From NCBI GenBank assembly GCA_013152945.1, contig JAADFL010000212.1, positions 1 to 64,000 on the forward strand: a stretch of 64,000 nucleotides of DNA. The letters are read 5' to 3'. Shown in pieces: positions 1-64,000 of the stretch; within the stretch, counting starts at the first letter, position 1; each line of letters starts with the position of its first letter. Origin of the DNA: Deltaproteobacteria bacterium. Lineage in GTDB: Bacteria; Myxococcota_A; JAADFL01. The notes under the pieces are model-generated. The model did not search any database. It was not told the DNA's origin and saw only the letters and a list, made by a program, of their open reading frames with translations. Position numbers and translations under genes: made by a program.

Positions 1-34
1 AAAAGGGGAAAAGGTGAGATTATGGTACTTATGA

Positions 35-1177
35 TCAGGTCTTCAGGATTTCCCTGCTGATTATTATCCGCTGGATTTCGCTCGTTCCCTCTACGATCCT
101 TAATAATCTTGCCTCCCTGTACATGCGTTCGATGGGCAGATCCTGCATGTAACCCATGCCGCCGAATATCTGGACTGCCTTGTCTGCGACTCTGCCGACT
201 GCCTCGGTTGAGAATAATTTGGCTGCCGATGCCTCGAACCTGGCGTCTTGGTGCTGGTCCACGAGCCAGGCCGCATTATACGCAGCTAACCTGGAAAGGT
301 GAATATCCACGGCCATATCGGCCAGCATGAACTGAATGGCCTGGAATTTTGCTATCGGCCTTCCGAATTGGACCCTGCTGTTTGCCCAGGCCTTTGTCTC
401 GTCAAGCAGCCTTTGGGCCAGGCCGACAGCGGCCGCGCCGAGCACCACCCGCCCGTGGTTCAGTGTTTCGAGCGCTATTTTTAGACCCTGGCCCGGCTCA
501 CCTATAATGTTTTCAGCCGGAATTTCACAATTTTCGAATACCAATTCTCCCTGGTGGTAACCGCCCGGCCCCATGGTTTTCATGATTCGCTGAACCCTGA
601 ATCCGGGTGTGTCGGTTTCGATTACGAATGCACTCATTCCCTTGTGACCTGCATCGGGATCGGTCATTGCCATGACAGTGAGAACATGAGCTTCCGGGCC
701 GTTCGTGATGAAGTGCTTGATTCCATTCAAAACATAATGGTCACCCTTCTTTTCTGCAGTGGTCTTTACCGCCGATGCATCCGAACCTGCCTCTGGCTCG
801 GTCAAGGCAAAAGCTCCGATCCACTCGCCGCTTGCGAGTTTAGGCAAGAACTTCTTCTTTTGCTCCTCTGTTCCGCGGTTTATGATGGCCTTTGCACCTA
901 TACCGTTGTTGGTTATCAGGACTCCTCTGAAGGCCGAGTGGGCCCTGCCCAACTCTTCAAGTACCACGGAAGTTGCGAGACAATTCAACCCAAGGCCGTC
1001 GTAATCAGCAGGTATCACCATTCCGAAAAGACCGAGACGTCTCATCTCGGCCATTATTCTGTCAGGAACTTTGTCGTGTTCATCAACCTCCCGTTCCGCC
1101 GGGATGAGTATTTCGTCCACGAAACGCCGGATAGTCTTTTTCAGTTCAATGGTTTCTTCGGGAATATTGAAATTCAT
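35..1177 (-). CDS. Acyl-CoA dehydrogenase (FAD-dependent)
   Basis: 380 aa, the normal length for a short/medium-chain acyl-CoA dehydrogenase, which oxidises an acyl-CoA to the trans-2-enoyl-CoA and passes electrons to ETF. Both family signatures are visible: [15 protein letters not shown] near residue 120 and [20 protein letters not shown] near residue 340. The catalytic base is Glu363 in the [10 protein letters not shown] motif, the position used by short-chain/butyryl-type enzymes. The ATG at 1177 has GGAGAGG just upstream. The gene is divergent from the NuoE/F/HoxU/AOR operon, and the pair may serve related carboxylic acid or amino-acid degradation, but that is inference. Chain-length specificity cannot be read from the sequence. 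No ETF genes are in the window. Confidence 0.95.
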
Positions 1178-1320
1178 GCCCCTCTCCTTTCCTGGTTTTA
1201 TTTTCTACCTGATATTTAGTCTCCTGTCAGGATATTTTTATTAAAAGATAGGCTAAAAAAAGATCTCTTGCAGGTTGCTTGTTTTCCCTGTGACATATTT
1301 CCGACAATAGCCTGACGTAA

Positions 1321-1350
1321 TTGACATGCAATTGTAAGCATGGTGATATT
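1321..1350 (+). promoter_or_regulatory. Putative sigma-70 promoter of the NuoEF/AOR operon
   Basis: A perfect -35 box TTGACA lies at 1321-1326. It is followed by GATATT at 1345-1350 (4 of 6 matches, spacer 18) or by TGATAT one base earlier (spacer 17). It sits 27 bp before the GTG start at 1377, in the 199-bp region divergent from the acyl-CoA dehydrogenase. The -35 is strong and the -10 is weak, so an activator may be needed. Confidence 0.45.
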
Positions 1351-1376
1351 GCCTTGTTGATTGCGGAGGTGCCGGT

Positions 1377-1931
1377 GTGGAAGTTGATGCAGATGCGGAG
1401 AAAAAAGAGAAAGCAAAGGTAAAAGAGATTTTATCCAATGCTCCCAAAAGCGCCAATCTGATCAACATGCTGTTAAAGATACAAGAGGCAATCGGGTACC
1501 TGCCAAGGCACGCCATACAATCGATGGCCGAATTTGCAGGACTGACAGAGAGTAATGTATATGGCGTTGCCACGTTTTACAACAGGTTCAGGTTCGTGCC
1601 GCCGGGAAGGCATCATATCCAGGTTTGCCTTGGAACCGCCTGCCACGTCAAAGGCGGTGAAATAGTTCTGCAATCCTTTGAGAGAAATCTCGGGATAGAC
1701 GAAGGAGGCGTGACTCCTGATCGCGAGGCATCTCTTGAAAGAGTGGCTTGCGTGGGTTGTTGTACCCTTGCGCCCGTGGTTGTCATGGACGGCAAGGTGG
1801 AGGGCAAGGTGTCTCCGACGAAAGTTGATGGAATTACTTTGAAGATAAAGATGGAGAAAGAGAAGATGGCAAAAGAAGAGGGGGCCGGGGAAGGCGGAGG
1901 CCGGCCTCTTTCAGGAGAACAACAGGCTTGA
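1377..1931 (+). CDS. nuoE: NuoE-like [2Fe-2S] subunit (NADH dehydrogenase 24 kDa type)
   Basis: 184 aa thioredoxin-fold [2Fe-2S] protein. The four cluster ligands are Cys84 and Cys89 (CLGTAC) and Cys125 and Cys129 (CVGCC), in the usual CX4C...CX3C arrangement. An N-terminal helical region precedes them, with GVATFYNRF typical of NuoE/HoxE/HndA. The GTG start at 1377 is chosen because GGAGGT lies at 1365-1370. The C-terminal ~35 residues are charged and glycine-rich and beyond the family core. This is the first gene of a NuoE-NuoF-HoxU-like-AOR operon, so it most likely belongs to the NAD(H)-reactive diaphorase part of an aldehyde oxidoreductase complex rather than to respiratory complex I; no other complex I subunits are present. 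Confidence 0.92.
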   Translation: MEVDADAEKKEKAKVKEILSNAPKSANLINMLLKIQEAIGYLPRHAIQSMAEFAGLTESNVYGVATFYNRFRFVPPGRHHIQVCLGTACHVKGGEIVLQSFERNLGIDEGGVTPDREASLERVACVGCCTLAPVVVMDGKVEGKVSPTKVDGITLKIKMEKEKMAKEEGAGEGGGRPLSGEQQA

Positions 1932-1958
1932 TAGAGCCTTCCCGGAAAGGAAGAACAG

Positions 1959-3929
1959 TTGTCCAACAAGGTGCTTGAGGAACTGAAGATAAAGGGCGAT
2001 GAAGCCTGCGGTTGTTTCAGGAGGGAAACCGCATCATACATCAAAGTGGGCGCTGCAACCTGTGGGAGGTCTGCAGGAGCACTGGAGGTCCTGGATGCCT
2101 TCAGGGAGGCGGCCAGGGAAAACTCTGTAAAGGTAACCATTTCCGAGGTCGGGTGTATGGGTCATTGTTATGCGGAACCAATGGTCGAAGTCAGGAAACC
2201 CGGGTGGCCGCCCATATTGTACGGTTATTTCACACCAGGGAAAGCAAAGGCCCTGATCAAGAGATTCTTCCTGGATGATGACCCTGGCCTTGAATGGGCC
2301 ATGGGCGCTATGGAACGAAACGACCTGATACCATCAGTATTGGATACTCCGAGGTTCGGCAAGGAGTACAGGGCGGTCTTGAAACGCTGTGGCAGAATCG
2401 ATCCGGAGAACATGTATCAGTACATAGCGAACGGCGGGTATGAAGGCCTGGCCAAATCCCTTGAGATGGGGCCGGACGAGGTGATATCCGTTATAGATAA
2501 ATCAGGTCTACGCGGTCTTGGCGGCGCAGGGTTCCCAACAGGTAAAAAATGGAAAATCTGCAAGATGCAGAAGGCTGATGCACACTATGTCGTTTGCAAT
2601 GCAGACGAGGGTGATCCCGGCGCATTCATGGACAGGACCTTGCTCGAGAGTGATCCTCATTCCATCCTGGAGGGATTGATGATCGCCGGCTTTGCAATAG
2701 GTGCAAAAAAAGGCTTGTTCTACGTAAGGAACGAGTATCCCCTCGCAGTCGAGAGAATCGAAAAGGCTATTGAAAATGCGCGGAACAACAAAATATTGGG
2801 AGATGGTGTTCTTGGAAGCGATTTTTCATTTGAGGTAGAAGTGATCCAAGGTGCGGGCGCATTTGTGTGTGGTGAAGAGACCGCGCTTATAGCAAGTCTC
2901 GAAGGTAATAGGGGAATGCCCAGGCCCAGGCCGCCTTTCCCGGCACAGGCAGGGGTCTTCGGCAAGCCGACTGTCGTCAACAATGTAAAGACCCTTGCAA
3001 ACGTGTCTTACATCATGCGTGGAGGAGCGGAACGCTTTGCCTCGGTGGGAACCGGGAGCAGCAAGGGAACCGCTCTCTTTGCACTTGCAGGAAAAATAAG
3101 GAATCCCGGGCTGGTGGAAATTCCCATGGGCACCTCATTGAGGGAAATAGTAATGGAAATCGGAGGAGGTGTGCCCCCTGTAGTAAAGGCATCCGAGCTT
3201 GCCGGGTCTGTTCCGAAGAGGGTTGAGAAAAAGTTCAAGGGAGTCCAGATTGGAGGACCTTCCGGCGGGTGCCTGAATGAGGATTTGTTGGATACGCCGG
3301 TGGATTTCGACAGTCTTCAATCTTCGGGCGCCATGATGGGTTCCGGCGGGATGGTGATACTGGACGAGGACAATTGCGCGGTTGCAACTGCGAAGTTTTT
3401 CCTTCAGTTCACGCAAAAGGAGTCGTGTGGAAAGTGCACTTTTTGCAGAATCGGCACAAAGCACATGTTGGACATTCTCGAAAAATTTGCAAAGGGGCAA
3501 GGTTCAGAACAGGACCTGGAAAACCTGGAATCCTTGGCACGTGATGTCTCCATGGGTTCTCTTTGCAACCTGGGCAAGACAGCGCCCAACCCGATATTAA
3601 GCACTCTGCGATATTGCAAGGACGAATACAGGGCCCACTTCGAGGAAAAACGCTGCCCATCGATGGAATGCCAGGATCTCATTGCATATTACATCGATCC
3701 GAAATTGTGCCAGAAGACTTGCGACGCCTGTGTTGGAAGTTGTCCGACCGAGGCCATCTTTACGAGACCCGACGGCATCAAGGCCATAGAACAGGAAAAG
3801 TGCGTAAAGTGTGATTCCTGCATTCAGGCTTGCCCACCACAGTACGACGCCATATACAAGGTTTCTCCCATAGATGATTTGCCGGAGGAAGCAAAGAATG
3901 CTGCGCCTGTACAGGATGGGAAAACATGA
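1959..3929 (+). CDS. nuoF: NuoF/HydB-like NADH- and FMN-binding iron-sulfur subunit
   Basis: 656 aa, the long NuoF form found in bifurcating hydrogenases, formate dehydrogenases and AOR/Bam complexes. Domains in order: an N-terminal thioredoxin-like [2Fe-2S] domain (Cys35, Cys66, Cys70); the FMN/NADH domain with GAGFPTGKKW, NADEGDPGAFMDR and GAGAFVCGEETALIASLEG; the N3-type cluster motif ESCGKCTFCRIG; and a C-terminal pair of ferredoxin-like clusters. The first C-terminal motif is unusual, CX3CX2CX3CP (CQKTCDACVGSCP) instead of CX2CX2CX3CP; the second is near standard. In the N3 motif Phe replaces the usual Pro. The TTG start at 1959 is preceded by GGAAAGGA. The gene overlaps the next by ATGA. 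It is inferred to carry NAD(P)H electrons to or from the AOR. Confidence 0.93.
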   Translation: MSNKVLEELKIKGDEACGCFRRETASYIKVGAATCGRSAGALEVLDAFREAARENSVKVTISEVGCMGHCYAEPMVEVRKPGWPPILYGYFTPGKAKALIKRFFLDDDPGLEWAMGAMERNDLIPSVLDTPRFGKEYRAVLKRCGRIDPENMYQYIANGGYEGLAKSLEMGPDEVISVIDKSGLRGLGGAGFPTGKKWKICKMQKADAHYVVCNADEGDPGAFMDRTLLESDPHSILEGLMIAGFAIGAKKGLFYVRNEYPLAVERIEKAIENARNNKILGDGVLGSDFSFEVEVIQGAGAFVCGEETALIASLEGNRGMPRPRPPFPAQAGVFGKPTVVNNVKTLANVSYIMRGGAERFASVGTGSSKGTALFALAGKIRNPGLVEIPMGTSLREIVMEIGGGVPPVVKASELAGSVPKRVEKKFKGVQIGGPSGGCLNEDLLDTPVDFDSLQSSGAMMGSGGMVILDEDNCAVATAKFFLQFTQKESCGKCTFCRIGTKHMLDILEKFAKGQGSEQDLENLESLARDVSMGSLCNLGKTAPNPILSTLRYCKDEYRAHFEEKRCPSMECQDLIAYYIDPKLCQKTCDACVGSCPTEAIFTRPDGIKAIEQEKCVKCDSCIQACPPQYDAIYKVSPIDDLPEEAKNAAPVQDGKT

Positions 3930-4588
3930 ATAACAAAGTCAAGATAAATATAGACGGCAAGGAAATACAGGCTGAAGCAGGAAGCAGTTTACTTCAGGCG
4001 GCCCTTGACAACGATATTTACATTCCCCACCTGTGTTACCTCGACGGCATGAAAGAACCCCATGCCGGCTGCAGGCTCTGTTTCGTGGAAGTCAAGGGAT
4101 TGCCGGGACCTGTCACGTCCTGTACCACCAAGGTTGAAGACAACATGGTGGTAAGAACACACAGCCCGGACGTGGATCGGCTGGTGAAGCACGCCTATGA
4201 GTTGATAATCTCAACACACCCCATTGTGTGTAAAACATGCCCTGCAAACAGGAGTTGTGCGCTCCAAGACATGGCAAAAGAATTAAGGCTGCCTTTAAAA
4301 CCCGGAAAGCTGAATAAAATTCTCCCTGATTACCCGATAGATGACTCTCACCCGCTTTTCATCCTGGATCCTAACCTTTGTGTCCTTTGTGGGAAATGCG
4401 TGTTTGTTTGTAACGAAGTCGAGGGAGCAAGGGCCTTGGAGTTTTTGTTCCGCGGGATATCAATGAGGATCGGCACGGCCGCCGGTCTGCCGTTGGCGGA
4501 ATCGACATGTACTGGATGCCTGAAATGCGTGGATGTCTGCCCTGTGGGCGCACTGTCGAGAAAAGCGAATCAAGTGCAGGCCGGATAA
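3926..4588 (+). CDS. HoxU/NuoG N-terminal-like iron-sulfur electron-transfer subunit
   Basis: 220 aa, equivalent to the N-terminal part of NuoG or to HoxU. Visible cluster sites: plant-type [2Fe-2S] ligands Cys37, Cys49, Cys52 and Cys66; a His-Cys3 [4Fe-4S] site His98, Cys102, Cys105 and Cys111; and two ferredoxin-like [4Fe-4S] sites at Cys152/155/158/162 and Cys195/198/201/205. There is no molybdopterin or hydrogenase domain, so the catalytic module must be separate; the next gene, an AOR, is the obvious partner. It starts inside the ATGA overlap with nuoF (translational coupling). The function, an electron wire between the flavin subunit and AOR, is inferred from family and operon. Confidence 0.9.
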   Translation: MNNKVKINIDGKEIQAEAGSSLLQAALDNDIYIPHLCYLDGMKEPHAGCRLCFVEVKGLPGPVTSCTTKVEDNMVVRTHSPDVDRLVKHAYELIISTHPIVCKTCPANRSCALQDMAKELRLPLKPGKLNKILPDYPIDDSHPLFILDPNLCVLCGKCVFVCNEVEGARALEFLFRGISMRIGTAAGLPLAESTCTGCLKCVDVCPVGALSRKANQVQAG

Positions 4589-4715
4589 TCGGATCCTGCC
4601 CGTTTTTTATTGATTCAAGGCATTGGGTTGTGGCCGGGATTTCCAGTTTGATGTTTTCCGCAAGGCGTCTTTGTTGTTATCCTGCTTGCTGCTTTTTGGA
4701 GGAGCAACAGCCTGA

Positions 4716-6413
4716 ATGCGATTGCTTTCAATCAATGTCGATGATGAATCGAGTGATGTATTGTTCATTGTGCAGGCCCGGACCGTGGGACCTGTGGAAC
4801 TGTTCCTGAAAAGAGGGCGTTTCGATTCAACATTGTTGGGCCTGGGACCATTGCACACGTCTGGTTTGCCCGGGTCCCACCGGCTCGTGATATGCGGCAT
4901 GTCCGGCTTGACTTTAAGCCCCTATATTTCAACCTTGGGTTCAGTCGGTCAGGGCCTGTCCGGCCTTGACTTGGATGCCGTGGAACTTACAGGTAAGGCT
5001 CGAGTTTTGTCGATGATTTACATATCAAAGAACGGACACAAGGTCATGCCGCTCGATTCAAAATGGTTTCGCCATGTTCGGGGAACAAGAGGCCTGCTGG
5101 AAAAGGCGCTGTCAAGGGCCGAACACGAAGGGGCCTGGGCCCTGGCTGTTGGATCCGGCGCGCGGGTTTCGGCTTTTGGTTCAGTTGCTGGGCGTTCCTT
5201 TTACAATGACTCGATTTCATGGGCCGGTCGGGGAGGTCTCGGAACCAGGTTGCTGAAAGAGCACAACATAGCTGCAATCTTGCTTGATGCGCCCGGAAGC
5301 GCTGTAAAGGCAGTGCCCATGCGGCCTGGTGGAAAGGATTTCCTGTTCGATCCAAGGCTTTCAGCCAAGGGCACTCTTGTGGCCAATCTCGAAGGTCTGG
5401 GTGATAGGGCCTTGTGTATCAATGCCATGAGCGCAAAATTCTCCAGGAAGGAGCGAAGCCGCATATTCGAGGACTTGTTGAAGCCGGGTATGTTGCGGGA
5501 TGAAAATGAAAAGGGTGGTATGTCAAGGGGAAGGAGTTGTGGCGAGGTTTGTCAAATCGCATGCCGTAGAGAAATAGGTGGAGCCAGGGTGGATTTTCAG
5601 CCTTTCTCTTCTCTTGGACCGAACATCGGGGTATTTGGCAGGGATCATGTGCTGAGCCTTATTACGGCATGCGATTATCATGGTTTCGACGCAGTGGAGT
5701 TGGGAGGGCTTATTGCCTGGGAACTTGAAAGAACAAGTGTTTTGAACGATTCGGCGTCTTTCGAGGAAATTAGGGATCGCCAGGAAGAATGTTATAAAAC
5801 AGCTTTGTCATTGATTTCAGACATTGGGTCCGGGAAGAGGATGGATTTGGCAGCGGGGCTTGCTGCGGCAGCCTCCGACAGCCGGGATAGGGACAAGGCG
5901 CTTTTCCTGTCCAATGCTCGCGGCGGAGGAATAGCTCCATTGCAGTACTGGTCTCCCGGTGTCCTGGCACCGGTAGCGCCTCAAGGCAGGTACCATACAT
6001 ATTTTGGGACCGATTTTATTCCGCCCTTCGAGCTGGGAAGATTGTGTAGCGAGAGGTCTGCAATTGAACTTGCCTTGGACGACCTCGGGCTGTGCCGCTT
6101 CCAGCAGGAATGGGCGGAAGAGCAGCTCGAGGAATTGGGCCTGCTATATGGCAAGGAGGATGAGAACATTTTCAAGCTCCATGCACGAATGTCCAAAGAG
6201 CTGATCGAGAGAACCTCTCCCTTACCGTGGGCCACTGCACGTGCAGCAGAGATGATCAAGGGGCACCTTGAATCCTGGAAAGATGAAGAGCGCGGATTTG
6301 AAGGAGAGGATCTGTCCAAGTGGACCGACCTTTTTGAAAAGGATCCGATGTCAGCCTCCATATCCTATTGGCAGGAGTTGAAAAAGGGCATGGAAGAGAC
6401 GATGATTATTTAA
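4716..6413 (+). CDS. Aldehyde:ferredoxin oxidoreductase family protein (tungsten/molybdopterin)
   Basis: 565 aa, slightly short for the AOR family (about 600). The [4Fe-4S] ligands are clear: Cys275, Cys279 and Cys283 (CX3CX3C) and Cys460 in the DDLGLCRF motif. WAGRGGLGTRLL at about 169-180 matches the pterin-binding GRGGLG segment. After that the usual GSKNLKAI element is poorly conserved, so this is a divergent member. GGAGGAGC lies about 10 bp before the ATG. It ends an operon with NuoE-, NuoF- and HoxU-like genes, the composition seen for NAD-linked AORs and, in expanded form, for class II benzoyl-CoA reductases (BamB family). An aldehyde/carboxylate oxidoreductase role is therefore likely; substrate and metal cannot be read. 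Confidence 0.88.
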   Translation: MRLLSINVDDESSDVLFIVQARTVGPVELFLKRGRFDSTLLGLGPLHTSGLPGSHRLVICGMSGLTLSPYISTLGSVGQGLSGLDLDAVELTGKARVLSMIYISKNGHKVMPLDSKWFRHVRGTRGLLEKALSRAEHEGAWALAVGSGARVSAFGSVAGRSFYNDSISWAGRGGLGTRLLKEHNIAAILLDAPGSAVKAVPMRPGGKDFLFDPRLSAKGTLVANLEGLGDRALCINAMSAKFSRKERSRIFEDLLKPGMLRDENEKGGMSRGRSCGEVCQIACRREIGGARVDFQPFSSLGPNIGVFGRDHVLSLITACDYHGFDAVELGGLIAWELERTSVLNDSASFEEIRDRQEECYKTALSLISDIGSGKRMDLAAGLAAAASDSRDRDKALFLSNARGGGIAPLQYWSPGVLAPVAPQGRYHTYFGTDFIPPFELGRLCSERSAIELALDDLGLCRFQQEWAEEQLEELGLLYGKEDENIFKLHARMSKELIERTSPLPWATARAAEMIKGHLESWKDEERGFEGEDLSKWTDLFEKDPMSASISYWQELKKGMEETMII

Positions 6414-6612
6414 AACGACCTGTCCTGGCTTTTTCGAACTCCCTGTTTTTCTCCCCGGGATGACAAAAGGATGCGGAAAATATTATCGGAAGCGGCTCCT
6501 TTATGTCAGTTTTTGAGTTGCACCGTTGATTCTTATTGTTAAGCTCTAAAAGGCTGGCGGCTGATAGCCGGCGCCCTTGGAGTATGCATTGGACCATGAG
6601 CACGGATTCAGG

Positions 6613-7128
6613 ATGTATCCACCAAGTATGGGCAAGCCCCAGTCGATTTGGAAGATAATGCTGTCCCATCACCCGCCTGCCATGTTCGATCGTTGCTACA
6701 AGGTGGGTTCCGTGCACATTTGCGCCCGCTGTATGGGCATCTATCCGGGCCTTGCTCTGGGCGTGGCTGTATTTTTTTGGCTTCCACCTTTTCCTGATTG
6801 GTTGGACTGGATTATACTGCTTGTCTTGCCTGTCCCGGCTCTGTTGGACTGGGCTGCATACTGGGTCTGGTCCGAGCCCGGCACGAATACACGCCGGACA
6901 TTGACGGGTGCATTGCTTGGCATTGCTGCGGCAAGAAATCTCTATCTCCACTGGCAAAACCCGTTTTGCCCCAAGGTAATAACTCAAGCGGTCTTGTTAC
7001 TGCTGGCAGCAGCAGGACTTTGGTTTTTCGGTTACAAGAGAAGGAAGAGGCTGAGTACGGCCGACCTGCTCAAAGGACAGGAGGTGAGTAATGGATCTTC
7101 GAGGCAAGAGCGTGGCGATTCTGGTTGA
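6613..7128 (+). CDS. DUF2085 family small membrane protein
   Basis: About 171 aa with a Cys/His-rich N-terminus (HHPP...C...HICARCMGIYPG) followed by roughly four hydrophobic segments. This is the pattern of the DUF2085 family, whose conserved CARCxGIYxG motif opens the first helix; function is unknown. The cysteines and histidines look like a metal- or heme-binding set on the membrane face, but that is speculation. The start is uncertain: an in-frame TTG exists at 6577, and ATG codons at 6613 and 6628 are more plausible, with GGATTCAGG just upstream of 6613. The 3' end overlaps the next gene by 38 bp, so the two are probably co-transcribed. Confidence 0.72.
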   Translation: MYPPSMGKPQSIWKIMLSHHPPAMFDRCYKVGSVHICARCMGIYPGLALGVAVFFWLPPFPDWLDWIILLVLPVPALLDWAAYWVWSEPGTNTRRTLTGALLGIAAARNLYLHWQNPFCPKVITQAVLLLLAAAGLWFFGYKRRKRLSTADLLKGQEVSNGSSRQERGDSG

Positions 7129-7621
7129 CCAGCAGTACCAGGAGATGGAAGTGTGGTATCCCTATTACAGGTTGATCGAAGAGGGCGCCGAAGTGCATCT
7201 GGTGGGGCCCGACGCCGGTGTGACATATCCTTCAAAGCTGGGTTATCCGGCAACCAGCACCCTGTCGGCCGATCAGGCTGCAAGCCGCGATTTCAACGCA
7301 GTGATTGTTCCAGGCGGCTGGAGCCCTGATTTCATGAGGCGGGACGAACGCATGATATCACTGATACAAAGCATGGCCGGCAAGGACATGGTTTTTGCAG
7401 CAATCTGTCATGGCGGCTGGATGTTATGTTGCACAAGCATCTTAAAGGGCAGGAAGGTTACAAGCTTTGTTGCGATCAAATATGACATGATAAATGCCGG
7501 GGCAACTTGGGTTGATGAGCCTTGTGTCGTGGACGGTAACATCATAACCAGTCGAAAACCGGACGACCTGCCCCTTTTTGTAAGCGAGATTATCAAGGCA
7601 ATCTCAAAACAGGTCATTTAA
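7091..7621 (+). CDS. DJ-1/PfpI superfamily protein (glutamine amidotransferase-like)
   Basis: 176 aa with the flavodoxin-like fold of the DJ-1/ThiJ/PfpI superfamily. The nucleophile elbow AICHGGW contains the expected Cys, and VIVPGGW precedes it. Close relatives are annotated as PfpI-type proteases, but the superfamily also covers deglycases, chaperones and regulators, so an enzymatic call is not safe. AGGAGG lies 6 bp before the ATG and inside the end of the DUF2085 gene, giving translational coupling. It converges on the minus-strand exporter operon with only 5 bp between them. Confidence 0.88.
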   Translation: MDLRGKSVAILVDQQYQEMEVWYPYYRLIEEGAEVHLVGPDAGVTYPSKLGYPATSTLSADQAASRDFNAVIVPGGWSPDFMRRDERMISLIQSMAGKDMVFAAICHGGWMLCCTSILKGRKVTSFVAIKYDMINAGATWVDEPCVVDGNIITSRKPDDLPLFVSEIIKAISKQVI

Positions 7622-7626
7622 AGCCG

Positions 7627-8868
7627 TTAAAGGTGGTTTTTTTTGGCCTTTGTCTTTCCAGGCTTTGCGCCGGCTTTTTTCGAGATTAGGGCTTCTGCGT
7701 CCCGAACGATTTCCCGGGCAAGATTGGAGCTTACCTGCACAAGAGATTCCAGCCTCGGGCTGGAGAGGAAATATTTTATATTATTGATTTTTGATTCACC
7801 GGTTGTAGGTTTGTTGTTCTTGGATTCGTCGTTAATGTCAGGCTTAATCTTGTAAAGATGCAACCTCGTGCCGGTTGTTTTCCCATTGTTGAAATTTATA
7901 TCCAGCACGTCTTGTCCGTTTGCCGGCATATCTGTCATGGCCCCTTGATATTTTCTTGCTCTGAGCCTGAAGAGCTTGGCAACCCAGTTGGTCGCTTCCT
8001 CGCTTTCCTCACCGGGACTCTCCTTGAAGGCCCAGTTATTGGACCTGCTGATTTCCTCTTTCTCTCCTTTCTTCTTTTTTTGCTTTTCCCTTTGGTCAAC
8101 GGATTTCATCCTGACCAGGGTTTTGCTCTTTGAGCCAACGGCTATTTGCAAGCTTTCCGCATCCTTCAACTTCGGGCCGAACGGATCTGTTTCCTTGAGT
8201 CTCGTGGCAGCCCACTTCAAACTGGATACAATGTCCGAGTCGGCTACGAATACTTCACCGGTATCCTCCAGCATGATGTACCTTCCGGCTGTTCCATAGG
8301 TCGGTTTACCGACCCTGATCTTGCGCGTCTTGGACTTGAATCGCACCTCCATGTTTCCCGTCGGCGGATCGAGACCAAGCGAGATCAATTGCTCTGATTC
8401 GGGTTTGCCGAGGGCCCGTTTTGCCTTGAGGGACGAAAAGCCGGCCAATAATTCCAATGCCTTCTTATTGCCCTTGAAGTGACTCGAAATCTTCTTTTCA
8501 CTTTTCTTTTCAATGTTTTCCTGCTTGCCGGTTGCCTTGGTATTCCTGGACGGGGTTTTTTCACCCGGTTTTACTTTTTGTTGCTGATTGTTGACATTTG
8601 CCGCCTTGGCGTTTTTTGGTTCGGGCACAGTCTTTGTCACGAAAATATCGGGGAGGCCGTCCTGCTTTTTCGCCTTGGAGACAACCACGTTGCGATTGCC
8701 TTCTTTGTAGCTGATTTCCGTTACGGGTGAGCTTTCTTTCCATACAGCCACTCTGGCCGTATCTTCAGGACCAACCTCGTTTTGCCCTGCATATTTCCAT
8801 GAATAATATGTGGCTCCCAAGGCCAGGATGAGCAAGGCCCCATGGATATACGATCCAAGCCATCTCAT
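7627..8868 (-). CDS. DUF4340-like exporter-associated protein
   Basis: 413 aa with one N-terminal membrane anchor (about residues 4-25) and a large, mostly polar extracytoplasmic part. It contains a Lys-rich linker (about residues 90-140), then beta-rich repeats such as GTAGRYIMLEDTGEVFVADS, typical of DUF4340 proteins that end GldA/GldF/GldG-type ABC loci. The start at 8868 is chosen because it makes an ATGA overlap with the GldG-like gene and has an AAAGGGGGTG sequence upstream; an open frame continues further upstream but only inside that gene. Function unknown; the partner proteins imply a role in the ABC complex. Confidence 0.72.
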   Translation of the reverse strand: MRWLGSYIHGALLILALGATYYSWKYAGQNEVGPEDTARVAVWKESSPVTEISYKEGNRNVVVSKAKKQDGLPDIFVTKTVPEPKNAKAANVNNQQQKVKPGEKTPSRNTKATGKQENIEKKSEKKISSHFKGNKKALELLAGFSSLKAKRALGKPESEQLISLGLDPPTGNMEVRFKSKTRKIRVGKPTYGTAGRYIMLEDTGEVFVADSDIVSSLKWAATRLKETDPFGPKLKDAESLQIAVGSKSKTLVRMKSVDQREKQKKKKGEKEEISRSNNWAFKESPGEESEEATNWVAKLFRLRARKYQGAMTDMPANGQDVLDINFNNGKTTGTRLHLYKIKPDINDESKNNKPTTGESKINNIKYFLSSPRLESLVQVSSNLAREIVRDAEALISKKAGAKPGKTKAKKNHL

Positions 8869-10727
8869 GGCTGCACCCCCTTTCTTCTCCTGCCGGAGTA
8901 GATCAGGCCCAAGGCAAGTACCAGGGCCGGTACCAGGAAAACCATGCCATAGAACCAGATCATGTCGTCTTGTCTTGTATGTTCTATTGGGATGTCCTCC
9001 CCTGATTCCACGGCCCCTGTGACACCCTGTATACCTGCGAGCCATCGAATGGAGTCCGAGGCAAGATAGAGATTGCCCAGGTTGCCGAGGACCTGGTCGG
9101 TCAATGCATCACTATCGGAAAAGATCAAGGCACGGAAACCATGCGATTCCTTCTCCTGTCCAGCCTTTGTTTTCTCGGTTGTCTTCTTTTCTTGGTTGTC
9201 TCTCTTCTTCACGGCAGCCATGAGATTTTGTGCGCCCCTTATTTCATCGAGCTTGCCGTCTAGTTTGAAATTCCTGTTCTTGTCCTTGAATGTGCCTGAA
9301 AGGCTGCGCAATGGAAATCTTATCTCAAGATCTGAACGTGGATTATTTATTTTTGTCAGGCTGCCGGCATTAAGGAGAAATACAGGAAGCCTCCTGGCCT
9401 TGTGCAATGTATCGACCGATGGATGGGAAGAGTAACTCACTGTTGCCAGTAATGCCTTGTCAGCATCGGTGTGGTAACGTCTCAAGTGGACCCTGTCGTT
9501 CACCAACAGGTCATTGTCGAACTTGATGCCAAGGTATTTCAATACCTTGGACAAGCCGGCATCATAGCCGGGATCGAGGGCAATAAGCAGTCTGCCGCCT
9601 TTGCGAACATAAGCCATTATGGATTCCACTTCCTCGGGAAGGAAAGGATGTCTTGGCCCCAGTATGAGCAGCATGCTGCAATCACCCGGAATGCTTCCGC
9701 CCAGTCCTTCTTTTATGCCCAAAGTCTTCAGCCGGTATCCTGTTACCTCCAGGATTTGCTCGATCCCGCGGATGGTCTGTGTGCCCTCTGCTCCCGAGCC
9801 GGCCTCCATGTGCCCTACTGTTCTATATGCCTTTTTAATCGGAGAAGTGGCCTTTGTGAATTTTTCGGCAAACCTGCGATCAAGTTGTCTCAAGATCCGT
9901 CTGGCCTTTTTAATGTTATCACCTATGTACAGCTTTTCGTGTCGCTCGCCACTCTCGAGCACCATGGTCCCTTCCTTGCGTACAGTCAGTTTCTTGGCTA
10001 AATCCGGTTCTAGAAAACGATCGTGCACCTTTACTTGTATCCTCTGATTGGCGGCCTCGATAGGCTCCAGGTAGGTCTTGACCTGCTCCAGGACTTCGTT
10101 GGCCCTTGGAAAGAAGAGGTGTATCTTAAGATTTCCCTCGAGCCTCTTCACCATTCCCAGGGTCGCACTGCTTGGCGATGCGGTTCGAAAATAACTGTAA
10201 TCCAACTGGTAATCATGTTCTGTTGCAAGATAGTCAACTGTGAACAGGAATGCAGCCGCTGCCGCGAGACTTACTCCTCCTGCCACGGCCTGTGACAGCC
10301 TGGACTTCTCGAGCCCCGGCGCTCTTCTCATCGGCCTGTAAGCGACTTCCAAAAACAGAAGCGGCAAGGCTCCGAGCACAAAGACAACCAGCCAGATCCT
10401 TGAAAGTATTACACCTGTATCCGTACCTGAATCCAGGCCGAACAATGAAAGAAATTCATCAGTGGATAGGCCGTAAAGGAAAAGGGAAAACACCACTACC
10501 AGTGTTGTGAAAAGCAATTTTCTTTCAGCCTGTTTTTTTTCGGCGTCAGCCTTCAGCAATAGCACTATTCTTGCCGCCAGACTGGATAGAACCAGCGCCG
10601 TTCCCACGATGTCGAAGGTGACTCTGGCCACACCTGCACCGGCCACCCTCTCGCCGAGGTACAAAGCTATACCACCCGTGAACAACGCCCAGGTTGGCAA
10701 TGTGCCGAGCTTGATATCGGTATTCAT
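8865..10727 (-). CDS. GldG-like auxiliary protein of ABC-2 exporter
   Basis: 620 aa. The N-terminal ~150 residues hold several hydrophobic helices. A large extracytoplasmic domain of the ABC_transp_aux/GldG type follows (motifs such as LLILGPRHPFLPEEVESI and GGRLLIALDPGYD). One more helix lies at the extreme C-terminus (WFYGMVFLVPALVLALGLIY). The ATG at 10727 is chosen because AGGAGG lies directly upstream and it forms an ATGA overlap with the permease gene; a GTG two codons earlier overlaps the Shine-Dalgarno sequence. Despite the gliding name of the family, such loci are widespread in non-gliding bacteria, so an uncharacterised exporter is the safer reading. Residues ~505-530 form a Lys/Glu-rich insertion. 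Confidence 0.85.
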   Translation of the reverse strand: MNTDIKLGTLPTWALFTGGIALYLGERVAGAGVARVTFDIVGTALVLSSLAARIVLLLKADAEKKQAERKLLFTTLVVVFSLFLYGLSTDEFLSLFGLDSGTDTGVILSRIWLVVFVLGALPLLFLEVAYRPMRRAPGLEKSRLSQAVAGGVSLAAAAAFLFTVDYLATEHDYQLDYSYFRTASPSSATLGMVKRLEGNLKIHLFFPRANEVLEQVKTYLEPIEAANQRIQVKVHDRFLEPDLAKKLTVRKEGTMVLESGERHEKLYIGDNIKKARRILRQLDRRFAEKFTKATSPIKKAYRTVGHMEAGSGAEGTQTIRGIEQILEVTGYRLKTLGIKEGLGGSIPGDCSMLLILGPRHPFLPEEVESIMAYVRKGGRLLIALDPGYDAGLSKVLKYLGIKFDNDLLVNDRVHLRRYHTDADKALLATVSYSSHPSVDTLHKARRLPVFLLNAGSLTKINNPRSDLEIRFPLRSLSGTFKDKNRNFKLDGKLDEIRGAQNLMAAVKKRDNQEKKTTEKTKAGQEKESHGFRALIFSDSDALTDQVLGNLGNLYLASDSIRWLAGIQGVTGAVESGEDIPIEHTRQDDMIWFYGMVFLVPALVLALGLIYSGRRRKGVQP

Positions 10728-11449
10728 GACCACCTCCTGGCCGCCAGGACCCTGACAGACAATATGAGGAACAGGTAGGTGATTGAGGCATAGTACACCA
10801 GGTCCCTTGTATGCATCACTCCTTCCATGAATGGCCTGAAATGCAGGTTGTGTAGGCTCAGGTTTTCAAAGACTCCTGCAAGCGGGGGATCCGCTACTGC
10901 CGCGAGCAGCCAGCACACCAGCAGAACCACCAGTATGGCTGCGCCCACAACTCCGGAAACGACTTGCGACCTTGAAAGAGAAGAGGCGAACAAACCGATG
11001 GAAAGCGAGGCGGAGCTCAAGGCAAGTAACCCTATGTACCCTACGGCCATGTGTCCTATGGAGACTTTGCCGTGAACGAATATCAGCAATGGCATGTATA
11101 TGGTCAAAAGAGTAAGCCCGCCGAGGAAGAGAAAAGCAGAAATGAATTTGCTGAAAACTGTCTCCCAGTCCGAGATTGGCGCGGTCCTAAGCAAGACCAT
11201 TGTGCCGGTTTGACGCTCTTCTGCAAACAAACGGATAGACAGGAGAAGAGCTGCAATCATGGTCGTGCCTGAAGAGAAATAGAAGAACTGTTGCAATACC
11301 TCTGTGGAAAGCCTGGCGCCTGCTCCAAGCGCGAATGCATTGAAGAGCAATCCGTCTATCAGAAGAACCGCTGCACCTATGATGTAACCCATTGGATTTC
11401 TCAGGTACGTCGACAATTCGTGCAGAACTATGATCCAGACTCTATGCAT
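10724..11449 (-). CDS. ABC-2 type transporter permease (GldF-like)
   Basis: 241 aa with six predicted membrane segments and the N-terminal amphipathic start HELSTYLRNPMGYI characteristic of GldF/NosY-type ABC-2 permeases. The segment FAEERQTGTMVLLRTAPIS is the conserved coupling region between helices 2 and 3. It overlaps the ATPase gene by 8 bp and the GldG-like gene by 4 bp, so the four genes form one operon transcribed leftward. Substrate unknown. Confidence 0.9.
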   Translation of the reverse strand: MHRVWIIVLHELSTYLRNPMGYIIGAAVLLIDGLLFNAFALGAGARLSTEVLQQFFYFSSGTTMIAALLLSIRLFAEERQTGTMVLLRTAPISDWETVFSKFISAFLFLGGLTLLTIYMPLLIFVHGKVSIGHMAVGYIGLLALSSASLSIGLFASSLSRSQVVSGVVGAAILVVLLVCWLLAAVADPPLAGVFENLSLHNLHFRPFMEGVMHTRDLVYYASITYLFLILSVRVLAARRWS

Positions 11450-12392
11450 GTCCTTGTACCTCCCCTTGCGTGTCCCTTGTAACCTTTAGAAAGACCTCTT
11501 CGAGATCATCTCCGGCCTTTGCAAGGCCCAGGAGATCCAGCCCTGCCCCGACAAGGGCCCGGGCGGCCTCCGCCCTGATGTCTTTTGAAGTCGATACGTT
11601 TATATTTATTTGTTGGCCTTGGCCCTGGTCAAACCGGATATCTTCTATTCCATCGAGCTTTGTCAATGCTTCTTTGGCTTTTTCCATGCTTCCTTTTACC
11701 GTTATGTTTATTGCACCGGCACTTGTGAGGCGCGATGCCAGCTCGTCTTCCGTGCCTTCGGCCACGACCGCCCCGTCTTTCAGCAATATGAAACGGCTGC
11801 ATGTCTCGCGAACTTCAGCCAAGTGATGGCTGGAGAGGAGGATGGTACGATCAGATGCGAGTCTTTGTATGAGGAACCTCATTTCCACTATTTGGACCGG
11901 GTCGAGGCCGGAAGTAGGTTCATCCAGAATTACGAGTTTTGGGCCATGCACGATTGCTTGTGCTATTCCAAGCCTTTTCTTGAAGCCATGGGACAATGTA
12001 TCAGCCGTTTGTTCCACCACTTGACTCAAACCGGTCTTTTCGACTGCTCCAAGCACTGCGCTTTTTGCAGATGACCTGCCGAGGCCTCTCAATCTGCCCA
12101 GGTAATATAGATATTCCGATACCTTCATTGCTGGATAAATCGGCGGATTTTCAGGCAGGAAACCCACCCAAGTTCCCAGGCGCCTCGGTCTTTCGGCCAG
12201 GTCCTGGCCGTCGATTTGTATTCTCCCGCCGCTTGGCAAAAGGTCACCCGCCATCATTCGCAGAACAGTTGTCTTGCCTGCGCCGTTGAGGCCCAGGAAA
12301 CCTACTGCCTCTCCCTTTCCGATCTTGAAGTTCACACCCATGACCGCAGGCTTGTCTCCATAGAACTTGGTGAGATCGCTTGCAATTATCAC
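11442..12392 (-). CDS. ABC transporter ATP-binding protein (GldA-like)
   Basis: 316 aa ATPase of an ABC-2 exporter. Walker A GLNGAGKTT, a signature LSHGFKKR (variant of LSGGQ), Walker B LVILDEP and switch His in LLSSHHLAEV are all present, so it should be active. A C-terminal ~90-residue extension follows, as in GldA/CcmA-like ATPases. The GTG at 12392 is preferred to an in-frame GTG at 12401, because the latter overlaps the AGGAGGT Shine-Dalgarno sequence at about 12400-12406. First gene of the exporter operon, with its own putative promoter upstream. Confidence 0.92.
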   Translation of the reverse strand: MIIASDLTKFYGDKPAVMGVNFKIGKGEAVGFLGLNGAGKTTVLRMMAGDLLPSGGRIQIDGQDLAERPRRLGTWVGFLPENPPIYPAMKVSEYLYYLGRLRGLGRSSAKSAVLGAVEKTGLSQVVEQTADTLSHGFKKRLGIAQAIVHGPKLVILDEPTSGLDPVQIVEMRFLIQRLASDRTILLSSHHLAEVRETCSRFILLKDGAVVAEGTEDELASRLTSAGAINITVKGSMEKAKEALTKLDGIEDIRFDQGQGQQININVSTSKDIRAEAARALVGAGLDLLGLAKAGDDLEEVFLKVTRDTQGEVQGHA

Positions 12393-12431
12393 GTTGTTCA
12401 CCTCCTGAAAATTAAACCATGATATATCCTT

Positions 12432-12447
12432 GGCGACACGGGTCGCC
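12432..12447. repeat. Short perfect inverted repeat upstream of exporter operon
   Basis: GGCGAC-acgg-GTCGCC, a 6-bp perfect stem with a 4-nt loop. It lies 40-55 bp upstream of the ATPase start, downstream of the putative -10. It has no T-run on either side, so it is more likely an operator or a 5'-leader hairpin than a terminator. The rest of 12393-12665 shows nothing else recognisable apart from the promoter below. Confidence 0.3.
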
Positions 12448-12474
12448 GACTATTGTTAAACTATCGAGGTAAGT

Positions 12475-12503
12475 AATCTATTCCCTGTAATTGGCCGGTT
12501 CAA
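12475..12503 (-). promoter_or_regulatory. Putative sigma-70 promoter of the exporter operon
   Basis: On the minus strand TTGAAC (12498-12503) is followed after 17 bp by TAGATT (12475-12480). Each box matches 4-5 of 6 consensus positions with ideal spacing. It sits about 83 bp upstream of the GTG start of the GldA-like ATPase. Confidence 0.4.
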
Positions 12504-12665
12504 GAGAAAAGCATGGTGGCATGGTTGAAGTTACGGGTGCTGTCAGTATGCTGAAATCATGAACAAAATTAATCCCTGCAACGCAGAAAGAAAGCCACGG
12601 CCGTTCATATGTCGGAAAATCCTTGAGACCTGAAAACAAGTGGACCAAAAGCAAAAAGAAGAAAA

Positions 12666-14357
12666 TCAGATATCGGTATCTTTGTTTTTCTCGGCATGAG
12701 GATGTTTTGCAGGAGCCTTACGGCGTGGCAGATGCCTGCCGCCTTTCTTGTGGCTGTGCCTGGGCCGCTGACTGTTTCCGTTATCTTCCCGGGGTTTTGG
12801 TTTTTCCACATGCTCGTCTTTTTGGATTTTGTCCTTGCTATGTGCCGCTTTTGCCGGGGTTCTGCCCCTCGTGGGACCACGGGCCTCGGAGCCGGTTTCT
12901 ATGAATTCGATTTCCTGTTGATCCCTTGTCATTCCCGGACCGAACAGGATGACAATCTGTATGCCGAACTCGCGTTCGAGTTCCAGTAACGCGGATCTTT
13001 CCGCGTTCTGAAGATGCTCGGCCAATTCAGGGTGTAGAGTCACTCTTACCTGCGTGAGCCGTCCCAGTGCAGCCCTTGCCCGAATTTTTCTTAAAAGATC
13101 CAGCGCTGCGGAAGATGGTGATCGAATCCACCCGGAACCCCCGCAGGTCGGACAAATCCTGCTCGTCTGGCTTCTACCCTCTTTTTTCAATCTCTGCCTC
13201 GTGAGCTCCAGGACTCCGAATTCAGATATCCTGCCCACCCTGATTCTTGCGCGATCTTTCTTGAGCACCTCTTTTACCGCCCGCTCTACAGCCTTTCTGT
13301 TCTTGAGAGAGGCCATGTCGATGAAGTCCACTGCAATGATTCCGCCCAGATCTCTTAGCCTTAGCTGGCGGGCCAGCTCTTCGGCAGCCTCCAGGTTGGT
13401 TTTGAACGAATTGGCTTGTGGGTCCGAGGAACGAAAAGACTTGCCTGAATTTACGTCCACTGCCACGAGTGCTTCCGTGGGATCAATCACGAGCGACCCC
13501 CCGGATGGAAGTGGAACCTTGCGCTCGTAAAGTGATGACACCTGCTCCTCGATCTGGTACTTCACGAATATGGGTGTCTGTTCTTCGTATAGCTTGAGCC
13601 TCCTTCTCAGGTTGGGCATCACTTGTCTGCAATAGGCTTCTGCACGTTGAAACGCCTCATCCGAAGAGATAAAGACCTCTGTGGTCTCGTTGTCAAAGTA
13701 GTCCCTCAATGCCCGAAGGACCAAATCACTTTCTCTGTGCAACAGGCCGGGGCTTTTCCTCTTCTTGGCCCGGGTCCTAATTCCGGACAATAGCTTGCCC
13801 AGCCTGTTGATGTCCCTTTGCAGCTTGGCCTTAGTCTGGGTCGCACCTGCTGTTCTCAATATCACGGAAACACCGTCGGGAATCTTCAGTGTATCCAGGA
13901 TCTTTCTCAACCTTTTACGTTCTTCTTCGTCGACCTTTTTTGATATTCCGCCTTCACCGGGCCCGATCATAAGGACGGTATACCTGCCGGCCAGTGACAG
14001 GTTGCTTGTAAGGCTGCATCCCTTGTTGCCCACGGCATCTTTGACAACCTGGACAATGATCGACTGCCCGCGATGGAGCAATGCCTTTATGCCGTCTCTC
14101 CTGGACTTGCCGGATGGGTAAATCGAGGGGTTGATATCATCGATCGCCAAGAAACCGTCACGTTCTTCACCGAAATCCACGAATGCAGCGTTCAAGGAAT
14201 AAATTATGTCCTTTATTACGCCTTTGTAAATATTCCCCCGCAAGCTGGCGGTTGTCTCGCTCTCTATTTCCAGTTCCACCAGCTTTTGATTTTCGACCAC
14301 CGCCACCCGCACCTGGTCGCTGCGGGCCGCATCTATGAGCATCTTCTTTTTGGCCAT
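12666..14357 (-). CDS. rng: Ribonuclease E/G family endoribonuclease
   Basis: 563 aa. An S1-like RNA-binding domain (about residues 38-120) precedes the RNase H-like/DNase I-like catalytic core. The two catalytic metal-binding aspartates are Asp301 (VAVDVNSG) and Asp344 (GGIIAVDFID), and the Zn-link cysteines are Cys402 and Cys405 (CPTCGGSG), almost the numbering of E. coli RNase E (303, 346, 404, 407). The length is closer to RNase G than to full RNase E, but a basic, Pro/His/Lys-rich tail of ~70 residues follows the core, which RNase G lacks. It may bind RNA or partner proteins. The gene probably processes rRNA and mRNA in the cytoplasm. It is transcribed away from the VIT/vWA gene. Confidence 0.95.
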   Translation of the reverse strand: MAKKKMLIDAARSDQVRVAVVENQKLVELEIESETTASLRGNIYKGVIKDIIYSLNAAFVDFGEERDGFLAIDDINPSIYPSGKSRRDGIKALLHRGQSIIVQVVKDAVGNKGCSLTSNLSLAGRYTVLMIGPGEGGISKKVDEEERKRLRKILDTLKIPDGVSVILRTAGATQTKAKLQRDINRLGKLLSGIRTRAKKRKSPGLLHRESDLVLRALRDYFDNETTEVFISSDEAFQRAEAYCRQVMPNLRRRLKLYEEQTPIFVKYQIEEQVSSLYERKVPLPSGGSLVIDPTEALVAVDVNSGKSFRSSDPQANSFKTNLEAAEELARQLRLRDLGGIIAVDFIDMASLKNRKAVERAVKEVLKKDRARIRVGRISEFGVLELTRQRLKKEGRSQTSRICPTCGGSGWIRSPSSAALDLLRKIRARAALGRLTQVRVTLHPELAEHLQNAERSALLELEREFGIQIVILFGPGMTRDQQEIEFIETGSEARGPTRGRTPAKAAHSKDKIQKDEHVEKPKPREDNGNSQRPRHSHKKGGRHLPRRKAPAKHPHAEKNKDTDI

Positions 14358-14418
14358 TTTCTTCTACTTCAATTTTCCCTTGTTAGAATGTTACATCACG
14401 GGAACACGTCCCAGGTTA

Positions 14419-14447
14419 TTTTTATCGCCTATTTTGCCGGAATACAA
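14419..14447 (-). promoter_or_regulatory. Putative promoter of the RNase E/G gene
   Basis: Minus strand TTGTAT (14442-14447), 17-bp spacer, TAAAAA (14419-14424), about 62 bp before the ATG at 14357. Matches are moderate. The 198-bp divergent region 14358-14555 otherwise contains only the AGGGAGGTGG ribosome-binding site of the VIT/vWA gene. Confidence 0.3.
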
Positions 14448-14555
14448 ACCATATTTTGGGACATCCTTATTTCTCATGACCCGGAACTTTTTCCACCCAG
14501 GTCCGTCTGTAGAGATATGAAGCCCGGATCCATCAATCGGGCAGGGAGGTGGAGA

Positions 14556-17108
14556 ATGTCGAAGAAGAACAGAAGTCACAGGTATGGTTCCATCGGCGCG
14601 GACAGGACAGGGCAGCCTGCGATGGTCCCATTGATGGCCGCGGTTTTCATGTTGATTCTGGTAGTAGTGTTTTCGGCCATGGTCAGGGCCGGGACAGTGG
14701 ACGGGGAGAGTCACGGCGAGCAGTTGGCCCGTGCCCTTCAGGCATTGCCCGAAGGTGTCAATGACAAGACCCTTTCACCTTTTTTCTTCGTGTTTTCCGA
14801 AAATTCGGACACGGATCGCCTTCCACTAAAGAGCACCAACGCAAAGATCAAAATTGCAGGTGTGGTGGCTGATGTTCATGTGTCCCAGGTGTACAAGAAC
14901 GAAGGGAGAGACACCCTGGAAGCGGTGTACATCTTTCCCGCATCGACCAGGGCCGCGGTGTATTCAATGAGAATGACGGTCGGTGAGCGAATCATCAATG
15001 CGAAGATAAAGAAAAACGCCGAGGCCCGAAAAGATTACGAGCAAGCAGTGGCGGAAGGAAGGACCGCATCCCTCCTTGAACAAAAAAGGCCGAACGTGTT
15101 CCAGATGAGTGTTGGAAACATCTTGCCCGGTGACGAGGTAAAGGTGGAATTATCCTATTTCGAGGTGTTGGTGCCGAGAGATTCGACTTATCAGTTCGTG
15201 TATCCCACGGTAGTGGGCCCAAGATACACGGGTAAAAGCGGTTCCAACGCACGGCCTGAACAGGGATGGACCCATAACCCATACCTGCACCAAGGCGAAA
15301 AGCCCAACTATGCCTTTGGTCTGAACCTCACATTGAGCAGCGCCATGCCGATCGCAGCCGTATCAAGCCCGAGCCACAAGATATCGGTCGAGTACCAAGG
15401 AAAAAACAAGGTCAAGATCGGGCTTGAAAATGGGGAGCATTCCGGAAACAGGGACTTTGTGCTCCGTTACAAATTGGCGGAAGACAAGATTGAAAGTGGG
15501 CTGCTCCTATTTCATGGAGACAGGGAAAACTTTTTCCTAATGATGATGGAACCCCCGCAAAGGGTTCATCCCGAACAGGTAGTGCAAAGAGAATATCTTT
15601 TCATACAGGATGTTTCAGGTTCAATGAATGGATTTCCCCTTGATACCAGCAAGGAGCTGATGAAAAACCTCCTGGCCCGCATGGATGAACACGACTACTT
15701 CAACGTGCTGACATTTGCAGGCGGAAACGAGGTGCTTTCAAGAGAACCGCTTGAGGCAACAAGCAAGAACAAGAGACTGGCCGAAAACTGGCTGAACCAG
15801 TACAGAGGCGGTGGAGGAACAGAGTTGCTGCCTGCTCTCAAAAGAGCCCTCTCGATGCCCAGGACCGAAGGTGTCTCCAGGATAATAGTTGTAATAACAG
15901 ATGGTTATGTAAATGTAGAAAGTGAGGCTTTCAAGCTGATAAGGAAGAACCTGGGCCGGGCCAACTTGTTTGCATTTGGAATAGGAAGCTCTGTGAACCG
16001 CCATCTCATCGAGGGTATGGCCAGGGCCGGCATGGGCGAACCATTCGTTATCTTGAAACCTTCCGAGGCAAGGGCCGAAGCGAAGCACTTCGCAGACTAT
16101 GTGTCTTCACCACTCATGAGGAAGATAAAAATCGAATTTCGGGATTTCGAGGCTTACGATGTTCAACCGTCCGCTATACCGGATCTGTTTGCCGAGAGAC
16201 CTGTTATGGTAATCGGAAAATACAGGGGTGAGGCCGAAGGTTCCATTGTCCTGTCCGGCGAAACATCCATGCAGACCATGTATAAGAAGTTGGAAGTCAA
16301 ACCATACATGGAGTCTCCTGACAATTCCGCTTTGAGATTGCTCTGGGCCAGGAAGAAGATCCGTGAACTTGCAGACCTCGATGCCCTGGGGGCCAAAGGT
16401 GATATTAAAAGCCGGATAACAACCCTTGGACTCGCTTACGGATTACTTACCGCTTACACATCCTTTGTTGCAGTGGACACGGAAATAAGGGCGGATGGAA
16501 GCAAGAGTGTCAGGGTCAGGCAACCTTTACCGATGCCACAGGGTGTATCAGACCTCGCGGTCGGCGGAATGGCCGGATTCGGTGCAACAAGAGGCGCGGG
16601 AAGATACAAGCGGGCTTCCACGGGCTTTTTCGGGAAAATCGTAGGCCTTCTAAATGCGCCTGCTGCAGCGCCGGAACCGGTTTTGGCGACAGGTATGCCT
16701 GATAAGACAACAAGAGAAGACAAAATAAAAGAGAAAAGTATGGATGCCTCCATCAACCAAGTTGCGATCATGTCCTTGAAAGTAGAAACAAGGAACGCTC
16801 ATGAAAAAGGAATAGATCGTGTTGCAAGGCATTCAATGGAGCGTGCCTTGAGCAAGGTGAAGAATATATTGGCCGGGGATATTTCTTCAAAAGCGAAGTA
16901 CATCAAGAAAGTAGTGCTTACGGTCAAAATCGAGATTGCAGCTAATGGTGCGATGAGCGGACTGGATGTCAATATCATGCATCTCAAGGATGTTGGAATA
17001 TCGAATAAGATAGAAGCTGCATTCAATGAGGCGTTCAAGGCTGCAAGATTTCCCTCTTCATCAAGCAAGACAGTGGTGATCTGCAAGGTAATCCTTCGGG
17101 TTCGATGA
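14556..17108 (+). CDS. VIT and vWA domain protein with AgmX/TonB-like C-terminal domain
   Basis: 850 aa from the ATG at 14556, which has GGGAGGTGG upstream; the frame is open further upstream, but that part is antisense to rng. A membrane helix at about residues 24-44 acts as signal or anchor. A VIT domain (inter-alpha-trypsin inhibitor type, about 85-230) with LEAVYIFPASTRAAVYSM follows, then a vWA domain with an intact MIDAS: Asp352-Val-Ser354-Gly-Ser356 and ITDGY. A low-complexity linker leads to a C-terminal ~95-residue domain (VLTVKIEIAANGAMSGLDV ... AARFPSSSS) that resembles the AgmX/PglI TonB-like C-terminus. Probably a periplasmic metal-dependent adhesion or assembly protein. The last domain suggests a link to the TolQ/TolR/FHA-TonB system 4.7 kb downstream; that is inference. 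Confidence 0.85.
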   Translation: MSKKNRSHRYGSIGADRTGQPAMVPLMAAVFMLILVVVFSAMVRAGTVDGESHGEQLARALQALPEGVNDKTLSPFFFVFSENSDTDRLPLKSTNAKIKIAGVVADVHVSQVYKNEGRDTLEAVYIFPASTRAAVYSMRMTVGERIINAKIKKNAEARKDYEQAVAEGRTASLLEQKRPNVFQMSVGNILPGDEVKVELSYFEVLVPRDSTYQFVYPTVVGPRYTGKSGSNARPEQGWTHNPYLHQGEKPNYAFGLNLTLSSAMPIAAVSSPSHKISVEYQGKNKVKIGLENGEHSGNRDFVLRYKLAEDKIESGLLLFHGDRENFFLMMMEPPQRVHPEQVVQREYLFIQDVSGSMNGFPLDTSKELMKNLLARMDEHDYFNVLTFAGGNEVLSREPLEATSKNKRLAENWLNQYRGGGGTELLPALKRALSMPRTEGVSRIIVVITDGYVNVESEAFKLIRKNLGRANLFAFGIGSSVNRHLIEGMARAGMGEPFVILKPSEARAEAKHFADYVSSPLMRKIKIEFRDFEAYDVQPSAIPDLFAERPVMVIGKYRGEAEGSIVLSGETSMQTMYKKLEVKPYMESPDNSALRLLWARKKIRELADLDALGAKGDIKSRITTLGLAYGLLTAYTSFVAVDTEIRADGSKSVRVRQPLPMPQGVSDLAVGGMAGFGATRGAGRYKRASTGFFGKIVGLLNAPAAAPEPVLATGMPDKTTREDKIKEKSMDASINQVAIMSLKVETRNAHEKGIDRVARHSMERALSKVKNILAGDISSKAKYIKKVVLTVKIEIAANGAMSGLDVNIMHLKDVGISNKIEAAFNEAFKAARFPSSSSKTVVICKVILRVR

Positions 17109-17244
17109 CGGGATATCCCCGGTATAACCAAATGTTGATAGTTAAATTACATGCCGGAGCACGAATCTCATTGTCACTCTTTGCCGATTGATGATTGACC
17201 GGGCAGTGCGAGTCTGCTTATCCTGGCGGTAAAGAGGGACGTAG

Positions 17245-18345
17245 ATGGCGAGTTGCTGGGCAATCATTTTTCTGGTGTGTGCGGCGGTCCCTCCCACGGG
17301 CCAGGATGAGTCCGGAACCAGGGCCTACTACAAGGCAGTGGGAAGCCAAAGAGCAGGTAAATTTAAACAAGCCCTCGATGCACTGGACGCTCTGGCCCGG
17401 GAACATCCGGAAGACCGGTTTGCGGATGACGCGCTTTTCAGGGGAGCCCAAATATGCGAGCAGGATCTGCTGGACCTGGACTGCGCCTTGAAGAGGTACA
17501 AGAAAATAATTGATTCGTATCAAAGGAGCAGGCTCTTGATCAGGGCCAGGAAGCGTTACAAGTACTTGTCTGAAAACCGTTCTTGTGGAGACAAGCTCTT
17601 GTTGGAATTCGAAAAGATAATCCGGACAACCCCGCTGTCCGACCCGCAAAGGACCAAGGCGGGTATGTCGGGAATGCAAAAGATTTTAAGGGATCATCCA
17701 ACGTTTCCACAGAGAAAAAGGGCCGAATACTGGCTGGCAGAGGCGGATTTCCACTTAGACCATGAAAAGAAGGCGATCGAGAGGCTGAATAAACTGACAA
17801 GAGCAGGGGGAGAATGGTCGGTCCGTGCCAAGTTGAGACTGGCAGATTTATGGATGGCCCGGCGGGAATATGCAAAGGCATTGAGAGAATATGAAGACCT
17901 GGGTAAGTCAACACTGGGCCTTGCAAAGCGGGCCAGGCTTTTCCTGTGGGAGAAACGAAGTGCCATGTTCGGTCTTTTGACATATGTCCTGCTTCTTATG
18001 GCATTGTCGCTATGGATTATCCGGGCTGACAAAGGAACGGGGAAGTTGTGGCCCATGCCGCAGGAATTCACCTTTCTTTTGCCCCTGGGCCTGCTAATCG
18101 TAATGATGGCCATCTCTGCTTCGAGGCTTCTCTGGATGCCGATATCCATCATCGTATTTGCCGGGCTGTTCAGCTTATACCTTTCGGGCGCGGCATTCAG
18201 GGCAAAGGCGCCGGGAATAAAATCCATTGTCGTGTTTTCTTTACTTGGCCTGGGCGGGTGTTTCGGCCTGGTCTTCTTTGTCCTGTATCACTTCCAGCTC
18301 TTGAGTTCAGTCGTTCATACCTGGATATTCGGAGTCAACGGATGA
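17245..18345 (+). CDS. TPR-repeat protein with C-terminal membrane helices
   Basis: 366 aa. A short hydrophobic N-terminus (signal-peptide-like, residues 1-20) is followed by TPR-like repeats (about 25-225, e.g. GKFKQALDALDALAREHPED and REYAKALREYEDLGK). About four membrane helices fill the C-terminal 125 residues (from ~241). The TPR part would lie outside the cytoplasm if the N-terminus is a cleaved signal. The stop overlaps the start of the 67-aa gene by ATGA, and that gene is coupled to a radical SAM enzyme, so the three probably act together. No family recognised beyond TPR; a scaffold or export role for the small protein is a guess. Confidence 0.7.
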   Translation: MASCWAIIFLVCAAVPPTGQDESGTRAYYKAVGSQRAGKFKQALDALDALAREHPEDRFADDALFRGAQICEQDLLDLDCALKRYKKIIDSYQRSRLLIRARKRYKYLSENRSCGDKLLLEFEKIIRTTPLSDPQRTKAGMSGMQKILRDHPTFPQRKRAEYWLAEADFHLDHEKKAIERLNKLTRAGGEWSVRAKLRLADLWMARREYAKALREYEDLGKSTLGLAKRARLFLWEKRSAMFGLLTYVLLLMALSLWIIRADKGTGKLWPMPQEFTFLLPLGLLIVMMAISASRLLWMPISIIVFAGLFSLYLSGAAFRAKAPGIKSIVVFSLLGLGGCFGLVFFVLYHFQLLSSVVHTWIFGVNG

Positions 18346-18545
18346 GACAAAAAAAAGAAAAAACAAGATTTTCACACATCCTATCATTAAAGACAGGGTT
18401 GAACCCAAACTCGAGCTCTCTGGGAGCCAATACCACGTGGCTGTTGGTATGGTCGTCGGCATTGGCGATTTTCGGTCCCGTATTGAGCCTGGCAATTAGA
18501 GGAATTGCAGCCGTACGCAAGAAAGACAAGCCGGGAAACACCTGA
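18342..18545 (+). CDS. 67-aa small protein, candidate substrate of the radical SAM enzyme
   Basis: Small gene coupled on both sides: ATGA with the TPR-membrane protein and TGATG with the radical SAM/SPASM gene. The N-terminal half is polar and basic (MRQKKEKTR...) with an Asn/Ser/Thr-rich patch, LNPNSSSLGANTTW, at residues 20-33. Residues ~33-57 are a hydrophobic stretch like a membrane helix, and the tail is basic (RKKDKPGNT). No Cys. Size and position fit a RiPP precursor whose Asn/Ser/Thr/Trp patch could be modified; equally it could be a small membrane subunit. I recognise no named family. Confidence 0.68.
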   Translation: MRQKKEKTRFSHILSLKTGLNPNSSSLGANTTWLLVWSSALAIFGPVLSLAIRGIAAVRKKDKPGNT

Positions 18546-19765
18546 TGGATTTCAGGCCGGAACATTTCGGCGGACTGCTCCACCTGGCGCATCCCAGGTT
18601 GTTGCTCTGGCTGGATGAGAATCTGGCATCTGTTTTCAAGCAGGACCCGGGGCAGGATGTTTGCCGGCATACGGAATTGACAGAGGGCGGCCCATCTCAA
18701 AGAGAAAGTTTACTTGGCGCTCCCATCGAAGTGCACATGAACCTCTCCGAAAGGTGCTGGACGGGATGCAGCCATTGCTATGTAGATGCAACACCAAGCG
18801 GGCCGGTAATGAATCCTGCACGCGCATGCCGCTTGCTCGACCTCATGGCGGATGCACGAGTATTCCATGTAGCCCTGGGAGGAGGAGAACCCCTGGACTA
18901 TCCCGCGCTCCTGGAGGTGGCGCATCATGCCAGGAAGAGAGGAATCGTGCCCAATCTTACGACCAGCGGAACAGGTCTGAACGAAAAAACGGCATTTCGA
19001 CTTACAAGGGTGTTCGGCCAGATCAATGTGAGCTTGGATGTGCCGCCCGGACAGGGTGATTCGTTCAGGAGTGACTTGCATGTTGCCGAACAGTCCCTTG
19101 TAATGTTGAGGAAATATTCGAAAAACGTTGGAATAAACATGGTGTTGTCCAGGAAGACTTTCAGGCAACTGAACAAGATCATTGCACTTGCCTCAAAACT
19201 TGGGCTTGGCGAGGTGGAACTGCTGCGATTGAAACCCGGCGGCAGGGCTTCCTCAATTTACGAAAAAGAGCGAATTACCGCAAGCCAGGGCATTGAGCTT
19301 TTGCCGAGGGTTCTTTCCCTGGCTATCAAGTACAGGACCGCGATTCGAATGGATTGTTCCCTGGCCCCTTTTATCTATTACCACAGGCCCAATCTTGACG
19401 TGCTGTCATTTTTCAATATCCGGGGCTGTGAGGCGGGAAACATGTTGGCGGGTGTCGATGCCTCTGGAAATTTAAAGGCATGCTCATTTTCGCCGTGGAT
19501 CGAGGGACCGGCCGAGCACATGCTCGATTTTTTCGGCAACAAGGGGGCGTTCACAATTTTCAATGAATTGGAGCAGACCCTCGGCGAACCTTGCGCCTCG
19601 TGTGATTACCTCGAACTCTGCCGGGGCGGTTGCAGGGCTGTTGCGTACTTTCTGACAGGTCAGGCATCTTCGCCGGACCCGGAATGCCCGGTTGTGCTTG
19701 GATTACCTTCTCCATATGTTTCCTTGAAGACAGCTATGATCTCCTGGATAGGAAGGTCTGAATAG
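18545..19765 (+). CDS. Radical SAM/SPASM domain protein (RiPP-maturase type)
   Basis: 406 aa. The radical SAM [4Fe-4S] motif is Cys71-X3-Cys75-X2-Cys78 (CWTGCSHC). The SPASM pattern is complete: Cys295-X12-Gly-X4-Cys313, then Cys350-X2-Cys353-X5-Cys359-X3-Cys363, then Cys381, i.e. two auxiliary clusters. The N-terminus FRPEHFGGLL resembles the RPExxGG opening of peptide-modifying radical SAM proteins. SPASM enzymes commonly modify ribosomal peptides or act as anaerobic sulfatase maturases; the small gene directly upstream makes a peptide substrate plausible. The start codon overlaps the stop of the 67-aa gene. The last 106 bp overlap the 3' end of the oppositely oriented transglutaminase-like gene. 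Confidence 0.9.
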   Translation: MDFRPEHFGGLLHLAHPRLLLWLDENLASVFKQDPGQDVCRHTELTEGGPSQRESLLGAPIEVHMNLSERCWTGCSHCYVDATPSGPVMNPARACRLLDLMADARVFHVALGGGEPLDYPALLEVAHHARKRGIVPNLTTSGTGLNEKTAFRLTRVFGQINVSLDVPPGQGDSFRSDLHVAEQSLVMLRKYSKNVGINMVLSRKTFRQLNKIIALASKLGLGEVELLRLKPGGRASSIYEKERITASQGIELLPRVLSLAIKYRTAIRMDCSLAPFIYYHRPNLDVLSFFNIRGCEAGNMLAGVDASGNLKACSFSPWIEGPAEHMLDFFGNKGAFTIFNELEQTLGEPCASCDYLELCRGGCRAVAYFLTGQASSPDPECPVVLGLPSPYVSLKTAMISWIGRSE

Positions 19766-20337
19766 ACTCCGCGGTAATTGACGTATTCAATATGCGGCTG
19801 GCCGTACGGATCGACGGGGTGAAACACTGCATCGTGTTCACCATCCAATTCCACGAGCAATGCCCCTGCTTTCCGGGCTGTTTCTCTGTCAAATGCCGGT
19901 GTAGCCTTGATCCATTTATTCTTGATCCAAAATTCAACATAACCATGAAACACGAACAGATTGGTTCCCATTATTTCCAACAAGGCCGCCGGTGTCTTGT
20001 GATTTCTGACATCGGCAAATCCGAGCCTCGTAGGTATTCCTGCGGCCCTGCCGAGGGCTGCAAGCAGTACGGCTTTTTGAACACAGTATCCCTTCCTGTT
20101 TTTCAACACCATCGTGGCTCTGTACATTTCCGGCGGATCCATGGCACAGTATGGATCATACTTGATATGGTCACGAACGAATTCGAACAGGGCAATGGCC
20201 TTTTTTACGGCATCGAGGCCGGAAAAGCCAGAAGCGATCTTGACAATCTGTTTCGCCCTGCTCTCAATGTAATGTGTTGATTTCAGGTAATCCGCAGGTG
20301 GACTATCCTTGCCGGACATTACTACCGGGTCACTCAT
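19660..20337 (-). CDS. Transglutaminase-like cysteine protease-fold protein
   Basis: 225 aa. The transglutaminase-like core is recognisable: catalytic Cys in [19 protein letters not shown], His in [11 protein letters not shown] and Asp in ATPAFD, preceded by [11 protein letters not shown]. There is no signal peptide or membrane segment, so it is predicted cytoplasmic. Bacterial members are mostly proteases or amidases of unknown substrate. The ATG at 20337 overlaps the dnaJ stop, giving a dnaJ-transglutaminase operon. It converges with, and overlaps by 106 bp, the radical SAM gene. A functional link to the radical SAM cassette (for example peptide trimming) is possible but unsupported by operon structure. 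Confidence 0.85.
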
Positions 20338-21460
20338 CACCCTGGGCCTCTATTTTGTCCTTGATTTTTTGGAAAAAGCCTTTTTTCTTTGCTGAAACTT
20401 CGATACCGGCATCTTTTGCGTACTCCCTCAACAATTCTTCCTCATGCTTGGAAAGCGACCTGGGTATGGCTACATTCAGCTCGACAACCAGGTTTCCCCT
20501 GCCGTACCCCCTTATGAAGGGGATGCCGGCCCCTTCCATGACCAGCTTTGCACCCGGCTGGGTCCCGGGTTCGATATCCAGTTCCTTGTCTCCTTCAAGC
20601 GTTGGAACAATGATTGTGGTGCCAAGTATTGCCTGGATAAAAGATATTTCTTTTTCCACGAAGAGGTCGTTTCCTTCACGGCGCCACCGGTTGTCTGGTT
20701 TTACTGTAATAAAAACGTACAGGTCTCCCGGCCGGCCGCCGTTCTCACCTGCCTCTCCCTCACCTGTCAGTCTCAACCTTACGCCTGAATCCACTCCTCC
20801 GGGTATCTTTACCGAAACGATCTTTGGTTCTTCCACCCGCCCCGAACCATTGCAGTTCTTGCATGGATTCTGCACCACTGTGCCGGTGCCGTGACACCTG
20901 GGACAAGTCCTTTGCAAGGTGAAGAATCCCTGCTGTTGCACTACAGCACCGGTGCCGTGGCAAGTAGGGCAAACAATTGGCCGCGTACCGGCTTCGGCGC
21001 CGGTGCCATCACAAGAAGGGCATTCGACCATTTTCGTGACTTCAATATCTTTTTCACATCCAAAGACAGCTTCTTCGAACTCCAGGGTCAGGTCATAGCG
21101 AAGGTCGGATCCGCGCAATCCCTGCCTTGCACGGCTGCCTGAAAATCCAAAAGGAGAGCCACCGAAGATCTCGGAAAAGATGTCTCCAAAATGGGAAAAA
21201 ATGTCCTCCATTCCGGAAAAACCGGAAAACCCCGAGCCCTTGAGCCCTTCATGTCCATATCGATCGTAGATTGCCCTTTTTTCCGGGTCTGACAGGACCT
21301 CGTATGCCTCGGAAGCCTCTTTGAACATCTCTTCCGCTTCCTTGTTTCCAGGATTACGGTCTGGATGGTATTTCAAGGCAAGCCTGCGGTATGCCTTTTT
21401 TATTTCCCGTGCTGATGCATTTCTCTGAACATTGAGTATTTCGTAATAGTCTCGTTTCAA
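20330..21460 (-). CDS. dnaJ: Chaperone protein DnaJ
   Basis: 376 aa, full-length type I J-protein. J domain with His32-Pro33-Asp34, a Gly/Phe-rich linker ([19 protein letters not shown]), four CXXCXGXG zinc motifs ([32 protein letters not shown]) and the C-terminal substrate-binding domains. It stimulates DnaK ATPase and delivers unfolded clients. GGAGGT lies about 9 bp before the ATG. No dnaK or grpE is nearby. Co-transcribed with the downstream transglutaminase-like gene. Confidence 0.97.
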
Positions 21461-21507
21461 CTCAAATGACCTCCAAGAACGGTGATGCTCCCTCAGCGAC
21501 TTTCAAG

Positions 21508-21523
21508 TGTCAATATGCTGACA
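21508..21523. promoter_or_regulatory. Candidate operator in dnaJ upstream region
   Basis: Perfect inverted repeat TGTCA-atatgc-TGACA. It is embedded in two direct copies of CAAGTGT at 21504-21510 and 21522-21528. It lies about 50-60 bp upstream of the dnaJ start, where a repressor or activator could act. The binding protein is not identifiable. Confidence 0.3.
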
Positions 21524-21657
21524 AGTGTTAAAAAGCTCACGATCTGAAATGATCTCAAGGATAACCGTTTTGATTTTTTTTCGAGATCGATGAAACGGGA
21601 CTGAAAAAAAGATGATGGGAAAATATTGTGGTCCAAAATCCACACTTACGTAATTTC

Positions 21658-21687
21658 TTGACGCTCAACCATCCTTGCCAATATAAT
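21658..21687 (+). promoter_or_regulatory. Sigma-70 promoter of the TolQ/TolR/TPR gene train
   Basis: TTGACG at 21658-21663 (5 of 6), 18-bp spacer, perfect TATAAT at 21682-21687. It is the best -10 in the window and points toward the ATG at 21822. Given the close spacing of the next ten genes, it may drive the whole train. Confidence 0.6.
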
Positions 21688-21821
21688 CTGTATCCCGTAT
21701 GGAAAGGAAAAGATGATCTTTTGTATTGAAGGTCGGTCTGGTAGCATCTTCGGTATCTGGTGGAGATTAGTGCGTTGAAGTTGGATGCCTGATTGCTACA
21801 GATCTTGTTGAGGAGATTACG

Positions 21822-22469
21822 ATGGAGTTTCTAGCAAAGTTTAATCCTTTTACGATGGGTGGGATCTGGATGTTCCTGATACTGCTCGTGTCTGTCTATA
21901 CCTTCACACTGATTGTGGAGCGAATGTATACCTTATGGTTTCGATACAAGATATCAGCCAACCAGGTGTTGAATCAGATTCTTTCCTTTGTGGATGCAAA
22001 CAATTACAGCAGGGCCATAGAGGTATGCAATGCAAGGCAGAACCATCCTCTTGCCGTGGTGTTGAAAGCGGGTTTAATGAAAGCCAACAAGAATGACATA
22101 GAGGTAAAGCGGGCGCTTGAGCAGGCCATGCTGAAGGCTGAAGCACAGATCCAAAAACGCACGCCCTACCTGGCTACCCTGGCCAATGTAGCAACCCTGC
22201 TGGGGTTGCTGGGTACTATTTTTGGACTGATAATGGCATTCGAAGGCGTCGAGATGGCTTCGGCTGCAAAGAAGCAAGAGGTACTGGCGCGAGGCATTTC
22301 AGTTGCAATGGGAACCACGGCATTCGGCCTGATCGTGGCCATTCCGACGACAATTGCGCATGCCATAATAACGGCGCGTCAGAATTCGATCATTACAACT
22401 ATCGAGGATGCCGCCATGACCCTGTTCAGCTATATATCTTCAAAGAACAGGAAAGCGGCGAGACATTGA
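21822..22469 (+). CDS. MotA/TolQ/ExbB proton channel family protein (AglR-like)
   Basis: 215 aa with three membrane helices (about residues 17-37, 120-145 and 160-185) and the conserved TolQ/ExbB core LATLANVATLLGLLGTIFGL. This subunit forms the stator pentamer of proton-driven motors with TolR/ExbD. The next two genes are TolR-like and the fourth has a TonB-like C-terminus, the composition of the Agl motor in Myxococcus or of Exb-Ton systems. GAGGAG lies before the ATG. First gene of the train; assigning it to a gliding-type rather than an import motor rests on the downstream TPR and barrel genes. Confidence 0.93.
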   Translation: MEFLAKFNPFTMGGIWMFLILLVSVYTFTLIVERMYTLWFRYKISANQVLNQILSFVDANNYSRAIEVCNARQNHPLAVVLKAGLMKANKNDIEVKRALEQAMLKAEAQIQKRTPYLATLANVATLLGLLGTIFGLIMAFEGVEMASAAKKQEVLARGISVAMGTTAFGLIVAIPTTIAHAIITARQNSIITTIEDAAMTLFSYISSKNRKAARH

Positions 22470-22510
22470 ATATTGAAGTCGATGCTTGGGATTAGAAAGA
22501 GGTTTTTATA

Positions 22511-23026
22511 ATGAAATCCAAAGGGAAGACGAAGGAGGAACCGGTCGATCTCAATATGGTTCCCATCATGAACCTTTTTCTCGCAATGATTCCCTTTTTG
22601 CTTATGTGTGCGGCTTTCTTTCAGGTCTCTGTGATAAATGCTTCTGTTCCGGCCTTGTCCGAGGGCGGCGATTCATCCCAAGAGCCGAAGAAAGAGCTGC
22701 AAAAGGTTACAGTAAATGTACAGATAACCAATTCAGGCTTCGGAATATCAGCGACCGGCGACCAACCTGATGCAGAACTCAAGGCCTTGGGTGGGGTGAT
22801 CCCCAAGAATGGCGGTAAATATGATTTCGAGAAATTGGCCCAAAAAATGAAAAGCATAAAGGACAAGTACAGAAAGAGTGATACTGTCATTCTCCTGCCT
22901 GACAAGGGAATACTTTATGATACTTTGGTTAAAACCATGGATGCTACAAGAGAAAGGATATTGGACAAGAAGCTTGATACAAGGGAATACCTTTTTACAA
23001 ATGCAGTGGTTTCGTCCATTTTGTAG
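22511..23026 (+). CDS. ExbD/TolR-like protein, membrane Asp replaced by Asn
   Basis: 171 aa with one N-terminal helix (about residues 18-40) and a periplasmic ExbD/TolR domain. The conserved proton-carrying Asp expected after the Pro of the helix start is Asn21 here (VPIMNLFLAMIPFLL, codon AAC at 22571-22573), whereas the next gene has Asp at the same position. If the two form a heterodimer inside the TolQ-like pentamer, only one chain could be protonated in the usual way. AAAGAGG lies 8 bp before the ATG. Comparable to one of the two TolR homologues AglQ/AglS; which one cannot be told. Confidence 0.88.
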   Translation: MKSKGKTKEEPVDLNMVPIMNLFLAMIPFLLMCAAFFQVSVINASVPALSEGGDSSQEPKKELQKVTVNVQITNSGFGISATGDQPDAELKALGGVIPKNGGKYDFEKLAQKMKSIKDKYRKSDTVILLPDKGILYDTLVKTMDATRERILDKKLDTREYLFTNAVVSSIL

Positions 23027-23072
23027 GGAAAACTGAAGGCAAGGGAAAGAATCCGGAAGGGATAAATAAAGC

Positions 23073-23558
23073 ATGTCGAGGAAGAGGACCAAAGAAGTAG
23101 AGGTCATGTCCTTGAATCTGACATCGATGATGGACATGTTTACGATAATATTGGTCTTCCTGATTTTCAGCTTTTCCAGCCAGGACCAAAATTTAAAATT
23201 GGACGGGGATCTCACTCTACCCGAGTCGATAGCCGGGCTCGATTTCAAGTGGGCGATAAATGTCAATATAACGCCTACAGAACTCAAGGTTGAGGGCAAT
23301 CCGATAGCAAAAGTGAGAAACGGTAAGATATCAGGAGTAAAGATAGACAAAGATAAGAAAAGAATACTTCCTCTTTACAACCTGTTGAAAAAATACAAAG
23401 AAATAGAAAACCGGGAGAAGGTCAACCCAACTGAAGACGAGACAGTAATAGCCTTCCAGGCCGATAAGAATTTGCCTTTTCAGTTGATAGATTTGGTTAT
23501 GAAGACAGCGGCTCAGGCCGGTTATCCTAATTTTCGTTTTGTGGTCCTGAAAAAGTAG
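23073..23558 (+). CDS. ExbD/TolR-like motor protein with conserved Asp21
   Basis: 161 aa with one membrane helix (about residues 20-40) and a periplasmic ExbD-type domain. Asp21 in SMMDMFTIILVFLI is the conserved residue that couples proton flow to movement. AAGGGA lies upstream of the ATG. Paralog of the preceding gene; together with the TolQ-like protein they should make one motor. The periplasmic domain is poorly conserved between the two, suggesting different contacts. Confidence 0.92.
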   Translation: MSRKRTKEVEVMSLNLTSMMDMFTIILVFLIFSFSSQDQNLKLDGDLTLPESIAGLDFKWAINVNITPTELKVEGNPIAKVRNGKISGVKIDKDKKRILPLYNLLKKYKEIENREKVNPTEDETVIAFQADKNLPFQLIDLVMKTAAQAGYPNFRFVVLKK

Positions 23559-23580
23559 CAGGAAAGATCGAGGAGAAGGC

Positions 23581-26094
23581 ATGGTTCGTCAATCCCCAGT
23601 AGTTCAGGTGTTCATCTTCAGGGAAGGACGATTCTGGGGCACTGAACTTTTTGCGCAACAGCAAATAATAATGGGAAGGAGCCCCGACGTAGACCTGCAA
23701 CTCGACGACGATGTCGTTTCGCGAACCCATGCGGCAATGTCACTTGAAGCAGGAAAGATGGTCTTGGAAGACTTAAGTAGCGCCAATGGTACATTTGTTA
23801 ACGGAGAGCCGGTGGAGCGTTGTTACCTGACTTCCAGGGACGAGGTTTCCATTGGCTGTTACACGTTCAAGTTCAAGGTGCTTGGTAAAAAGAAGAGCAG
23901 TGTACAGGCTGATGAAACAAAGCTCATTGACCGGGAAAAGGCATTGAAGAGTATCAAGGATGGTACGGCTCTTCCCCTGGAAGTTGAGGAAGAACCCGAA
24001 ACCATGGAAAGCGTAACCGTCCCGGGTACACCGAAAGGTCAGGATAAGCAGCCATCCAGGTCCAAACAGGAGGCTGGGTCCTTGTCATCCAAGCGCCTGG
24101 AACAGATGAAACGTAAAACTTCGGTGTACAAGGGAACTCCCTTTGAAGATGAGGTGCCTCTTCCTGCCAAAAAACCAAAATCAAGGCCCATTAAACAACT
24201 GGCGGATCACAGGCAGGAGATCCTGGCCGCCTTGAGACAGGAAACAGGGGGAGGGGCATTCGATCGATCAAAAACCGGGGACCAGTCATTGGTGGAGGAA
24301 GAAGTTGTTTCCTCCGAGAGCATGATTGAAGACGATGCCTCTCTTGGTGTTTCTGAAGAGGAACTCTATTCCTACTCCGGGGAATCCGGCAGAAAAGCGC
24401 TGCCCAAAAAGCGGCCATCTGCTGTTGAAGAGATTCATGCTTTCGGGGAAGGCCATAGAGATTACAAAGATGAACCCGAACAACCGTTATCCTCCTTTGA
24501 TGAATCTCTTGACGGGTTGGATAATCGTGACGCTGCTAGGGAAGCGCCGACTTTTGACCAAGACGATGTGGGAAACGATCTTGCAGGCACTTTTGCAGGG
24601 GAAGAGGCTGGTGCTCTTGAATCAGCCCCGGAAGAATACAGCGATTATGGTGATGAAGACGATGAAGATGAAGAAATGGTTCCTCCCGACTTCGTGGAAC
24701 CGTTTTCACTATTGAACAACTTGATAAAAGAAAACTTCAAGAGGCCCGTGGTCCAGACCGTCCCGGAACCGGTTGTCGAGATAATAGGTTACACATCCGA
24801 TCACAGTGTGGTGAGATTCGATCAAATCCGCAAGGGACAAAAATACAAGTTAGGACCCAGGGGGTTTGTCCTCAGTCATTTTAAGAATCAAGATACATGT
24901 AGAGTCAATTTCACTGATGCGTTTTCCGGGAAACTCCTGGCCAGCGGGAAAGCTCTTTCCCTCGACCAGCTTAAAAATGAAAGTAACATATCGAAGAAAA
25001 AGAAAGACGGAAATATCTACTCGTACAACTTGATGGAAGGAGACTACGCCAACCTGAAGCATGAAGGCGGAGGCTCCTTCCTGAGATTCGTCAAGCCGCC
25101 TAAATTGCCGCCTGCAAGGACGTCATTCAAGCTGGATACATTGAACATCAAGATATTTGGTTCCACTTTCATAGCCCATATTATATTTCTTGGTATACTA
25201 GGGTTGTTTTCGAGATCAGTGACTGCCGGTAATGATGTAGACTTGGATCGATTTGCCAAGGTGGCGGTAAAGTACGTCGAGATGGAAAAACCGGAAGAGG
25301 AGGCGGAGGTCCCGCTCGATCAACTCCCACAACCGGATAAGAAAGAAGAAATAAAGCAAGACAAGACCGAAGAGAAGAAGGCTCCTCCAAAGAAAAGACG
25401 AAGGAACAGGCGCAGCAAGAGCAGGCGGCGTGGCAGCGGAGGAGGAGGAGGCGGCGGCGGTGGAGCCGGAATAATGGCGGCCCTTGGCAACCTCTCGCAG
25501 AAAAAGGCCGCGACGAACATTGTTGCGGCTGTTTCCAACCTGGATGCAGTCCGTGTCCCAGGCGCCAGGTCGCGATTCAAGGTATCCGGACTGGTGACCA
25601 AGTTGCCGACCTCGAGCGTAGTGGTTTCAAGGGGGCGTGGTGTCGGAGTCAAGGCCGGAATAGATCTTCTACGGGGAGGTAAAGGCCGGGGCGGCAGAGC
25701 CGGTATCGGCCCAGGTGCTTTAAGAGGCGGAAAGGCGGGCCGGAGATCGGTAGGCGGAGTTGTATTCAAGGCGCCCAAGAGGCGAATAAGGGTAAGGGGA
25801 CATTTGAGTAAGGCTGCAATTGCAAAAGTGGTGAAACAACACCTTAGGGAAATACAGTATTGTTACGAAAAAGCGTTGCTGATGAATTCGAATTTACAAG
25901 GGAAGGTTCAGATGCAATGGACCATTTCTATTTCAGGGTCGGTAACCATTGTCAAGACCAAGCAAAACACCTTAGCAACGCCTGCTGTTGCAATGTGCAT
26001 TTCAGCCAAGATCAAGAGGTGGAAATTCCCGAAACCCAGGGGAGGCATAGTAGTGGTCACCTATCCCTTTATTTTCAATACGGTGGGCTTCTAA
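23581..26094 (+). CDS. FHA domain / TonB-like (AgmX/PglI C-terminal) envelope protein, GltG-like
   Basis: 837 aa. Order: FHA phosphothreonine-binding domain (about 25-95, with GRSPDVDLQL, SRTHA and SSANGTFVNG); a long acidic, probably disordered region (about 100-365); a second beta-rich cytoplasmic domain (about 385-510); one membrane helix (about 524-545); a Lys/Arg-rich then Gly9-containing linker; a long Gly/Arg-rich periplasmic spacer; and a C-terminal AgmX/PglI TonB-like domain (about 740-836, IQYCYEKALLMNSNLQGKV ... WKFPKP). This architecture fits the Myxococcus GltG/GltJ class that links the Agl motor to outer-membrane parts. The FHA domain implies control by Thr phosphorylation; no kinase is in the window. 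It overlaps the start of the next gene (TAATG). Confidence 0.88.
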   Translation: MVRQSPVVQVFIFREGRFWGTELFAQQQIIMGRSPDVDLQLDDDVVSRTHAAMSLEAGKMVLEDLSSANGTFVNGEPVERCYLTSRDEVSIGCYTFKFKVLGKKKSSVQADETKLIDREKALKSIKDGTALPLEVEEEPETMESVTVPGTPKGQDKQPSRSKQEAGSLSSKRLEQMKRKTSVYKGTPFEDEVPLPAKKPKSRPIKQLADHRQEILAALRQETGGGAFDRSKTGDQSLVEEEVVSSESMIEDDASLGVSEEELYSYSGESGRKALPKKRPSAVEEIHAFGEGHRDYKDEPEQPLSSFDESLDGLDNRDAAREAPTFDQDDVGNDLAGTFAGEEAGALESAPEEYSDYGDEDDEDEEMVPPDFVEPFSLLNNLIKENFKRPVVQTVPEPVVEIIGYTSDHSVVRFDQIRKGQKYKLGPRGFVLSHFKNQDTCRVNFTDAFSGKLLASGKALSLDQLKNESNISKKKKDGNIYSYNLMEGDYANLKHEGGGSFLRFVKPPKLPPARTSFKLDTLNIKIFGSTFIAHIIFLGILGLFSRSVTAGNDVDLDRFAKVAVKYVEMEKPEEEAEVPLDQLPQPDKKEEIKQDKTEEKKAPPKKRRRNRRSKSRRRGSGGGGGGGGGAGIMAALGNLSQKKAATNIVAAVSNLDAVRVPGARSRFKVSGLVTKLPTSSVVVSRGRGVGVKAGIDLLRGGKGRGGRAGIGPGALRGGKAGRRSVGGVVFKAPKRRIRVRGHLSKAAIAKVVKQHLREIQYCYEKALLMNSNLQGKVQMQWTISISGSVTIVKTKQNTLATPAVAMCISAKIKRWKFPKPRGGIVVVTYPFIFNTVGF

Positions 26095-26819
26095 TGGTCT
26101 GCGGAGGGACAAATAAATTGGTACATTCCTCTAGAGGTACGGGCGCGTTGAGGTTTTTCATTGCTCCCATGCTCTTTGTGATGTTGGCATACTGTCCGGT
26201 ATCACGCGCTGATGAGGATGAACTCGACTACGGCAAGATTTACGCGGTACAGCCGAGGGAATACCGAATGAACCACGAGTTCTCGCTTTCATTGGCCTTT
26301 TTGCCTCTTGATGCATTCTACAAATACTTTGCCATAGGTGGTGAGTATGTATTGCATATTGATGATTTCTGGGCTTGGCAGGTGATCCACTTTTCTTTCA
26401 GCCAGTACATGGACGTTGATACCGGGCTCAAAAAGGAATTGCATAAAAAGTGGGATGCCAGTGCCACCAGTACCCCTAAACTCAAGTATTTTCTGGATAC
26501 AAGCGTCATGTTGAAACTGCTCTATGGAAAAGCAGCAATAATGAATGATTACGTGGTGCAAGATGAGACATACTTACTTCTTGGAGCCGGTGTTCAACAT
26601 ATAGCAATGTTTTGGTTTCCTGCCGTAAATCTTGGCCTCGGCTTGAGAGTGTTCATCACCAAGACAATCTCATTGAGAGGTGAAGTCAGGGAATACATCT
26701 ATTTCGAGGAGGGAGCGCGCAGCAGTGGCGGAGGTGTACACAGCACTCTATATCTAGGGCTGGCTTTTTCCTACAATGCTTTTGCAGAGGAACCTCACAT
26801 TGAGGAAAAGGTGAAATGA
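26094..26819 (+). CDS. Outer membrane beta-barrel protein (first of tandem pair)
   Basis: About 241 aa. Signal peptide with likely cleavage after PVSRA, then alternating aromatic/polar strands ending in LGLAFSYNAF. It matches the myxobacterial-type outer membrane beta-barrel family to which GltA/GltB-like proteins belong. The ATG at 26094 overlaps the preceding stop; a TTG at 26118 with GGAGGG 8 bp upstream is an equally good start and gives a cleaner signal peptide. Tandem paralog of the next gene: both have L-PLDA-YK after the signal and a (M/I)LK-LYGK segment mid-protein. Likely outer-membrane component of the complex. Confidence 0.8.
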   Translation: MVCGGTNKLVHSSRGTGALRFFIAPMLFVMLAYCPVSRADEDELDYGKIYAVQPREYRMNHEFSLSLAFLPLDAFYKYFAIGGEYVLHIDDFWAWQVIHFSFSQYMDVDTGLKKELHKKWDASATSTPKLKYFLDTSVMLKLLYGKAAIMNDYVVQDETYLLLGAGVQHIAMFWFPAVNLGLGLRVFITKTISLRGEVREYIYFEEGARSSGGGVHSTLYLGLAFSYNAFAEEPHIEEKVK

Positions 26820-27541
26820 ATATGGTTACCCGCTTGAAATCTTGCGGTCTGTTTACTCTTTTCAGTTTAGCCTTGCTCATTGGATCAGCGCCCTGCCGGG
26901 CTGCCGACTCGAATAAGTCCGGAGACGAAGAAGTCTTTGTTGAGAAAAGTGCATATGGCCCGGTTCAAAAGAGAGTGTTCGCCCTGAAGCAGGAACTCTC
27001 TCTCGGGTGGGCATACCTCCCACTGGATGCTTATTATAAAGGTTATGGGGCGCAGATTGCCTATACCGTACACTTTGACAACACTTTTGCTTTGGAATTA
27101 TTCAGGGTGGGATGGTCTTATAACAAGGATACAAAACTAAAAACACGGCTCATCGAACAAATGCCTGACGTTTCTCCCACCGAGTTTCCGGCGATAGTCT
27201 TTTTTGAAAACACCGATTTGATAATGAAAATTCTCTATGGGAAACAAAGTTTATTAAACAGCTTTGTGCTCCACTATGAAATTTTTGTTGCGGCAGGAGT
27301 GACATTTGAATATTTGAATTCAGACAATATCACTCATGCGAAATCGGATAAGGATTATAATCGCCAATCGATGTTTCACTTTGGTATCAACGCCGGGATG
27401 GGATTCAGACTATGGTTTTCACCCAAGTGGTCTTTTGTGGTCGATCTAAGAGACAACTTGGCTCTCTTGAGTTTCACCGAAGATGAATTTCCACTGAAAA
27501 ATGCGGCGATGCTAGGGATTTCTATTGCGGTAAACCTTTGA
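26816..27541 (+). CDS. Outer membrane beta-barrel protein (second of tandem pair)
   Basis: 241 aa. The signal peptide ends near PCRAADS, then comes a barrel-like sequence with many aromatic residues. It shares with the previous gene the segments LSLGWAYLPLDAYYKGYG and LIMKILYGKQSLLN, so the pair arose by duplication. It overlaps the previous gene by ATGA. Candidate equivalent of the GltA/GltB pair; the two may form a hetero-oligomer in the outer membrane. Assignment rests on predicted topology and context. Confidence 0.82.
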   Translation: MNMVTRLKSCGLFTLFSLALLIGSAPCRAADSNKSGDEEVFVEKSAYGPVQKRVFALKQELSLGWAYLPLDAYYKGYGAQIAYTVHFDNTFALELFRVGWSYNKDTKLKTRLIEQMPDVSPTEFPAIVFFENTDLIMKILYGKQSLLNSFVLHYEIFVAAGVTFEYLNSDNITHAKSDKDYNRQSMFHFGINAGMGFRLWFSPKWSFVVDLRDNLALLSFTEDEFPLKNAAMLGISIAVNL

Positions 27542-27557
27542 GATAAAGGGGCTATCA

Positions 27558-29255
27558 ATGCGAATAAGATGGCTTTTTTCTGCTTGTATAGCCATGTCGG
27601 TATCGGCATTCATACCGGCAGGCAATACCCGGGAATTAAAGTTGACACATCAGACCGTCCAGGCAGAAAAGAACGGCGAAGACAAGGATAAGAACGGCGG
27701 ACAGGACAAGGACAAGAATAAGACCGGGGATAAAACCGGGAAGAAGACAGAGAAGAAGACAGAGAAGAAGACAGAAAAGAAGACAGAAAAGAAGACAGAA
27801 AAAGAGAAAAAAGCAGAAGAGGGATTGAGTGAAGAGGAGTTGAAAGAACTCGAGGGCAAGGTGGCAAAAGAGGAAAAGAAAGTAGGCCCGGAGGTTTTCG
27901 ACCAGGGAGTAAAGCTCTACTATGAGAAGAACTATGTCATGTCATGTAAGAAATTATGGGATTACATGGCCGGTAACGAGCCGGGTGCGGAAAAATACGG
28001 CTATGCTGAGTTCTTTATCGCTAAATCATTGGAAGGTCTTGGCTTTACCCATGCGGCTATGGAGTATTACTACAATGTCGCCAAGAACAGGACCAAGCCC
28101 GAATTGCTGCCTGATGCGCTTCATGCAATAGAAAAAATAACCAGGAATCACCCATTTGACCAGGGACTTATCCTGTTGGATCTAATCTATGATACTACGT
28201 TTGGATATATCCCAAAGGATCTTTTGAATTTCATTCAGTACTACCAAGGTCTCATGGACTACCGTAATGGTTTCATACGATGGGGAAAGAATCATTTTGC
28301 CAAGATCGAGAAAGATTCGTACTACGAGTACAAGGCTAGATATGTTAAGGCCGTGTACGAATTGGTAAAGTATAACCTTGAGGATGCAATAAAAATATTC
28401 AAGAGTATCTTGGCCTCAAACATCAAGCAGGCCGATGTGATCAATAATACGAGGCAAAGCATCGCACGAATACTCTTCGAGCAGAAAAAATACAAAGAAG
28501 CCTATGACATGTACGAAAAAATAAATTCGCCGATAGAAAAACAGGCGAGTGTTTTCATGGAAGAAGCATGGACCCAGTATTATCTTAAAAATTATCAACG
28601 GGCCATGGGCCTGCTCTATTCTTTGCAAGCTCCATCCTTCAGGCATTATTTGAACCCGGAGCGTTTTATAGTCAAGGCTTTGATTTACAAGAATCTATGC
28701 CATTACAATGCAGCCAAGGATGCTGTGGCGGAATTCCGGGAGAAATACAATGATGCCCTTGAATCCATATACAACCGAGTGGGTTTGGAACAGGATCCTA
28801 CTATCATGGATGGGGCTTTACAGGAACCGGAACTCGTGGAACTCAGCAAATTCAGGAATCTCTTGGATAACGAAGTATATTTGCTTGGTAATTATATCCT
28901 GGATTGGTCCGACAACGGCCTTTTGGATCACTTGGCAAAGATCTATGATCTCAAAATTCGTGAAGTTGACCGTAAGATCAAACAAAAACTTGACAAGGCA
29001 ATCAAGGCGTTTGCGGAAAAGCTGCTGGAATACCAGGAACAGATGAATCTCATGGATTACGAAATCGGCCTGGCCATATACAAGCGCATCAAGGGCACGC
29101 CTACTGAAAACAAGGAGCAAAAGGGAGAGAACGAAATCCCGTTTTATGGGGTCAACGTGTACTATCCGTTTGATGGCGAATTCTGGAACGACGAGATGCA
29201 TGATTTCCGCTTCTTCATTGAGGATCGGTGCTATGGCGAGGAGCGGTGGGAGTAA
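27558..29255 (+). CDS. TPR-repeat periplasmic protein with KKTE-repeat linker
   Basis: 565 aa. An N-terminal signal peptide (about 1-24) is followed by an extremely charged linker (about 35-110) that includes five copies of KKTE, then TPR-like helical repeats to the C-terminus (e.g. YVMSCKKLWDYMAGNEPG, KQADVINNTRQSIARI). AAAGGGG lies before the ATG. Probably a periplasmic scaffold, with the charged linker reaching through peptidoglycan or folding as a single helix. Position between the barrels and the giant TPR protein resembles GltE-GltD order, but sequence identity cannot be judged here. Confidence 0.8.
   Translation: MRIRWLFSACIAMSVSAFIPAGNTRELKLTHQTVQAEKNGEDKDKNGGQDKDKNKTGDKTGKKTEKKTEKKTEKKTEKKTEKEKKAEEGLSEEELKELEGKVAKEEKKVGPEVFDQGVKLYYEKNYVMSCKKLWDYMAGNEPGAEKYGYAEFFIAKSLEGLGFTHAAMEYYYNVAKNRTKPELLPDALHAIEKITRNHPFDQGLILLDLIYDTTFGYIPKDLLNFIQYYQGLMDYRNGFIRWGKNHFAKIEKDSYYEYKARYVKAVYELVKYNLEDAIKIFKSILASNIKQADVINNTRQSIARILFEQKKYKEAYDMYEKINSPIEKQASVFMEEAWTQYYLKNYQRAMGLLYSLQAPSFRHYLNPERFIVKALIYKNLCHYNAAKDAVAEFREKYNDALESIYNRVGLEQDPTIMDGALQEPELVELSKFRNLLDNEVYLLGNYILDWSDNGLLDHLAKIYDLKIREVDRKIKQKLDKAIKAFAEKLLEYQEQMNLMDYEIGLAIYKRIKGTPTENKEQKGENEIPFYGVNVYYPFDGEFWNDEMHDFRFFIEDRCYGEERWE
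27741..27800 (+). repeat. Tandem 12-bp repeat, 5 copies, encoding KKTE
   Basis: Five in-frame copies of AAGAAGACAGAR (two ending in G, three in A) at 27741-27800, inside the linker of the TPR protein. A 12-bp unit changes length without shifting frame, so copy number may vary between strains and alter linker length. Nearby DKDKNGG/DKDKNK codons are a looser repeat. Confidence 0.8.
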
Positions 29256-29259
29256 TATC

Positions 29260-32200
29260 GTGGTGGTGAGGAATATGAGAAGGAGCCTACCTGTCCTATA
29301 TTTGATTCTGATGATGTTTTCAACGCCGTTCTTGTGCGGTTTTTCATTAACCAAGGATGCCGAGGAGAAGTCTGAATTCATCGAAAGCCTGATGCAGGAC
29401 ATTGTCAAAGTGGATCACTCGATAGGAGTAACCAAGGAGCTGATCAGGAGATCCAAAAATGCCTCCTTCCTGCCTGATATCATTTTCAGGTTGGCAGAGC
29501 TTTACGTGGAAAAATCCAGATTGGTCTATTACCTGGAAGTAGAAACAAAAGGAGCTGATCAAGCTGTTTCGTCACCAGAGGCCAAGTTGCTGAAAAATGA
29601 GGCTATTACAATTTACCGGGATGTCATGCACAGGTTTCCGGAGTACAGGTACAACGACAAGGTTCTTTTCTTTATGGCACATGAATTTCACGAATTGGGC
29701 ATGCATGACGATATGCTGGACGCATATAAAAAGTTGGTGGACGATTATCCGAAGAGCCCGCTGGTTCTCGAGTCGTTATATATAATCGGAGACTACTATT
29801 TCAATCGTGACCAACTGGACGATGCAGAAAAATATTACAAGAAAATTCTCGAGTACAGGGAATCTCCGATTCATGACATGGCCAGGTACAAATTGGGTTG
29901 GATCTCAATAAACAAAGCACGCACAGACAAGAAGTATTGGCGAATAGCCATCAAGCTTTTCGAAAGCGTTGTCTTGTCAAAGAACACGACGGACAAGGGT
30001 ATTAAGGTCGATACCAACAAGATGGTCAATATCAAGCTCGAAGCGCTCAACGGGGTGGTATTTTGTTATACCGAGGTCTACAAACCGAAAAGGGCATTGG
30101 AATATTTCGAAAAGCTGGCCAGTTCGAAGCAACTTTATATGCATGCATTGAGCAAACTTGCGAATAGGTATTTCATCAAGGAACAGTTCGACAATGCTGC
30201 ATTGATCTATAGGCGGATAATAGCTCTTTCCAATGATGTGGAAAAGAATCTTGATTATGCACAACGAATTTATGACGCATCCAGTTTCTCGAAAAGAAAA
30301 GACAAGGTTGACGAAGACGTGAAGGCCATTGTAAAGGCGGCTGAAAATTATACCTATTCCTGGCGTATTCCGGAAGAAGAGAAAAAACAACTTGCCAAGG
30401 AATTCGAGGTGTACGCAAGGGATATCGTAACCAAGCTCCACATGTTGGCCAAAAAGCGTAATGAGAAGAGAGCCTTCAGAATAGCGGCGCGGGCTTATAA
30501 GGAATACCTGGATTTTTTTGATTATTCCCCCAAGTTCATTGAAATGAAATTTAACTATGCTGAAGCATTGTTTGATTCAAAGCAATATTTAAAGGCAGGT
30601 GAAGCGTACGAGGATGTGGCGCGACTGAAAAAGGAGAGCAAGGAAAGAAAGGACGCGCTTTATTCCGCCATCCAATCCTACCAGTACGCCCTGGGTGATT
30701 TGAAATACTTGACAAGGTTCGAGGTGGTGCAGGCCCGGCAGGGTTTAAAACAACTTGGTGCATATTTCGTAAAAAAATACCCCAAGGACCCAAAGACCCC
30801 GACAATAAAATTCAACGTAGCAAGAATGTATTACGACCAGGGCAAGTATAAACAGGCAATCGAGTCCTTCCTGGAATTCATTAAGCAATATCCAACAGCA
30901 AAAGAAGTGACGATTGCAGGCAACCTCGTGTTGGATTGTTATAAGCAACTGGAGGATTACAAGGGTTTGGCCAAACAGGCCAAAGCCTTTGCCGCGAATC
31001 AAAATATAAAGGATGAAAAGTTCAAACATGATGTATTGGCAATAGCGGACCAGGCAGAGGAAAGGCAACTCGACAAGGCAAGTCTCCAGGTGGCGGCCGA
31101 GGGTGGCAATGCCTTGGAGAAGCTTATTGAAATAGCAGACTCCGGGGACAGCGCGCTTAGTGAAAAGGCCCTTTATCGTTCCTTTGTTATGGCCAAGGAG
31201 AAACGAAACATCCAGATGGCTTTTAAGGCCGGTGCCCAGCTTGCGGCAAAATTCAAAAAGTCGAAGCACCTGCCTGATGTATACGCGACCTTGGGCAATT
31301 TTTCCGCCCAGACCGCGGATTTCGAGAGGTCCGCGTCCTTGTATGAGGATTTTTTCAGCCATTTTCCAAACATGCCCGAGGCAAGGGAAGCCATGTTCGC
31401 AGCGGCAACCTTTCATACTTATCTGGGACAGTATAGAGAAGCAATCAAGGACTATCGAAAGCTGTTGGAAAAGGAGACCGGGCAGAGAAAGGGTGAAATA
31501 CTGATTTCCATCACAGAGGCCTATGCGAACATGGAAGACTGGCGAATGGTCATTACCATGGCAAAAAAGGCCTTGGCAGAGATTTCCGACAGCGTCAAGG
31601 CACACCTGCTATTGGCAAAGGCTTTGGAGAAAAGGGGTAAAATAGCAAAGGCCAAGGAAGCATACATGATGGCAGCAAGCGTGGGCGGAGGGTCTCCGCA
31701 AGAGACGCATCTCGCAGCAGAAGCTCAATTCAGGCTCGGTGACATCATGTTCAGCGAGTACAAGGATATCAAGTTCGGTGCCGGAGAAGCTGACGATGTA
31801 ATCTTTCAGAAAAAGATGCAGAAGTTGGGACAGGTAGAACAATTCTATGCCGGTGTGGTCCAGATGAAGGATCCTGAATGGGCAATAGCATCCCTTTACC
31901 GGCTGTCCAAGCTCTATGAGGATTTTGCTTCTTTTCTGAAAAAAGCTCCGATTCCCAAGGATCTGAAAGGAGCGCAAAAAAAACAATACAAGCAGATGCT
32001 GGCTAATCAAGTGAAAGAGCAAAGCATGACGGCAAAAACATACTTGAGTACTTGTGTTAAGACCGTGCGTCAGAAAAAGGTTTTCGGTCCGTTTGCACTG
32101 GCTTGTATCAGGAATGAACCTCCGGTAGAGCAGGTGGTGAGACGAAGATCTGCAGGCCGGGCCAATGTTTCTCGTGTTACGGACTTCAAAAACAAGCTGC

Positions 32201-32589
32201 TTAAAAATCCGGCTGACTTGGAGGCCATGGATAAGTTGGCCATGGCTTCAATCGAGAGCGGGGACTACTACATGGCCAAGCTTGTGCTTAGCCGGGCACT
32301 GGAGACAAGGGAAAGTCATGCCCCCAGCTTAAACCTCATGGGTGTCGTGTCGCTCTATATGGGGGATGACCAGGACGGTTATAATTATTTCAAGAAGGCC
32401 CTGGAATCAGACGTTCAGTTGTTGCCTGCAAGAATGAATTTAGCGGCCCTGTTCGTGAAATATCAAGACCTGACAAGGGCCAGGGCTACTGTCAAGATGA
32501 TTAGAGCGAGACTGAAGACGGCAGATCTGTCGACACCGGACTTTCATCCAATTGTTAGAGATGCGGTTGAGACACTGAAGTTGAGGTGA
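29260..32589 (+). CDS. Giant TPR-repeat periplasmic protein (GltD/AgmU-like)
   Basis: About 1109 aa. An N-terminal hydrophobic signal (MRRSLPVLYLILMMFSTPF) is followed by TPR repeats over nearly the full length, with typical residues in e.g. YKKLVDDYPKSPLVLESLY, QAIESFLEFIKQYPTAKE and YKKAL-type pairs near the C-terminus. The GTG at 29260 is chosen, 4 bp after the previous stop and 7 bp behind GGGAG; the ATG at 29275 is an alternative, and ATG codons further upstream lie inside the previous gene. Such a long periplasmic TPR solenoid could span the periplasm. In Myxococcus, GltD (AgmU) is the comparable large TPR protein of the gliding complex. Confidence 0.83.
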   Translation: MVVRNMRRSLPVLYLILMMFSTPFLCGFSLTKDAEEKSEFIESLMQDIVKVDHSIGVTKELIRRSKNASFLPDIIFRLAELYVEKSRLVYYLEVETKGADQAVSSPEAKLLKNEAITIYRDVMHRFPEYRYNDKVLFFMAHEFHELGMHDDMLDAYKKLVDDYPKSPLVLESLYIIGDYYFNRDQLDDAEKYYKKILEYRESPIHDMARYKLGWISINKARTDKKYWRIAIKLFESVVLSKNTTDKGIKVDTNKMVNIKLEALNGVVFCYTEVYKPKRALEYFEKLASSKQLYMHALSKLANRYFIKEQFDNAALIYRRIIALSNDVEKNLDYAQRIYDASSFSKRKDKVDEDVKAIVKAAENYTYSWRIPEEEKKQLAKEFEVYARDIVTKLHMLAKKRNEKRAFRIAARAYKEYLDFFDYSPKFIEMKFNYAEALFDSKQYLKAGEAYEDVARLKKESKERKDALYSAIQSYQYALGDLKYLTRFEVVQARQGLKQLGAYFVKKYPKDPKTPTIKFNVARMYYDQGKYKQAIESFLEFIKQYPTAKEVTIAGNLVLDCYKQLEDYKGLAKQAKAFAANQNIKDEKFKHDVLAIADQAEERQLDKASLQVAAEGGNALEKLIEIADSGDSALSEKALYRSFVMAKEKRNIQMAFKAGAQLAAKFKKSKHLPDVYATLGNFSAQTADFERSASLYEDFFSHFPNMPEAREAMFAAATFHTYLGQYREAIKDYRKLLEKETGQRKGEILISITEAYANMEDWRMVITMAKKALAEISDSVKAHLLLAKALEKRGKIAKAKEAYMMAASVGGGSPQETHLAAEAQFRLGDIMFSEYKDIKFGAGEADDVIFQKKMQKLGQVEQFYAGVVQMKDPEWAIASLYRLSKLYEDFASFLKKAPIPKDLKGAQKKQYKQMLANQVKEQSMTAKTYLSTCVKTVRQKKVFGPFALACIRNEPPVEQVVRRRSAGRANVSRVTDFKNKLLKNPADLEAMDKLAMASIESGDYYMAKLVLSRALETRESHAPSLNLMGVVSLYMGDDQDGYNYFKKALESDVQLLPARMNLAALFVKYQDLTRARATVKMIRARLKTADLSTPDFHPIVRDAVETLKLR

Positions 32590-32615
32590 ACCCGGTTTCA
32601 GGGGCTGGAGGCGAT

Positions 32616-33965
32616 ATGATGGCTGACAGGGCTTATTTCGGGAAAATGAAGATGCTCTTACATTGTAAGCCATATATTATACCCTTCAGGGCTTATATTG
32701 TTGTTGCCCTGGTTTTTCTTGTCTTCGGCCCGGGCTGCGGGCTTAGATATACTGTACCCAAGGACTTGATTAGGAGGCTTCCAAAGAGCAGCAGGAAGTC
32801 GGTCTTTCAGGCCAGAACGGTTGTAACCATTGCAATTGACAAAAAATCAAGTGTCAGGAGGAAGATAGCAAGTACCCGACGTGAAATAGAGCGTACAAAA
32901 GAGAGAATTGAGGATTTACAGGCAAAAAGGTCCAGGACCCCGGCCAGGAAAAGGGCCAGTTTGGATTTGGAAATCGCGATGCTGAAAGCCAAGTTGGATT
33001 TCCTGGATGAAAAGATTGATTTTTTAGAATTCAAGCTGAAAAAAGCGGCAAAGGAACTCTTGCTGGCCAAAGCCAGGTTCGAACTTTCCAAGGCCAAGCT
33101 GATTAAAAAGCATGCCATCAAATTTTCCGGAGACATTGGAGATTTTGAGGATCAGGTCAAGGATCTTGAGGAGGATGCCAGGGATTACAAGAAGGAATTG
33201 GACGAAAGACAGAAAGAGCTGAAGGCTGAAGAAAAACAGTGGCTGGCTGTAAAAGAGAAATATTATGCATCCGTAGGAGAGACTTCAAGGGGTTGGTGGA
33301 CCGAACAGGAACAGGAAGGGCCTGCTTCAGAGGGTGAAAAGGTAATAGAAAACAAGGGAAATCCTCCTAAACAGCCGGGAGGCGTATCAGAGACCGAAAA
33401 GCCGGTGGATCGAATTTTGAAAAAGAGGAAGGCAATTATCAGGGATGATTTCAGATTGGCATTTCGATTCGGTGACAAGGCTTCTTTCTTACTGGATGAA
33501 AAAAATCCGAAGATGAGTCTCATGCTCTGGACATTGGATTTGGAGGCGGATTATTTTATTCATCCAAACTTTCCTATTTTCATATCCTTTAATCCAGGTA
33601 TAGGCCAAAGCCTGCGTAAGGGAGAAAAAGACGAGAAAATAACTTTTCTGCCAATCATGATAGGTATGCGATATCAGGATGCAGAGGGAATAGCTCTTCC
33701 CTATGTCGGAGTATGTTTTGGAAGCCAAGTCGTGTTTGGAGACAGGGAAACGAAAACAGGTATTGGCTTCAGGACCAAGCTGAATTTCGGCATCGATGTC
33801 CGGGTCACTCGAACTTGGTCTATAAACCTGGAAGCCGGAGTATCTTATAGCCAGGTGCAACTTGAATATCACAAGGAGACCGACTATAGCGAGCCGAAGA
33901 GAACCAGAAAAACTTTCAACATGCTGGATGGATACATAACTGCAGGGGCTGCAGTCCGGTTCTAG
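32616..33965 (+). CDS. Coiled-coil protein with C-terminal beta-barrel-like domain
   Basis: About 449 aa. The hydrophobic N-terminus ends in FGPGCGLRY, an imperfect lipobox that could make it a lipoprotein. Residues ~75-235 form a long Lys/Glu/Leu-rich coiled coil. A Pro/Gly linker leads to a C-terminal ~150-residue beta-rich domain with strands such as INLEAGVSYSQVQLEY, ending DGYITAGAAVRF with a terminal Phe as in outer-membrane barrels. GGAGG precedes the ATG pair at 32616/32619; a GTG at 32586 overlaps the previous stop but is less likely. Fits an outer-membrane protein with a periplasmic coiled-coil stalk. No named family recognised. Confidence 0.72.
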   Translation: MMADRAYFGKMKMLLHCKPYIIPFRAYIVVALVFLVFGPGCGLRYTVPKDLIRRLPKSSRKSVFQARTVVTIAIDKKSSVRRKIASTRREIERTKERIEDLQAKRSRTPARKRASLDLEIAMLKAKLDFLDEKIDFLEFKLKKAAKELLLAKARFELSKAKLIKKHAIKFSGDIGDFEDQVKDLEEDARDYKKELDERQKELKAEEKQWLAVKEKYYASVGETSRGWWTEQEQEGPASEGEKVIENKGNPPKQPGGVSETEKPVDRILKKRKAIIRDDFRLAFRFGDKASFLLDEKNPKMSLMLWTLDLEADYFIHPNFPIFISFNPGIGQSLRKGEKDEKITFLPIMIGMRYQDAEGIALPYVGVCFGSQVVFGDRETKTGIGFRTKLNFGIDVRVTRTWSINLEAGVSYSQVQLEYHKETDYSEPKRTRKTFNMLDGYITAGAAVRF

Positions 33966-33984
33966 TGATAATGGAGTCTTGAAT

Positions 33985-36132
33985 ATGTGGCGGCGCCTAT
34001 TAGTAACAAGTTGTCTGTTTTGGGCTATTGTCCTGTCGGCTTATATTGTTCCGCGTGTTGCTGGGGCAGAGGAAAAGCAGGGCGCCAAGACCGACTTCAA
34101 AACAGAGAAAAAAACCAAAAAGGCGGACGTGATAATAAAAGGCAAGGCCAGGATCGGTGACACGCCAATGATGGAGGTGATTAAAGATTATTCGAACCAA
34201 CTCAAGGAAGATCCAAACGACTCGGATGCTTGTTTCAATCTTGGCCTGGCGTATCATAGTTTAGGCAAGCTGAAAGAAGCTCGTAAATATTATGAAAAGG
34301 CGATTTCCCTGAATCCCCGGGACCAGGATGCCAGGATGAATCTTGCTGCTGTTCTTACAAGGACCGGTAGGTTGCCGGATGCGGTTAAATTATATGAAGA
34401 AGTGATTGCAAGAGTCCCGGATATGGCGGAGGCCTATTTCAATCTTGGCGTGGTGTACACAAAGATGGGCAGGTTGGGCTTGGCCATCGGAGCTTATCAA
34501 ACCGCAGTGGCAGTCAATCCCAAGATGGCTCTTGCCTTCTTTCAACTGGGGGAACTCTATCACAGCAAGCTCGATTTCCAGAGCGCCGAAGAAGCATATT
34601 TGGATGCGTTGAAGGTGGAACCCGGATTGGCGGATGCTAGAAACAATCTTGGGAATATTTATTATGAGCAGGGAGATCCCAAGGATGCCATTGAGCAGTA
34701 CAAGAAGGCTATAGAAATTACGCCTAACGACCCTGAATTCCATTATAATATGGGGTTGGCCTTAGTTAAATTAGGTAAAATTGATGAGGCGATCAAAGAA
34801 TACAAACAGGCTATCAAGCTTGCCCCTGATTATGCCGAGGCTTATAACAATCTTGGTGTAGCCCTGGGCCAAGCCGGTAAATTGAAAGAGATGATCAATG
34901 CATACAAGCAAGCGGCAAAATTGGCGCCCAAATATGCTGAAGCACATTTTAATCTTGGCTTGGCCTATTTCGCCCAGGGAAAATATGACAAGGCAATAGC
35001 CAAGTTCAATGATACCTTACTTGTAAATAAGAATTATGCCGATGCCCATGCTTATCTCGGAGAAGCATACTACCGAAAGGGTGATATCGGCAGGGCCCTG
35101 AGACATTTCAAGGAGGCCATTGCCATTAATCCGACCAAGGCCGAGTTTAGAAGCAAAATGGGTATTGTTTACATAGAGGAGGGAAACCTGGACCAGGCGG
35201 AGTTGGCTTTGAAACAAGCATTGGCCATGAGCCCGAACGATCCGTCCATTAGGGTCTTTTTGGCCAGGGCATATATGGAAAAAGGTAAAAAGAATGAAGC
35301 ATTAAGGGAATATGAAAAGGCAGTGAGCCTCGATCCGAACAAAGCTGATGCTCACGAGGCCTTGGCGGATATCTATGCAGAAAGAAAAAATTTTGCCAAA
35401 GCGATAGCACATGCCAAGGCGGTTGTAAGAGTCAAGCCCAAGGATCCGGCCTCCCATGTCTTACTTGCAAAAATGTACATTGCACAGGATTTGCTCGACC
35501 TGGCTGCAGCCGAACTAAAGCGTGCACTTGAATTAGATCCCAAGTTTGCACTTGCATATTTTCAAATGGCTGAATTGTTCTATCGCAAGGGTGATGTGAA
35601 GGAACAAATCAGGTACTATAAAGAGGCATTGAAGCTCAATCCAAAGTTGTCCAGCGCCCGGCGTTCGCTTGGGGTTGCATATTATCATCAGAACCAATTG
35701 GACAAGGCAATAGCAGAGTTGATACGATCTTTGAAGAACGATCCGCGATCAGCCAAGGCCCATTATTATCTCGGTGTGTTGTACTTTGATAATGCCTTCA
35801 AAAAAAACGGGCAGAAACAGAAATATTTAAAGAAATCAATAGATGCATTCAAGAAAGCACTTGAATGTAACCCAAAGATGGCTATTGCAAGGCATCGCTT
35901 GGGAAAGGTTTACGAGGAACTGGGAAACAAATCTCTTGCATTGAAGCAATATAACGCGGCTCTTCAGATGGACCCTAAACTAATGGATGCGAAACTTGAT
36001 GCAGAAAGGCTGGAGTCAGAGCTTGGGGGCAGTAAAACCAAAACAGGTAAAGATCTTCAGCCAAAAGCGAAAATCCAGGATGCATCATCAGGCAAAGGAA
36101 CCAATGAAAGCAAAGATGCAAAAAAGAAGTAA
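33985..36132 (+). CDS. TPR-repeat protein, secreted
   Basis: About 715 aa. A signal peptide with likely cleavage at VAGA/EE is followed by about 17 canonical 34-residue TPRs (e.g. ACFNLGLAYHSLGKLKEARK, AEAYNNLGVALGQAGKLKEM), highly regular and close to consensus. The tail is Lys/Ser-rich. The ATG at 33985 is preferred, with GGAG 8 bp upstream; a TTG at 33979 is too close to it. Probably a periplasmic protein-binding solenoid in the same complex. Consensus-like TPRs hamper orthology assignment. Confidence 0.85.
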   Translation: MWRRLLVTSCLFWAIVLSAYIVPRVAGAEEKQGAKTDFKTEKKTKKADVIIKGKARIGDTPMMEVIKDYSNQLKEDPNDSDACFNLGLAYHSLGKLKEARKYYEKAISLNPRDQDARMNLAAVLTRTGRLPDAVKLYEEVIARVPDMAEAYFNLGVVYTKMGRLGLAIGAYQTAVAVNPKMALAFFQLGELYHSKLDFQSAEEAYLDALKVEPGLADARNNLGNIYYEQGDPKDAIEQYKKAIEITPNDPEFHYNMGLALVKLGKIDEAIKEYKQAIKLAPDYAEAYNNLGVALGQAGKLKEMINAYKQAAKLAPKYAEAHFNLGLAYFAQGKYDKAIAKFNDTLLVNKNYADAHAYLGEAYYRKGDIGRALRHFKEAIAINPTKAEFRSKMGIVYIEEGNLDQAELALKQALAMSPNDPSIRVFLARAYMEKGKKNEALREYEKAVSLDPNKADAHEALADIYAERKNFAKAIAHAKAVVRVKPKDPASHVLLAKMYIAQDLLDLAAAELKRALELDPKFALAYFQMAELFYRKGDVKEQIRYYKEALKLNPKLSSARRSLGVAYYHQNQLDKAIAELIRSLKNDPRSAKAHYYLGVLYFDNAFKKNGQKQKYLKKSIDAFKKALECNPKMAIARHRLGKVYEELGNKSLALKQYNAALQMDPKLMDAKLDAERLESELGGSKTKTGKDLQPKAKIQDASSGKGTNESKDAKKK

Positions 36133-36186
36133 ATGACCGGAGTTGTTTATTAGTGCTTGTTTTTTTTTAACAGGAGGAAAGGGAAC

Positions 36187-37326
36187 ATGGATAGGCGGGT
36201 AATGCTCGTGGGAGGGTCCTTGGCCCTGTTTTTTTCGTTCCTGGCAGGTTGTGAGGGGGGTAAATACGAACGCCTTCCAAAGGCAACGGAAAAAGAAAAA
36301 GATGCACTTACCGAGAGATACAGGGCATTGATAGAGGAGGCCAAGGGGCTCAAGCCCGGCGAAGAGATCAAGCTCACACATCACTTCAGCGAACCCATTT
36401 TAAGCGATACGTCGCTGGAAGACTTTAAAAAGAAGATGGGATCATTTGTGAGTGAAGCTGCGGCCGGCAAGTGGGACAATGTCAAAATCATGGGAGCCAG
36501 GGCTCCGGGCAAGGTAAGGCTGCTTCTCATCGAGCTTGGTAAAAAATCAGGGGCAATTCCTTTTGTTCAAAGTGCTGACGGGTGGAAGCTGGATGACATT
36601 GATGCGGCTTCTGGAAATTTCGATAAAGATATCAATCTCAAGGGCAATGTGCCGAAGAGTCCTGCTTCCATCTTGCTTTCGGTTGCAATTCTACAAGATC
36701 CACAAGCCGGTTCAACGGAAAAGGTAACAAGTGCACTTCAGCTTGCGAAAATAAAAGATGAAGCCTTGGCTCGCCGTTTCCTGGCTCATGAGATCAGCCC
36801 CTGGCCAAAGGCTGCTTTGCTATATGCTGCATGGAAGGGCGGGGCGGCTTGCGAACCGTTTGCAAAATCATTTCCCTTACCGGCAGATGAACAGAAAGAC
36901 CTGTATGAGGATGACACGGATAGTTTCAGGACCCTATTGAAAGGCCTGATTAATTGTGCTGTTTCATCAAAGTCCCTGGAACCCACAAATGTGGTTTACA
37001 AGGGCTGTCATGATGCTTCAGGTGGTCCCAGGAGCGAGTATGTAGATCCAGTGGTGGAATTGGCAAACAAGAAACCGGAATATATTCTAAAGGCAGCTAT
37101 CAAGGCAGGCTATCCTTATAACGAGGATCCGGTGGCCAACATAGTTGTAGGAGCATTGCACGGCGAACAAAAGAGCCCATTTTGGCAATACCTGAATACC
37201 CGGGCCGTAAGGGCAAGGGGTGAACTTGGCAAGTTGGCCAGGTTCTGGGTCGAAAAAATGGTTGAACGTGACAAGCTGGAACCACCTGGCTCGGAGAAAC
37301 AACAACAAGGGCAACCGAAAAAATAG
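36187..37326 (+). CDS. Lipoprotein of unknown function ending the gene train
   Basis: 379 aa with a good lipobox FLAGC (Cys22). AGGAGG lies 9 bp before the ATG at 36187. After the lipid anchor come a mixed alpha/beta segment (about 70-160) and an alpha-helical repeat-like second half (about 165-370) that may be a HEAT-like solenoid; the C-terminus is Gln/Lys-rich. No family recognised. It follows the TPR gene by 54 bp in the same direction and is probably the last member of the operon. A role as outer-membrane-anchored periplasmic factor (cf. Cgl/Glt lipoproteins) is inference. Confidence 0.7.
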   Translation: MDRRVMLVGGSLALFFSFLAGCEGGKYERLPKATEKEKDALTERYRALIEEAKGLKPGEEIKLTHHFSEPILSDTSLEDFKKKMGSFVSEAAAGKWDNVKIMGARAPGKVRLLLIELGKKSGAIPFVQSADGWKLDDIDAASGNFDKDINLKGNVPKSPASILLSVAILQDPQAGSTEKVTSALQLAKIKDEALARRFLAHEISPWPKAALLYAAWKGGAACEPFAKSFPLPADEQKDLYEDDTDSFRTLLKGLINCAVSSKSLEPTNVVYKGCHDASGGPRSEYVDPVVELANKKPEYILKAAIKAGYPYNEDPVANIVVGALHGEQKSPFWQYLNTRAVRARGELGKLARFWVEKMVERDKLEPPGSEKQQQGQPKK

Positions 37327-37518
37327 AGAAGCAAGAAAAAAGATCACAAATAGTGGTTCCGGTTACTTGGTTCGTTCTTGACTCGCTTTTATCGGCGATG
37401 ACTGTTTGTTGTTCCAGTTTCTGTTTTTCCGGCTCCTAGCTTTCTTCTTGGCATGAGCCTCCATTCATCCTAGATTAAAAAGAGCAACACGAGGGCCGCA
37501 AGGCAAGGGTATTTGCAT

Positions 37519-38646
37519 ATGGAGAGCCAGGTAACGGGCACTCATGAAAAAAGCCATGCTTTAAGGCTTGCAAAACCTGTGGTAGGGCCAAGGGCCAGGC
37601 AGTGGATTGAACAGATCATTTCTTCAGGCCGGCTTATCCAGGGACCGTTCTGTGAAAGGTTCGAAGAAGCCCTTGGAAACATTGTTTCAAGTGCTCATGC
37701 AATTGCAATGAACTCCGGCACTTCTGCCTTGTATGCTTGTCTCAAGGCATGCGATATAGGTCCCGGCATGAGGGTCGGCATTTCCGATCTCGGGTTTGCA
37801 GCCACGATAAATGCGGTCGAGCTTGCGGGCGCAAGGCCGGTCTTCCTTGATGTGGAAGAGGAAACTTTGGATATTTCCTTGAAGTGCATCGAGGATACCG
37901 GGCCTGGCCTGGATGCACTTATTGTCGTACACCAGCTTGGACTTCCGGCCGGCCGAGGTATTTTTCACAAGGCCCACGACGACAAGGTCATGATTGTCGA
38001 AGATGCTGCCTGTGGGCTCGGCTCTAAACTCGGTTCCAGATCGTGCGGCACACTGGGCATTGCAGGGACCTTCAGCTTCCACCCAAGAAAGATCGTGACG
38101 ACCGGCGAGGGGGGGGCTATCGTGACCGACAATGAGCATATTGCACGCCGGGCCATGGCATTTCGAAACCACGGATTTTCAGGAAATGAAAAGAACGATA
38201 TCATTGAACCTGGAATGAATTTGCGGCTGTCAGAGATTTCCTGTGCCATAGGCCTCGAACAGCTCGAAAATCTGGAAAGTACGCTGGAAAAGAGAAGGAG
38301 CCTGCTTGCAGTCTACAAGGCAATGCTGGATCGTGTGCCTGGGATCAGGATACTGTCCAACAATGAAAATGATACCTGGAATGTGCAGACCCTGGCCATC
38401 ATGTTTGAAGACAGCAGGGACAGGGACAGGGCCATGACCATTCTGAACGCCGATCAAATAGAAGCTAACCCGCCCGTGGCATCTTTGAGCGCCATTCCGT
38501 ACTATGCTAAAAAATACAAGATTCCTTTAAGGCAAGTGGAGACATCCAGGAAATGCACATCCTTGATACTGGCGATTCCCTGCTACGAAGGAATGGATGA
38601 ATCCGATATCGAAAGGGTGTGCATGGTATTGAAAAGTTGTTTTTAA
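37519..38646 (+). CDS. DegT/DnrJ/EryC1/StrS-type PLP aminotransferase
   Basis: 375 aa sugar aminotransferase family protein. The PLP Lys is Lys191 in FSFHPRKIVTTGEGG, and the VEDAACGLGS segment supplies the Asp that contacts the PLP pyridine. Members transaminate nucleotide-bound keto-sugars for surface glycans or antibiotics. The ATG at 37519 is preferred over a TTG two codons earlier because AAGGG lies 9 bp upstream. First gene of a glycan-type region. The 192-bp gap 37327-37518 contains no clear terminator or promoter. Confidence 0.9.
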   Translation: MESQVTGTHEKSHALRLAKPVVGPRARQWIEQIISSGRLIQGPFCERFEEALGNIVSSAHAIAMNSGTSALYACLKACDIGPGMRVGISDLGFAATINAVELAGARPVFLDVEEETLDISLKCIEDTGPGLDALIVVHQLGLPAGRGIFHKAHDDKVMIVEDAACGLGSKLGSRSCGTLGIAGTFSFHPRKIVTTGEGGAIVTDNEHIARRAMAFRNHGFSGNEKNDIIEPGMNLRLSEISCAIGLEQLENLESTLEKRRSLLAVYKAMLDRVPGIRILSNNENDTWNVQTLAIMFEDSRDRDRAMTILNADQIEANPPVASLSAIPYYAKKYKIPLRQVETSRKCTSLILAIPCYEGMDESDIERVCMVLKSCF

Positions 38647-38658
38647 CTAAAAAGAGGT

Positions 38659-39933
38659 ATGAAACTGGGGACACGGCAAGATAAGAAAAAGCCTGTAAAC
38701 AAAGGCTCGGACAAAAGGACACCGGTACAGGCGGGGAAAAAGAACGCGAAACGTTCTTCGAGCAGGATTAGCTTCAAACTGCGGGCACGTAATGTCGAGC
38801 GGCAATTGGCGGACCTGGCAAGGGATGGTTACCTCCAGATGTTCGGAAGCGACACCGCCAGATTGGGCAGGTTCACACTGAATATTGAACTTGGCCTGGA
38901 GCCGGGCCGAGCCGGTTGGAAAATTTTCGGGCAGCCCCTGGATACCCAGTTACGAACGGTCCTCAAACAGGTAGAGGCAAAGACAGGCGCGTTCAGGCAT
39001 GGTAGGGTATATTGCTACAAGTGCATGTCCGGAGATTGCGATCACTCGATTCCCGGGGACCCGACAAAGGTCTTTGCCGGTTATTCCTCAACCGGCAAAC
39101 CCAACTGGATTTCCTTCGGCCAGATGTTGCTGGACCGCGGGGATCACAGGGTAGACGAATTGTATGCGGAAAATCCATCCCTGCTTACCTGCCTGTTGTC
39201 GAAAGACCAACTCCACAGGGAACAACTGAATGCATTCGGCCGGCAGAGCCTGGATTATATAGTGCTGTCCCAGGTGGCTGCGGGCTATTTTCTGTTGCCG
39301 GGAAAAGGCGGCAGCCGGGAAAAAGCGGCGCTGACGTTCCAGGCCGTACAAACCATGGGTCCAAAGAAAACTTTGATGGTCGACCTGAATGTCATAGGCC
39401 AGACCAATGAACACATACCAATAACAGACCTGCTCGACCAGAGGTTTTCCCGTTTACAGCAACGACTGGTGAAGACTAGAGATAGATTGAGAAACCTGAA
39501 ACCATCATGGACCGGACGGGGAAATTACCGGCGCACCGGCCCGGCAAGTGAGACAAGGGGGCGGGTCGAGTTTGCAGAAATGGTATTATCAGAGTTGGCA
39601 CGAGGTATAGAGCAGCTTTCAAGGCAGGCCGCCAGGAGGACAATGCATGCCGAAAGACGAGCCGTGAAAAGGCCGGTTTCAAAGGCCCTCCAGGAGGCAA
39701 GGGCTGCAGGAGATGAAAAACTTTTGTGGGATAAAAAACAAGAGACAATAGTGGTTCTCGGCGCAAAGCAAAGGATCCATGTATTCTCGCCCGAGGCCAG
39801 GCTTGTGACTACCCTGGTAATGGAATCCGATGGTGTCGAGAGGCGCAGGAAAAAGGGAAGGTGGATTACGCCGGAAGCGGAACGAATTGAAACCTTCAGG
39901 AACAGCCTTGGGAAAAAAAACAAAAGCCAGTGA
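38659..39933 (+). CDS. Hypothetical protein with SWIM-like Cys/His motif
   Basis: 424 aa, soluble. A basic N-terminal tail (about 1-50) precedes a mixed domain with Cys-X2-Cys-X4-Cys-X-His (YCYKCMSGDCDHS at about residues 118-130), which resembles a SWIM-type zinc site. A strongly basic, helical C-terminal half (about 255-424) is rich in Arg, including SRQAARRTMHAERRAVKRP. Together this suggests nucleic-acid binding. I recognise no family. GAGG lies unusually close to the ATG (1 bp), so the true start is uncertain. It sits oddly inside a glycan region, starts 12 bp after the aminotransferase and overlaps the next gene. Confidence 0.72.
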   Translation: MKLGTRQDKKKPVNKGSDKRTPVQAGKKNAKRSSSRISFKLRARNVERQLADLARDGYLQMFGSDTARLGRFTLNIELGLEPGRAGWKIFGQPLDTQLRTVLKQVEAKTGAFRHGRVYCYKCMSGDCDHSIPGDPTKVFAGYSSTGKPNWISFGQMLLDRGDHRVDELYAENPSLLTCLLSKDQLHREQLNAFGRQSLDYIVLSQVAAGYFLLPGKGGSREKAALTFQAVQTMGPKKTLMVDLNVIGQTNEHIPITDLLDQRFSRLQQRLVKTRDRLRNLKPSWTGRGNYRRTGPASETRGRVEFAEMVLSELARGIEQLSRQAARRTMHAERRAVKRPVSKALQEARAAGDEKLLWDKKQETIVVLGAKQRIHVFSPEARLVTTLVMESDGVERRRKKGRWITPEAERIETFRNSLGKKNKSQ

Positions 39934-42061
39934 CCATGGTCCAAAATCAGGACTCTTGGTTATCCTTATTTTCCTGGCTGCGGGGGTATATGCCATGTGG
40001 CCCTTACCCCTGCATTTCAGAACCGATCTTGCAGGCACCTATGGAGATAGTTTTCAAAACCTGTTCAACTTCTGGTGGATTGCAAAGGCGTTTCTAACGG
40101 GCCAAAATCCGTATTTCACTCCTTACATGTTCCACCCCTTTGGCGTGTCCCTTTTATTGCATACTTTGAGCCCTTATAACTCGTTCCCCGGAGCATTACT
40201 CTCATTCATTATTGGTTTGCCGGGCGCGTACAATATGATGATACTTGTACATTATGTGCTGGCCGGGTACTTCTGCCACCTGCTGGTATTGGAACTTATA
40301 CCGGAAGATGTACCGAAGACCTGGACCAGGATTACAGCGGTGTGGGCCGGGCTTGTCTTTACACTGTCACCTTTTCATTTCTTTCAGGCAAGGGAACACT
40401 TGCAGCTCACTGCTGTAGAGGGTGTGCCCCTTACGCTTTTGTTCCTGGTAAAAATACTTAAGACACCAAACCGGAAGAACGCCGTGCTGCTCGGCCTCTC
40501 TACGGCCCTGGTAACTTTCAGCGACATGTACCTGCTTGTGTACACGTTCATTACTTTCCTGTTTTTCCTCGCCGGTTCATCGCTGAGGAGGCCTGGGAAG
40601 GATTTGCTCAAGGCCCGGGCAAAGGGCCTGTTAATGGCGGGACTAGTCTACAGCCTTGTATGCGGTCCCTTGCTGATTGCCATGGCCTGGAAATATTCCA
40701 CGACCGGTTACGTATCCGGACATGACCCGGCAAAGTTCTCATCCGACCTGCAAAGCCTGTTCGTTCCAGGGCCCGGGTCGGCTTGGGCCGGATGGTTCCA
40801 TGGGCTTTACGGAAAGTGGAAGGGAAATCCGACCGAGCAGACAGGATACCTTGGATACATTCTGTTGTTCCTTGCACTTCTCGGACTCTTGAAGAAAAGA
40901 AATATGCCCTTTTCAAAAACCATTGCATCGCTTGGACTCACAGCGGTTGTTTTATCCCTTGGACCTGTGTTGCATTGGGGTGGAGAGTCCAGTGACATGA
41001 TCCTGCCCTACAAGTGGTTTGCAAGTGCGTTTCCCTTGATCTTCTCGTTTACCGGAACACCTGCGAGGTTTTCTTTCCTGGTCAATCTCTCTCTGGTCCT
41101 TCTTGCCGCATCCGGGTTTGCATGGCTCGCACAGGAAGTATCAGCAAGGCACGGGTTGGGCTTCTTACTGCTTGTACCGGTCTTGCCGGCTGTCGCCCTG
41201 GTGGAGATGGCGCCCGGGCCGCAAGAGATTGTACATATCGATCCCCCGAAGATCTTTGAACAATGGGCACATGACAAACAGAATTACGCGGTCTTGGACA
41301 CCAGGAGATGGGCACAAATGTACTTGGGTCTGGTGACACACGAAAAGCCGCTTGTGAACGGACACGTATCAAGGGATCCCCTGGACAGGCTTAAGCACCT
41401 CAAGGATGTGCCCGTGCTTGACACCCTGGTGTTCGGTTACAAGTGTTTCGCCCCTGACTTCGAGCCGCGGGTTTCTTCGACAATAGGCAGGCTCGAACTG
41501 TCTCCAGGTGACGGCCCGCTTATGCCCGGAGTTCCTGCGGAATTCTTTGGCGCAACGATAGAAGGCCGGATACTTATAAAAGATCGTGGGCCAACGAGGT
41601 TTTTGTTCGAAACCAGTGACAGGATTAAATTCGATTTCGACAAAGTTAACCGGCTTGATTCCGGTGGTAAGCGCGGCCCTTCCAGGTTCGAGACAGGTCC
41701 ATTGCCCATAGAGCCGGGCTGGCACGATTTCAGGATCGAAACGTACGCAGGGACAGGCAAGTTTTTTTTCAAGATGCATATTGCACAAGGCAATGACAAT
41801 TTCATGATTCCGGGCTTGGACCGGCTGAAGACCCTTGATGGAAAGCCGGGGGCAAAATTGACATCCGGCCCCAGGGTCCCGCTGATATCGGGACAAGACC
41901 AGATAAGACAAGCTTTCGATGATCTCGAAAAACACGATATCAAGTATATAATCAGGTGGCCCTGGCAAAACCGGCTCCTGGAAGAACATGTCCTGAAACT
42001 CGAAAAAGTTTATGAAGACGATATCACCGTGGTGTACAAGGTACCCGGGAGCCTGCGTTGA
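39911..42061 (+). CDS. Polytopic GT-C-like membrane protein with C-terminal soluble domain
   Basis: About 716 aa. Some 11-12 membrane helices fill residues ~15-430, with the first extracytoplasmic loop containing acidic residues (RTDLAGTYGDS) as in GT-C glycosyltransferases using lipid-linked sugars. A C-terminal ~280-residue extracytoplasmic domain follows. The TTG at 39911, with AGGA 8 bp upstream, is chosen; the frame stays open upstream only inside the previous gene. It overlaps the flippase-like gene by TTGA. Probably transfers or arranges sugars on a surface polymer; the exact family was not recognised. Confidence 0.72.
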   Translation, partial: GKKTKASDHGPKSGLLVILIFLAAGVYAMWPLPLHFRTDLAGTYGDSFQNLFNFWWIAKAFLTGQNPYFTPYMFHPFGVSLLLHTLSPYNSFPGALLSFIIGLPGAYNMMILVHYVLAGYFCHLLVLELIPEDVPKTWTRITAVWAGLVFTLSPFHFFQAREHLQLTAVEGVPLTLLFLVKILKTPNRKNAVLLGLSTALVTFSDMYLLVYTFITFLFFLAGSSLRRPGKDLLKARAKGLLMAGLVYSLVCGPLLIAMAWKYSTTGYVSGHDPAKFSSDLQSLFVPGPGSAWAGWFHGLYGKWKGNPTEQTGYLGYILLFLALLGLLKKRNMPFSKTIASLGLTAVVLSLGPVLHWGGESSDMILPYKWFASAFPLIFSFTGTPARFSFLVNLSLVLLAASGFAWLAQEVSARHGLGFLLLVPVLPAVALVEMAPGPQEIVHIDPPKIFEQWAHDKQNYAVLDTRRWAQMYLGLVTHEKPLVNGHVSRDPLDRLKHLKDVPVLDTLVFGYKCFAPDFEPRVSSTIGRLELSPGDGPLMPGVPAEFFGATIEGRILIKDRGPTRFLFETSDRIKFDFDKVNRLDSGGKRGPSRFETGPLPIEPGWHDFRIETYAGTGKFFFKMHIAQGNDNFMIPGLDRLKTLDGKPGAKLTSGPRVPLISGQDQIRQAFDDLEKHDIKYIIRWPWQNRLLEEHVLKLEKVYEDDITVVYKVPGSLR

Positions 42062-43239
42062 AGCAATCATCCAGCCGAAGAGCCGGGACCTTTATCAAGG
42101 CAGGCCTGGTCAGCGCGGTGCTCCTGGCCCTGCTCATTTTCAAGTTTACGGATATTCAAACCGTGGAGTCCGTATTTAGGACATTGAACTGGCGGGAGAT
42201 CATGTTCGCGGCCTTTATGTACACCCTGGCACCTGTTGGAAGGACCCTGCGATTCGCCGTCCTGTTGCAAGTGAAGCCACATGCCTTGGGCCGCCTGTTC
42301 TGGGCGGTTTGCCTGCACCAGGCAGGTTTGAGACTGCTACCCGTTAGGACGGGAGAGGCAATCTTTCCCTACTTGTATTACAAGGCACTGGGTGAGCAGG
42401 CAGGACAGGGCGTGGTAGGGCTCATTTACTCGAGGCTTCTCGATTTTGCAGGTTTGGCCTGCATCTTTCTCGCTTTCCTGGCAGTCACGGGCATGTCGGG
42501 CAGGGTGCCGTGGACCTGGCCTGCATGGGCAGTGCTCTTGTTCCTGGTAATGTCTATCATAGCAATCAGACTGCCATGGCTTCTCGGCGTGATATCGAAA
42601 ATCCTGGGTCGCATGGGATCGAACAGGAAAAGCAGGACAAGATTCGTTTCCAAAATAATGTCCCTTTTGGACGAAAGCAGATCCGCTTCTCTGAAGATCA
42701 GGTCATGGCCGAGGCTTATGGGCGCATCGCTTGCTACCTTGCTCGTTTGGGCCGGTATCTTCGGCTGTTTCTGGTTCCTCATGAGGCCTTATCATGTCTC
42801 TGTTCAGAACGTGGTGTTCGGCGGCACGGCTGCATCCATTGCCGGTTCTGTGCCTGCGGGTGGAATCGGCAATTTCGGAACCCAGGAAGCAGGATGGACA
42901 CTGGGTTTTTCCCTGGCCGGTATCTTGCCGGGCCTGGCCTTGGCCACTGGCTTGATGGTCAACCTCTTTACTCTGGCCGTAACTCTCGTACTGGCCGTTT
43001 TATGTCTTGCAGTAGTCCGTTCATCGTGGAGACAGTGGAAAGAATCACCTCTTGGAAGCGAGAATCAAGATCCAGGGGATCACGAGCCTGATATCTTGGG
43101 GCTCGAAGAACGTCTTGAGAATACCGAGGATCCGGCCGGGGGTGAAATGCTGCACGTGACCGGGGGTGTTTCCAAGGTCGAAGACGTACCTGCCCCTAAG
43201 GACATTGCCGATTCTCCAGATAGGCTCGAACGGGACTGA
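42058..43239 (+). CDS. Lysylphosphatidylglycerol synthase TM-type (flippase-like) membrane protein
   Basis: 393 aa with about 8 membrane helices and the LPG_synthase_TM family pattern, including VPAGGIGNFGTQEAGW near residue 270. These proteins are thought to flip or modify lipids. The TTG start overlaps the previous stop. After the last helix there is a polar tail of ~65 residues (SPLGSENQDPGD...) whose coding sequence lies entirely antisense to the 3' end of the methyltransferase gene (195-bp overlap). The tail has no resemblance to family members and may be a read-through extension. Confidence 0.83.
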   Translation: MKQSSSRRAGTFIKAGLVSAVLLALLIFKFTDIQTVESVFRTLNWREIMFAAFMYTLAPVGRTLRFAVLLQVKPHALGRLFWAVCLHQAGLRLLPVRTGEAIFPYLYYKALGEQAGQGVVGLIYSRLLDFAGLACIFLAFLAVTGMSGRVPWTWPAWAVLLFLVMSIIAIRLPWLLGVISKILGRMGSNRKSRTRFVSKIMSLLDESRSASLKIRSWPRLMGASLATLLVWAGIFGCFWFLMRPYHVSVQNVVFGGTAASIAGSVPAGGIGNFGTQEAGWTLGFSLAGILPGLALATGLMVNLFTLAVTLVLAVLCLAVVRSSWRQWKESPLGSENQDPGDHEPDILGLEERLENTEDPAGGEMLHVTGGVSKVEDVPAPKDIADSPDRLERD

Positions 43240-43641
43240 AATCAGCAGGTGACCCCTGCTTATCCTAAAAGCCTCCTTTAGGGCCAGGCTCGGCTTTTCA
43301 AGGTGTTCCAAGACTTCGCAGGCCAGGACCAAATCGAAAGACTGATCTTTCAGCGCCAGCCTGGTCGCATCCATTGCAGCCCATTGAATTCCAGGCATGG
43401 CCCTTCCCGGTTTTAAGTCGGTGGCCAGGAACAATCCCGTGCGATCAGGCAGGAACTCAACCATCCGCGCGGCAAGATATCCCTCTCCTGCGCCCAACTC
43501 CACTATGGACTCGGGCTTAAAACCTGTGCACATTTCTTTCAAGGCGCCAAGGTATCTCTTGACCATGAACCGTTCAAGGGGAGAGCCTGCATTGTACTTG
43601 TCGTAGATATTCCCGAAAGGGATCGAATTTGGAGCTTTCAA
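43045..43641 (-). CDS. Class I SAM-dependent methyltransferase
   Basis: About 198 aa. The methyltransferase-11-like fold is visible: motif I VELGAGEGYLAAR, an acidic post-I LATDLKPG, motif ACEVLEHLEKP and ISVPFEP. The usual substrate classes in such loci are sugars or lipids. The TTG at 43641 has a GGGGG block 8 bp upstream and is preferred to a TTG at 43683. It converges on the flippase-like gene with a large overlap. The sole minus-strand gene in the glycan region, so it may have its own promoter or come from rearrangement. Confidence 0.82.
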   Translation of the reverse strand: MKAPNSIPFGNIYDKYNAGSPLERFMVKRYLGALKEMCTGFKPESIVELGAGEGYLAARMVEFLPDRTGLFLATDLKPGRAMPGIQWAAMDATRLALKDQSFDLVLACEVLEHLEKPSLALKEAFRISRGHLLISVPFEPIWRIGNVLRGRYVFDLGNTPGHVQHFTPGRILGILKTFFEPQDIRLVIPWILILASKR

Positions 43642-43837
43642 ATCATAATCCCCCTGAAGCAAGCATGGTGAAGAACAATGCAATTATAATATCATGCTAA
43701 TCGGCCGGCCTGATTTACTCAAGTATTTTTATGGACTGCGGGGATTGAAAAATCCGGCATAGCAGAATAATAACATGTAACCCGTTGTCATGAACGCCTC
43801 TACTGGTTTACTCTGCAAAGGGAAAGGAGCGTCCATA

Positions 43838-44791
43838 TTGCCCGGCCGTAAAATCACGTATGGAAAAGATATCGGACTTTCAGCCGCCAAGTGGCTGGTC
43901 CCGGTGTTTTTCCTGGTGTGGCTGTATTGCACAATCTCGTACCCGGCCAGGCTGAACGGCCTACCTGAAGCTGTTGACTATAAAGAACTCGAGCAAGTCT
44001 TGAGAAAAGAATTCAAGCCCGGAGACTGCGTATCACTGGCGCCTTTTTGGGCCGAGAGGGCAAGGCTTTACATTGGTGACATGAACATTCTCGGCCTTAG
44101 AAATACCACAAGACAAGACTTGCTTGCTTGCAAGCGGATTTTCCTGGTCGGAGTTTTCAAGGATGATGCATCAAGGGAACGAAAAAAGATCGAATCCATG
44201 TCTTTTGCAAAAAGAAAATGGAGCCGGCCCGTGGGCAGGTTATCGCTTGACCTTTTCGACCTTTCTTCAAGGAGCACCCAGACGGTTTTTGACTTCAGGA
44301 AACACATTAAAGATGCCGGTGTGTGGATAGAAAAGGGATCCGGCAAAACAGCATGTGACAGGTACGAAAACAGGCAGTGGAAATGCCCCGGTCCGGAGTG
44401 GAACTATGTCGGCGATCTGACAACAGACATGGATAGAAATCCAAGGCGCTGCATATGGGCTCATCCTGTCCAGGGAGGAACACTCAAGATAAGGTTCGAC
44501 AACGTGCCCATGGGGGAGTCCATCCAGGGAAGGCACGGCATTGCTCTTTCAGGACTCGGGCAAAATCCCTCGGATGTTATCTTAAGAATCTCGATAGACG
44601 GAGAAAGGCAGGCCGAGTTCGCAGCTCATGACGTGCTTGGGTACTTTTCATTCAAGCTGGATACGGGGCGATTCAAAGGGAGCCTGCACCAGGTTGAATT
44701 CTCTGTGTCAACCAAGAACAATGGTGCAAGGCATTACTGTTTCGAGGCCTACACAATCGAGAAGAAAATCAGTCCGGGAGCCGGGTCATGA
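43838..44791 (+). CDS. Single-pass membrane protein of unknown function
   Basis: About 317 aa. One N-terminal membrane helix (AAKWLVPVFFLVWLYCTI) is followed by an extracytoplasmic part: an alpha/beta segment with VLRKEFKPGDCVSLAPFWAE (the 'flow of energy' or sugar-nucleotide style domain sometimes found beside GT-C enzymes), then a beta-sandwich-like C-terminal domain (about 210-317) of carbohydrate-binding appearance. The TTG at 43838 with AAGGAG 8 bp upstream is preferred; an ATG at 43790 lacks a ribosome-binding site. Coupled by ATGA to the GT39-like gene. No family recognised. Confidence 0.7.
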   Translation: MPGRKITYGKDIGLSAAKWLVPVFFLVWLYCTISYPARLNGLPEAVDYKELEQVLRKEFKPGDCVSLAPFWAERARLYIGDMNILGLRNTTRQDLLACKRIFLVGVFKDDASRERKKIESMSFAKRKWSRPVGRLSLDLFDLSSRSTQTVFDFRKHIKDAGVWIEKGSGKTACDRYENRQWKCPGPEWNYVGDLTTDMDRNPRRCIWAHPVQGGTLKIRFDNVPMGESIQGRHGIALSGLGQNPSDVILRISIDGERQAEFAAHDVLGYFSFKLDTGRFKGSLHQVEFSVSTKNNGARHYCFEAYTIEKKISPGAGS

Positions 44792-46494
44792 ATCCAAATG
44801 GAAAAAGTTTTCATCATATTTTTTTCAAAAAACAGGTGATTGCCGGTTCTGTTCTATCGATTGTTTTGCTCTTTGCCCTGGTCCTCACAAGCCGCGACAT
44901 AGGCTTTGTCCGCGACGAAGGGTATTATTTCAAGGCGTCCGGGGATTACCTTGCATGGTTTTCGAGCATAGCCGATCTCATGGGCACCAAGAGATGGAAG
45001 CAACCCTTTTCAGACCAGGAGATAACAAGGCAATGGAGTTACAACTCCGAGCATCCTGCCCTGGTCAAGGAGATGCAGGCATTAACGTTCTGGCTGTTCA
45101 AGCGCAAGCTGAACCTGTTCAACAACAGCACATCTTTCAGGCTTGGAAGTATGTTGTTCTCCATCGTATTGTGCCTCGCCCTGTTCGGACTCGGCAGCCG
45201 CATATACAACACCAGGGTGGGTATAATGGCTGTCATCCTGCTCTTTACAATGCCCAGGGTCTTTTTTCATGCCCATCTTGCCTGTTTCGATGTGCCGATT
45301 ACTGCAATGACCGTGCTCGTGGCATATGCGTATTACAGGGCAAGGAAGGAACCGAGGTGGGTACTGTACACAGGCATCTTCTTCGGCCTGGCAGTGGCAA
45401 CCAAACATAATGGGTGGTTCCTGTTACCCACGTTGGCCCTTTGGTGGCTTATCGAGGGGGGGATAATACAAAGAAAAGGAACCGGCCGTTTCAGCCTGCC
45501 GCCTGTGCCGCTTGCGCTCATCTCGATGGCGCTGCTCGGTCCAATCATCTTCCTGGCCCATTGGCCCTGGCTCTGGCATCATACGTGGGAAAGGATAGTT
45601 GGATATTTTTCTTTTCACCTCCACCATGTAAGCTACCCCGTGGAGTACTTCGGCAAGATATTATCCAAACCGCCTTTTCCGTTTTCGTTTCCTTTTGTAA
45701 TGAGCGCCCTTACGGTTCCGGCCCTTACGTTGTTCCTGGCCTTGCTTGGAGTGTTGTTCGTGTGCATTCGCTTTTTCGAGCATTTCAGTCCAAGACCGCA
45801 TGCCACGTATTTAATGCGGGAGCAGGAAAGCAAAGAACTCGCCGGCGGTTTTTTTATTATACTAAACTGTATAGTGCCTTTCCTGATAATCGCTGTTCCG
45901 TCCATTCCAATCTTCGGCGGAGTCAAGCACTGGCTGCCTGCAATGCCATTCCTCGCCCTGCTTGCGGCAAAAGGTATGGACATGTTGTTTCGCGCGGCCA
46001 TGGCAATGCTCTCAAGGCCCGGAAAAAAAATGATGGCATCCGCATATATCCTGATGGGGGGGCTGGCCGCCATGCCTGCTGTGATCGGCACATGGTTGTA
46101 CCTGGACAACGGCACAGCCTTCTACAATGAAATCGCAGGTGGCGCCAAGGGAGGGGCCGAGCTTGGAATGATGAGGCAATTCTGGGGTTATGCATCCATG
46201 CAGGCCATGCCGTGGCTCAACAGGAATGCAACCAAGGGTGCGAGGGTGCACTTTCACAATACGAACTGGGACAGCGTGAGAATGTATAAAAGAGACAACC
46301 TGCTGCGAAAGGACATCAAACAAGCGGACAAGCTGGAAAACGCGGACTACTTCCTGTTTCACAACCAAGCGCCTATGTTGGCGGATGAGTACCACTGCTG
46401 GTCGAGTTTCAGGACGGAAAAACCGGTCTTTGGCGTATACAAAGAAGAAGCGCCTATACTTGTGGTATACAAGAGGACCGAAAAACCAAACTAG
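44788..46494 (+). CDS. Glycosyltransferase family 39-like (PMT/ArnT type) membrane protein
   Basis: 568 aa with about 11-12 membrane helices. The catalytic acidic pair Asp43-Glu44 (RDEGYY) lies in the first extracytoplasmic loop, as in ArnT/PMT_2 enzymes, which move a sugar from a polyprenyl carrier to a lipid or protein. SEHPALVKEMQAL is another family element. The C-terminal ~120 residues are soluble and probably periplasmic. It ends in the palindrome CTAG, which also forms the stop of the convergent ABC permease gene. Confidence 0.88.
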   Translation: MNPNGKSFHHIFFKKQVIAGSVLSIVLLFALVLTSRDIGFVRDEGYYFKASGDYLAWFSSIADLMGTKRWKQPFSDQEITRQWSYNSEHPALVKEMQALTFWLFKRKLNLFNNSTSFRLGSMLFSIVLCLALFGLGSRIYNTRVGIMAVILLFTMPRVFFHAHLACFDVPITAMTVLVAYAYYRARKEPRWVLYTGIFFGLAVATKHNGWFLLPTLALWWLIEGGIIQRKGTGRFSLPPVPLALISMALLGPIIFLAHWPWLWHHTWERIVGYFSFHLHHVSYPVEYFGKILSKPPFPFSFPFVMSALTVPALTLFLALLGVLFVCIRFFEHFSPRPHATYLMREQESKELAGGFFIILNCIVPFLIIAVPSIPIFGGVKHWLPAMPFLALLAAKGMDMLFRAAMAMLSRPGKKMMASAYILMGGLAAMPAVIGTWLYLDNGTAFYNEIAGGAKGGAELGMMRQFWGYASMQAMPWLNRNATKGARVHFHNTNWDSVRMYKRDNLLRKDIKQADKLENADYFLFHNQAPMLADEYHCWSSFRTEKPVFGVYKEEAPILVVYKRTEKPN

Positions 46495-47228
46495 TTTCGG
46501 GCTTTATTTACAGATATAACGGCAAAAACAATAAAAAGCGGAGCTAATCCAGCCAGTATCAGGTAGTTGCCGGCCTCCGGCATTACGCCGAAGGCTGATG
46601 CCCGGATAGCGTCGGATGCATGGGTGAGTGGTAGAAACCAGAGAATTTTTTGAGCCCATTCTGGAAGGTGCTCAACAGGGAAAAAGGTTCCGCCCAAAAA
46701 TGCCATGGGTGTAATGACGAAACTGGTCATCATTGCTTGGTCTGCATGGGACTTTATGAGCATCGCAAGACCTACTGCCAGGGCTGCGAAAACCAGGCTG
46801 TTTAGCAGGAAGGCCAGCCAAAAAAGAGGGTTGTACGAGAGAACCACGCCGAACAGTGCGCCCAGTACGAGAATTACGCAGCCAGCAAGAAGGGCACGGG
46901 TCATTCCGGCCAGCACCTCTCCAAAAACATAGGCTGTATTGCTGATGGGTGCAGCCTGAAACTCTTCGAAGATATGCCAGTAGAACCGGGCGATGTTGAT
47001 CTCACTGCCGATGGCAAAGGACTGGGTCATGCTGGTCATGGCTACAAGCCCGGGAATAAGAAACTCTAAATAGGTATGCCCTTGAACGACAACCCCCTTT
47101 CCCATCGCATAGCCGAATGCAATGAGATAAAGCAGTGGTGAAACAGACCAAGCGCTTATCAGCTTGAAAAAGCGCCGCCGCAATATCAGCATTTCCCGGA
47201 AATAAATTGCAGACCAACCACGTATCAT
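46491..47228 (-). CDS. ABC-2 type transporter permease (DrrB/NodJ-like)
   Basis: 245 aa with six membrane helices and the ABC-2 signature region PMAFLGGTFFPVEHLPEWAQ before the last helices. It pairs with the ATPase gene by ATGA overlap. Last gene of the nine-gene TonB-CobN operon. Such exporters move drugs, polysaccharides or lipids; the operon suggests a product or intermediate of the chelatase system, or a metallophore. The stop codon shares CTAG with the opposite GT39-like gene. Confidence 0.93.
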   Translation of the reverse strand: MIRGWSAIYFREMLILRRRFFKLISAWSVSPLLYLIAFGYAMGKGVVVQGHTYLEFLIPGLVAMTSMTQSFAIGSEINIARFYWHIFEEFQAAPISNTAYVFGEVLAGMTRALLAGCVILVLGALFGVVLSYNPLFWLAFLLNSLVFAALAVGLAMLIKSHADQAMMTSFVITPMAFLGGTFFPVEHLPEWAQKILWFLPLTHASDAIRASAFGVMPEAGNYLILAGLAPLFIVFAVISVNKARN

Positions 47229-48061
47229 CCGACTTTTTTCCCTGTTTTGGCAAGAAATGCATCCTCCAGGTTCACCCTGCGCAATGTAAACTCACCCTCA
47301 TGGACAGAGGCCCATTTCTCGGCCTCCAGCCGTGTTTGAAAATAGAAAGACCGTATATGCTTTGATTGAAGGGTGTCTATGGCCCATTCACCGATTTGGG
47401 ACATTAGATGGGCCGGCTTATCCTCGGTCACAATACTTCCTGCATCCAGGAAGGCTACCCGATCCGCCAAGAATTCAGCCTCCTCGATGTAATGGGTAGT
47501 AAGGAAGACCGTGGCTCCTTCACCCTTGACCTTCTTAATAACGCCCCAAAGGCTCCTCCGAATGGCAGGGTCGAGTCCCACACTCGGTTCGTCCAGGAAA
47601 AGGACCTTTGGCCGGTGTAAAAGCGCTCTTGCGATAAGGAGCCTCCGTTTCTGCCCGCCCGAGAGTCTTTTCACTAAAGTCTTGCGCCGGTCGATCAGCC
47701 CTATGTAGTCGAGCAATTCATCGATCCGGAGCTTAATCTCTTGCCTTGCCATGCCATACAGCCATCCGTGGATAACAAGGTTTTCTTGCACGGAAAGATC
47801 TGCATCCAGATTCGTGTGTTGTGGCACAAGGCCGAATTGGGCCTTGTATTCCAAGGGATTGTCATTAATAGAATAACCGTTCAGCCGTGCGATTCCATCA
47901 TCGCTCCGGGTGAGACCGGTTAGTATTCGTATGGTGGTGGTCTTGCCGGCGCCGTTTGGGCCAAGATAACTGTAAATTTCGCCCGGTTCGACCCTAAAGG
48001 AGACACCAGCCAAGGCGGTATGACTGTTGAATTTCTTTTGCAGGTTGGCTACCTCAATCAT
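47225..48061 (-). CDS. ABC transporter ATP-binding protein (ABC-2 exporter, DrrA/NodI-like)
   Basis: About 278 aa. Walker A LGPNGAGKTT, Q-loop GLVPQH, signature LSGGQKRRL, Walker B VLFLDEP and switch His in TTHYIEEAE are all intact. A DrrA-like C-terminal tail follows. The ATG at 48061 is preferred over an ATG three codons earlier (48070), which abuts the only purine-rich stretch. It follows the ChlI-like gene by a few bp in the same direction and therefore belongs to the chelatase operon. Confidence 0.93.
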   Translation of the reverse strand: MIEVANLQKKFNSHTALAGVSFRVEPGEIYSYLGPNGAGKTTTIRILTGLTRSDDGIARLNGYSINDNPLEYKAQFGLVPQHTNLDADLSVQENLVIHGWLYGMARQEIKLRIDELLDYIGLIDRRKTLVKRLSGGQKRRLLIARALLHRPKVLFLDEPSVGLDPAIRRSLWGVIKKVKGEGATVFLTTHYIEEAEFLADRVAFLDAGSIVTEDKPAHLMSQIGEWAIDTLQSKHIRSFYFQTRLEAEKWASVHEGEFTLRRVNLEDAFLAKTGKKVG

Positions 48062-48084
48062 GTATGTCATCTCTTAAGTCCGGT

Positions 48085-49134
48085 TCATTCTGCTTCCCGC
48101 CTGAATTCCTTGATCTTTTTAGCATTGTCACCGATCTCCATCAGAGGCCTGCGACGCATTCTGTGGGGCAGGGCCATTTCGGCCGCGGTTTCTATGTCGC
48201 TCTTTTCCACCTTTTCGCGTTGAGAGAAAGCGGCCAGGGCCTTGGCCGCCTTCATCATGATAATGTCTCCACGGTGGCCGTCCACGCCGACCTCGAGGCA
48301 AAAGTCAGCAATATTAAAAAGCTGGTCCCGTTCGATCACCACCTTTGGATAGAGTCTGCGGGCAATCTCGATCCTGTCCGATAGTTCCCTGGATTTTTTG
48401 GCCCATCGGGCTGCGAAACCAGTCGAATCCTCATCAAAGGCCACGCGCCTCTCCATGACCTCAACCCTGTCATTTCGATCCATGATGCCCTCAACATGAA
48501 CGGAAAGGCCGAACCGATCAAGAAGCTGGGGCCTAAGCTCTCCCTCCTCCGGGTTCATGGTGCCTACCAGTACGAAGCGTGCCGGGTGCGAGAATGAAAC
48601 GCCTTCCCGTTCTATGGTATTGAATCCCATGGCAGCGGCATCGAGAAGGATATCTACGACATGGTCGTCAAGAAGATTCACCTCATCCACGTACAGGATT
48701 CCCCTATGGGCTGCGGCCAAAAGCCCCGGTTCGATTTGTTTTTCTCCTTTCTTTATTGCATGCTCCAGGTTTAATGTGCCTACTACACGGTCTTCAGTAG
48801 CGCCGACAGGCAGTTCCACCACCCGAATATGACGACGAAATATACCCTCTGTTTTGTCGCCGCCAAGCCGTTTTTCCCGGCAATCAAGCCGGAAGCATTC
48901 CCGGCAGAGGCCGACACCGTCATCCGGGGCCAACTGGAAGGGGCAGCCCTCGATCACTTCGATCTCAGGCAGTATATCGGCAAGGGCCCGTACAGCAGTG
49001 GATTTCGCTGTCCCTTTTTCCCCTCGAATCAGTACTCCTGAAATGGTGGGATTAATCAGGTTGAGATATAAAGCCAGTTTCATTTTCTCTTGACCCACGA
49101 TGGCTGCAAACGGATAAATGCTTTGATGGCTCAT
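48085..49134 (-). CDS. Magnesium/cobalt chelatase ATPase subunit I (ChlI/BchI-like)
   Basis: 349 aa AAA+ ATPase. Walker [10 protein letters not shown], Walker [13 protein letters not shown], sensor [13 protein letters not shown] and the ChlI-type [15 protein letters not shown] loop are present. An insertion with four Cys ([14 protein letters not shown]) near residues 77-88 could bind metal. AAGGAG precedes the ATG. It supplies ATP-driven remodelling for the CobN chelatase together with the upstream ChlD-like gene, of which it is a close paralog over the AAA domain. Confidence 0.93.
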
Positions 49135-49152
49135 GTTAATCTCCTTGAAAGA

Positions 49153-51174
49153 TTACTCTTGTTTGACCAGCCCCACCAGGGTATCCGCCTTCAGCCCTTC
49201 TGTCTGAAAGTAACGGGCGCCCAGTGCCTCGGCTATCTTTCCGGCCATGCCGAAACGGACGAGTCCCTGTTCCTCGGTGTCCACAACAATGAAACGGACC
49301 CGCTTATCCGGGCCCAGGTGATGTGCAATTTCTATACACTCGTCCATAGGTTTGCCTCTGTTGAGGGAAACATTGCTCCGGCCGTCGGTAATGAGTACCA
49401 CGATGGGCCTTGATGTTGGATCACGGACGAACTGGGAACGCAAAAGGTCGCCGGTCTTGACCAGAGCGGAATTGAGCGGGGTCCGGCCGCCAACCGGCAG
49501 TTCGGTGAGCATGCGGGCAGCTATGTCGATGGACGAGGTTGGCGGAAGAGCAAGTTTGGCCTCTGCCTTGTTAAAAGAGATCATAGCCACCTTGTCCCTT
49601 TTCTGGTACGCGTCAAGAAGAAGAGACATGATCGCCCCTTTGGTGGCTACCATTCTCCCGCGTGCTCCCATGGAGCCGCTGGCATCCACTACAAAAAGCA
49701 GAAAATTACCCAACCGCCTCTCACGGATCTTTATCCGGATATCCTGGGGCTCGATGGCAATGGCACAGGCGCTTCGGCGCCCACGCTGATGAGGAGCCGC
49801 AGCCCTAAGGGTGGCGTCCAGGGCCACATCTGTTGAACCCCGGGGCAAGGTGCTCATGACATAGCGTCCATTAAGGCCGTTTACACGGCTGCGGGAACGA
49901 CGGCCCGAACCGCGGCGGAAAACCCGGTCCTTGGTCATCGAAAAGGGTTTAACCCTGAAGGTGGCTCCTACCTCGAAAATCTTTTGCAGTGTCTCGGGAT
50001 TGACCGGAGTTTCAGACTCTTTGTTTTTTTCCGGATTTTCAACCGGCTTTTCACAGGTGTTGTTGCCCTCATTTTCTCGGGATTTGGGGGCAGGAGCTGG
50101 TCCTGACTTTTGCTCCGGCTTTTTATTTTTTTCTTGGTCAGTTTCTTCCGGCCGGTTCCGATCATGGGGCCGGCCGTGATTCTCCTCTTCTTCTTTGTCC
50201 TGCGCTTGAGGGGGCGAAGCTTCCCGTTGCCTGTGGAGCAGGACCATATGCGCCACCCGTAGAATATCCTCCTTTGTCACCTCGGTCCGTTCCGAAAAGG
50301 CTGTAAGTGCCCGGGCCGCCTGCTCCATGACAAGATCGGCCCGGTGGCCGGCCACCCGGGCTTCAGCGCATACCTCGCCTATCAAAACCCGCAGGTGGCC
50401 CGAGATTAGCACCTTGGACAAAAGTAGGCGGGCGCGCAATATGCGTTCTCTCAAAGTACGTACCTCACTATCGAACCGATTGACATAATCTGAAGGATTT
50501 TCATCAAAGGCATCACGCCGTTCCATGGTAATAACCCGCGCTCTGCGATCTTTTTCCGCCTTTACCTCAACACAGAGTCCGAACCGGTCCAGGAACTGCG
50601 GACGAATTTCTCCTTCCTCGGGATTCATGGTGCCGATGAGAATAAAATGTGCAGGATGGGAAAAGGATACCCCCTCGCGCTCGATAGTGTTGACACCGGA
50701 TGCAGCCGCCGAAAGTATAATATCCACTATGTGATCGTCCAAAAGGTTGACCTCATCCACGTAAAGTATGCCATGGTTGCAACGGGCAAGGAGTCCGGGA
50801 AGGATTTTTCGTTGGCCCGTGCGAATGGTCTTTTCAAAATCGATCCCTCCAACCACGCGATCCTCGGTGGCGTTCAGGGGCAAGGTCACTACCTGCACAG
50901 GCCGTCGAACCGCAGGTCTTCTTCCTTCACAAAGCCTGCAGCCCTTGCAGAATCCATCCGTTTCTTCAGTCCCCAGGGAGAAGAAACATCCTTCAAGGAC
51001 TTCGATCTCCGGTAACAAGGCGGCCAGGGCCCGCACTGCAGTGGACTTGGCCGTGCCCTTTTCCCCACGAATCAACACTCCCTCCACCCGAGGATTAACG
51101 GCATTCAAGAGCAGCGCAAGTTTCAGTTCTTCCTGGCCGACGATTGCAGGGAAGGGGAATGTATCAATGCTCAT
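49153..51174 (-). CDS. Chelatase subunit D-like protein: AAA+ domain plus vWA domain
   Basis: 673 aa. The N-terminal AAA+ domain (1-330) retains an intact Walker [10 protein letters not shown] and Walker [12 protein letters not shown], unlike many ChlD/BchD proteins. A Glu/Pro/Lys-rich linker (about 335-395) leads to a C-terminal vWA domain with MIDAS DASGSMGARGRM and ITDGRSN. A Cys-rich loop CKGCRLCEG lies near residue 75. The vWA domain normally docks on the large chelatase subunit through a MIDAS ion. It overlaps CobN by 11 bp. Combined features make it an I-D fusion type, commonly found next to CobN paralogs. Confidence 0.93.
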   Translation of the reverse strand: MSIDTFPFPAIVGQEELKLALLLNAVNPRVEGVLIRGEKGTAKSTAVRALAALLPEIEVLEGCFFSLGTEETDGFCKGCRLCEGRRPAVRRPVQVVTLPLNATEDRVVGGIDFEKTIRTGQRKILPGLLARCNHGILYVDEVNLLDDHIVDIILSAAASGVNTIEREGVSFSHPAHFILIGTMNPEEGEIRPQFLDRFGLCVEVKAEKDRRARVITMERRDAFDENPSDYVNRFDSEVRTLRERILRARLLLSKVLISGHLRVLIGEVCAEARVAGHRADLVMEQAARALTAFSERTEVTKEDILRVAHMVLLHRQREASPPQAQDKEEEENHGRPHDRNRPEETDQEKNKKPEQKSGPAPAPKSRENEGNNTCEKPVENPEKNKESETPVNPETLQKIFEVGATFRVKPFSMTKDRVFRRGSGRRSRSRVNGLNGRYVMSTLPRGSTDVALDATLRAAAPHQRGRRSACAIAIEPQDIRIKIRERRLGNFLLFVVDASGSMGARGRMVATKGAIMSLLLDAYQKRDKVAMISFNKAEAKLALPPTSSIDIAARMLTELPVGGRTPLNSALVKTGDLLRSQFVRDPTSRPIVVLITDGRSNVSLNRGKPMDECIEIAHHLGPDKRVRFIVVDTEEQGLVRFGMAGKIAEALGARYFQTEGLKADTLVGLVKQE

Positions 51175-54100
51175 GTTTCAACCCCAACCCGCCCAGTACC
51201 TTTCCTATCTCTACCTTCCAGTCCTCAATGTCATCTGCGGTCATGACATCCACGCTGCCGCCCTGGAACTCACCGGTGACCTCACCCATGGTGTCTTCTA
51301 TGGAACCTTCCACCTCCAGGTAGGCTTCTTTCAATTGTTCCAGGCGTTCCTCGTCCGGTTGCCAGATGCCCCGGCTTGCGGCCTCCAGAAGTCTCCGGCC
51401 AATCTCCTCCAGTGCCCAGGGATTGACCTTCTTGAACCACCTTCTCATCTCTTCGTTCAATACAAAGGTTTCCGTGATCTCATCGAGTATCCAATTGTCC
51501 ACTTCTCCCGTGGTTGCAGCAAAGCCGTATACCCGGCCGATTCGCTTGGAAAGATCGCCGGCACCTTTATACCCGTGCTCTTTCATCCCCTTGATGTATT
51601 TGGGGTTGAGCAGTTTTGCCCGGACAACCCGCCGCATCTCATCAGCAAAGTCAGTGACACCGACCCGGGCAGGGTCACGGGTGTCACCATAATAATTGCG
51701 GGGTCTTTTGCCGGAAAGGGTCTTGGCCGCTACGCTCATCCCGCCGTAATTACTGAAGTAACCGCAACAACTAAGAAAATCTCCTTCGTCGGATATATGC
51801 TTGTCGAAAATCGCCTCCACGCGCCGCAGATTCGCCACCAATTCCTTGTGGGCTTGAACGCCGTAAGCTGCATCTCCTGCACCCCCACCGTATGCATACC
51901 CGTTCCAGAAAAAGTATACATCGGAGATGTCGGCCTCTGTCTTCCATGCAGATGCATAGACCGCAAGATCTACGCCGGCCCTGTAGACACCTGGTTGTGC
52001 GCAGAAGATCCTGAAGGAAAGCCTCCTGAATGTTTCGGGATCGGATAATTTCGCGTTTTCCTCGCGGGCCTGTTCCAGTATATGCTTCCGGATGAAATTT
52101 TCCTCTGGTTTCTCCTCCAGCACGGCTACAGCTTGGATAGCCTGATCAACGTATTTCACAGAGCCGGGAAAGCAATCGCGGGTTATGCCTGATACCCGGA
52201 TATTCACGTCGATTCGGGGTCTGCCAAGATCGACAGGCGGGATTATCTCTATACCGTCCACCTGGCCGTTACCCTTCCATCGCGGACGCACACCGAGAAG
52301 ATGGAGAATCTGGCCGATCTGCTCTCCATCGGCCCGCATGATGTCGGATGCCAGCCAGACCATGCCGACGCTCTCGGGATATTGTTCCTCATCCTTTAGA
52401 AAGCGTTCCAGCAGGGCTTCAGCCAATCGAACGCCTACCCGGTAGGCGGCCCTGGTGGGAATGCGGGTGGGATCCACATTGTAGAAGTTTCGGCCGGTAG
52501 GCAGGATATCGTACCGGCCACGGGAGAGATACCCGGAAGGACCGGCCGGCACGTAGCCGCCGTCCATTGCACTCAAAAGAGAATCTATCTCCCGGGATTC
52601 GGTAAGCCGCTGATCAATCTCCGTGACAAGGCCGGCAAAGCGCTCAAAACGTTCCCTTGTGCAAGCCGGTTCCAGGTGGCCCCGGGCCAGCCCCCTGAAG
52701 AGATTGTCATGTGAAAATCCTCGTATCAGGCTGTGGATGAGATCCACGGCCTGCCGGTCGGCTAAAAAGAGCAGATCACTGTACGTCTTTCCGTTTTTGC
52801 CCCGGTCGGCTGGATAATCCAGGGCCTTGTCCATGTCCTCTCCCCAGAGGTCGAACACAAGGCGCCTGGTATTGAGTTCATTGTTGCTGTCGAATCGAAG
52901 GATGGTGTTGATGGTCTCGGCGCGGTTCATGTCCTCCGGCACCTCGCCGAAGACATGCATACCAATCCGGGTTTGGCTGTTCTTGATCCCTGAAATAATT
53001 TGGTGGCATTGCTTGACCACATCGCTGAAATTCGCCGGATTATTGGCTTCCACCTCCCCGGTGAGATGTGTTTTTTCCATGACCTCGCGAATCAGGTGCT
53101 CCAACTGATGGGCCCTTGCAGGGTCTGTATTCGATGCCCGGTTGTACTCCTCCAGGAGTTCTTCAAGCTCTTCAAAACCGCCATAGGTGTCGGCGGTATT
53201 CATCACGGCCTGAAGGTGGTCCACCAGGACTGCGTAACTGCGCCGCTTCGCTATCACTCCCTCGGCAGGATTATCTGCATTATAGATATAGAGGTGAGGC
53301 ACGGCGCCGATGGCGATATCGGGCCAGCAGTCGGATGAAAGCCCTGCTCCTTTACCCGGGAGCCACTCCAGGTTACCGTGGGTGCCAACGTGAATAATGA
53401 CGTCAGCGCCGAAAACCTTGTCCATGTACATGTACGTAGCGATGTACTGATGCGGCGGGGGGATGTCCGGATCATGCAGAATTTTGCACACACGGCCGTC
53501 GCAGCGGGCCCCGGCGCAGCCGCGCTTGGGTTGCATAATAATATTAATGTTGCCGAAATTCAGGCCTGTGATGACAAGCTTCCCATCATAGACCATGCTC
53601 GGCGGCACACCATTCATCTTCCTGCCCGGAGGCTCTCCCCAGGCATGAACGATCTGTCTCTTGGCTTTTTGGGGCAAGGAATCAAACCACTCCCGGTAAA
53701 TAGCGTTGTCCAGCAATGCAAGGTGACCCCCCTTGCTGACAATCTCGTCCACAGTGGTCCAGCGGAACTCGGCTATGGCCTTTCTCGAAAGAATGGTCTG
53801 CATCAGAGACTCCCCGGACACTGGGAGTCTCTCGACCCGGTAACCGGCTTCCTTCATGCTCCTCATGATTTGCACTATCGACTCGCCGGAATCAAGGCCT
53901 GCCGCCCCTCCGACCCCGGCCTCGAGGCCTGCGCACTCGTTTTTATGTAATACAAAGACTGCCTTGCGGTCGCAAATCGGCTTTTCCGCCAAGCGGACGA
54001 AGCGCGCAATGCGTTCAGCAATGTGTTCCACCCGATCCTTGATCACTTCCCGCAACTCAAAGATTGATCCGGTCTTTTCGTCCGTGAGTTTCCTGCTGCA

Positions 54101-55084
54101 GGCCATGAGGATCGGTTCGATGTTGCCCTCGAACTCGGGCATGGCGATGCCGAATGTCACGTCCATGGTAAGACCCTGCGGATCCTCCTCCCACTCGTCC
54201 ACGGTCTTGGAATAGGAAACGACGGGTTTGAACACCGGCACGTTGAGTTCCCTGAAAAAGTTCACTGACTGGGCTGCTACTCCCGTCTCTGAGATGTCGG
54301 ACCGGGCCTCTCGCCCGAGAAAGAAAAATTGGAGATTGACCAATGCATCGATTCCAACAGTTCCATCCGGACGGATGAAGAACCTGCGACAACTCTCGAT
54401 TGGCCCAAGAGACCCTGCCTCCTGATCGGGCGTCCCGTGGGAAAATACGGGAAGCACGTCGAAACCCCTGGCCTCAAGCGCCTCAATGAGGGAGCGTTCC
54501 AAAGAAGCGTCGGTATTGGTAAAACTATGGCGCGAAAATAGAAGCCCTACCGTGTGGGCCCGCCCGGACGGATGCGCCTTGCGGTATTCTTCCACAGATG
54601 CGTACACCTTCTGATCCGGCGGGTGCAATATCCCCTGCCACGGCATGGGCAGGGGGTCCTGCACCGGGATTTCCGGATCCACTTGGTGGGCTAGGAATTC
54701 AAGCAGCCTCCGGTAGTTCTCTTTTCCGCCCTCTGCAAGATACGTGTAAGCCCTGGCGCAGATGGAAATATCTACAGTGGAATTTCGTCCCCAGTCGCTC
54801 GGGTCAAAAGACGTGGTGACGATAACCTTGTCCGGTGCGATCTCATCCAGGCGGGCACTGACCTCGGGCCAGAAACCATCCGAGGTCCGGTAAAGTAAAA
54901 TGATATGGGCCTTTTCCGCAGCAACCAGGAAGTCGTCCACCAGATCCATATCGTTTTCCAGCTCTTTTTGGGAGAAAATATCAAGTTTGATATCAAAGCT
55001 TTCCCGGGTCGCCTCCAAAAAAACCGGTACATATGAGCCCCACATGATAGATGCTATTCGGATTGGACGATTAACTTTGATCAA
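51164..55084 (-). CDS. cobN: Cobaltochelatase CobN subunit / CobN-like metal chelatase
   Basis: 1306 aa, full length for the CobN/ChlH family that inserts a metal ion into a corrin or porphyrin ring. The conserved core IIHVGTHGNLEWLPGKGAG lies near residues 560-578 and HDPDIPPPHQYIATY just before it. Upstream of that, near residue 520, is a three-Cys segment, GCAGARCDGRVC, absent from classical aerobic CobN. Start TTG with GGGAGG upstream, in TTGA overlap with the ATPase gene. No other corrin-ring synthesis gene is in the window. The substrate and metal (Co, Ni, Mg or other) are therefore open; the neighbours suggest it acts on an imported chelate or on a locally made ligand. Confidence 0.92.
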   Translation of the reverse strand: MIKVNRPIRIASIMWGSYVPVFLEATRESFDIKLDIFSQKELENDMDLVDDFLVAAEKAHIILLYRTSDGFWPEVSARLDEIAPDKVIVTTSFDPSDWGRNSTVDISICARAYTYLAEGGKENYRRLLEFLAHQVDPEIPVQDPLPMPWQGILHPPDQKVYASVEEYRKAHPSGRAHTVGLLFSRHSFTNTDASLERSLIEALEARGFDVLPVFSHGTPDQEAGSLGPIESCRRFFIRPDGTVGIDALVNLQFFFLGREARSDISETGVAAQSVNFFRELNVPVFKPVVSYSKTVDEWEEDPQGLTMDVTFGIAMPEFEGNIEPILMACSRKLTDEKTGSIFELREVIKDRVEHIAERIARFVRLAEKPICDRKAVFVLHKNECAGLEAGVGGAAGLDSGESIVQIMRSMKEAGYRVERLPVSGESLMQTILSRKAIAEFRWTTVDEIVSKGGHLALLDNAIYREWFDSLPQKAKRQIVHAWGEPPGRKMNGVPPSMVYDGKLVITGLNFGNINIIMQPKRGCAGARCDGRVCKILHDPDIPPPHQYIATYMYMDKVFGADVIIHVGTHGNLEWLPGKGAGLSSDCWPDIAIGAVPHLYIYNADNPAEGVIAKRRSYAVLVDHLQAVMNTADTYGGFEELEELLEEYNRASNTDPARAHQLEHLIREVMEKTHLTGEVEANNPANFSDVVKQCHQIISGIKNSQTRIGMHVFGEVPEDMNRAETINTILRFDSNNELNTRRLVFDLWGEDMDKALDYPADRGKNGKTYSDLLFLADRQAVDLIHSLIRGFSHDNLFRGLARGHLEPACTRERFERFAGLVTEIDQRLTESREIDSLLSAMDGGYVPAGPSGYLSRGRYDILPTGRNFYNVDPTRIPTRAAYRVGVRLAEALLERFLKDEEQYPESVGMVWLASDIMRADGEQIGQILHLLGVRPRWKGNGQVDGIEIIPPVDLGRPRIDVNIRVSGITRDCFPGSVKYVDQAIQAVAVLEEKPEENFIRKHILEQAREENAKLSDPETFRRLSFRIFCAQPGVYRAGVDLAVYASAWKTEADISDVYFFWNGYAYGGGAGDAAYGVQAHKELVANLRRVEAIFDKHISDEGDFLSCCGYFSNYGGMSVAAKTLSGKRPRNYYGDTRDPARVGVTDFADEMRRVVRAKLLNPKYIKGMKEHGYKGAGDLSKRIGRVYGFAATTGEVDNWILDEITETFVLNEEMRRWFKKVNPWALEEIGRRLLEAASRGIWQPDEERLEQLKEAYLEVEGSIEDTMGEVTGEFQGGSVDVMTADDIEDWKVEIGKVLGGLGLKHEH

Positions 55085-55911
55085 TTTTTCCTCCCGGACG
55101 CGCTTAAACGGTTCGGCAGCCGGCCTGGTTTATCCAGTTCTTGTTCCCCGGAACAACACAGGACTTGAACGTTGAGATATCCGTTGTCCCGGGTGACAAT
55201 GGATTCCACGCCGTACACGTCACGAATCTTCGCCGGGGTTACAATCTCGGCCGGCACACCTGCGCTGAAAATTTTTCCGTGGTGAAGTAAAATAATTCTG
55301 TCCGAAAACCTTGCGGCCAGATTCAGGTCATGCATAGCCATCATCACGCCTATCCCCTTGCCTTTCGCCAGTGCGGCTACAGTTTCCAGGAGTTCCATTT
55401 GATGGCGTAAATCAAGGCCGGAATTAGGCTCATCGAGCAAGAGATAACGTGTATCCTGGATCATGGTTCTGGCAAGCAGAACCTTCTGCACCTGACCGGA
55501 GCTCAACTGATCCATATCCCTCATGGACAACTCGGACAGTTCCATCTCTTCGATTATTGTTTCCACCTTTTCCAGATCCTTCAGGGACGGTCTCCAGGCA
55601 AAATAAGGTCTTCGCCCGGAAAGGATTGTATCAAACACAGTGCCCGGAAAGCGGAAAAACATGGATTGCGGCATATAGGCCAATTGCTTTGCGATTTCTC
55701 TCCGCGGCATGCCAAGAGCGTCTCTGCCGTCCAAGTGTACAGTTCCAAGTGTAGGCTTGAGTATACCGGAGATACATTTCAGCAATGTGGTCTTTCCGGC
55801 CCCATTGGGCCCGACTATACTTACAACTCCGCCCTTTTCCACGCTTGCCCTGACAGCGGCCAGCACCTTGTTGCCGTTATATTCGAAAAAGATTCCCCTT
55901 GCCTCAAGCAT
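55081..55911 (-). CDS. ABC transporter ATP-binding protein (FecE/BtuD-like)
   Basis: 276 aa. Walker A GPNGAGKTT, signature LSSGQVQKV, Walker B YLLLDEP and switch His MAMHDLNLAA are present, the pattern of iron-siderophore/B12 importers. The ATG at 55911 overlaps the permease stop (TGATG), and the open frame upstream of it is only a shadow of the permease gene. It energises the FecCD-type permease with the binding protein two genes upstream. Confidence 0.95.
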   Translation of the reverse strand: MLEARGIFFEYNGNKVLAAVRASVEKGGVVSIVGPNGAGKTTLLKCISGILKPTLGTVHLDGRDALGMPRREIAKQLAYMPQSMFFRFPGTVFDTILSGRRPYFAWRPSLKDLEKVETIIEEMELSELSMRDMDQLSSGQVQKVLLARTMIQDTRYLLLDEPNSGLDLRHQMELLETVAALAKGKGIGVMMAMHDLNLAARFSDRIILLHHGKIFSAGVPAEIVTPAKIRDVYGVESIVTRDNGYLNVQVLCCSGEQELDKPGRLPNRLSASGRKN

Positions 55912-56945
55912 CACCAATACTCCCTGGTTCGTTTCATTAAAAGGAAAACAAAGAACGGCACGCCGATAAAAGAAGTCACGATTCCGATGGGTATCACCAG
56001 GGGCGTCCAGAGGGTCCTGCCTGCCGTGTCCGCAGCCACAAGAATAATCCCTCCCACCAGCCCGGAACCTGCCAGCAGGAACCTGTGGTCGTTTCCAATG
56101 ATCATGCGCGTAATGTGTGGGGCTACAAGCCCAATGAACCCGATGACCCCGGTGAAGCTGATACAGCCGGCGGTTATCAGAGACGCCGCCGCCACACTCC
56201 ATATCCTCAATCGATCAGGGTTGACCCCCAATGCCATGGCAGACTCGTCGCCGTAGGCCAGGAGATTAAAATCCCACGCACTACGTAGAAGCAGCGGAAA
56301 TGGAGCAAGAATCATGACGGCAGCCAATCCGATTTCAGGCCATCCTACCCTGGAAAGACTGCCGAAAAACCAAAATACGATTTCATAAACCTGTTGCATG
56401 GTTCCTGTGTATTGGAAAAGGGAAGTAAGTGATGAAAACAGAAACATCAATGCTATACCCGACAGGATCATGGTCTCGGATGAGGCCTTTTTCAACTTGG
56501 CTATTAGAATCATGACAGCCGCTGATAACAGGGAAAAAAGAAATGCACCGCCGGCCACTCCATAGAGGAGACTTCCAGTGCCCAAAAAAATAATGGCAGT
56601 TACGGCTCCGAACCCTGCGGCCGATCCCACGCCAAGCGTAAAAGGTGAAGCGAGCGGGTTGCAAAGAACGACTTGAAATATCGTACCGGCCACCCCAAGC
56701 CCGAAGCCCACAAGTACGGCCATTAGAATACGGGGAAATCTCAGCATCCAGATGATACCAAAGCTGCGGCCCGTATCTTTGAATAAAGATGCAAGCACTG
56801 TCCCAAGCCCAATGCCGGACGCACCCACACATAGACCGATTGCCATGACAGTAAGAAGCACGAGGCACAGGGAGACCAGAAAAAAAATTTTTCTTTTGAT
56901 GTCGGCTTCATAGCTTATAAAGACGGCTTCAACACCAGTACTCAT
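55911..56945 (-). CDS. FecCD/BtuC-type ABC transporter permease
   Basis: 344 aa with about ten membrane helices. The family landmarks RFPRILMAVLVGFGLGVAG, NPLASPFTLGVGSAAGFGA and GLVAPHITRMIIGNDHR (coupling region) are present. The ATG at 56945 makes an ATGA overlap with the binding-protein gene. Imports siderophore, heme, cobalamin or a related chelate; the next gene upstream is a matching binding protein. Confidence 0.95.
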   Translation of the reverse strand: MSTGVEAVFISYEADIKRKIFFLVSLCLVLLTVMAIGLCVGASGIGLGTVLASLFKDTGRSFGIIWMLRFPRILMAVLVGFGLGVAGTIFQVVLCNPLASPFTLGVGSAAGFGAVTAIIFLGTGSLLYGVAGGAFLFSLLSAAVMILIAKLKKASSETMILSGIALMFLFSSLTSLFQYTGTMQQVYEIVFWFFGSLSRVGWPEIGLAAVMILAPFPLLLRSAWDFNLLAYGDESAMALGVNPDRLRIWSVAAASLITAGCISFTGVIGFIGLVAPHITRMIIGNDHRFLLAGSGLVGGIILVAADTAGRTLWTPLVIPIGIVTSFIGVPFFVFLLMKRTREYW

Positions 56946-58006
56946 TTGCCGGTCTCCTGAAAACCGCTTGATACATAAACACCGCGGTAGGATATACCCT
57001 GAAAAATCTCGATGTATTCCCTGTGCCATGCCTTTGGATCCAGGTCGGGAAAAAGTTTTGGATAAAACCACCGTGCCAGGTAAGCCATGCCGATGATAGC
57101 ACGTGGCCCGGTCCAAATGGCGCTGTCCATTACATGGACCCTTCCGTAAGCTACGGCCGCTATGTGTTGCCAGGCCGGGCGCTTCATGATTTCCTCTTTT
57201 TGCCTGTTGAAAACCGCAGGGGTCTTGAGGGAGTACCCGCCACCCCAGGCTGCCGCTTTTACTATTACGTCCGGGTTTTGGGAAACCACCCACTCAGGTG
57301 TTACCCGGGGGTACGGGATAGAAAATCCGGAGGCGATATTTCTCCCACCAGCGAGCGTGCACATATCGTGGCCCCCGGATCCCGGCGCTACTGTGTGGTA
57401 GTCCGTATAGTTTTCGATATAGACTGAAGTCCTTTTTTTCACCAGCCCAAGCCTTTTTATTAGTTTGTCCAAGTGAAGTTTGTGCCAATCACAAAAACGC
57501 CTGGCCTCCTTTTCCCGCCCCAGAAGACGCCCCATGGTCATGACCTCGCGTTCCAGCGTGTCCTCCTTGTAGAAATCGAGGCGAAGGACCTTGACACCGA
57601 ACGGGGCCATCTTTTTCTCCAGTTCCGGTCCGGGGTTGCGGCTGTATGCAACGACTATGTCGGGATGCAGGGCGACAATGGCCTCGATGTTTGCCTCACG
57701 CCAACTGCCTACCCTGGATTTTTGGGCCAGGTCGCCCCAGAAATCCCGGTTCCGCACGATCTCGGAAAAGACCCCGACAACCAGATCCTGGGCCTTCAGG
57801 GTTCGAAGAACCTCCAGAACATCCGAGTTCAGAGCCACTATCCGCTTGATGGGTAGAGAGACCTCGATTTTTCTACCCATGGAGTCCAAAACTGTTATGG
57901 AAGTACCAAGTGCGGTTTTTCCCTGCAACAGGATAGACATTGCAACCAGCATCCGACAAAAGTGTAAAAGTCTTTTCTGGGAAACAATAGTGTGCATGTC
58001 AATCAT
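56942..58006 (-). CDS. Periplasmic substrate-binding protein (FecB/BtuF-like)
   Basis: 354 aa. The N-terminal hydrophobic segment (about 15-35, MLVAMSILLQGKTALG) acts as signal peptide, followed by the class III binding-protein fold: RIVALNSDVLEVLRTL, ANIEAIVALHPDIVVAY and a long connecting helix. No lipobox Cys, so it is periplasmic and soluble. It delivers a chelate to the FecCD-type permease. The start could be Met4, since both codons lie close together. It follows the TonB receptor by 14 bp. Confidence 0.93.
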   Translation of the reverse strand: MIDMHTIVSQKRLLHFCRMLVAMSILLQGKTALGTSITVLDSMGRKIEVSLPIKRIVALNSDVLEVLRTLKAQDLVVGVFSEIVRNRDFWGDLAQKSRVGSWREANIEAIVALHPDIVVAYSRNPGPELEKKMAPFGVKVLRLDFYKEDTLEREVMTMGRLLGREKEARRFCDWHKLHLDKLIKRLGLVKKRTSVYIENYTDYHTVAPGSGGHDMCTLAGGRNIASGFSIPYPRVTPEWVVSQNPDVIVKAAAWGGGYSLKTPAVFNRQKEEIMKRPAWQHIAAVAYGRVHVMDSAIWTGPRAIIGMAYLARWFYPKLFPDLDPKAWHREYIEIFQGISYRGVYVSSGFQETGK

Positions 58007-58020
58007 GTTGCATGGGCTTC

Positions 58021-60294
58021 CTAGTACCTCGCCATGGCGTTTAGATACACTGCACGACCCGGCGAGCGATAGTACGAGTAGTAATGTTTGTCGAGAATAT
58101 TATTTGCCAGCACGCCGACCCTGAAATGTTTGCCTATTTGGTAATGCAATGCGGCGTCCAGCAGGAAATGCTCGTCGAAACTTCCGTACACCCCGCTGTA
58201 AGTATCCCTGTTCTCGTCGTCGCGGTATGCCTTACCTATCCAACTTCCCCGCAGCCTAAAAGTCAGGCCTTCAAATTTCATTCCCAACCAGCCGAAATAT
58301 ATATTTTTGGGCATATAAGTGGTGATTTTTCCTTCTGTTTGCGGCCTTGCGGAATTCGATGTAATTCGAGGATACTGATAGGTAAGCCCGGCTCCAAGTT
58401 CAAGCCATTTTGTAACTCGTTCGCTCAATTTCAGTTCCAGGCCTTCCACCCTTGCCTCTGCGGCATTTAATTTCTGTTTTGTCTTTTCGTCGATGCTGGC
58501 GGTGTAAATCATGTTGTCAACAAAGCTCATGAACCAAACGATATTTGACTTGAAGCCGATTTGTCTGATCCTGGATACCAGGCCTGCTTCCCAGCTCCAT
58601 GTCCTCTCCGGTTTGAGTTTTGGGTTCGGCTTGTACGTGGTGCCGTAAAATGACCAGGTTTTGTAAAGTTCGTAAACGGTCGGCGGTCTGAAAGCTCTGC
58701 CTGCAGCAAAATTAAAACCGAGGAATTTCCATGGGTGGTAACTAACTCCGATCCTGGGATTGATGGCTGTTTCATTGTTTGCAGGATAGGTATCCTTAAG
58801 CCCGGCCTGGACATCTTCGCTTTTGCCATCATAGTTCCTCCATATGTCCAACCTGGCTCCTGCCGAGACAATGATCTTGTCATGCAGGATGCTCCATTGA
58901 TCGAGCAGGAACAGGCCCCCATTGAATGCCTTGCCCTGGGTGGATGTGAGCATACCGTTCCTGGTACCTGTATCCCGCCAGTTTCCAAGTGATTCAGACA
59001 CACTCGCGGCTGCTGGGAAAAAAAGGGAAAGCCCTCCTGCCAGATTGTTTCCGGCAAACAGGGCGGCATTAAGCTGCAACTCGGAATATACATTGAGGGA
59101 CTGCGTGAAGTTGTACTTGCCCGGACCTCCGAAATTATCAGCTCCGCTTTTCGGCATTGAGTACCATCCCTCACGGTGCACGGCTCCCAACTTTGCAGAC
59201 AGTGAAAGCCAGTTTGTGATTGTTGCTTTTGTTCGAATCCTTGCAATTCTGCATATGTTTTCTGAAAAGTTCTCCATCATGTTATAAGGACTAAGACTGA
59301 AATAATGCGTATCATCGGCCGTAATTTTTCCCGAGTATATGGGTTCTCCGGAATCTGTAAAAAGGTATGTATGGGCATCGGAATAACCATAGTTGAAACG
59401 GCCCTCCGTGTATCCTATATTCAGGTCCAGGAATTTCCATGGATGAAAGTACAGGTCTATGTTCGCCCCCCAGACATTGTCGTGATTATTTCCCTTATCT
59501 CCCACCAGATAGGCGGGATCCCCTTTGCTGGTAGTAGTCTTGTTCCATCCCGAGGCTGCAATTTCACCTGAACCTGTTTTCTCGGTTCTTACAACTTCTG
59601 CAGTCGGGTAACCACCGATGTACGTCCAATGGGCGGAAACCTTGAGGGAGAACCAATCCGTGAGCTTTTCACCATAGCTTCCGGCTAATCGCCCGGTAGA
59701 AAAGCTCCCGGCCGTTGTATCAAGTTCGATCTTCCTCTTTACAGGCTCGAACGAGCGAATATTTATCACCCCGCCCATGGCATATCCGCCGTAAGCCGGG
59801 GATGCGGGCCCGCTTAACAATTCAATCCTGTCCGCCATATCAGGTGAAATAGCCCACCATGGTACGCCTCCGCTGTAGCCGCCGTTCATGGGTATGCCAT
59901 TTATCATGACCAGATTCTGTTTATTCGAGCCAAAGCCCCTGATGAATACACCTGCCAGTGAATCCATGGGCTTTGCGTGCCTTACCCATACTCCTGTCAA
60001 ATTCGAGAAGGCCTCGTCCAGAGTCTGCACATTCCAGTCTTGCCAATCCCGTTTATTAAGGACCTGAACCTCGAAAGGTATCTTTTCAGGGTCGCTGTTG
60101 ATCCGTGTCGCCATAACCCTGGTTTCATAAATCAAAGCCTTAGGTTTTTTTTTCTTTTTATCAGTTCTCGCTTTTTCATTATTGGTTTTCCCTCGATTTT
60201 CCGATGTATCCTTCTCATGAGCCCACACCGGTTGCGACAGCGAAATCAACGCTATGGAACACAGCAGTAAGACCAACTTGATTGAACCAGGCAT
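58021..60294 (-). CDS. TonB-dependent outer membrane receptor
   Basis: 757 aa. Signal peptide ending VWA/HEK, then a Lys-rich linker and a TonB-box-like ETRVMATRI. The plug domain follows (about 75-185, GVFIRGFGSNKQNLVMINGI and GPASPAYGGYAMGGVINI) and then a 22-strand barrel. The last residues (VYLNAMARY) end in an aromatic as expected. AAAGGAGGT precedes the ATG. First gene of the nine-gene operon; it brings a large or scarce chelate (siderophore, heme, corrinoid or Ni/Co chelate) through the outer membrane. A specific ligand cannot be named. Confidence 0.95.
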   Translation of the reverse strand: MPGSIKLVLLLCSIALISLSQPVWAHEKDTSENRGKTNNEKARTDKKKKKPKALIYETRVMATRINSDPEKIPFEVQVLNKRDWQDWNVQTLDEAFSNLTGVWVRHAKPMDSLAGVFIRGFGSNKQNLVMINGIPMNGGYSGGVPWWAISPDMADRIELLSGPASPAYGGYAMGGVINIRSFEPVKRKIELDTTAGSFSTGRLAGSYGEKLTDWFSLKVSAHWTYIGGYPTAEVVRTEKTGSGEIAASGWNKTTTSKGDPAYLVGDKGNNHDNVWGANIDLYFHPWKFLDLNIGYTEGRFNYGYSDAHTYLFTDSGEPIYSGKITADDTHYFSLSPYNMMENFSENICRIARIRTKATITNWLSLSAKLGAVHREGWYSMPKSGADNFGGPGKYNFTQSLNVYSELQLNAALFAGNNLAGGLSLFFPAAASVSESLGNWRDTGTRNGMLTSTQGKAFNGGLFLLDQWSILHDKIIVSAGARLDIWRNYDGKSEDVQAGLKDTYPANNETAINPRIGVSYHPWKFLGFNFAAGRAFRPPTVYELYKTWSFYGTTYKPNPKLKPERTWSWEAGLVSRIRQIGFKSNIVWFMSFVDNMIYTASIDEKTKQKLNAAEARVEGLELKLSERVTKWLELGAGLTYQYPRITSNSARPQTEGKITTYMPKNIYFGWLGMKFEGLTFRLRGSWIGKAYRDDENRDTYSGVYGSFDEHFLLDAALHYQIGKHFRVGVLANNILDKHYYSYYRSPGRAVYLNAMARY

Positions 60295-60350
60295 CGTTTA
60301 CCTCCTTTGGACTGGACACTAGGTAGCACTAATATCCAAAAAGTAATCGC

Positions 60351-60380
60351 ACAGTAGCATATTTTTAAATATCGTGGCAA
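60351..60380 (-). promoter_or_regulatory. Putative promoter with operator-like palindrome, TonB-CobN operon
   Basis: Minus strand TTGCCA (60375-60380), 18-bp spacer, TACTGT (60351-60356). Inside the spacer is the inverted repeat ATATTT-TT-AAATAT (60359-60372), which could bind a metal-sensing repressor. It is unlike the classical 19-bp Fur box. I looked for a cobalamin-riboswitch B12 box in 60295-60558 and found none. Confidence 0.35.
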
Positions 60381-60390
60381 CAATATTTTT

Positions 60391-60416
60391 GGCCGGGCCA
60401 AGGCCGGCTTTTTTTT
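60391..60416 (+). terminator. Hairpin followed by T8 (plus-strand intrinsic terminator form)
   Basis: GCCGG stem pairing with CCGGC at 60391-60408 (extendable with a bulge), followed by eight T (60409-60416). In plus orientation this has the shape of an intrinsic terminator, yet no plus-strand gene ends here; it would stop antisense transcripts coming from the TonB receptor gene. In the minus-strand leader it could form a hairpin upstream of the promoter. Confidence 0.4.
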
Positions 60417-60530
60417 AAGGCCTTTGCCGAGAGGCATTTTGAACCCGCATGCTTTGGTAAAGCTTGCACGGGGATGAAGGCAGGGGCAATCTTTCAAACA
60501 AAAAATATTATGGGTAAGGACTCTAGAGAG

Positions 60531-60553
60531 CCGGGAACCTTATCCGTTCCAGG
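60531..60553 (-). terminator. Weak hairpin after the second HoxU-like gene
   Basis: Inverted repeat CCgGGAAC-cttatcc-GTTCCaGG (5 bp perfect plus 2 after a mismatch), starting 6 bp downstream of the HoxU-like stop. A T6 tract on the minus strand follows about 20 bp later, which is too far for a standard intrinsic terminator. Confidence 0.25.
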
Positions 60554-60558
60554 TAATC

Positions 60559-61209
60559 TTACTTTTTCTCATTCCCTTGTTCCATGCCTTGATCCAATAA
60601 ATCCACCTGTGGATCCGGTGGCTCGGGAAGAAACGTCAAGCCCTTGACCAGGACATAGGCTGCCTGGAGATAGGAGGTGGGGCAAAGAGGAAAACATTCC
60701 TTGCAGCTCTCACACTCCCTGGCTGCAATCTCCGGTATGAAGCTGATTTCTTTCCTTATTCCCCTGTCTATGAATCCGATGGCGTTCTTTTTTTTCACTT
60801 CTGCACAATACCGCACGCACAGACCGCAATGAACGCAAAAAGACGCCTGTTGCTGAAACCTGTCCTTTTCAGCTCCGTATTCCCTTGCCATGTCCTGAAT
60901 TATCGGTGCATCCGGAGCACGGGCGAGTAATAATTCCAGGAGAGTCTTGCGAATTTTATCTATCTTCTTGGATCTGGTCCTTACCTTGAGGTTTTTTTCA
61001 GCCTGATACACGCATGATACCACGAGCTTGGTCCGGCCGTTCTTTTCCGCCTCGACAAGGCAGAGCCTGCATGCGCCGTATGGTTTGAGCTTCTCATGGT
61101 AACAAAGTGTAGGTATGGATATGTCGGCCCTTTTCGCCGCCTCCAAGAGAGTATCACCTTTCTTTGCAATGACTTCCTTTCCATCGATCTGCATGTGGAT
61201 GTCACTCAT
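60559..61209 (-). CDS. HoxU/NuoG N-terminal-like iron-sulfur subunit (second copy)
   Basis: 216 aa. Plant-type [2Fe-2S] ligands Cys36, Cys47, Cys50 and Cys66, and two [4Fe-4S] sites, Cys125/128/131/135 and Cys166/169/172/176. Unlike the copy at 3926-4588 it lacks the His-Cys3 cluster: the equivalent region (LLARAPDAPIIQDMAREYG) has no Cys. It overlaps the NuoF-like gene by 8 bp. No hydrogenase, formate dehydrogenase or AOR subunit follows, so the terminal partner of this electron-transfer module is unknown. Confidence 0.9.
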   Translation of the reverse strand: MSDIHMQIDGKEVIAKKGDTLLEAAKRADISIPTLCYHEKLKPYGACRLCLVEAEKNGRTKLVVSCVYQAEKNLKVRTRSKKIDKIRKTLLELLLARAPDAPIIQDMAREYGAEKDRFQQQASFCVHCGLCVRYCAEVKKKNAIGFIDRGIRKEISFIPEIAARECESCKECFPLCPTSYLQAAYVLVKGLTFLPEPPDPQVDLLDQGMEQGNEKK

Positions 61210-63130
61210 CGACCGTCACCTTTTTTATGCTTCTTTGTTCCTCTGGCAAAGGCGGTGGAACAGGCTCGCCTGAAATCTTTTTCACAGCGCTGAAACGGGC
61301 CGGACAGACCTCGGAGCATACCCCGCAGGCCGTGCACTTGTCCTGGTTGATGACGTGTATCACTTGTTTGCCGCCCTCTATCGCCTGGGAAGGACAATTC
61401 CTAAGGCAGATCATGCATCCCTTGCACTTTTCCGGATCAATGTAATACGAGACCAGTGATCTGCATGACATCGCCGGGCACCGCTTCTCCTTGATATGCG
61501 CCTCGTATTCGTCCCTGAAGTAACGCAGGGTGCTCAAGAATGGGTTGCCTGCGCTTTTTCCAAGTGCGCAAAGTGAAGCTTCTTTCAGGGCCTCGGACAA
61601 GTCCTCCAGGGTTTCAATGTCGCCCTCTTTTCCCCTTCCCTCACATATGTCGGTCAGGATCCTTTCCATGTGTCTCAAACCTTCACGGCAGGGCAGACAC
61701 TTGCCGCAGGATTCGTCGGCCAGAAAAGAAGTGAAGTACCTTGCCACATCAACCATGCAGGTATCTTCGTCCATTACTATCATGCCGCCCGACCCCATCA
61801 TGGATCCGGCTTTAGTGAGCTCGTCGAAACCTACCGGCAGGTCCAATTTTTCTTCAGGAAGGCATCCGCCCGATGGTCCGCCTGTCTGCACGGCCTTGAA
61901 CTTCTTACCCCCGGGTATGCCTCCGCCGATCTTGTAGATGATGTCCCGGAGCGTCATGCCCATCGGAACCTCGACAAGACCGGTGTTGGTTATCTTGCCA
62001 ACGAGGGAAAAGATCTTTGTGCCCTTGCTTCCTTGTGTGCCTATCTTCGTGAACCAATCCGCGCCATGGTTTATAATGAGCGGCACATTGGCCCATGTCT
62101 CTACATTGTTCAATACGCTCGGCTTGTCCCACAGGCCCCGGACATTCGAGCGGATGTACTTGGGCCTTGGCTCACCAACGCGGCCTTCCAGGGCTGCCAT
62201 TAGGGCCGTGGATTCGCCGCATACGAAAGCGCCTGCGCCCCTATGAACCTCGACAGAGAAGTCGAAACCCGACCCAAGGATGTTCTTGCCCAGCAATCCG
62301 TATTCCTTTGCCTTTTCGATGGCGATGGTGATGTTCTCCACGGCAAGGGGATACTCCTGCCTTACGTATACGTAACCCTGGTGGGCTCCGATTGCATATC
62401 CCCCAATAATGAGTCCTTCCAGTACAGAGTGTGGATTGCCTTCCAGCAAGGCACGGTCCATGAAGGCTCCGGGATCGCCTTCGTCAGCGTTCACGATTAC
62501 ATACTTGGTTTCGTCAGGTGCATTGCGGGAGCCTTCCCATTTCCTGCCTGTGGGGAAACCTGCGCCTCCCCTTCCGCGCAGGTTGGATTTCTTTACCTCT
62601 TCGATGACCTGTTCCGGGCCCATATCCGTAAGGACCCTTAAGAGAGCCGAATAACCGCCGATCGCCAGGTAGTCTTCGATTTTCTTGGGATCGATCTTTA
62701 TATTGTGGTCTATCAAACGTCGTTCCTGATTTGCATAAAAAGGAATATCTGATTCATGAACCGATCTTTCACCGGTCACAGTGTCGAGATATGCCAGGCG
62801 CTCAATCACCTCCTTGTCCCTGACGGTGCGTGACAAGATCTCGGGAACGTCCTCTGGTTTGACCTGGAGATAACACGTTCCTTCCGGGTATATCACCACC
62901 ACGGGGCCCCTTTCACAGAAACCCGGGCAACCAGTCCCCTTGGTTTCCACAGATGCACTAAGCCCCTGCTTTTCGATCTCTGTCTCAAAGGCGTTTATGA
63001 CATCACGCGCTCCAAGGGCCAGGCAACCCGAACCTGCACATACGGAAATACGCGGCGTGGAATTATCCCGGTCTTCCATGACTTGTTGTCTGAATTTCTC
63101 CAGCTCTTTCGATGAAGTAAAACGCGCCAT
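61202..63130 (-). CDS. nuoF: NuoF/HydB-like NADH- and FMN-binding subunit (second copy)
   Basis: 642 aa. N-terminal thioredoxin-like [2Fe-2S] domain (CAGSGC ... CPGFC), FMN/NADH domain (GAGFPTGRKW, NADEGDPGAFMDR, GAGAFVCGESTALMAALEG), N3-type motif ESCGKCLPCREG and two canonical CX2CX2CX3CP ferredoxin clusters at the C-terminus (CKGCMICLRNCP and CTACGVCSEVCP). All motifs are more standard than in the copy at 1959-3929. Likely an NAD(P)H:ferredoxin-type electron-transfer subunit of a bifurcating or transhydrogenase-like complex. Confidence 0.95.
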   Translation of the reverse strand: MARFTSSKELEKFRQQVMEDRDNSTPRISVCAGSGCLALGARDVINAFETEIEKQGLSASVETKGTGCPGFCERGPVVVIYPEGTCYLQVKPEDVPEILSRTVRDKEVIERLAYLDTVTGERSVHESDIPFYANQERRLIDHNIKIDPKKIEDYLAIGGYSALLRVLTDMGPEQVIEEVKKSNLRGRGGAGFPTGRKWEGSRNAPDETKYVIVNADEGDPGAFMDRALLEGNPHSVLEGLIIGGYAIGAHQGYVYVRQEYPLAVENITIAIEKAKEYGLLGKNILGSGFDFSVEVHRGAGAFVCGESTALMAALEGRVGEPRPKYIRSNVRGLWDKPSVLNNVETWANVPLIINHGADWFTKIGTQGSKGTKIFSLVGKITNTGLVEVPMGMTLRDIIYKIGGGIPGGKKFKAVQTGGPSGGCLPEEKLDLPVGFDELTKAGSMMGSGGMIVMDEDTCMVDVARYFTSFLADESCGKCLPCREGLRHMERILTDICEGRGKEGDIETLEDLSEALKEASLCALGKSAGNPFLSTLRYFRDEYEAHIKEKRCPAMSCRSLVSYYIDPEKCKGCMICLRNCPSQAIEGGKQVIHVINQDKCTACGVCSEVCPARFSAVKKISGEPVPPPLPEEQRSIKKVTVDE

Positions 63131-63139
63131 GATCTCCCT

Positions 63140-63592
63140 CTACTCGTAGCTTTTCAGCAAGTTTGGAACATCGGCGGACGACAACTTGCCATGGGCCTTT
63201 CCATCGATTTCAACCACTGGGCCGAGTGCACAGCATCCAAGGCAATTTACTGTCTCGAGGCTGAACTTGAGATCAGAGTCGGTCTCTCCGGCCTTTATTC
63301 CGGTTTCTTCCTGTATCGTTTCAAGGATACGCGGCGCACCACGCACATGGCAGGCCGTTCCCATGCACACGTTTATTTCATGGCGGCCCTTCGGAACCAG
63401 GCTGAAGGCCTTGTAAAAAGTAGAAATATTACGGATGCGCGTCATGGGAACATTCAGCTTTTCAGCAACCCTCTCCAGGGCCTTGCCCGGAAGCCAATGG
63501 TTCTTTGATTGAATTTCCAGCATAACCTGTATCAGGGCGCTTGCCTCGCCATGGTGTCTGTCAATGATTTGATTGATTTCTTCGATATCCAT
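63140..63592 (-). CDS. nuoE: NuoE-like [2Fe-2S] subunit (second copy)
   Basis: 150 aa. Cluster ligands Cys76 and Cys81 (CMGTAC) and Cys117 and Cys121 (CLGCC), with the helical NuoE N-terminus including ISTFYKAFSL. First iron-sulfur gene of the E-F-HoxU cassette, 9 bp before the NuoF-like gene. Shorter than the first copy because it lacks the charged C-terminal tail. Confidence 0.93.
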   Translation of the reverse strand: MDIEEINQIIDRHHGEASALIQVMLEIQSKNHWLPGKALERVAEKLNVPMTRIRNISTFYKAFSLVPKGRHEINVCMGTACHVRGAPRILETIQEETGIKAGETDSDLKFSLETVNCLGCCALGPVVEIDGKAHGKLSSADVPNLLKSYE

Positions 63593-63647
63593 TTCCAGTT
63601 TACCGGTCCCATCCTTTCTTCAAACACACATCGCCGGGCCGGACAAT

Positions 63648-64000
63648 TCAAGCAAGGGCATAGTTTCCAAGCTCTTGATCATACCTGACAAGGCCCAGCC
63701 TCGATGAGTCGTTCATGTACTTTGCCACAGAAGACGGGCTTATTCCCAACTTCTCGGATATTTCCTTTTGTGAAAGGCGCACGTTCTTCAAGAGCAGCAT
63801 GATTTGGCTCATAACAATCTTTACTGCAATCGAATCTTGAAAGAACCTTTCGAATTCATCACTGTCGAAGAATTCGTAGTACGCCTTTTCCGTTCTTTCC
63901 AGGGTGTTCAACCTGTGTGTCAACACCAGCTTAACGTAGGGCGCTATACTTTTTACCGCAGTGAGCCTGAACCGCAGTGTATCATCATCCAGACCTTCTG
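63648..64000 (-). CDS. HTH transcriptional regulator (partial, continues past window end)
   Basis: The frame is open to base 64000 with no stop, so at least 116 codons are seen and the N-terminus is missing. The C-terminal ~45 residues are a winged-HTH-like DNA-binding domain (VRLSQKEISEKLGISPSSVAKYMN). The visible upstream part is helical and charged. A GTG at 63926 could serve as an internal start, but continuity argues for a longer protein. It lies 55 bp upstream of the NuoE-like gene on the same strand and probably regulates or is co-transcribed with the cassette. Confidence 0.65.
   Translation of the reverse strand, partial: EGLDDDTLRFRLTAVKSIAPYVKLVLTHRLNTLERTEKAYYEFFDSDEFERFFQDSIAVKIVMSQIMLLLKNVRLSQKEISEKLGISPSSVAKYMNDSSRLGLVRYDQELGNYALA

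Follow-up and report, generated by a model that had tools for sequence, protein, structure and literature searches.

A radical SAM/SPASM enzyme and a small protein with a near-fixed decamer as a probable enzyme-substrate module

Within the window, that is, the whole stretch of 64,000 nucleotides analyzed here, three genes at positions 17245-19765 encode a TPR/membrane protein, a protein of 67 residues (P0003) and a radical SAM/SPASM enzyme (P0002) (Table 1). The TGA stop of the TPR reading frame (18343-18345) overlaps the ATG of the small gene at 18342 (ATGA), and the TGA stop of the latter (18543-18545) overlaps the ATG of the enzyme gene at 18545 (TGATG), so the overlapping starts and stops noted in a preliminary description of this DNA are confirmed by the ORF coordinates. 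The TPR protein carries a putative signal sequence and, in its C-terminal part, about four membrane helices; its matches to TPR profiles of the YbgF/BamD type are below cut-off. Just upstream of the trio lies a gene for a protein with VIT and von Willebrand A domains (14535-17108, +), which is not a recurrent neighbor at other loci, and a gene for a transglutaminase-core protein (PF01841; 19660-20340, -) converges on the enzyme gene, running into its 3' end. Farther along the window, the ORF translations suggest a cobalamin block at positions 48085-60294 (-), in which CobN-like and ChlI/D-like genes accompany a BtuF/C/D-like transporter and a TonB receptor.

Table 1. Features of the three-gene locus (window coordinates) and loci at which motif peptides lie apart from an enzyme gene.
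Feature	Position or loci	Strand	Basis or remark
TPR/membrane protein, 366 aa	17245..18345	+	ORF; upstream partner of peptide gene
67-aa peptide P0003, predicted substrate	18342..18545	+	Member of GxNPN[S/C]SSxG family
Basic strand-like segment FSHILSLKT, residues 10-18	18369..18395	+	Counterpart of homologues' G[RK][IV]LRVKx
Core decamer GLNPNSSSLG, residues 19-28	18396..18425	+	Predicted modification site
Hydrophobic helix, residues 33-58, predicted membrane anchor	18438..18515	+	Sequence, family helix hydrophobicity
Radical SAM/SPASM enzyme P0002, 406 aa	18545..19765	+	ORF, profile matches
N-terminal beta-beta-beta and short helix, predicted substrate docking	18545..18628	+	AlphaFold secondary structure
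CxxxCxxC (C71, C75, C78), SAM-cluster ligands	18755..18778	+	Invariant in 62 aligned sequences
SPASM region, eight conserved Cys	19355..19687	+	C271, 295, 313, 350, 353, 359, 363, 381
Unlinked peptides, TRAP	L227-L230
Unlinked peptides, TPR-DUF3857-transglutaminase	L225/L233/L234/L238/L239
Unlinked peptides, purple-acid-phosphatase-like	L226/L237

The sequence of P0003 is MRQKKEKTRFSHILSLKTGLNPNSSSLGANTTWLLVWSSALAIFGPVLSLAIRGIAAVRKKDKPGNT. As the preliminary description stated, it contains no Cys and has an Asn/Ser patch (residues 20-33, LNPNSSSLGANTTW) ahead of a hydrophobic segment; nor does it belong to a named family, since Pfam and NCBIfam describe none for it, and no family over cut-off for three relatives. 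P0003 scores E=1.9e-14 against the profile of its own family within its own genome, and the motif recurs beside orthologous enzymes in many lineages, which together indicate that the ORF is more than chance. Family members share the motif GxNPNSSSxG followed by a hydrophobic helix, with one clade showing Gx[SAG][PA]NCS[SA]xG instead. Conservation was measured in 128 distinct peptides that scored at least 25 bits against the family profile; this profile was built from regex seeds, so some bias remains, whereas in an earlier table of regex-selected peptides the fixed positions are invariant by construction. The profile-selected set does include exceptions to the motif (GYNANSSSLS, GFNPNSSSIA and GHRPSCSSAG). 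Among its 128 peptides, G1 is found in 127, N5 in 126, S7 in 128, S8 in 118 and G10 in 124, and position 6 is occupied only by Ser (75 peptides) or Cys (53 peptides). In the regex-selected table, residue 3 of the motif is N in the Ser clade and A, G or S in the Cys clade. Mean pairwise identity drops from 0.67 within the decamer to 0.33 in the N-terminal stretch that precedes it and to 0.22 in the helix. This places the patch at residues 20-33 at the conserved heart of the protein, rather than the membrane helix.

Ahead of the decamer, columns -9 to -1 of the regex-selected homologues are conserved as G-[RK]-[IV]-L-x-[VI]-K, and the equivalent residues 10-18 of P0003 are predicted to be an element recognized by the enzyme. 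Within the decamer, Ser24 (position 6) would be the residue most likely modified, a choice that is not certain because Asn5 and Ser7 match position 6 in conservation. In the Ser class, Arg and Lys are in excess before the motif relative to the region after the helix in 50 peptides, against 8 with the opposite bias, and this N-in distribution of charge favors a cytoplasmic motif. The family is apparently undescribed, consisting of tiny, presumably membrane-anchored proteins that carry a near-fixed tag of ten residues: the string NPNSSS was not found in the literature searched, a literature search for a matching system found none, and a plasmid search with a Geobacterales peptide gave no match.

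Regarding the enzyme, P0002 belongs to the radical SAM superfamily (Pfam Radical_SAM, 40.7 bits for a cut-off of 29.5) and carries a SPASM domain (TIGR04085, 38.1 bits for a cut-off of 27). The pattern of seven Cys initially recognized (C295-C313-C350-C353-C359-C363-C381) is present, and an eighth, C271, is likewise conserved without exception in 62 aligned homologues. None of the NCBIfam equivalogs passed among the best 25 matches listed. The best of these, MftC, NirJ/AhbD, PqqE and GeoRSP, all fall far below cut-off, and assignments to mycofactocin MftC (117.4 bits for a TIGR03962 cut-off of 265), PqqE (84.2 bits; TIGR02109, 381) and the GeoRSP radical SAM protein (82.7 bits; TIGR04303, 400) were rejected. 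The AlphaFold model (pLDDT 89, pTM 0.89) has SuiB as its best fold match (Z 27.8 over 367 residues, 3.6 Å), followed by SkfB (26.1), PqqE (24.1) and anSME (22.9), and its residues 1-383 align with residues 8-439 of SuiB, the N-terminal sheet included. Against PDB sequences, the profile of the enzyme scores 113 bits for PqqE, 88 for SkfB, 70 for SuiB and 60 for anSME. Before the core of the model there are three strands and one short helix, an arrangement that is only partly RRE-like, as three helices are required (PMC12710340). By type, the enzyme is a SPASM peptide maturase of a separate subfamily, for which modification of a peptide is predicted, its genetic link to the small protein being strong. 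A defense role was discarded because all that PADLOC yields are weak matches to viperin, which arise from the radical SAM core common to both.

Relatives of the enzyme, 35-42% identical, were found in 14 of the 56 other genomes first searched, with peptide relatives beside several of them. Profile searches of 377 genomes from the phylum of the window then detected the enzyme in 84 and the peptide in 81: 80 genomes have both, 4 only the enzyme, 1 only the peptide and 292 neither. Among the four with only the enzyme, the match lies at or near a contig end or is partial in three (G095, G155 and G288) and is weak in the other (G376), and the single peptide-only case (G152) is a doubtful match of 26 bits. 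Moreover, two enzymes occur in exactly the five genomes with two peptides (G001, G291, G338, G367 and G369). In a second, independent lineage, 244 genomes of Desulfuromonadia, both profiles pick the same 4. The Fisher p values, about 1e-75 for the 377 genomes and about 7e-9 for Desulfuromonadia, ignore kinship, so more weight is given to the match in copy number, the second lineage and the fusions described below. The small-ORF/SPASM pair proposed at the outset is thus near-perfectly maintained, and a peptide conserved only in its helix and occurring without the enzyme, which would have spoken against it, is not what is seen, as the peptide is almost never found alone. Within the stretches fetched around the enzyme, a peptide-profile match is present at 147 of 185 redundant loci and for 111 of 139 dereplicated enzyme rows; one enzyme often faces two different peptides, and some genomes carry the peptide gene at a site apart from the enzyme gene.

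The pair is recorded in lineages labeled as Myxococcota, Geobacterales, Desulfobacteraceae, Planctomycetota, Spirochaetales, Aminicenantes, Elusimicrobia, Kiritimatiellales and Chitinispirillaceae, and in one Bacteroidales-labeled bin. Most of these records are metagenome bins, so the labels may err; a named strain among them is Geomesophilobacter sediminis. The order TPR-peptide-enzyme recurs, with the TPR gene directly upstream of the peptide gene in Geobacterales, Kofleriaceae and other loci, and the overlapping trio is also seen at one locus of the Cys clade (L052). In the Planctomycetota type, a second type of TPR gene is placed between peptide and enzyme. A long form (L102, L105, L117 and L121) comprises TPR, a first peptide, a TlpA/ResA-like protein, a metallophosphoesterase with a thiol-redox membrane part (the latter recognized by eye), a second peptide, TPR, the enzyme and a DUF2950-like protein. 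For example, the gene between the two motif peptides of L102 (893-3175) encodes a calcineurin-type phosphoesterase domain (Pfam) at its N-terminal side and, by eye, a CxxC thioredoxin-like stretch followed by DsbD/CcdA-like membrane helices. Overall, TPR, TlpA and phosphoesterase genes are the recurrent neighbors. Unlinked peptides lie just downstream of genes for exported proteins (TRAP solute-binding and TPR-transglutaminase proteins) or within or close to purple-acid-phosphatase-like genes, these families being confirmed by Pfam for L229, L239 and L226 and assigned by sequence similarity for the remainder. Since such peptides follow TPR-transglutaminase proteins elsewhere, a link with the PF01841 gene of the window is possible.

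Other neighbors are more local. Downstream of the enzyme, six loci (L043, L048, L066, L087, L099 and L189) encode a small multi-helix membrane protein, possibly haem-binding, with a conserved His and the motif YPxYR...KEH, for which no Pfam family scores above cut-off. At L039, a second, paralogous radical SAM ORF is located about 4 kb upstream (-4354 to -3251 relative to the enzyme), and the enzyme copy there has no peptide nearby. The Kinase-PPPase gene that adjoins the enzyme in Kofleriaceae seems to be there by chance.

On the enzyme tree (139 rows, calculated by a quick method with SH-aLRT as its sole support), the change from Ser to Cys at position 6 requires one step and the fusion of peptide and enzyme three. 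In-frame fusions, with the peptide at the N terminus of the enzyme, make up 30 of the 139 rows, and all 30 belong to the Cys clade; this count includes at least one row (L051) with a close unfused relative (L192). Alignment of the enzyme's N-terminal sheet fails in 17 of 30 fused rows against 2 of 82 unfused ones, as would fit a substrate-docking element made needless by fusion, although high divergence in one clade could contribute to this difference. In the fused proteins the helix sits between the motif and the enzyme, so a true membrane-spanning helix would place them on opposite sides; the helices of the fused clade are less hydrophobic, which eases this problem of sidedness but does not remove it.

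Taken together, the three genes probably constitute a dedicated enzyme-substrate module, in which the enzyme would modify the decamer, with position 6 as the most likely site. There is strong support for the peptide being the substrate of the enzyme, and the idea of a new peptide-modification system with the patch as its site, advanced in the preliminary description, gains from the family, the pairing and the fusions, the modification itself being a prediction. According to this mechanism, the enzyme would recognize the basic, strand-like stretch ahead of the decamer and bind the small protein there, probably by letting the three-stranded sheet at its own N terminus pair with the G[RK][IV]LxVK strand. 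The decamer would then be presented to the SAM site and oxidatively modified on the cytoplasmic side, at Ser24 here and at the equivalent Cys in the sister clade. The following helix would keep the product in the membrane, where it may work with the co-encoded envelope TPR protein. As to the chemistry, a tentative first guess is the conversion of Ser or Cys to C-alpha-formylglycine, because a strict Ser/Cys site is what the formylglycine-forming anSME accepts (PMC5682303). Ether, thioether or other cross-links come next and, taken together, are a serious possibility that still falls short of probable; epimerisation or another change would follow. The thiol-redox, phosphoesterase and TPR partners point to a function in the envelope, as judged from the gene neighborhoods. 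It is conceivable, if rather speculative, that the product is a widely distributed, membrane-embedded peptide cofactor, whose fixed loop would be converted to a reactive group such as formylglycine and would serve envelope proteins (the TPR proteins and the thiol-redox and phosphoesterase partners), and in two clades the enzyme would carry and modify its own substrate.

Other explanations should be weighed against these data. Somewhat unlikely is a sactipeptide- or ranthipeptide-like product, with Cys6 joined by a thioether to a neighboring residue or Ser6 by an ether in the Ser clade. The closest folds include SuiB, SkfB and CteB, and Cys is fixed in one clade, but P0003 and the whole Ser clade have no Cys and no conserved acceptor co-varies with position 6 except residue 3. 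The likelihood assigned to it overlaps that of the module, because a cross-link would be one of the reactions open to the same pair of enzyme and substrate. Here the expectation that a protein lacking Cys calls for chemistry other than a Cys thioether stands for this member, but not for the large clade that has Cys in place of this Ser. We consider it less likely that the small protein is an adaptor or anchor, whose motif would dock on the enzyme, as PqqD does for PqqE, and recruit it to the membrane or to a further target, for instance the TPR protein. An obligate subunit would give equally tight co-occurrence and fusion, the TPR gene is a recurrent neighbor, and the peptide remains attached to the enzyme in the fused clades. 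Nonetheless, a near-invariant decamer with a strict Ser/Cys position is more typical of a reaction site than of a binding surface, and neither the frequent presence of two different peptides for one enzyme nor the location of the peptide gene in several genomes, distant from the enzyme gene and next to other genes of the envelope, would be expected of a subunit.

A secreted RiPP antibiotic or signal, with the decamer excised and exported after modification, would agree with a precursor-like gene adjoining a SPASM enzyme and with TPR and membrane proteins that could act in export. However, antibiotic cores usually vary, whereas this core is near-identical across many phyla; the decamer precedes the helix instead of being C-terminal; and, unlike in most RiPP clusters, no peptidase or ABC exporter was noticed among the recurrent neighbor clusters examined, which makes this proposal improbable. 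Indeed, the near-fixed motif across many labeled phyla, the one-to-one pairing and the fusions speak for a conserved role in the cell and not for an antibiotic. Finally, it is scarcely credible that the enzyme is a misplaced sulfatase maturase or cofactor enzyme (of the MftC, PqqE, NirJ or AhbD type) and the small ORF an unrelated hitch-hiker. Its best NCBIfam scores are indeed to MftC, NirJ and PqqE, but even MftC reaches just 117 of 265 bits; moreover, the small ORF accompanies the enzyme in two phyla, and fusions of the two occur. Likewise, grouping with sulfatase maturases beside sulfatases, raised at the outset as a contrary outcome, is opposed by the profile scores and by the location of the two sulfatase genes of this genome on contigs C45 and C158, with the trio on C212.

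If the module is as proposed, it would add a class of SPASM substrates that is membrane-anchored, has a helix after the core and needs neither Cys nor an aromatic residue, and it would give a function to enzymes annotated so far merely as SPASM-domain proteins. Moreover, the mass change of the natural Ser-to-Cys variant would distinguish the possible reactions. The pairing of a SPASM enzyme with a peptide is a kind already known; no described family was found in our searches for this particular pair.

Among the known systems, anSME also has an eight-Cys SPASM domain, and its use of Cys or Ser (PMC5682303) matches the strict Ser/Cys position 6. However, the decamer has no C/S-x-P-x-R target motif and no sulfatase is adjacent here; for want of this motif, and with a PDB-profile score lower than those of PqqE, SkfB and SuiB, classification as a sulfatase maturase was rejected. 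Membership in the sactipeptides or ranthipeptides was likewise discarded for lack of the Cys donors, position 6 being Ser in most of the family. GeoRSP and other NCBIfam SPASM cassettes are similarly SPASM enzymes in relatives of Geobacter and in other phyla, but no GeoRSP partner proteins lie beside the enzyme in the window. By sequence profile, PqqE/PqqA and MftC/MftA are the closest, and here too the core is conserved, as for a cofactor; in contrast, the fixed positions of the decamer include neither Tyr nor Glu-Tyr, and no PqqD- or MftB-like gene is found beside the enzyme in the window. SuiB/SuiA (streptide) and SkfB/SkfA resemble the trio in having a SPASM enzyme with a small peptide encoded alongside. 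SuiB and SkfB are the best fold matches, yet they are only 18% and 13% identical to P0002, and the substrate here would be membrane-anchored, lacks Cys (in this member) and the conserved Lys-Trp pair, and bears a motif fixed across phyla. In borosins (omphalotin OphMA), the substrate peptide is fused to the modifying enzyme, an unrelated methyltransferase with its substrate at the C terminus, and in this fusion of substrate and enzyme they are like two clades of the family described here.
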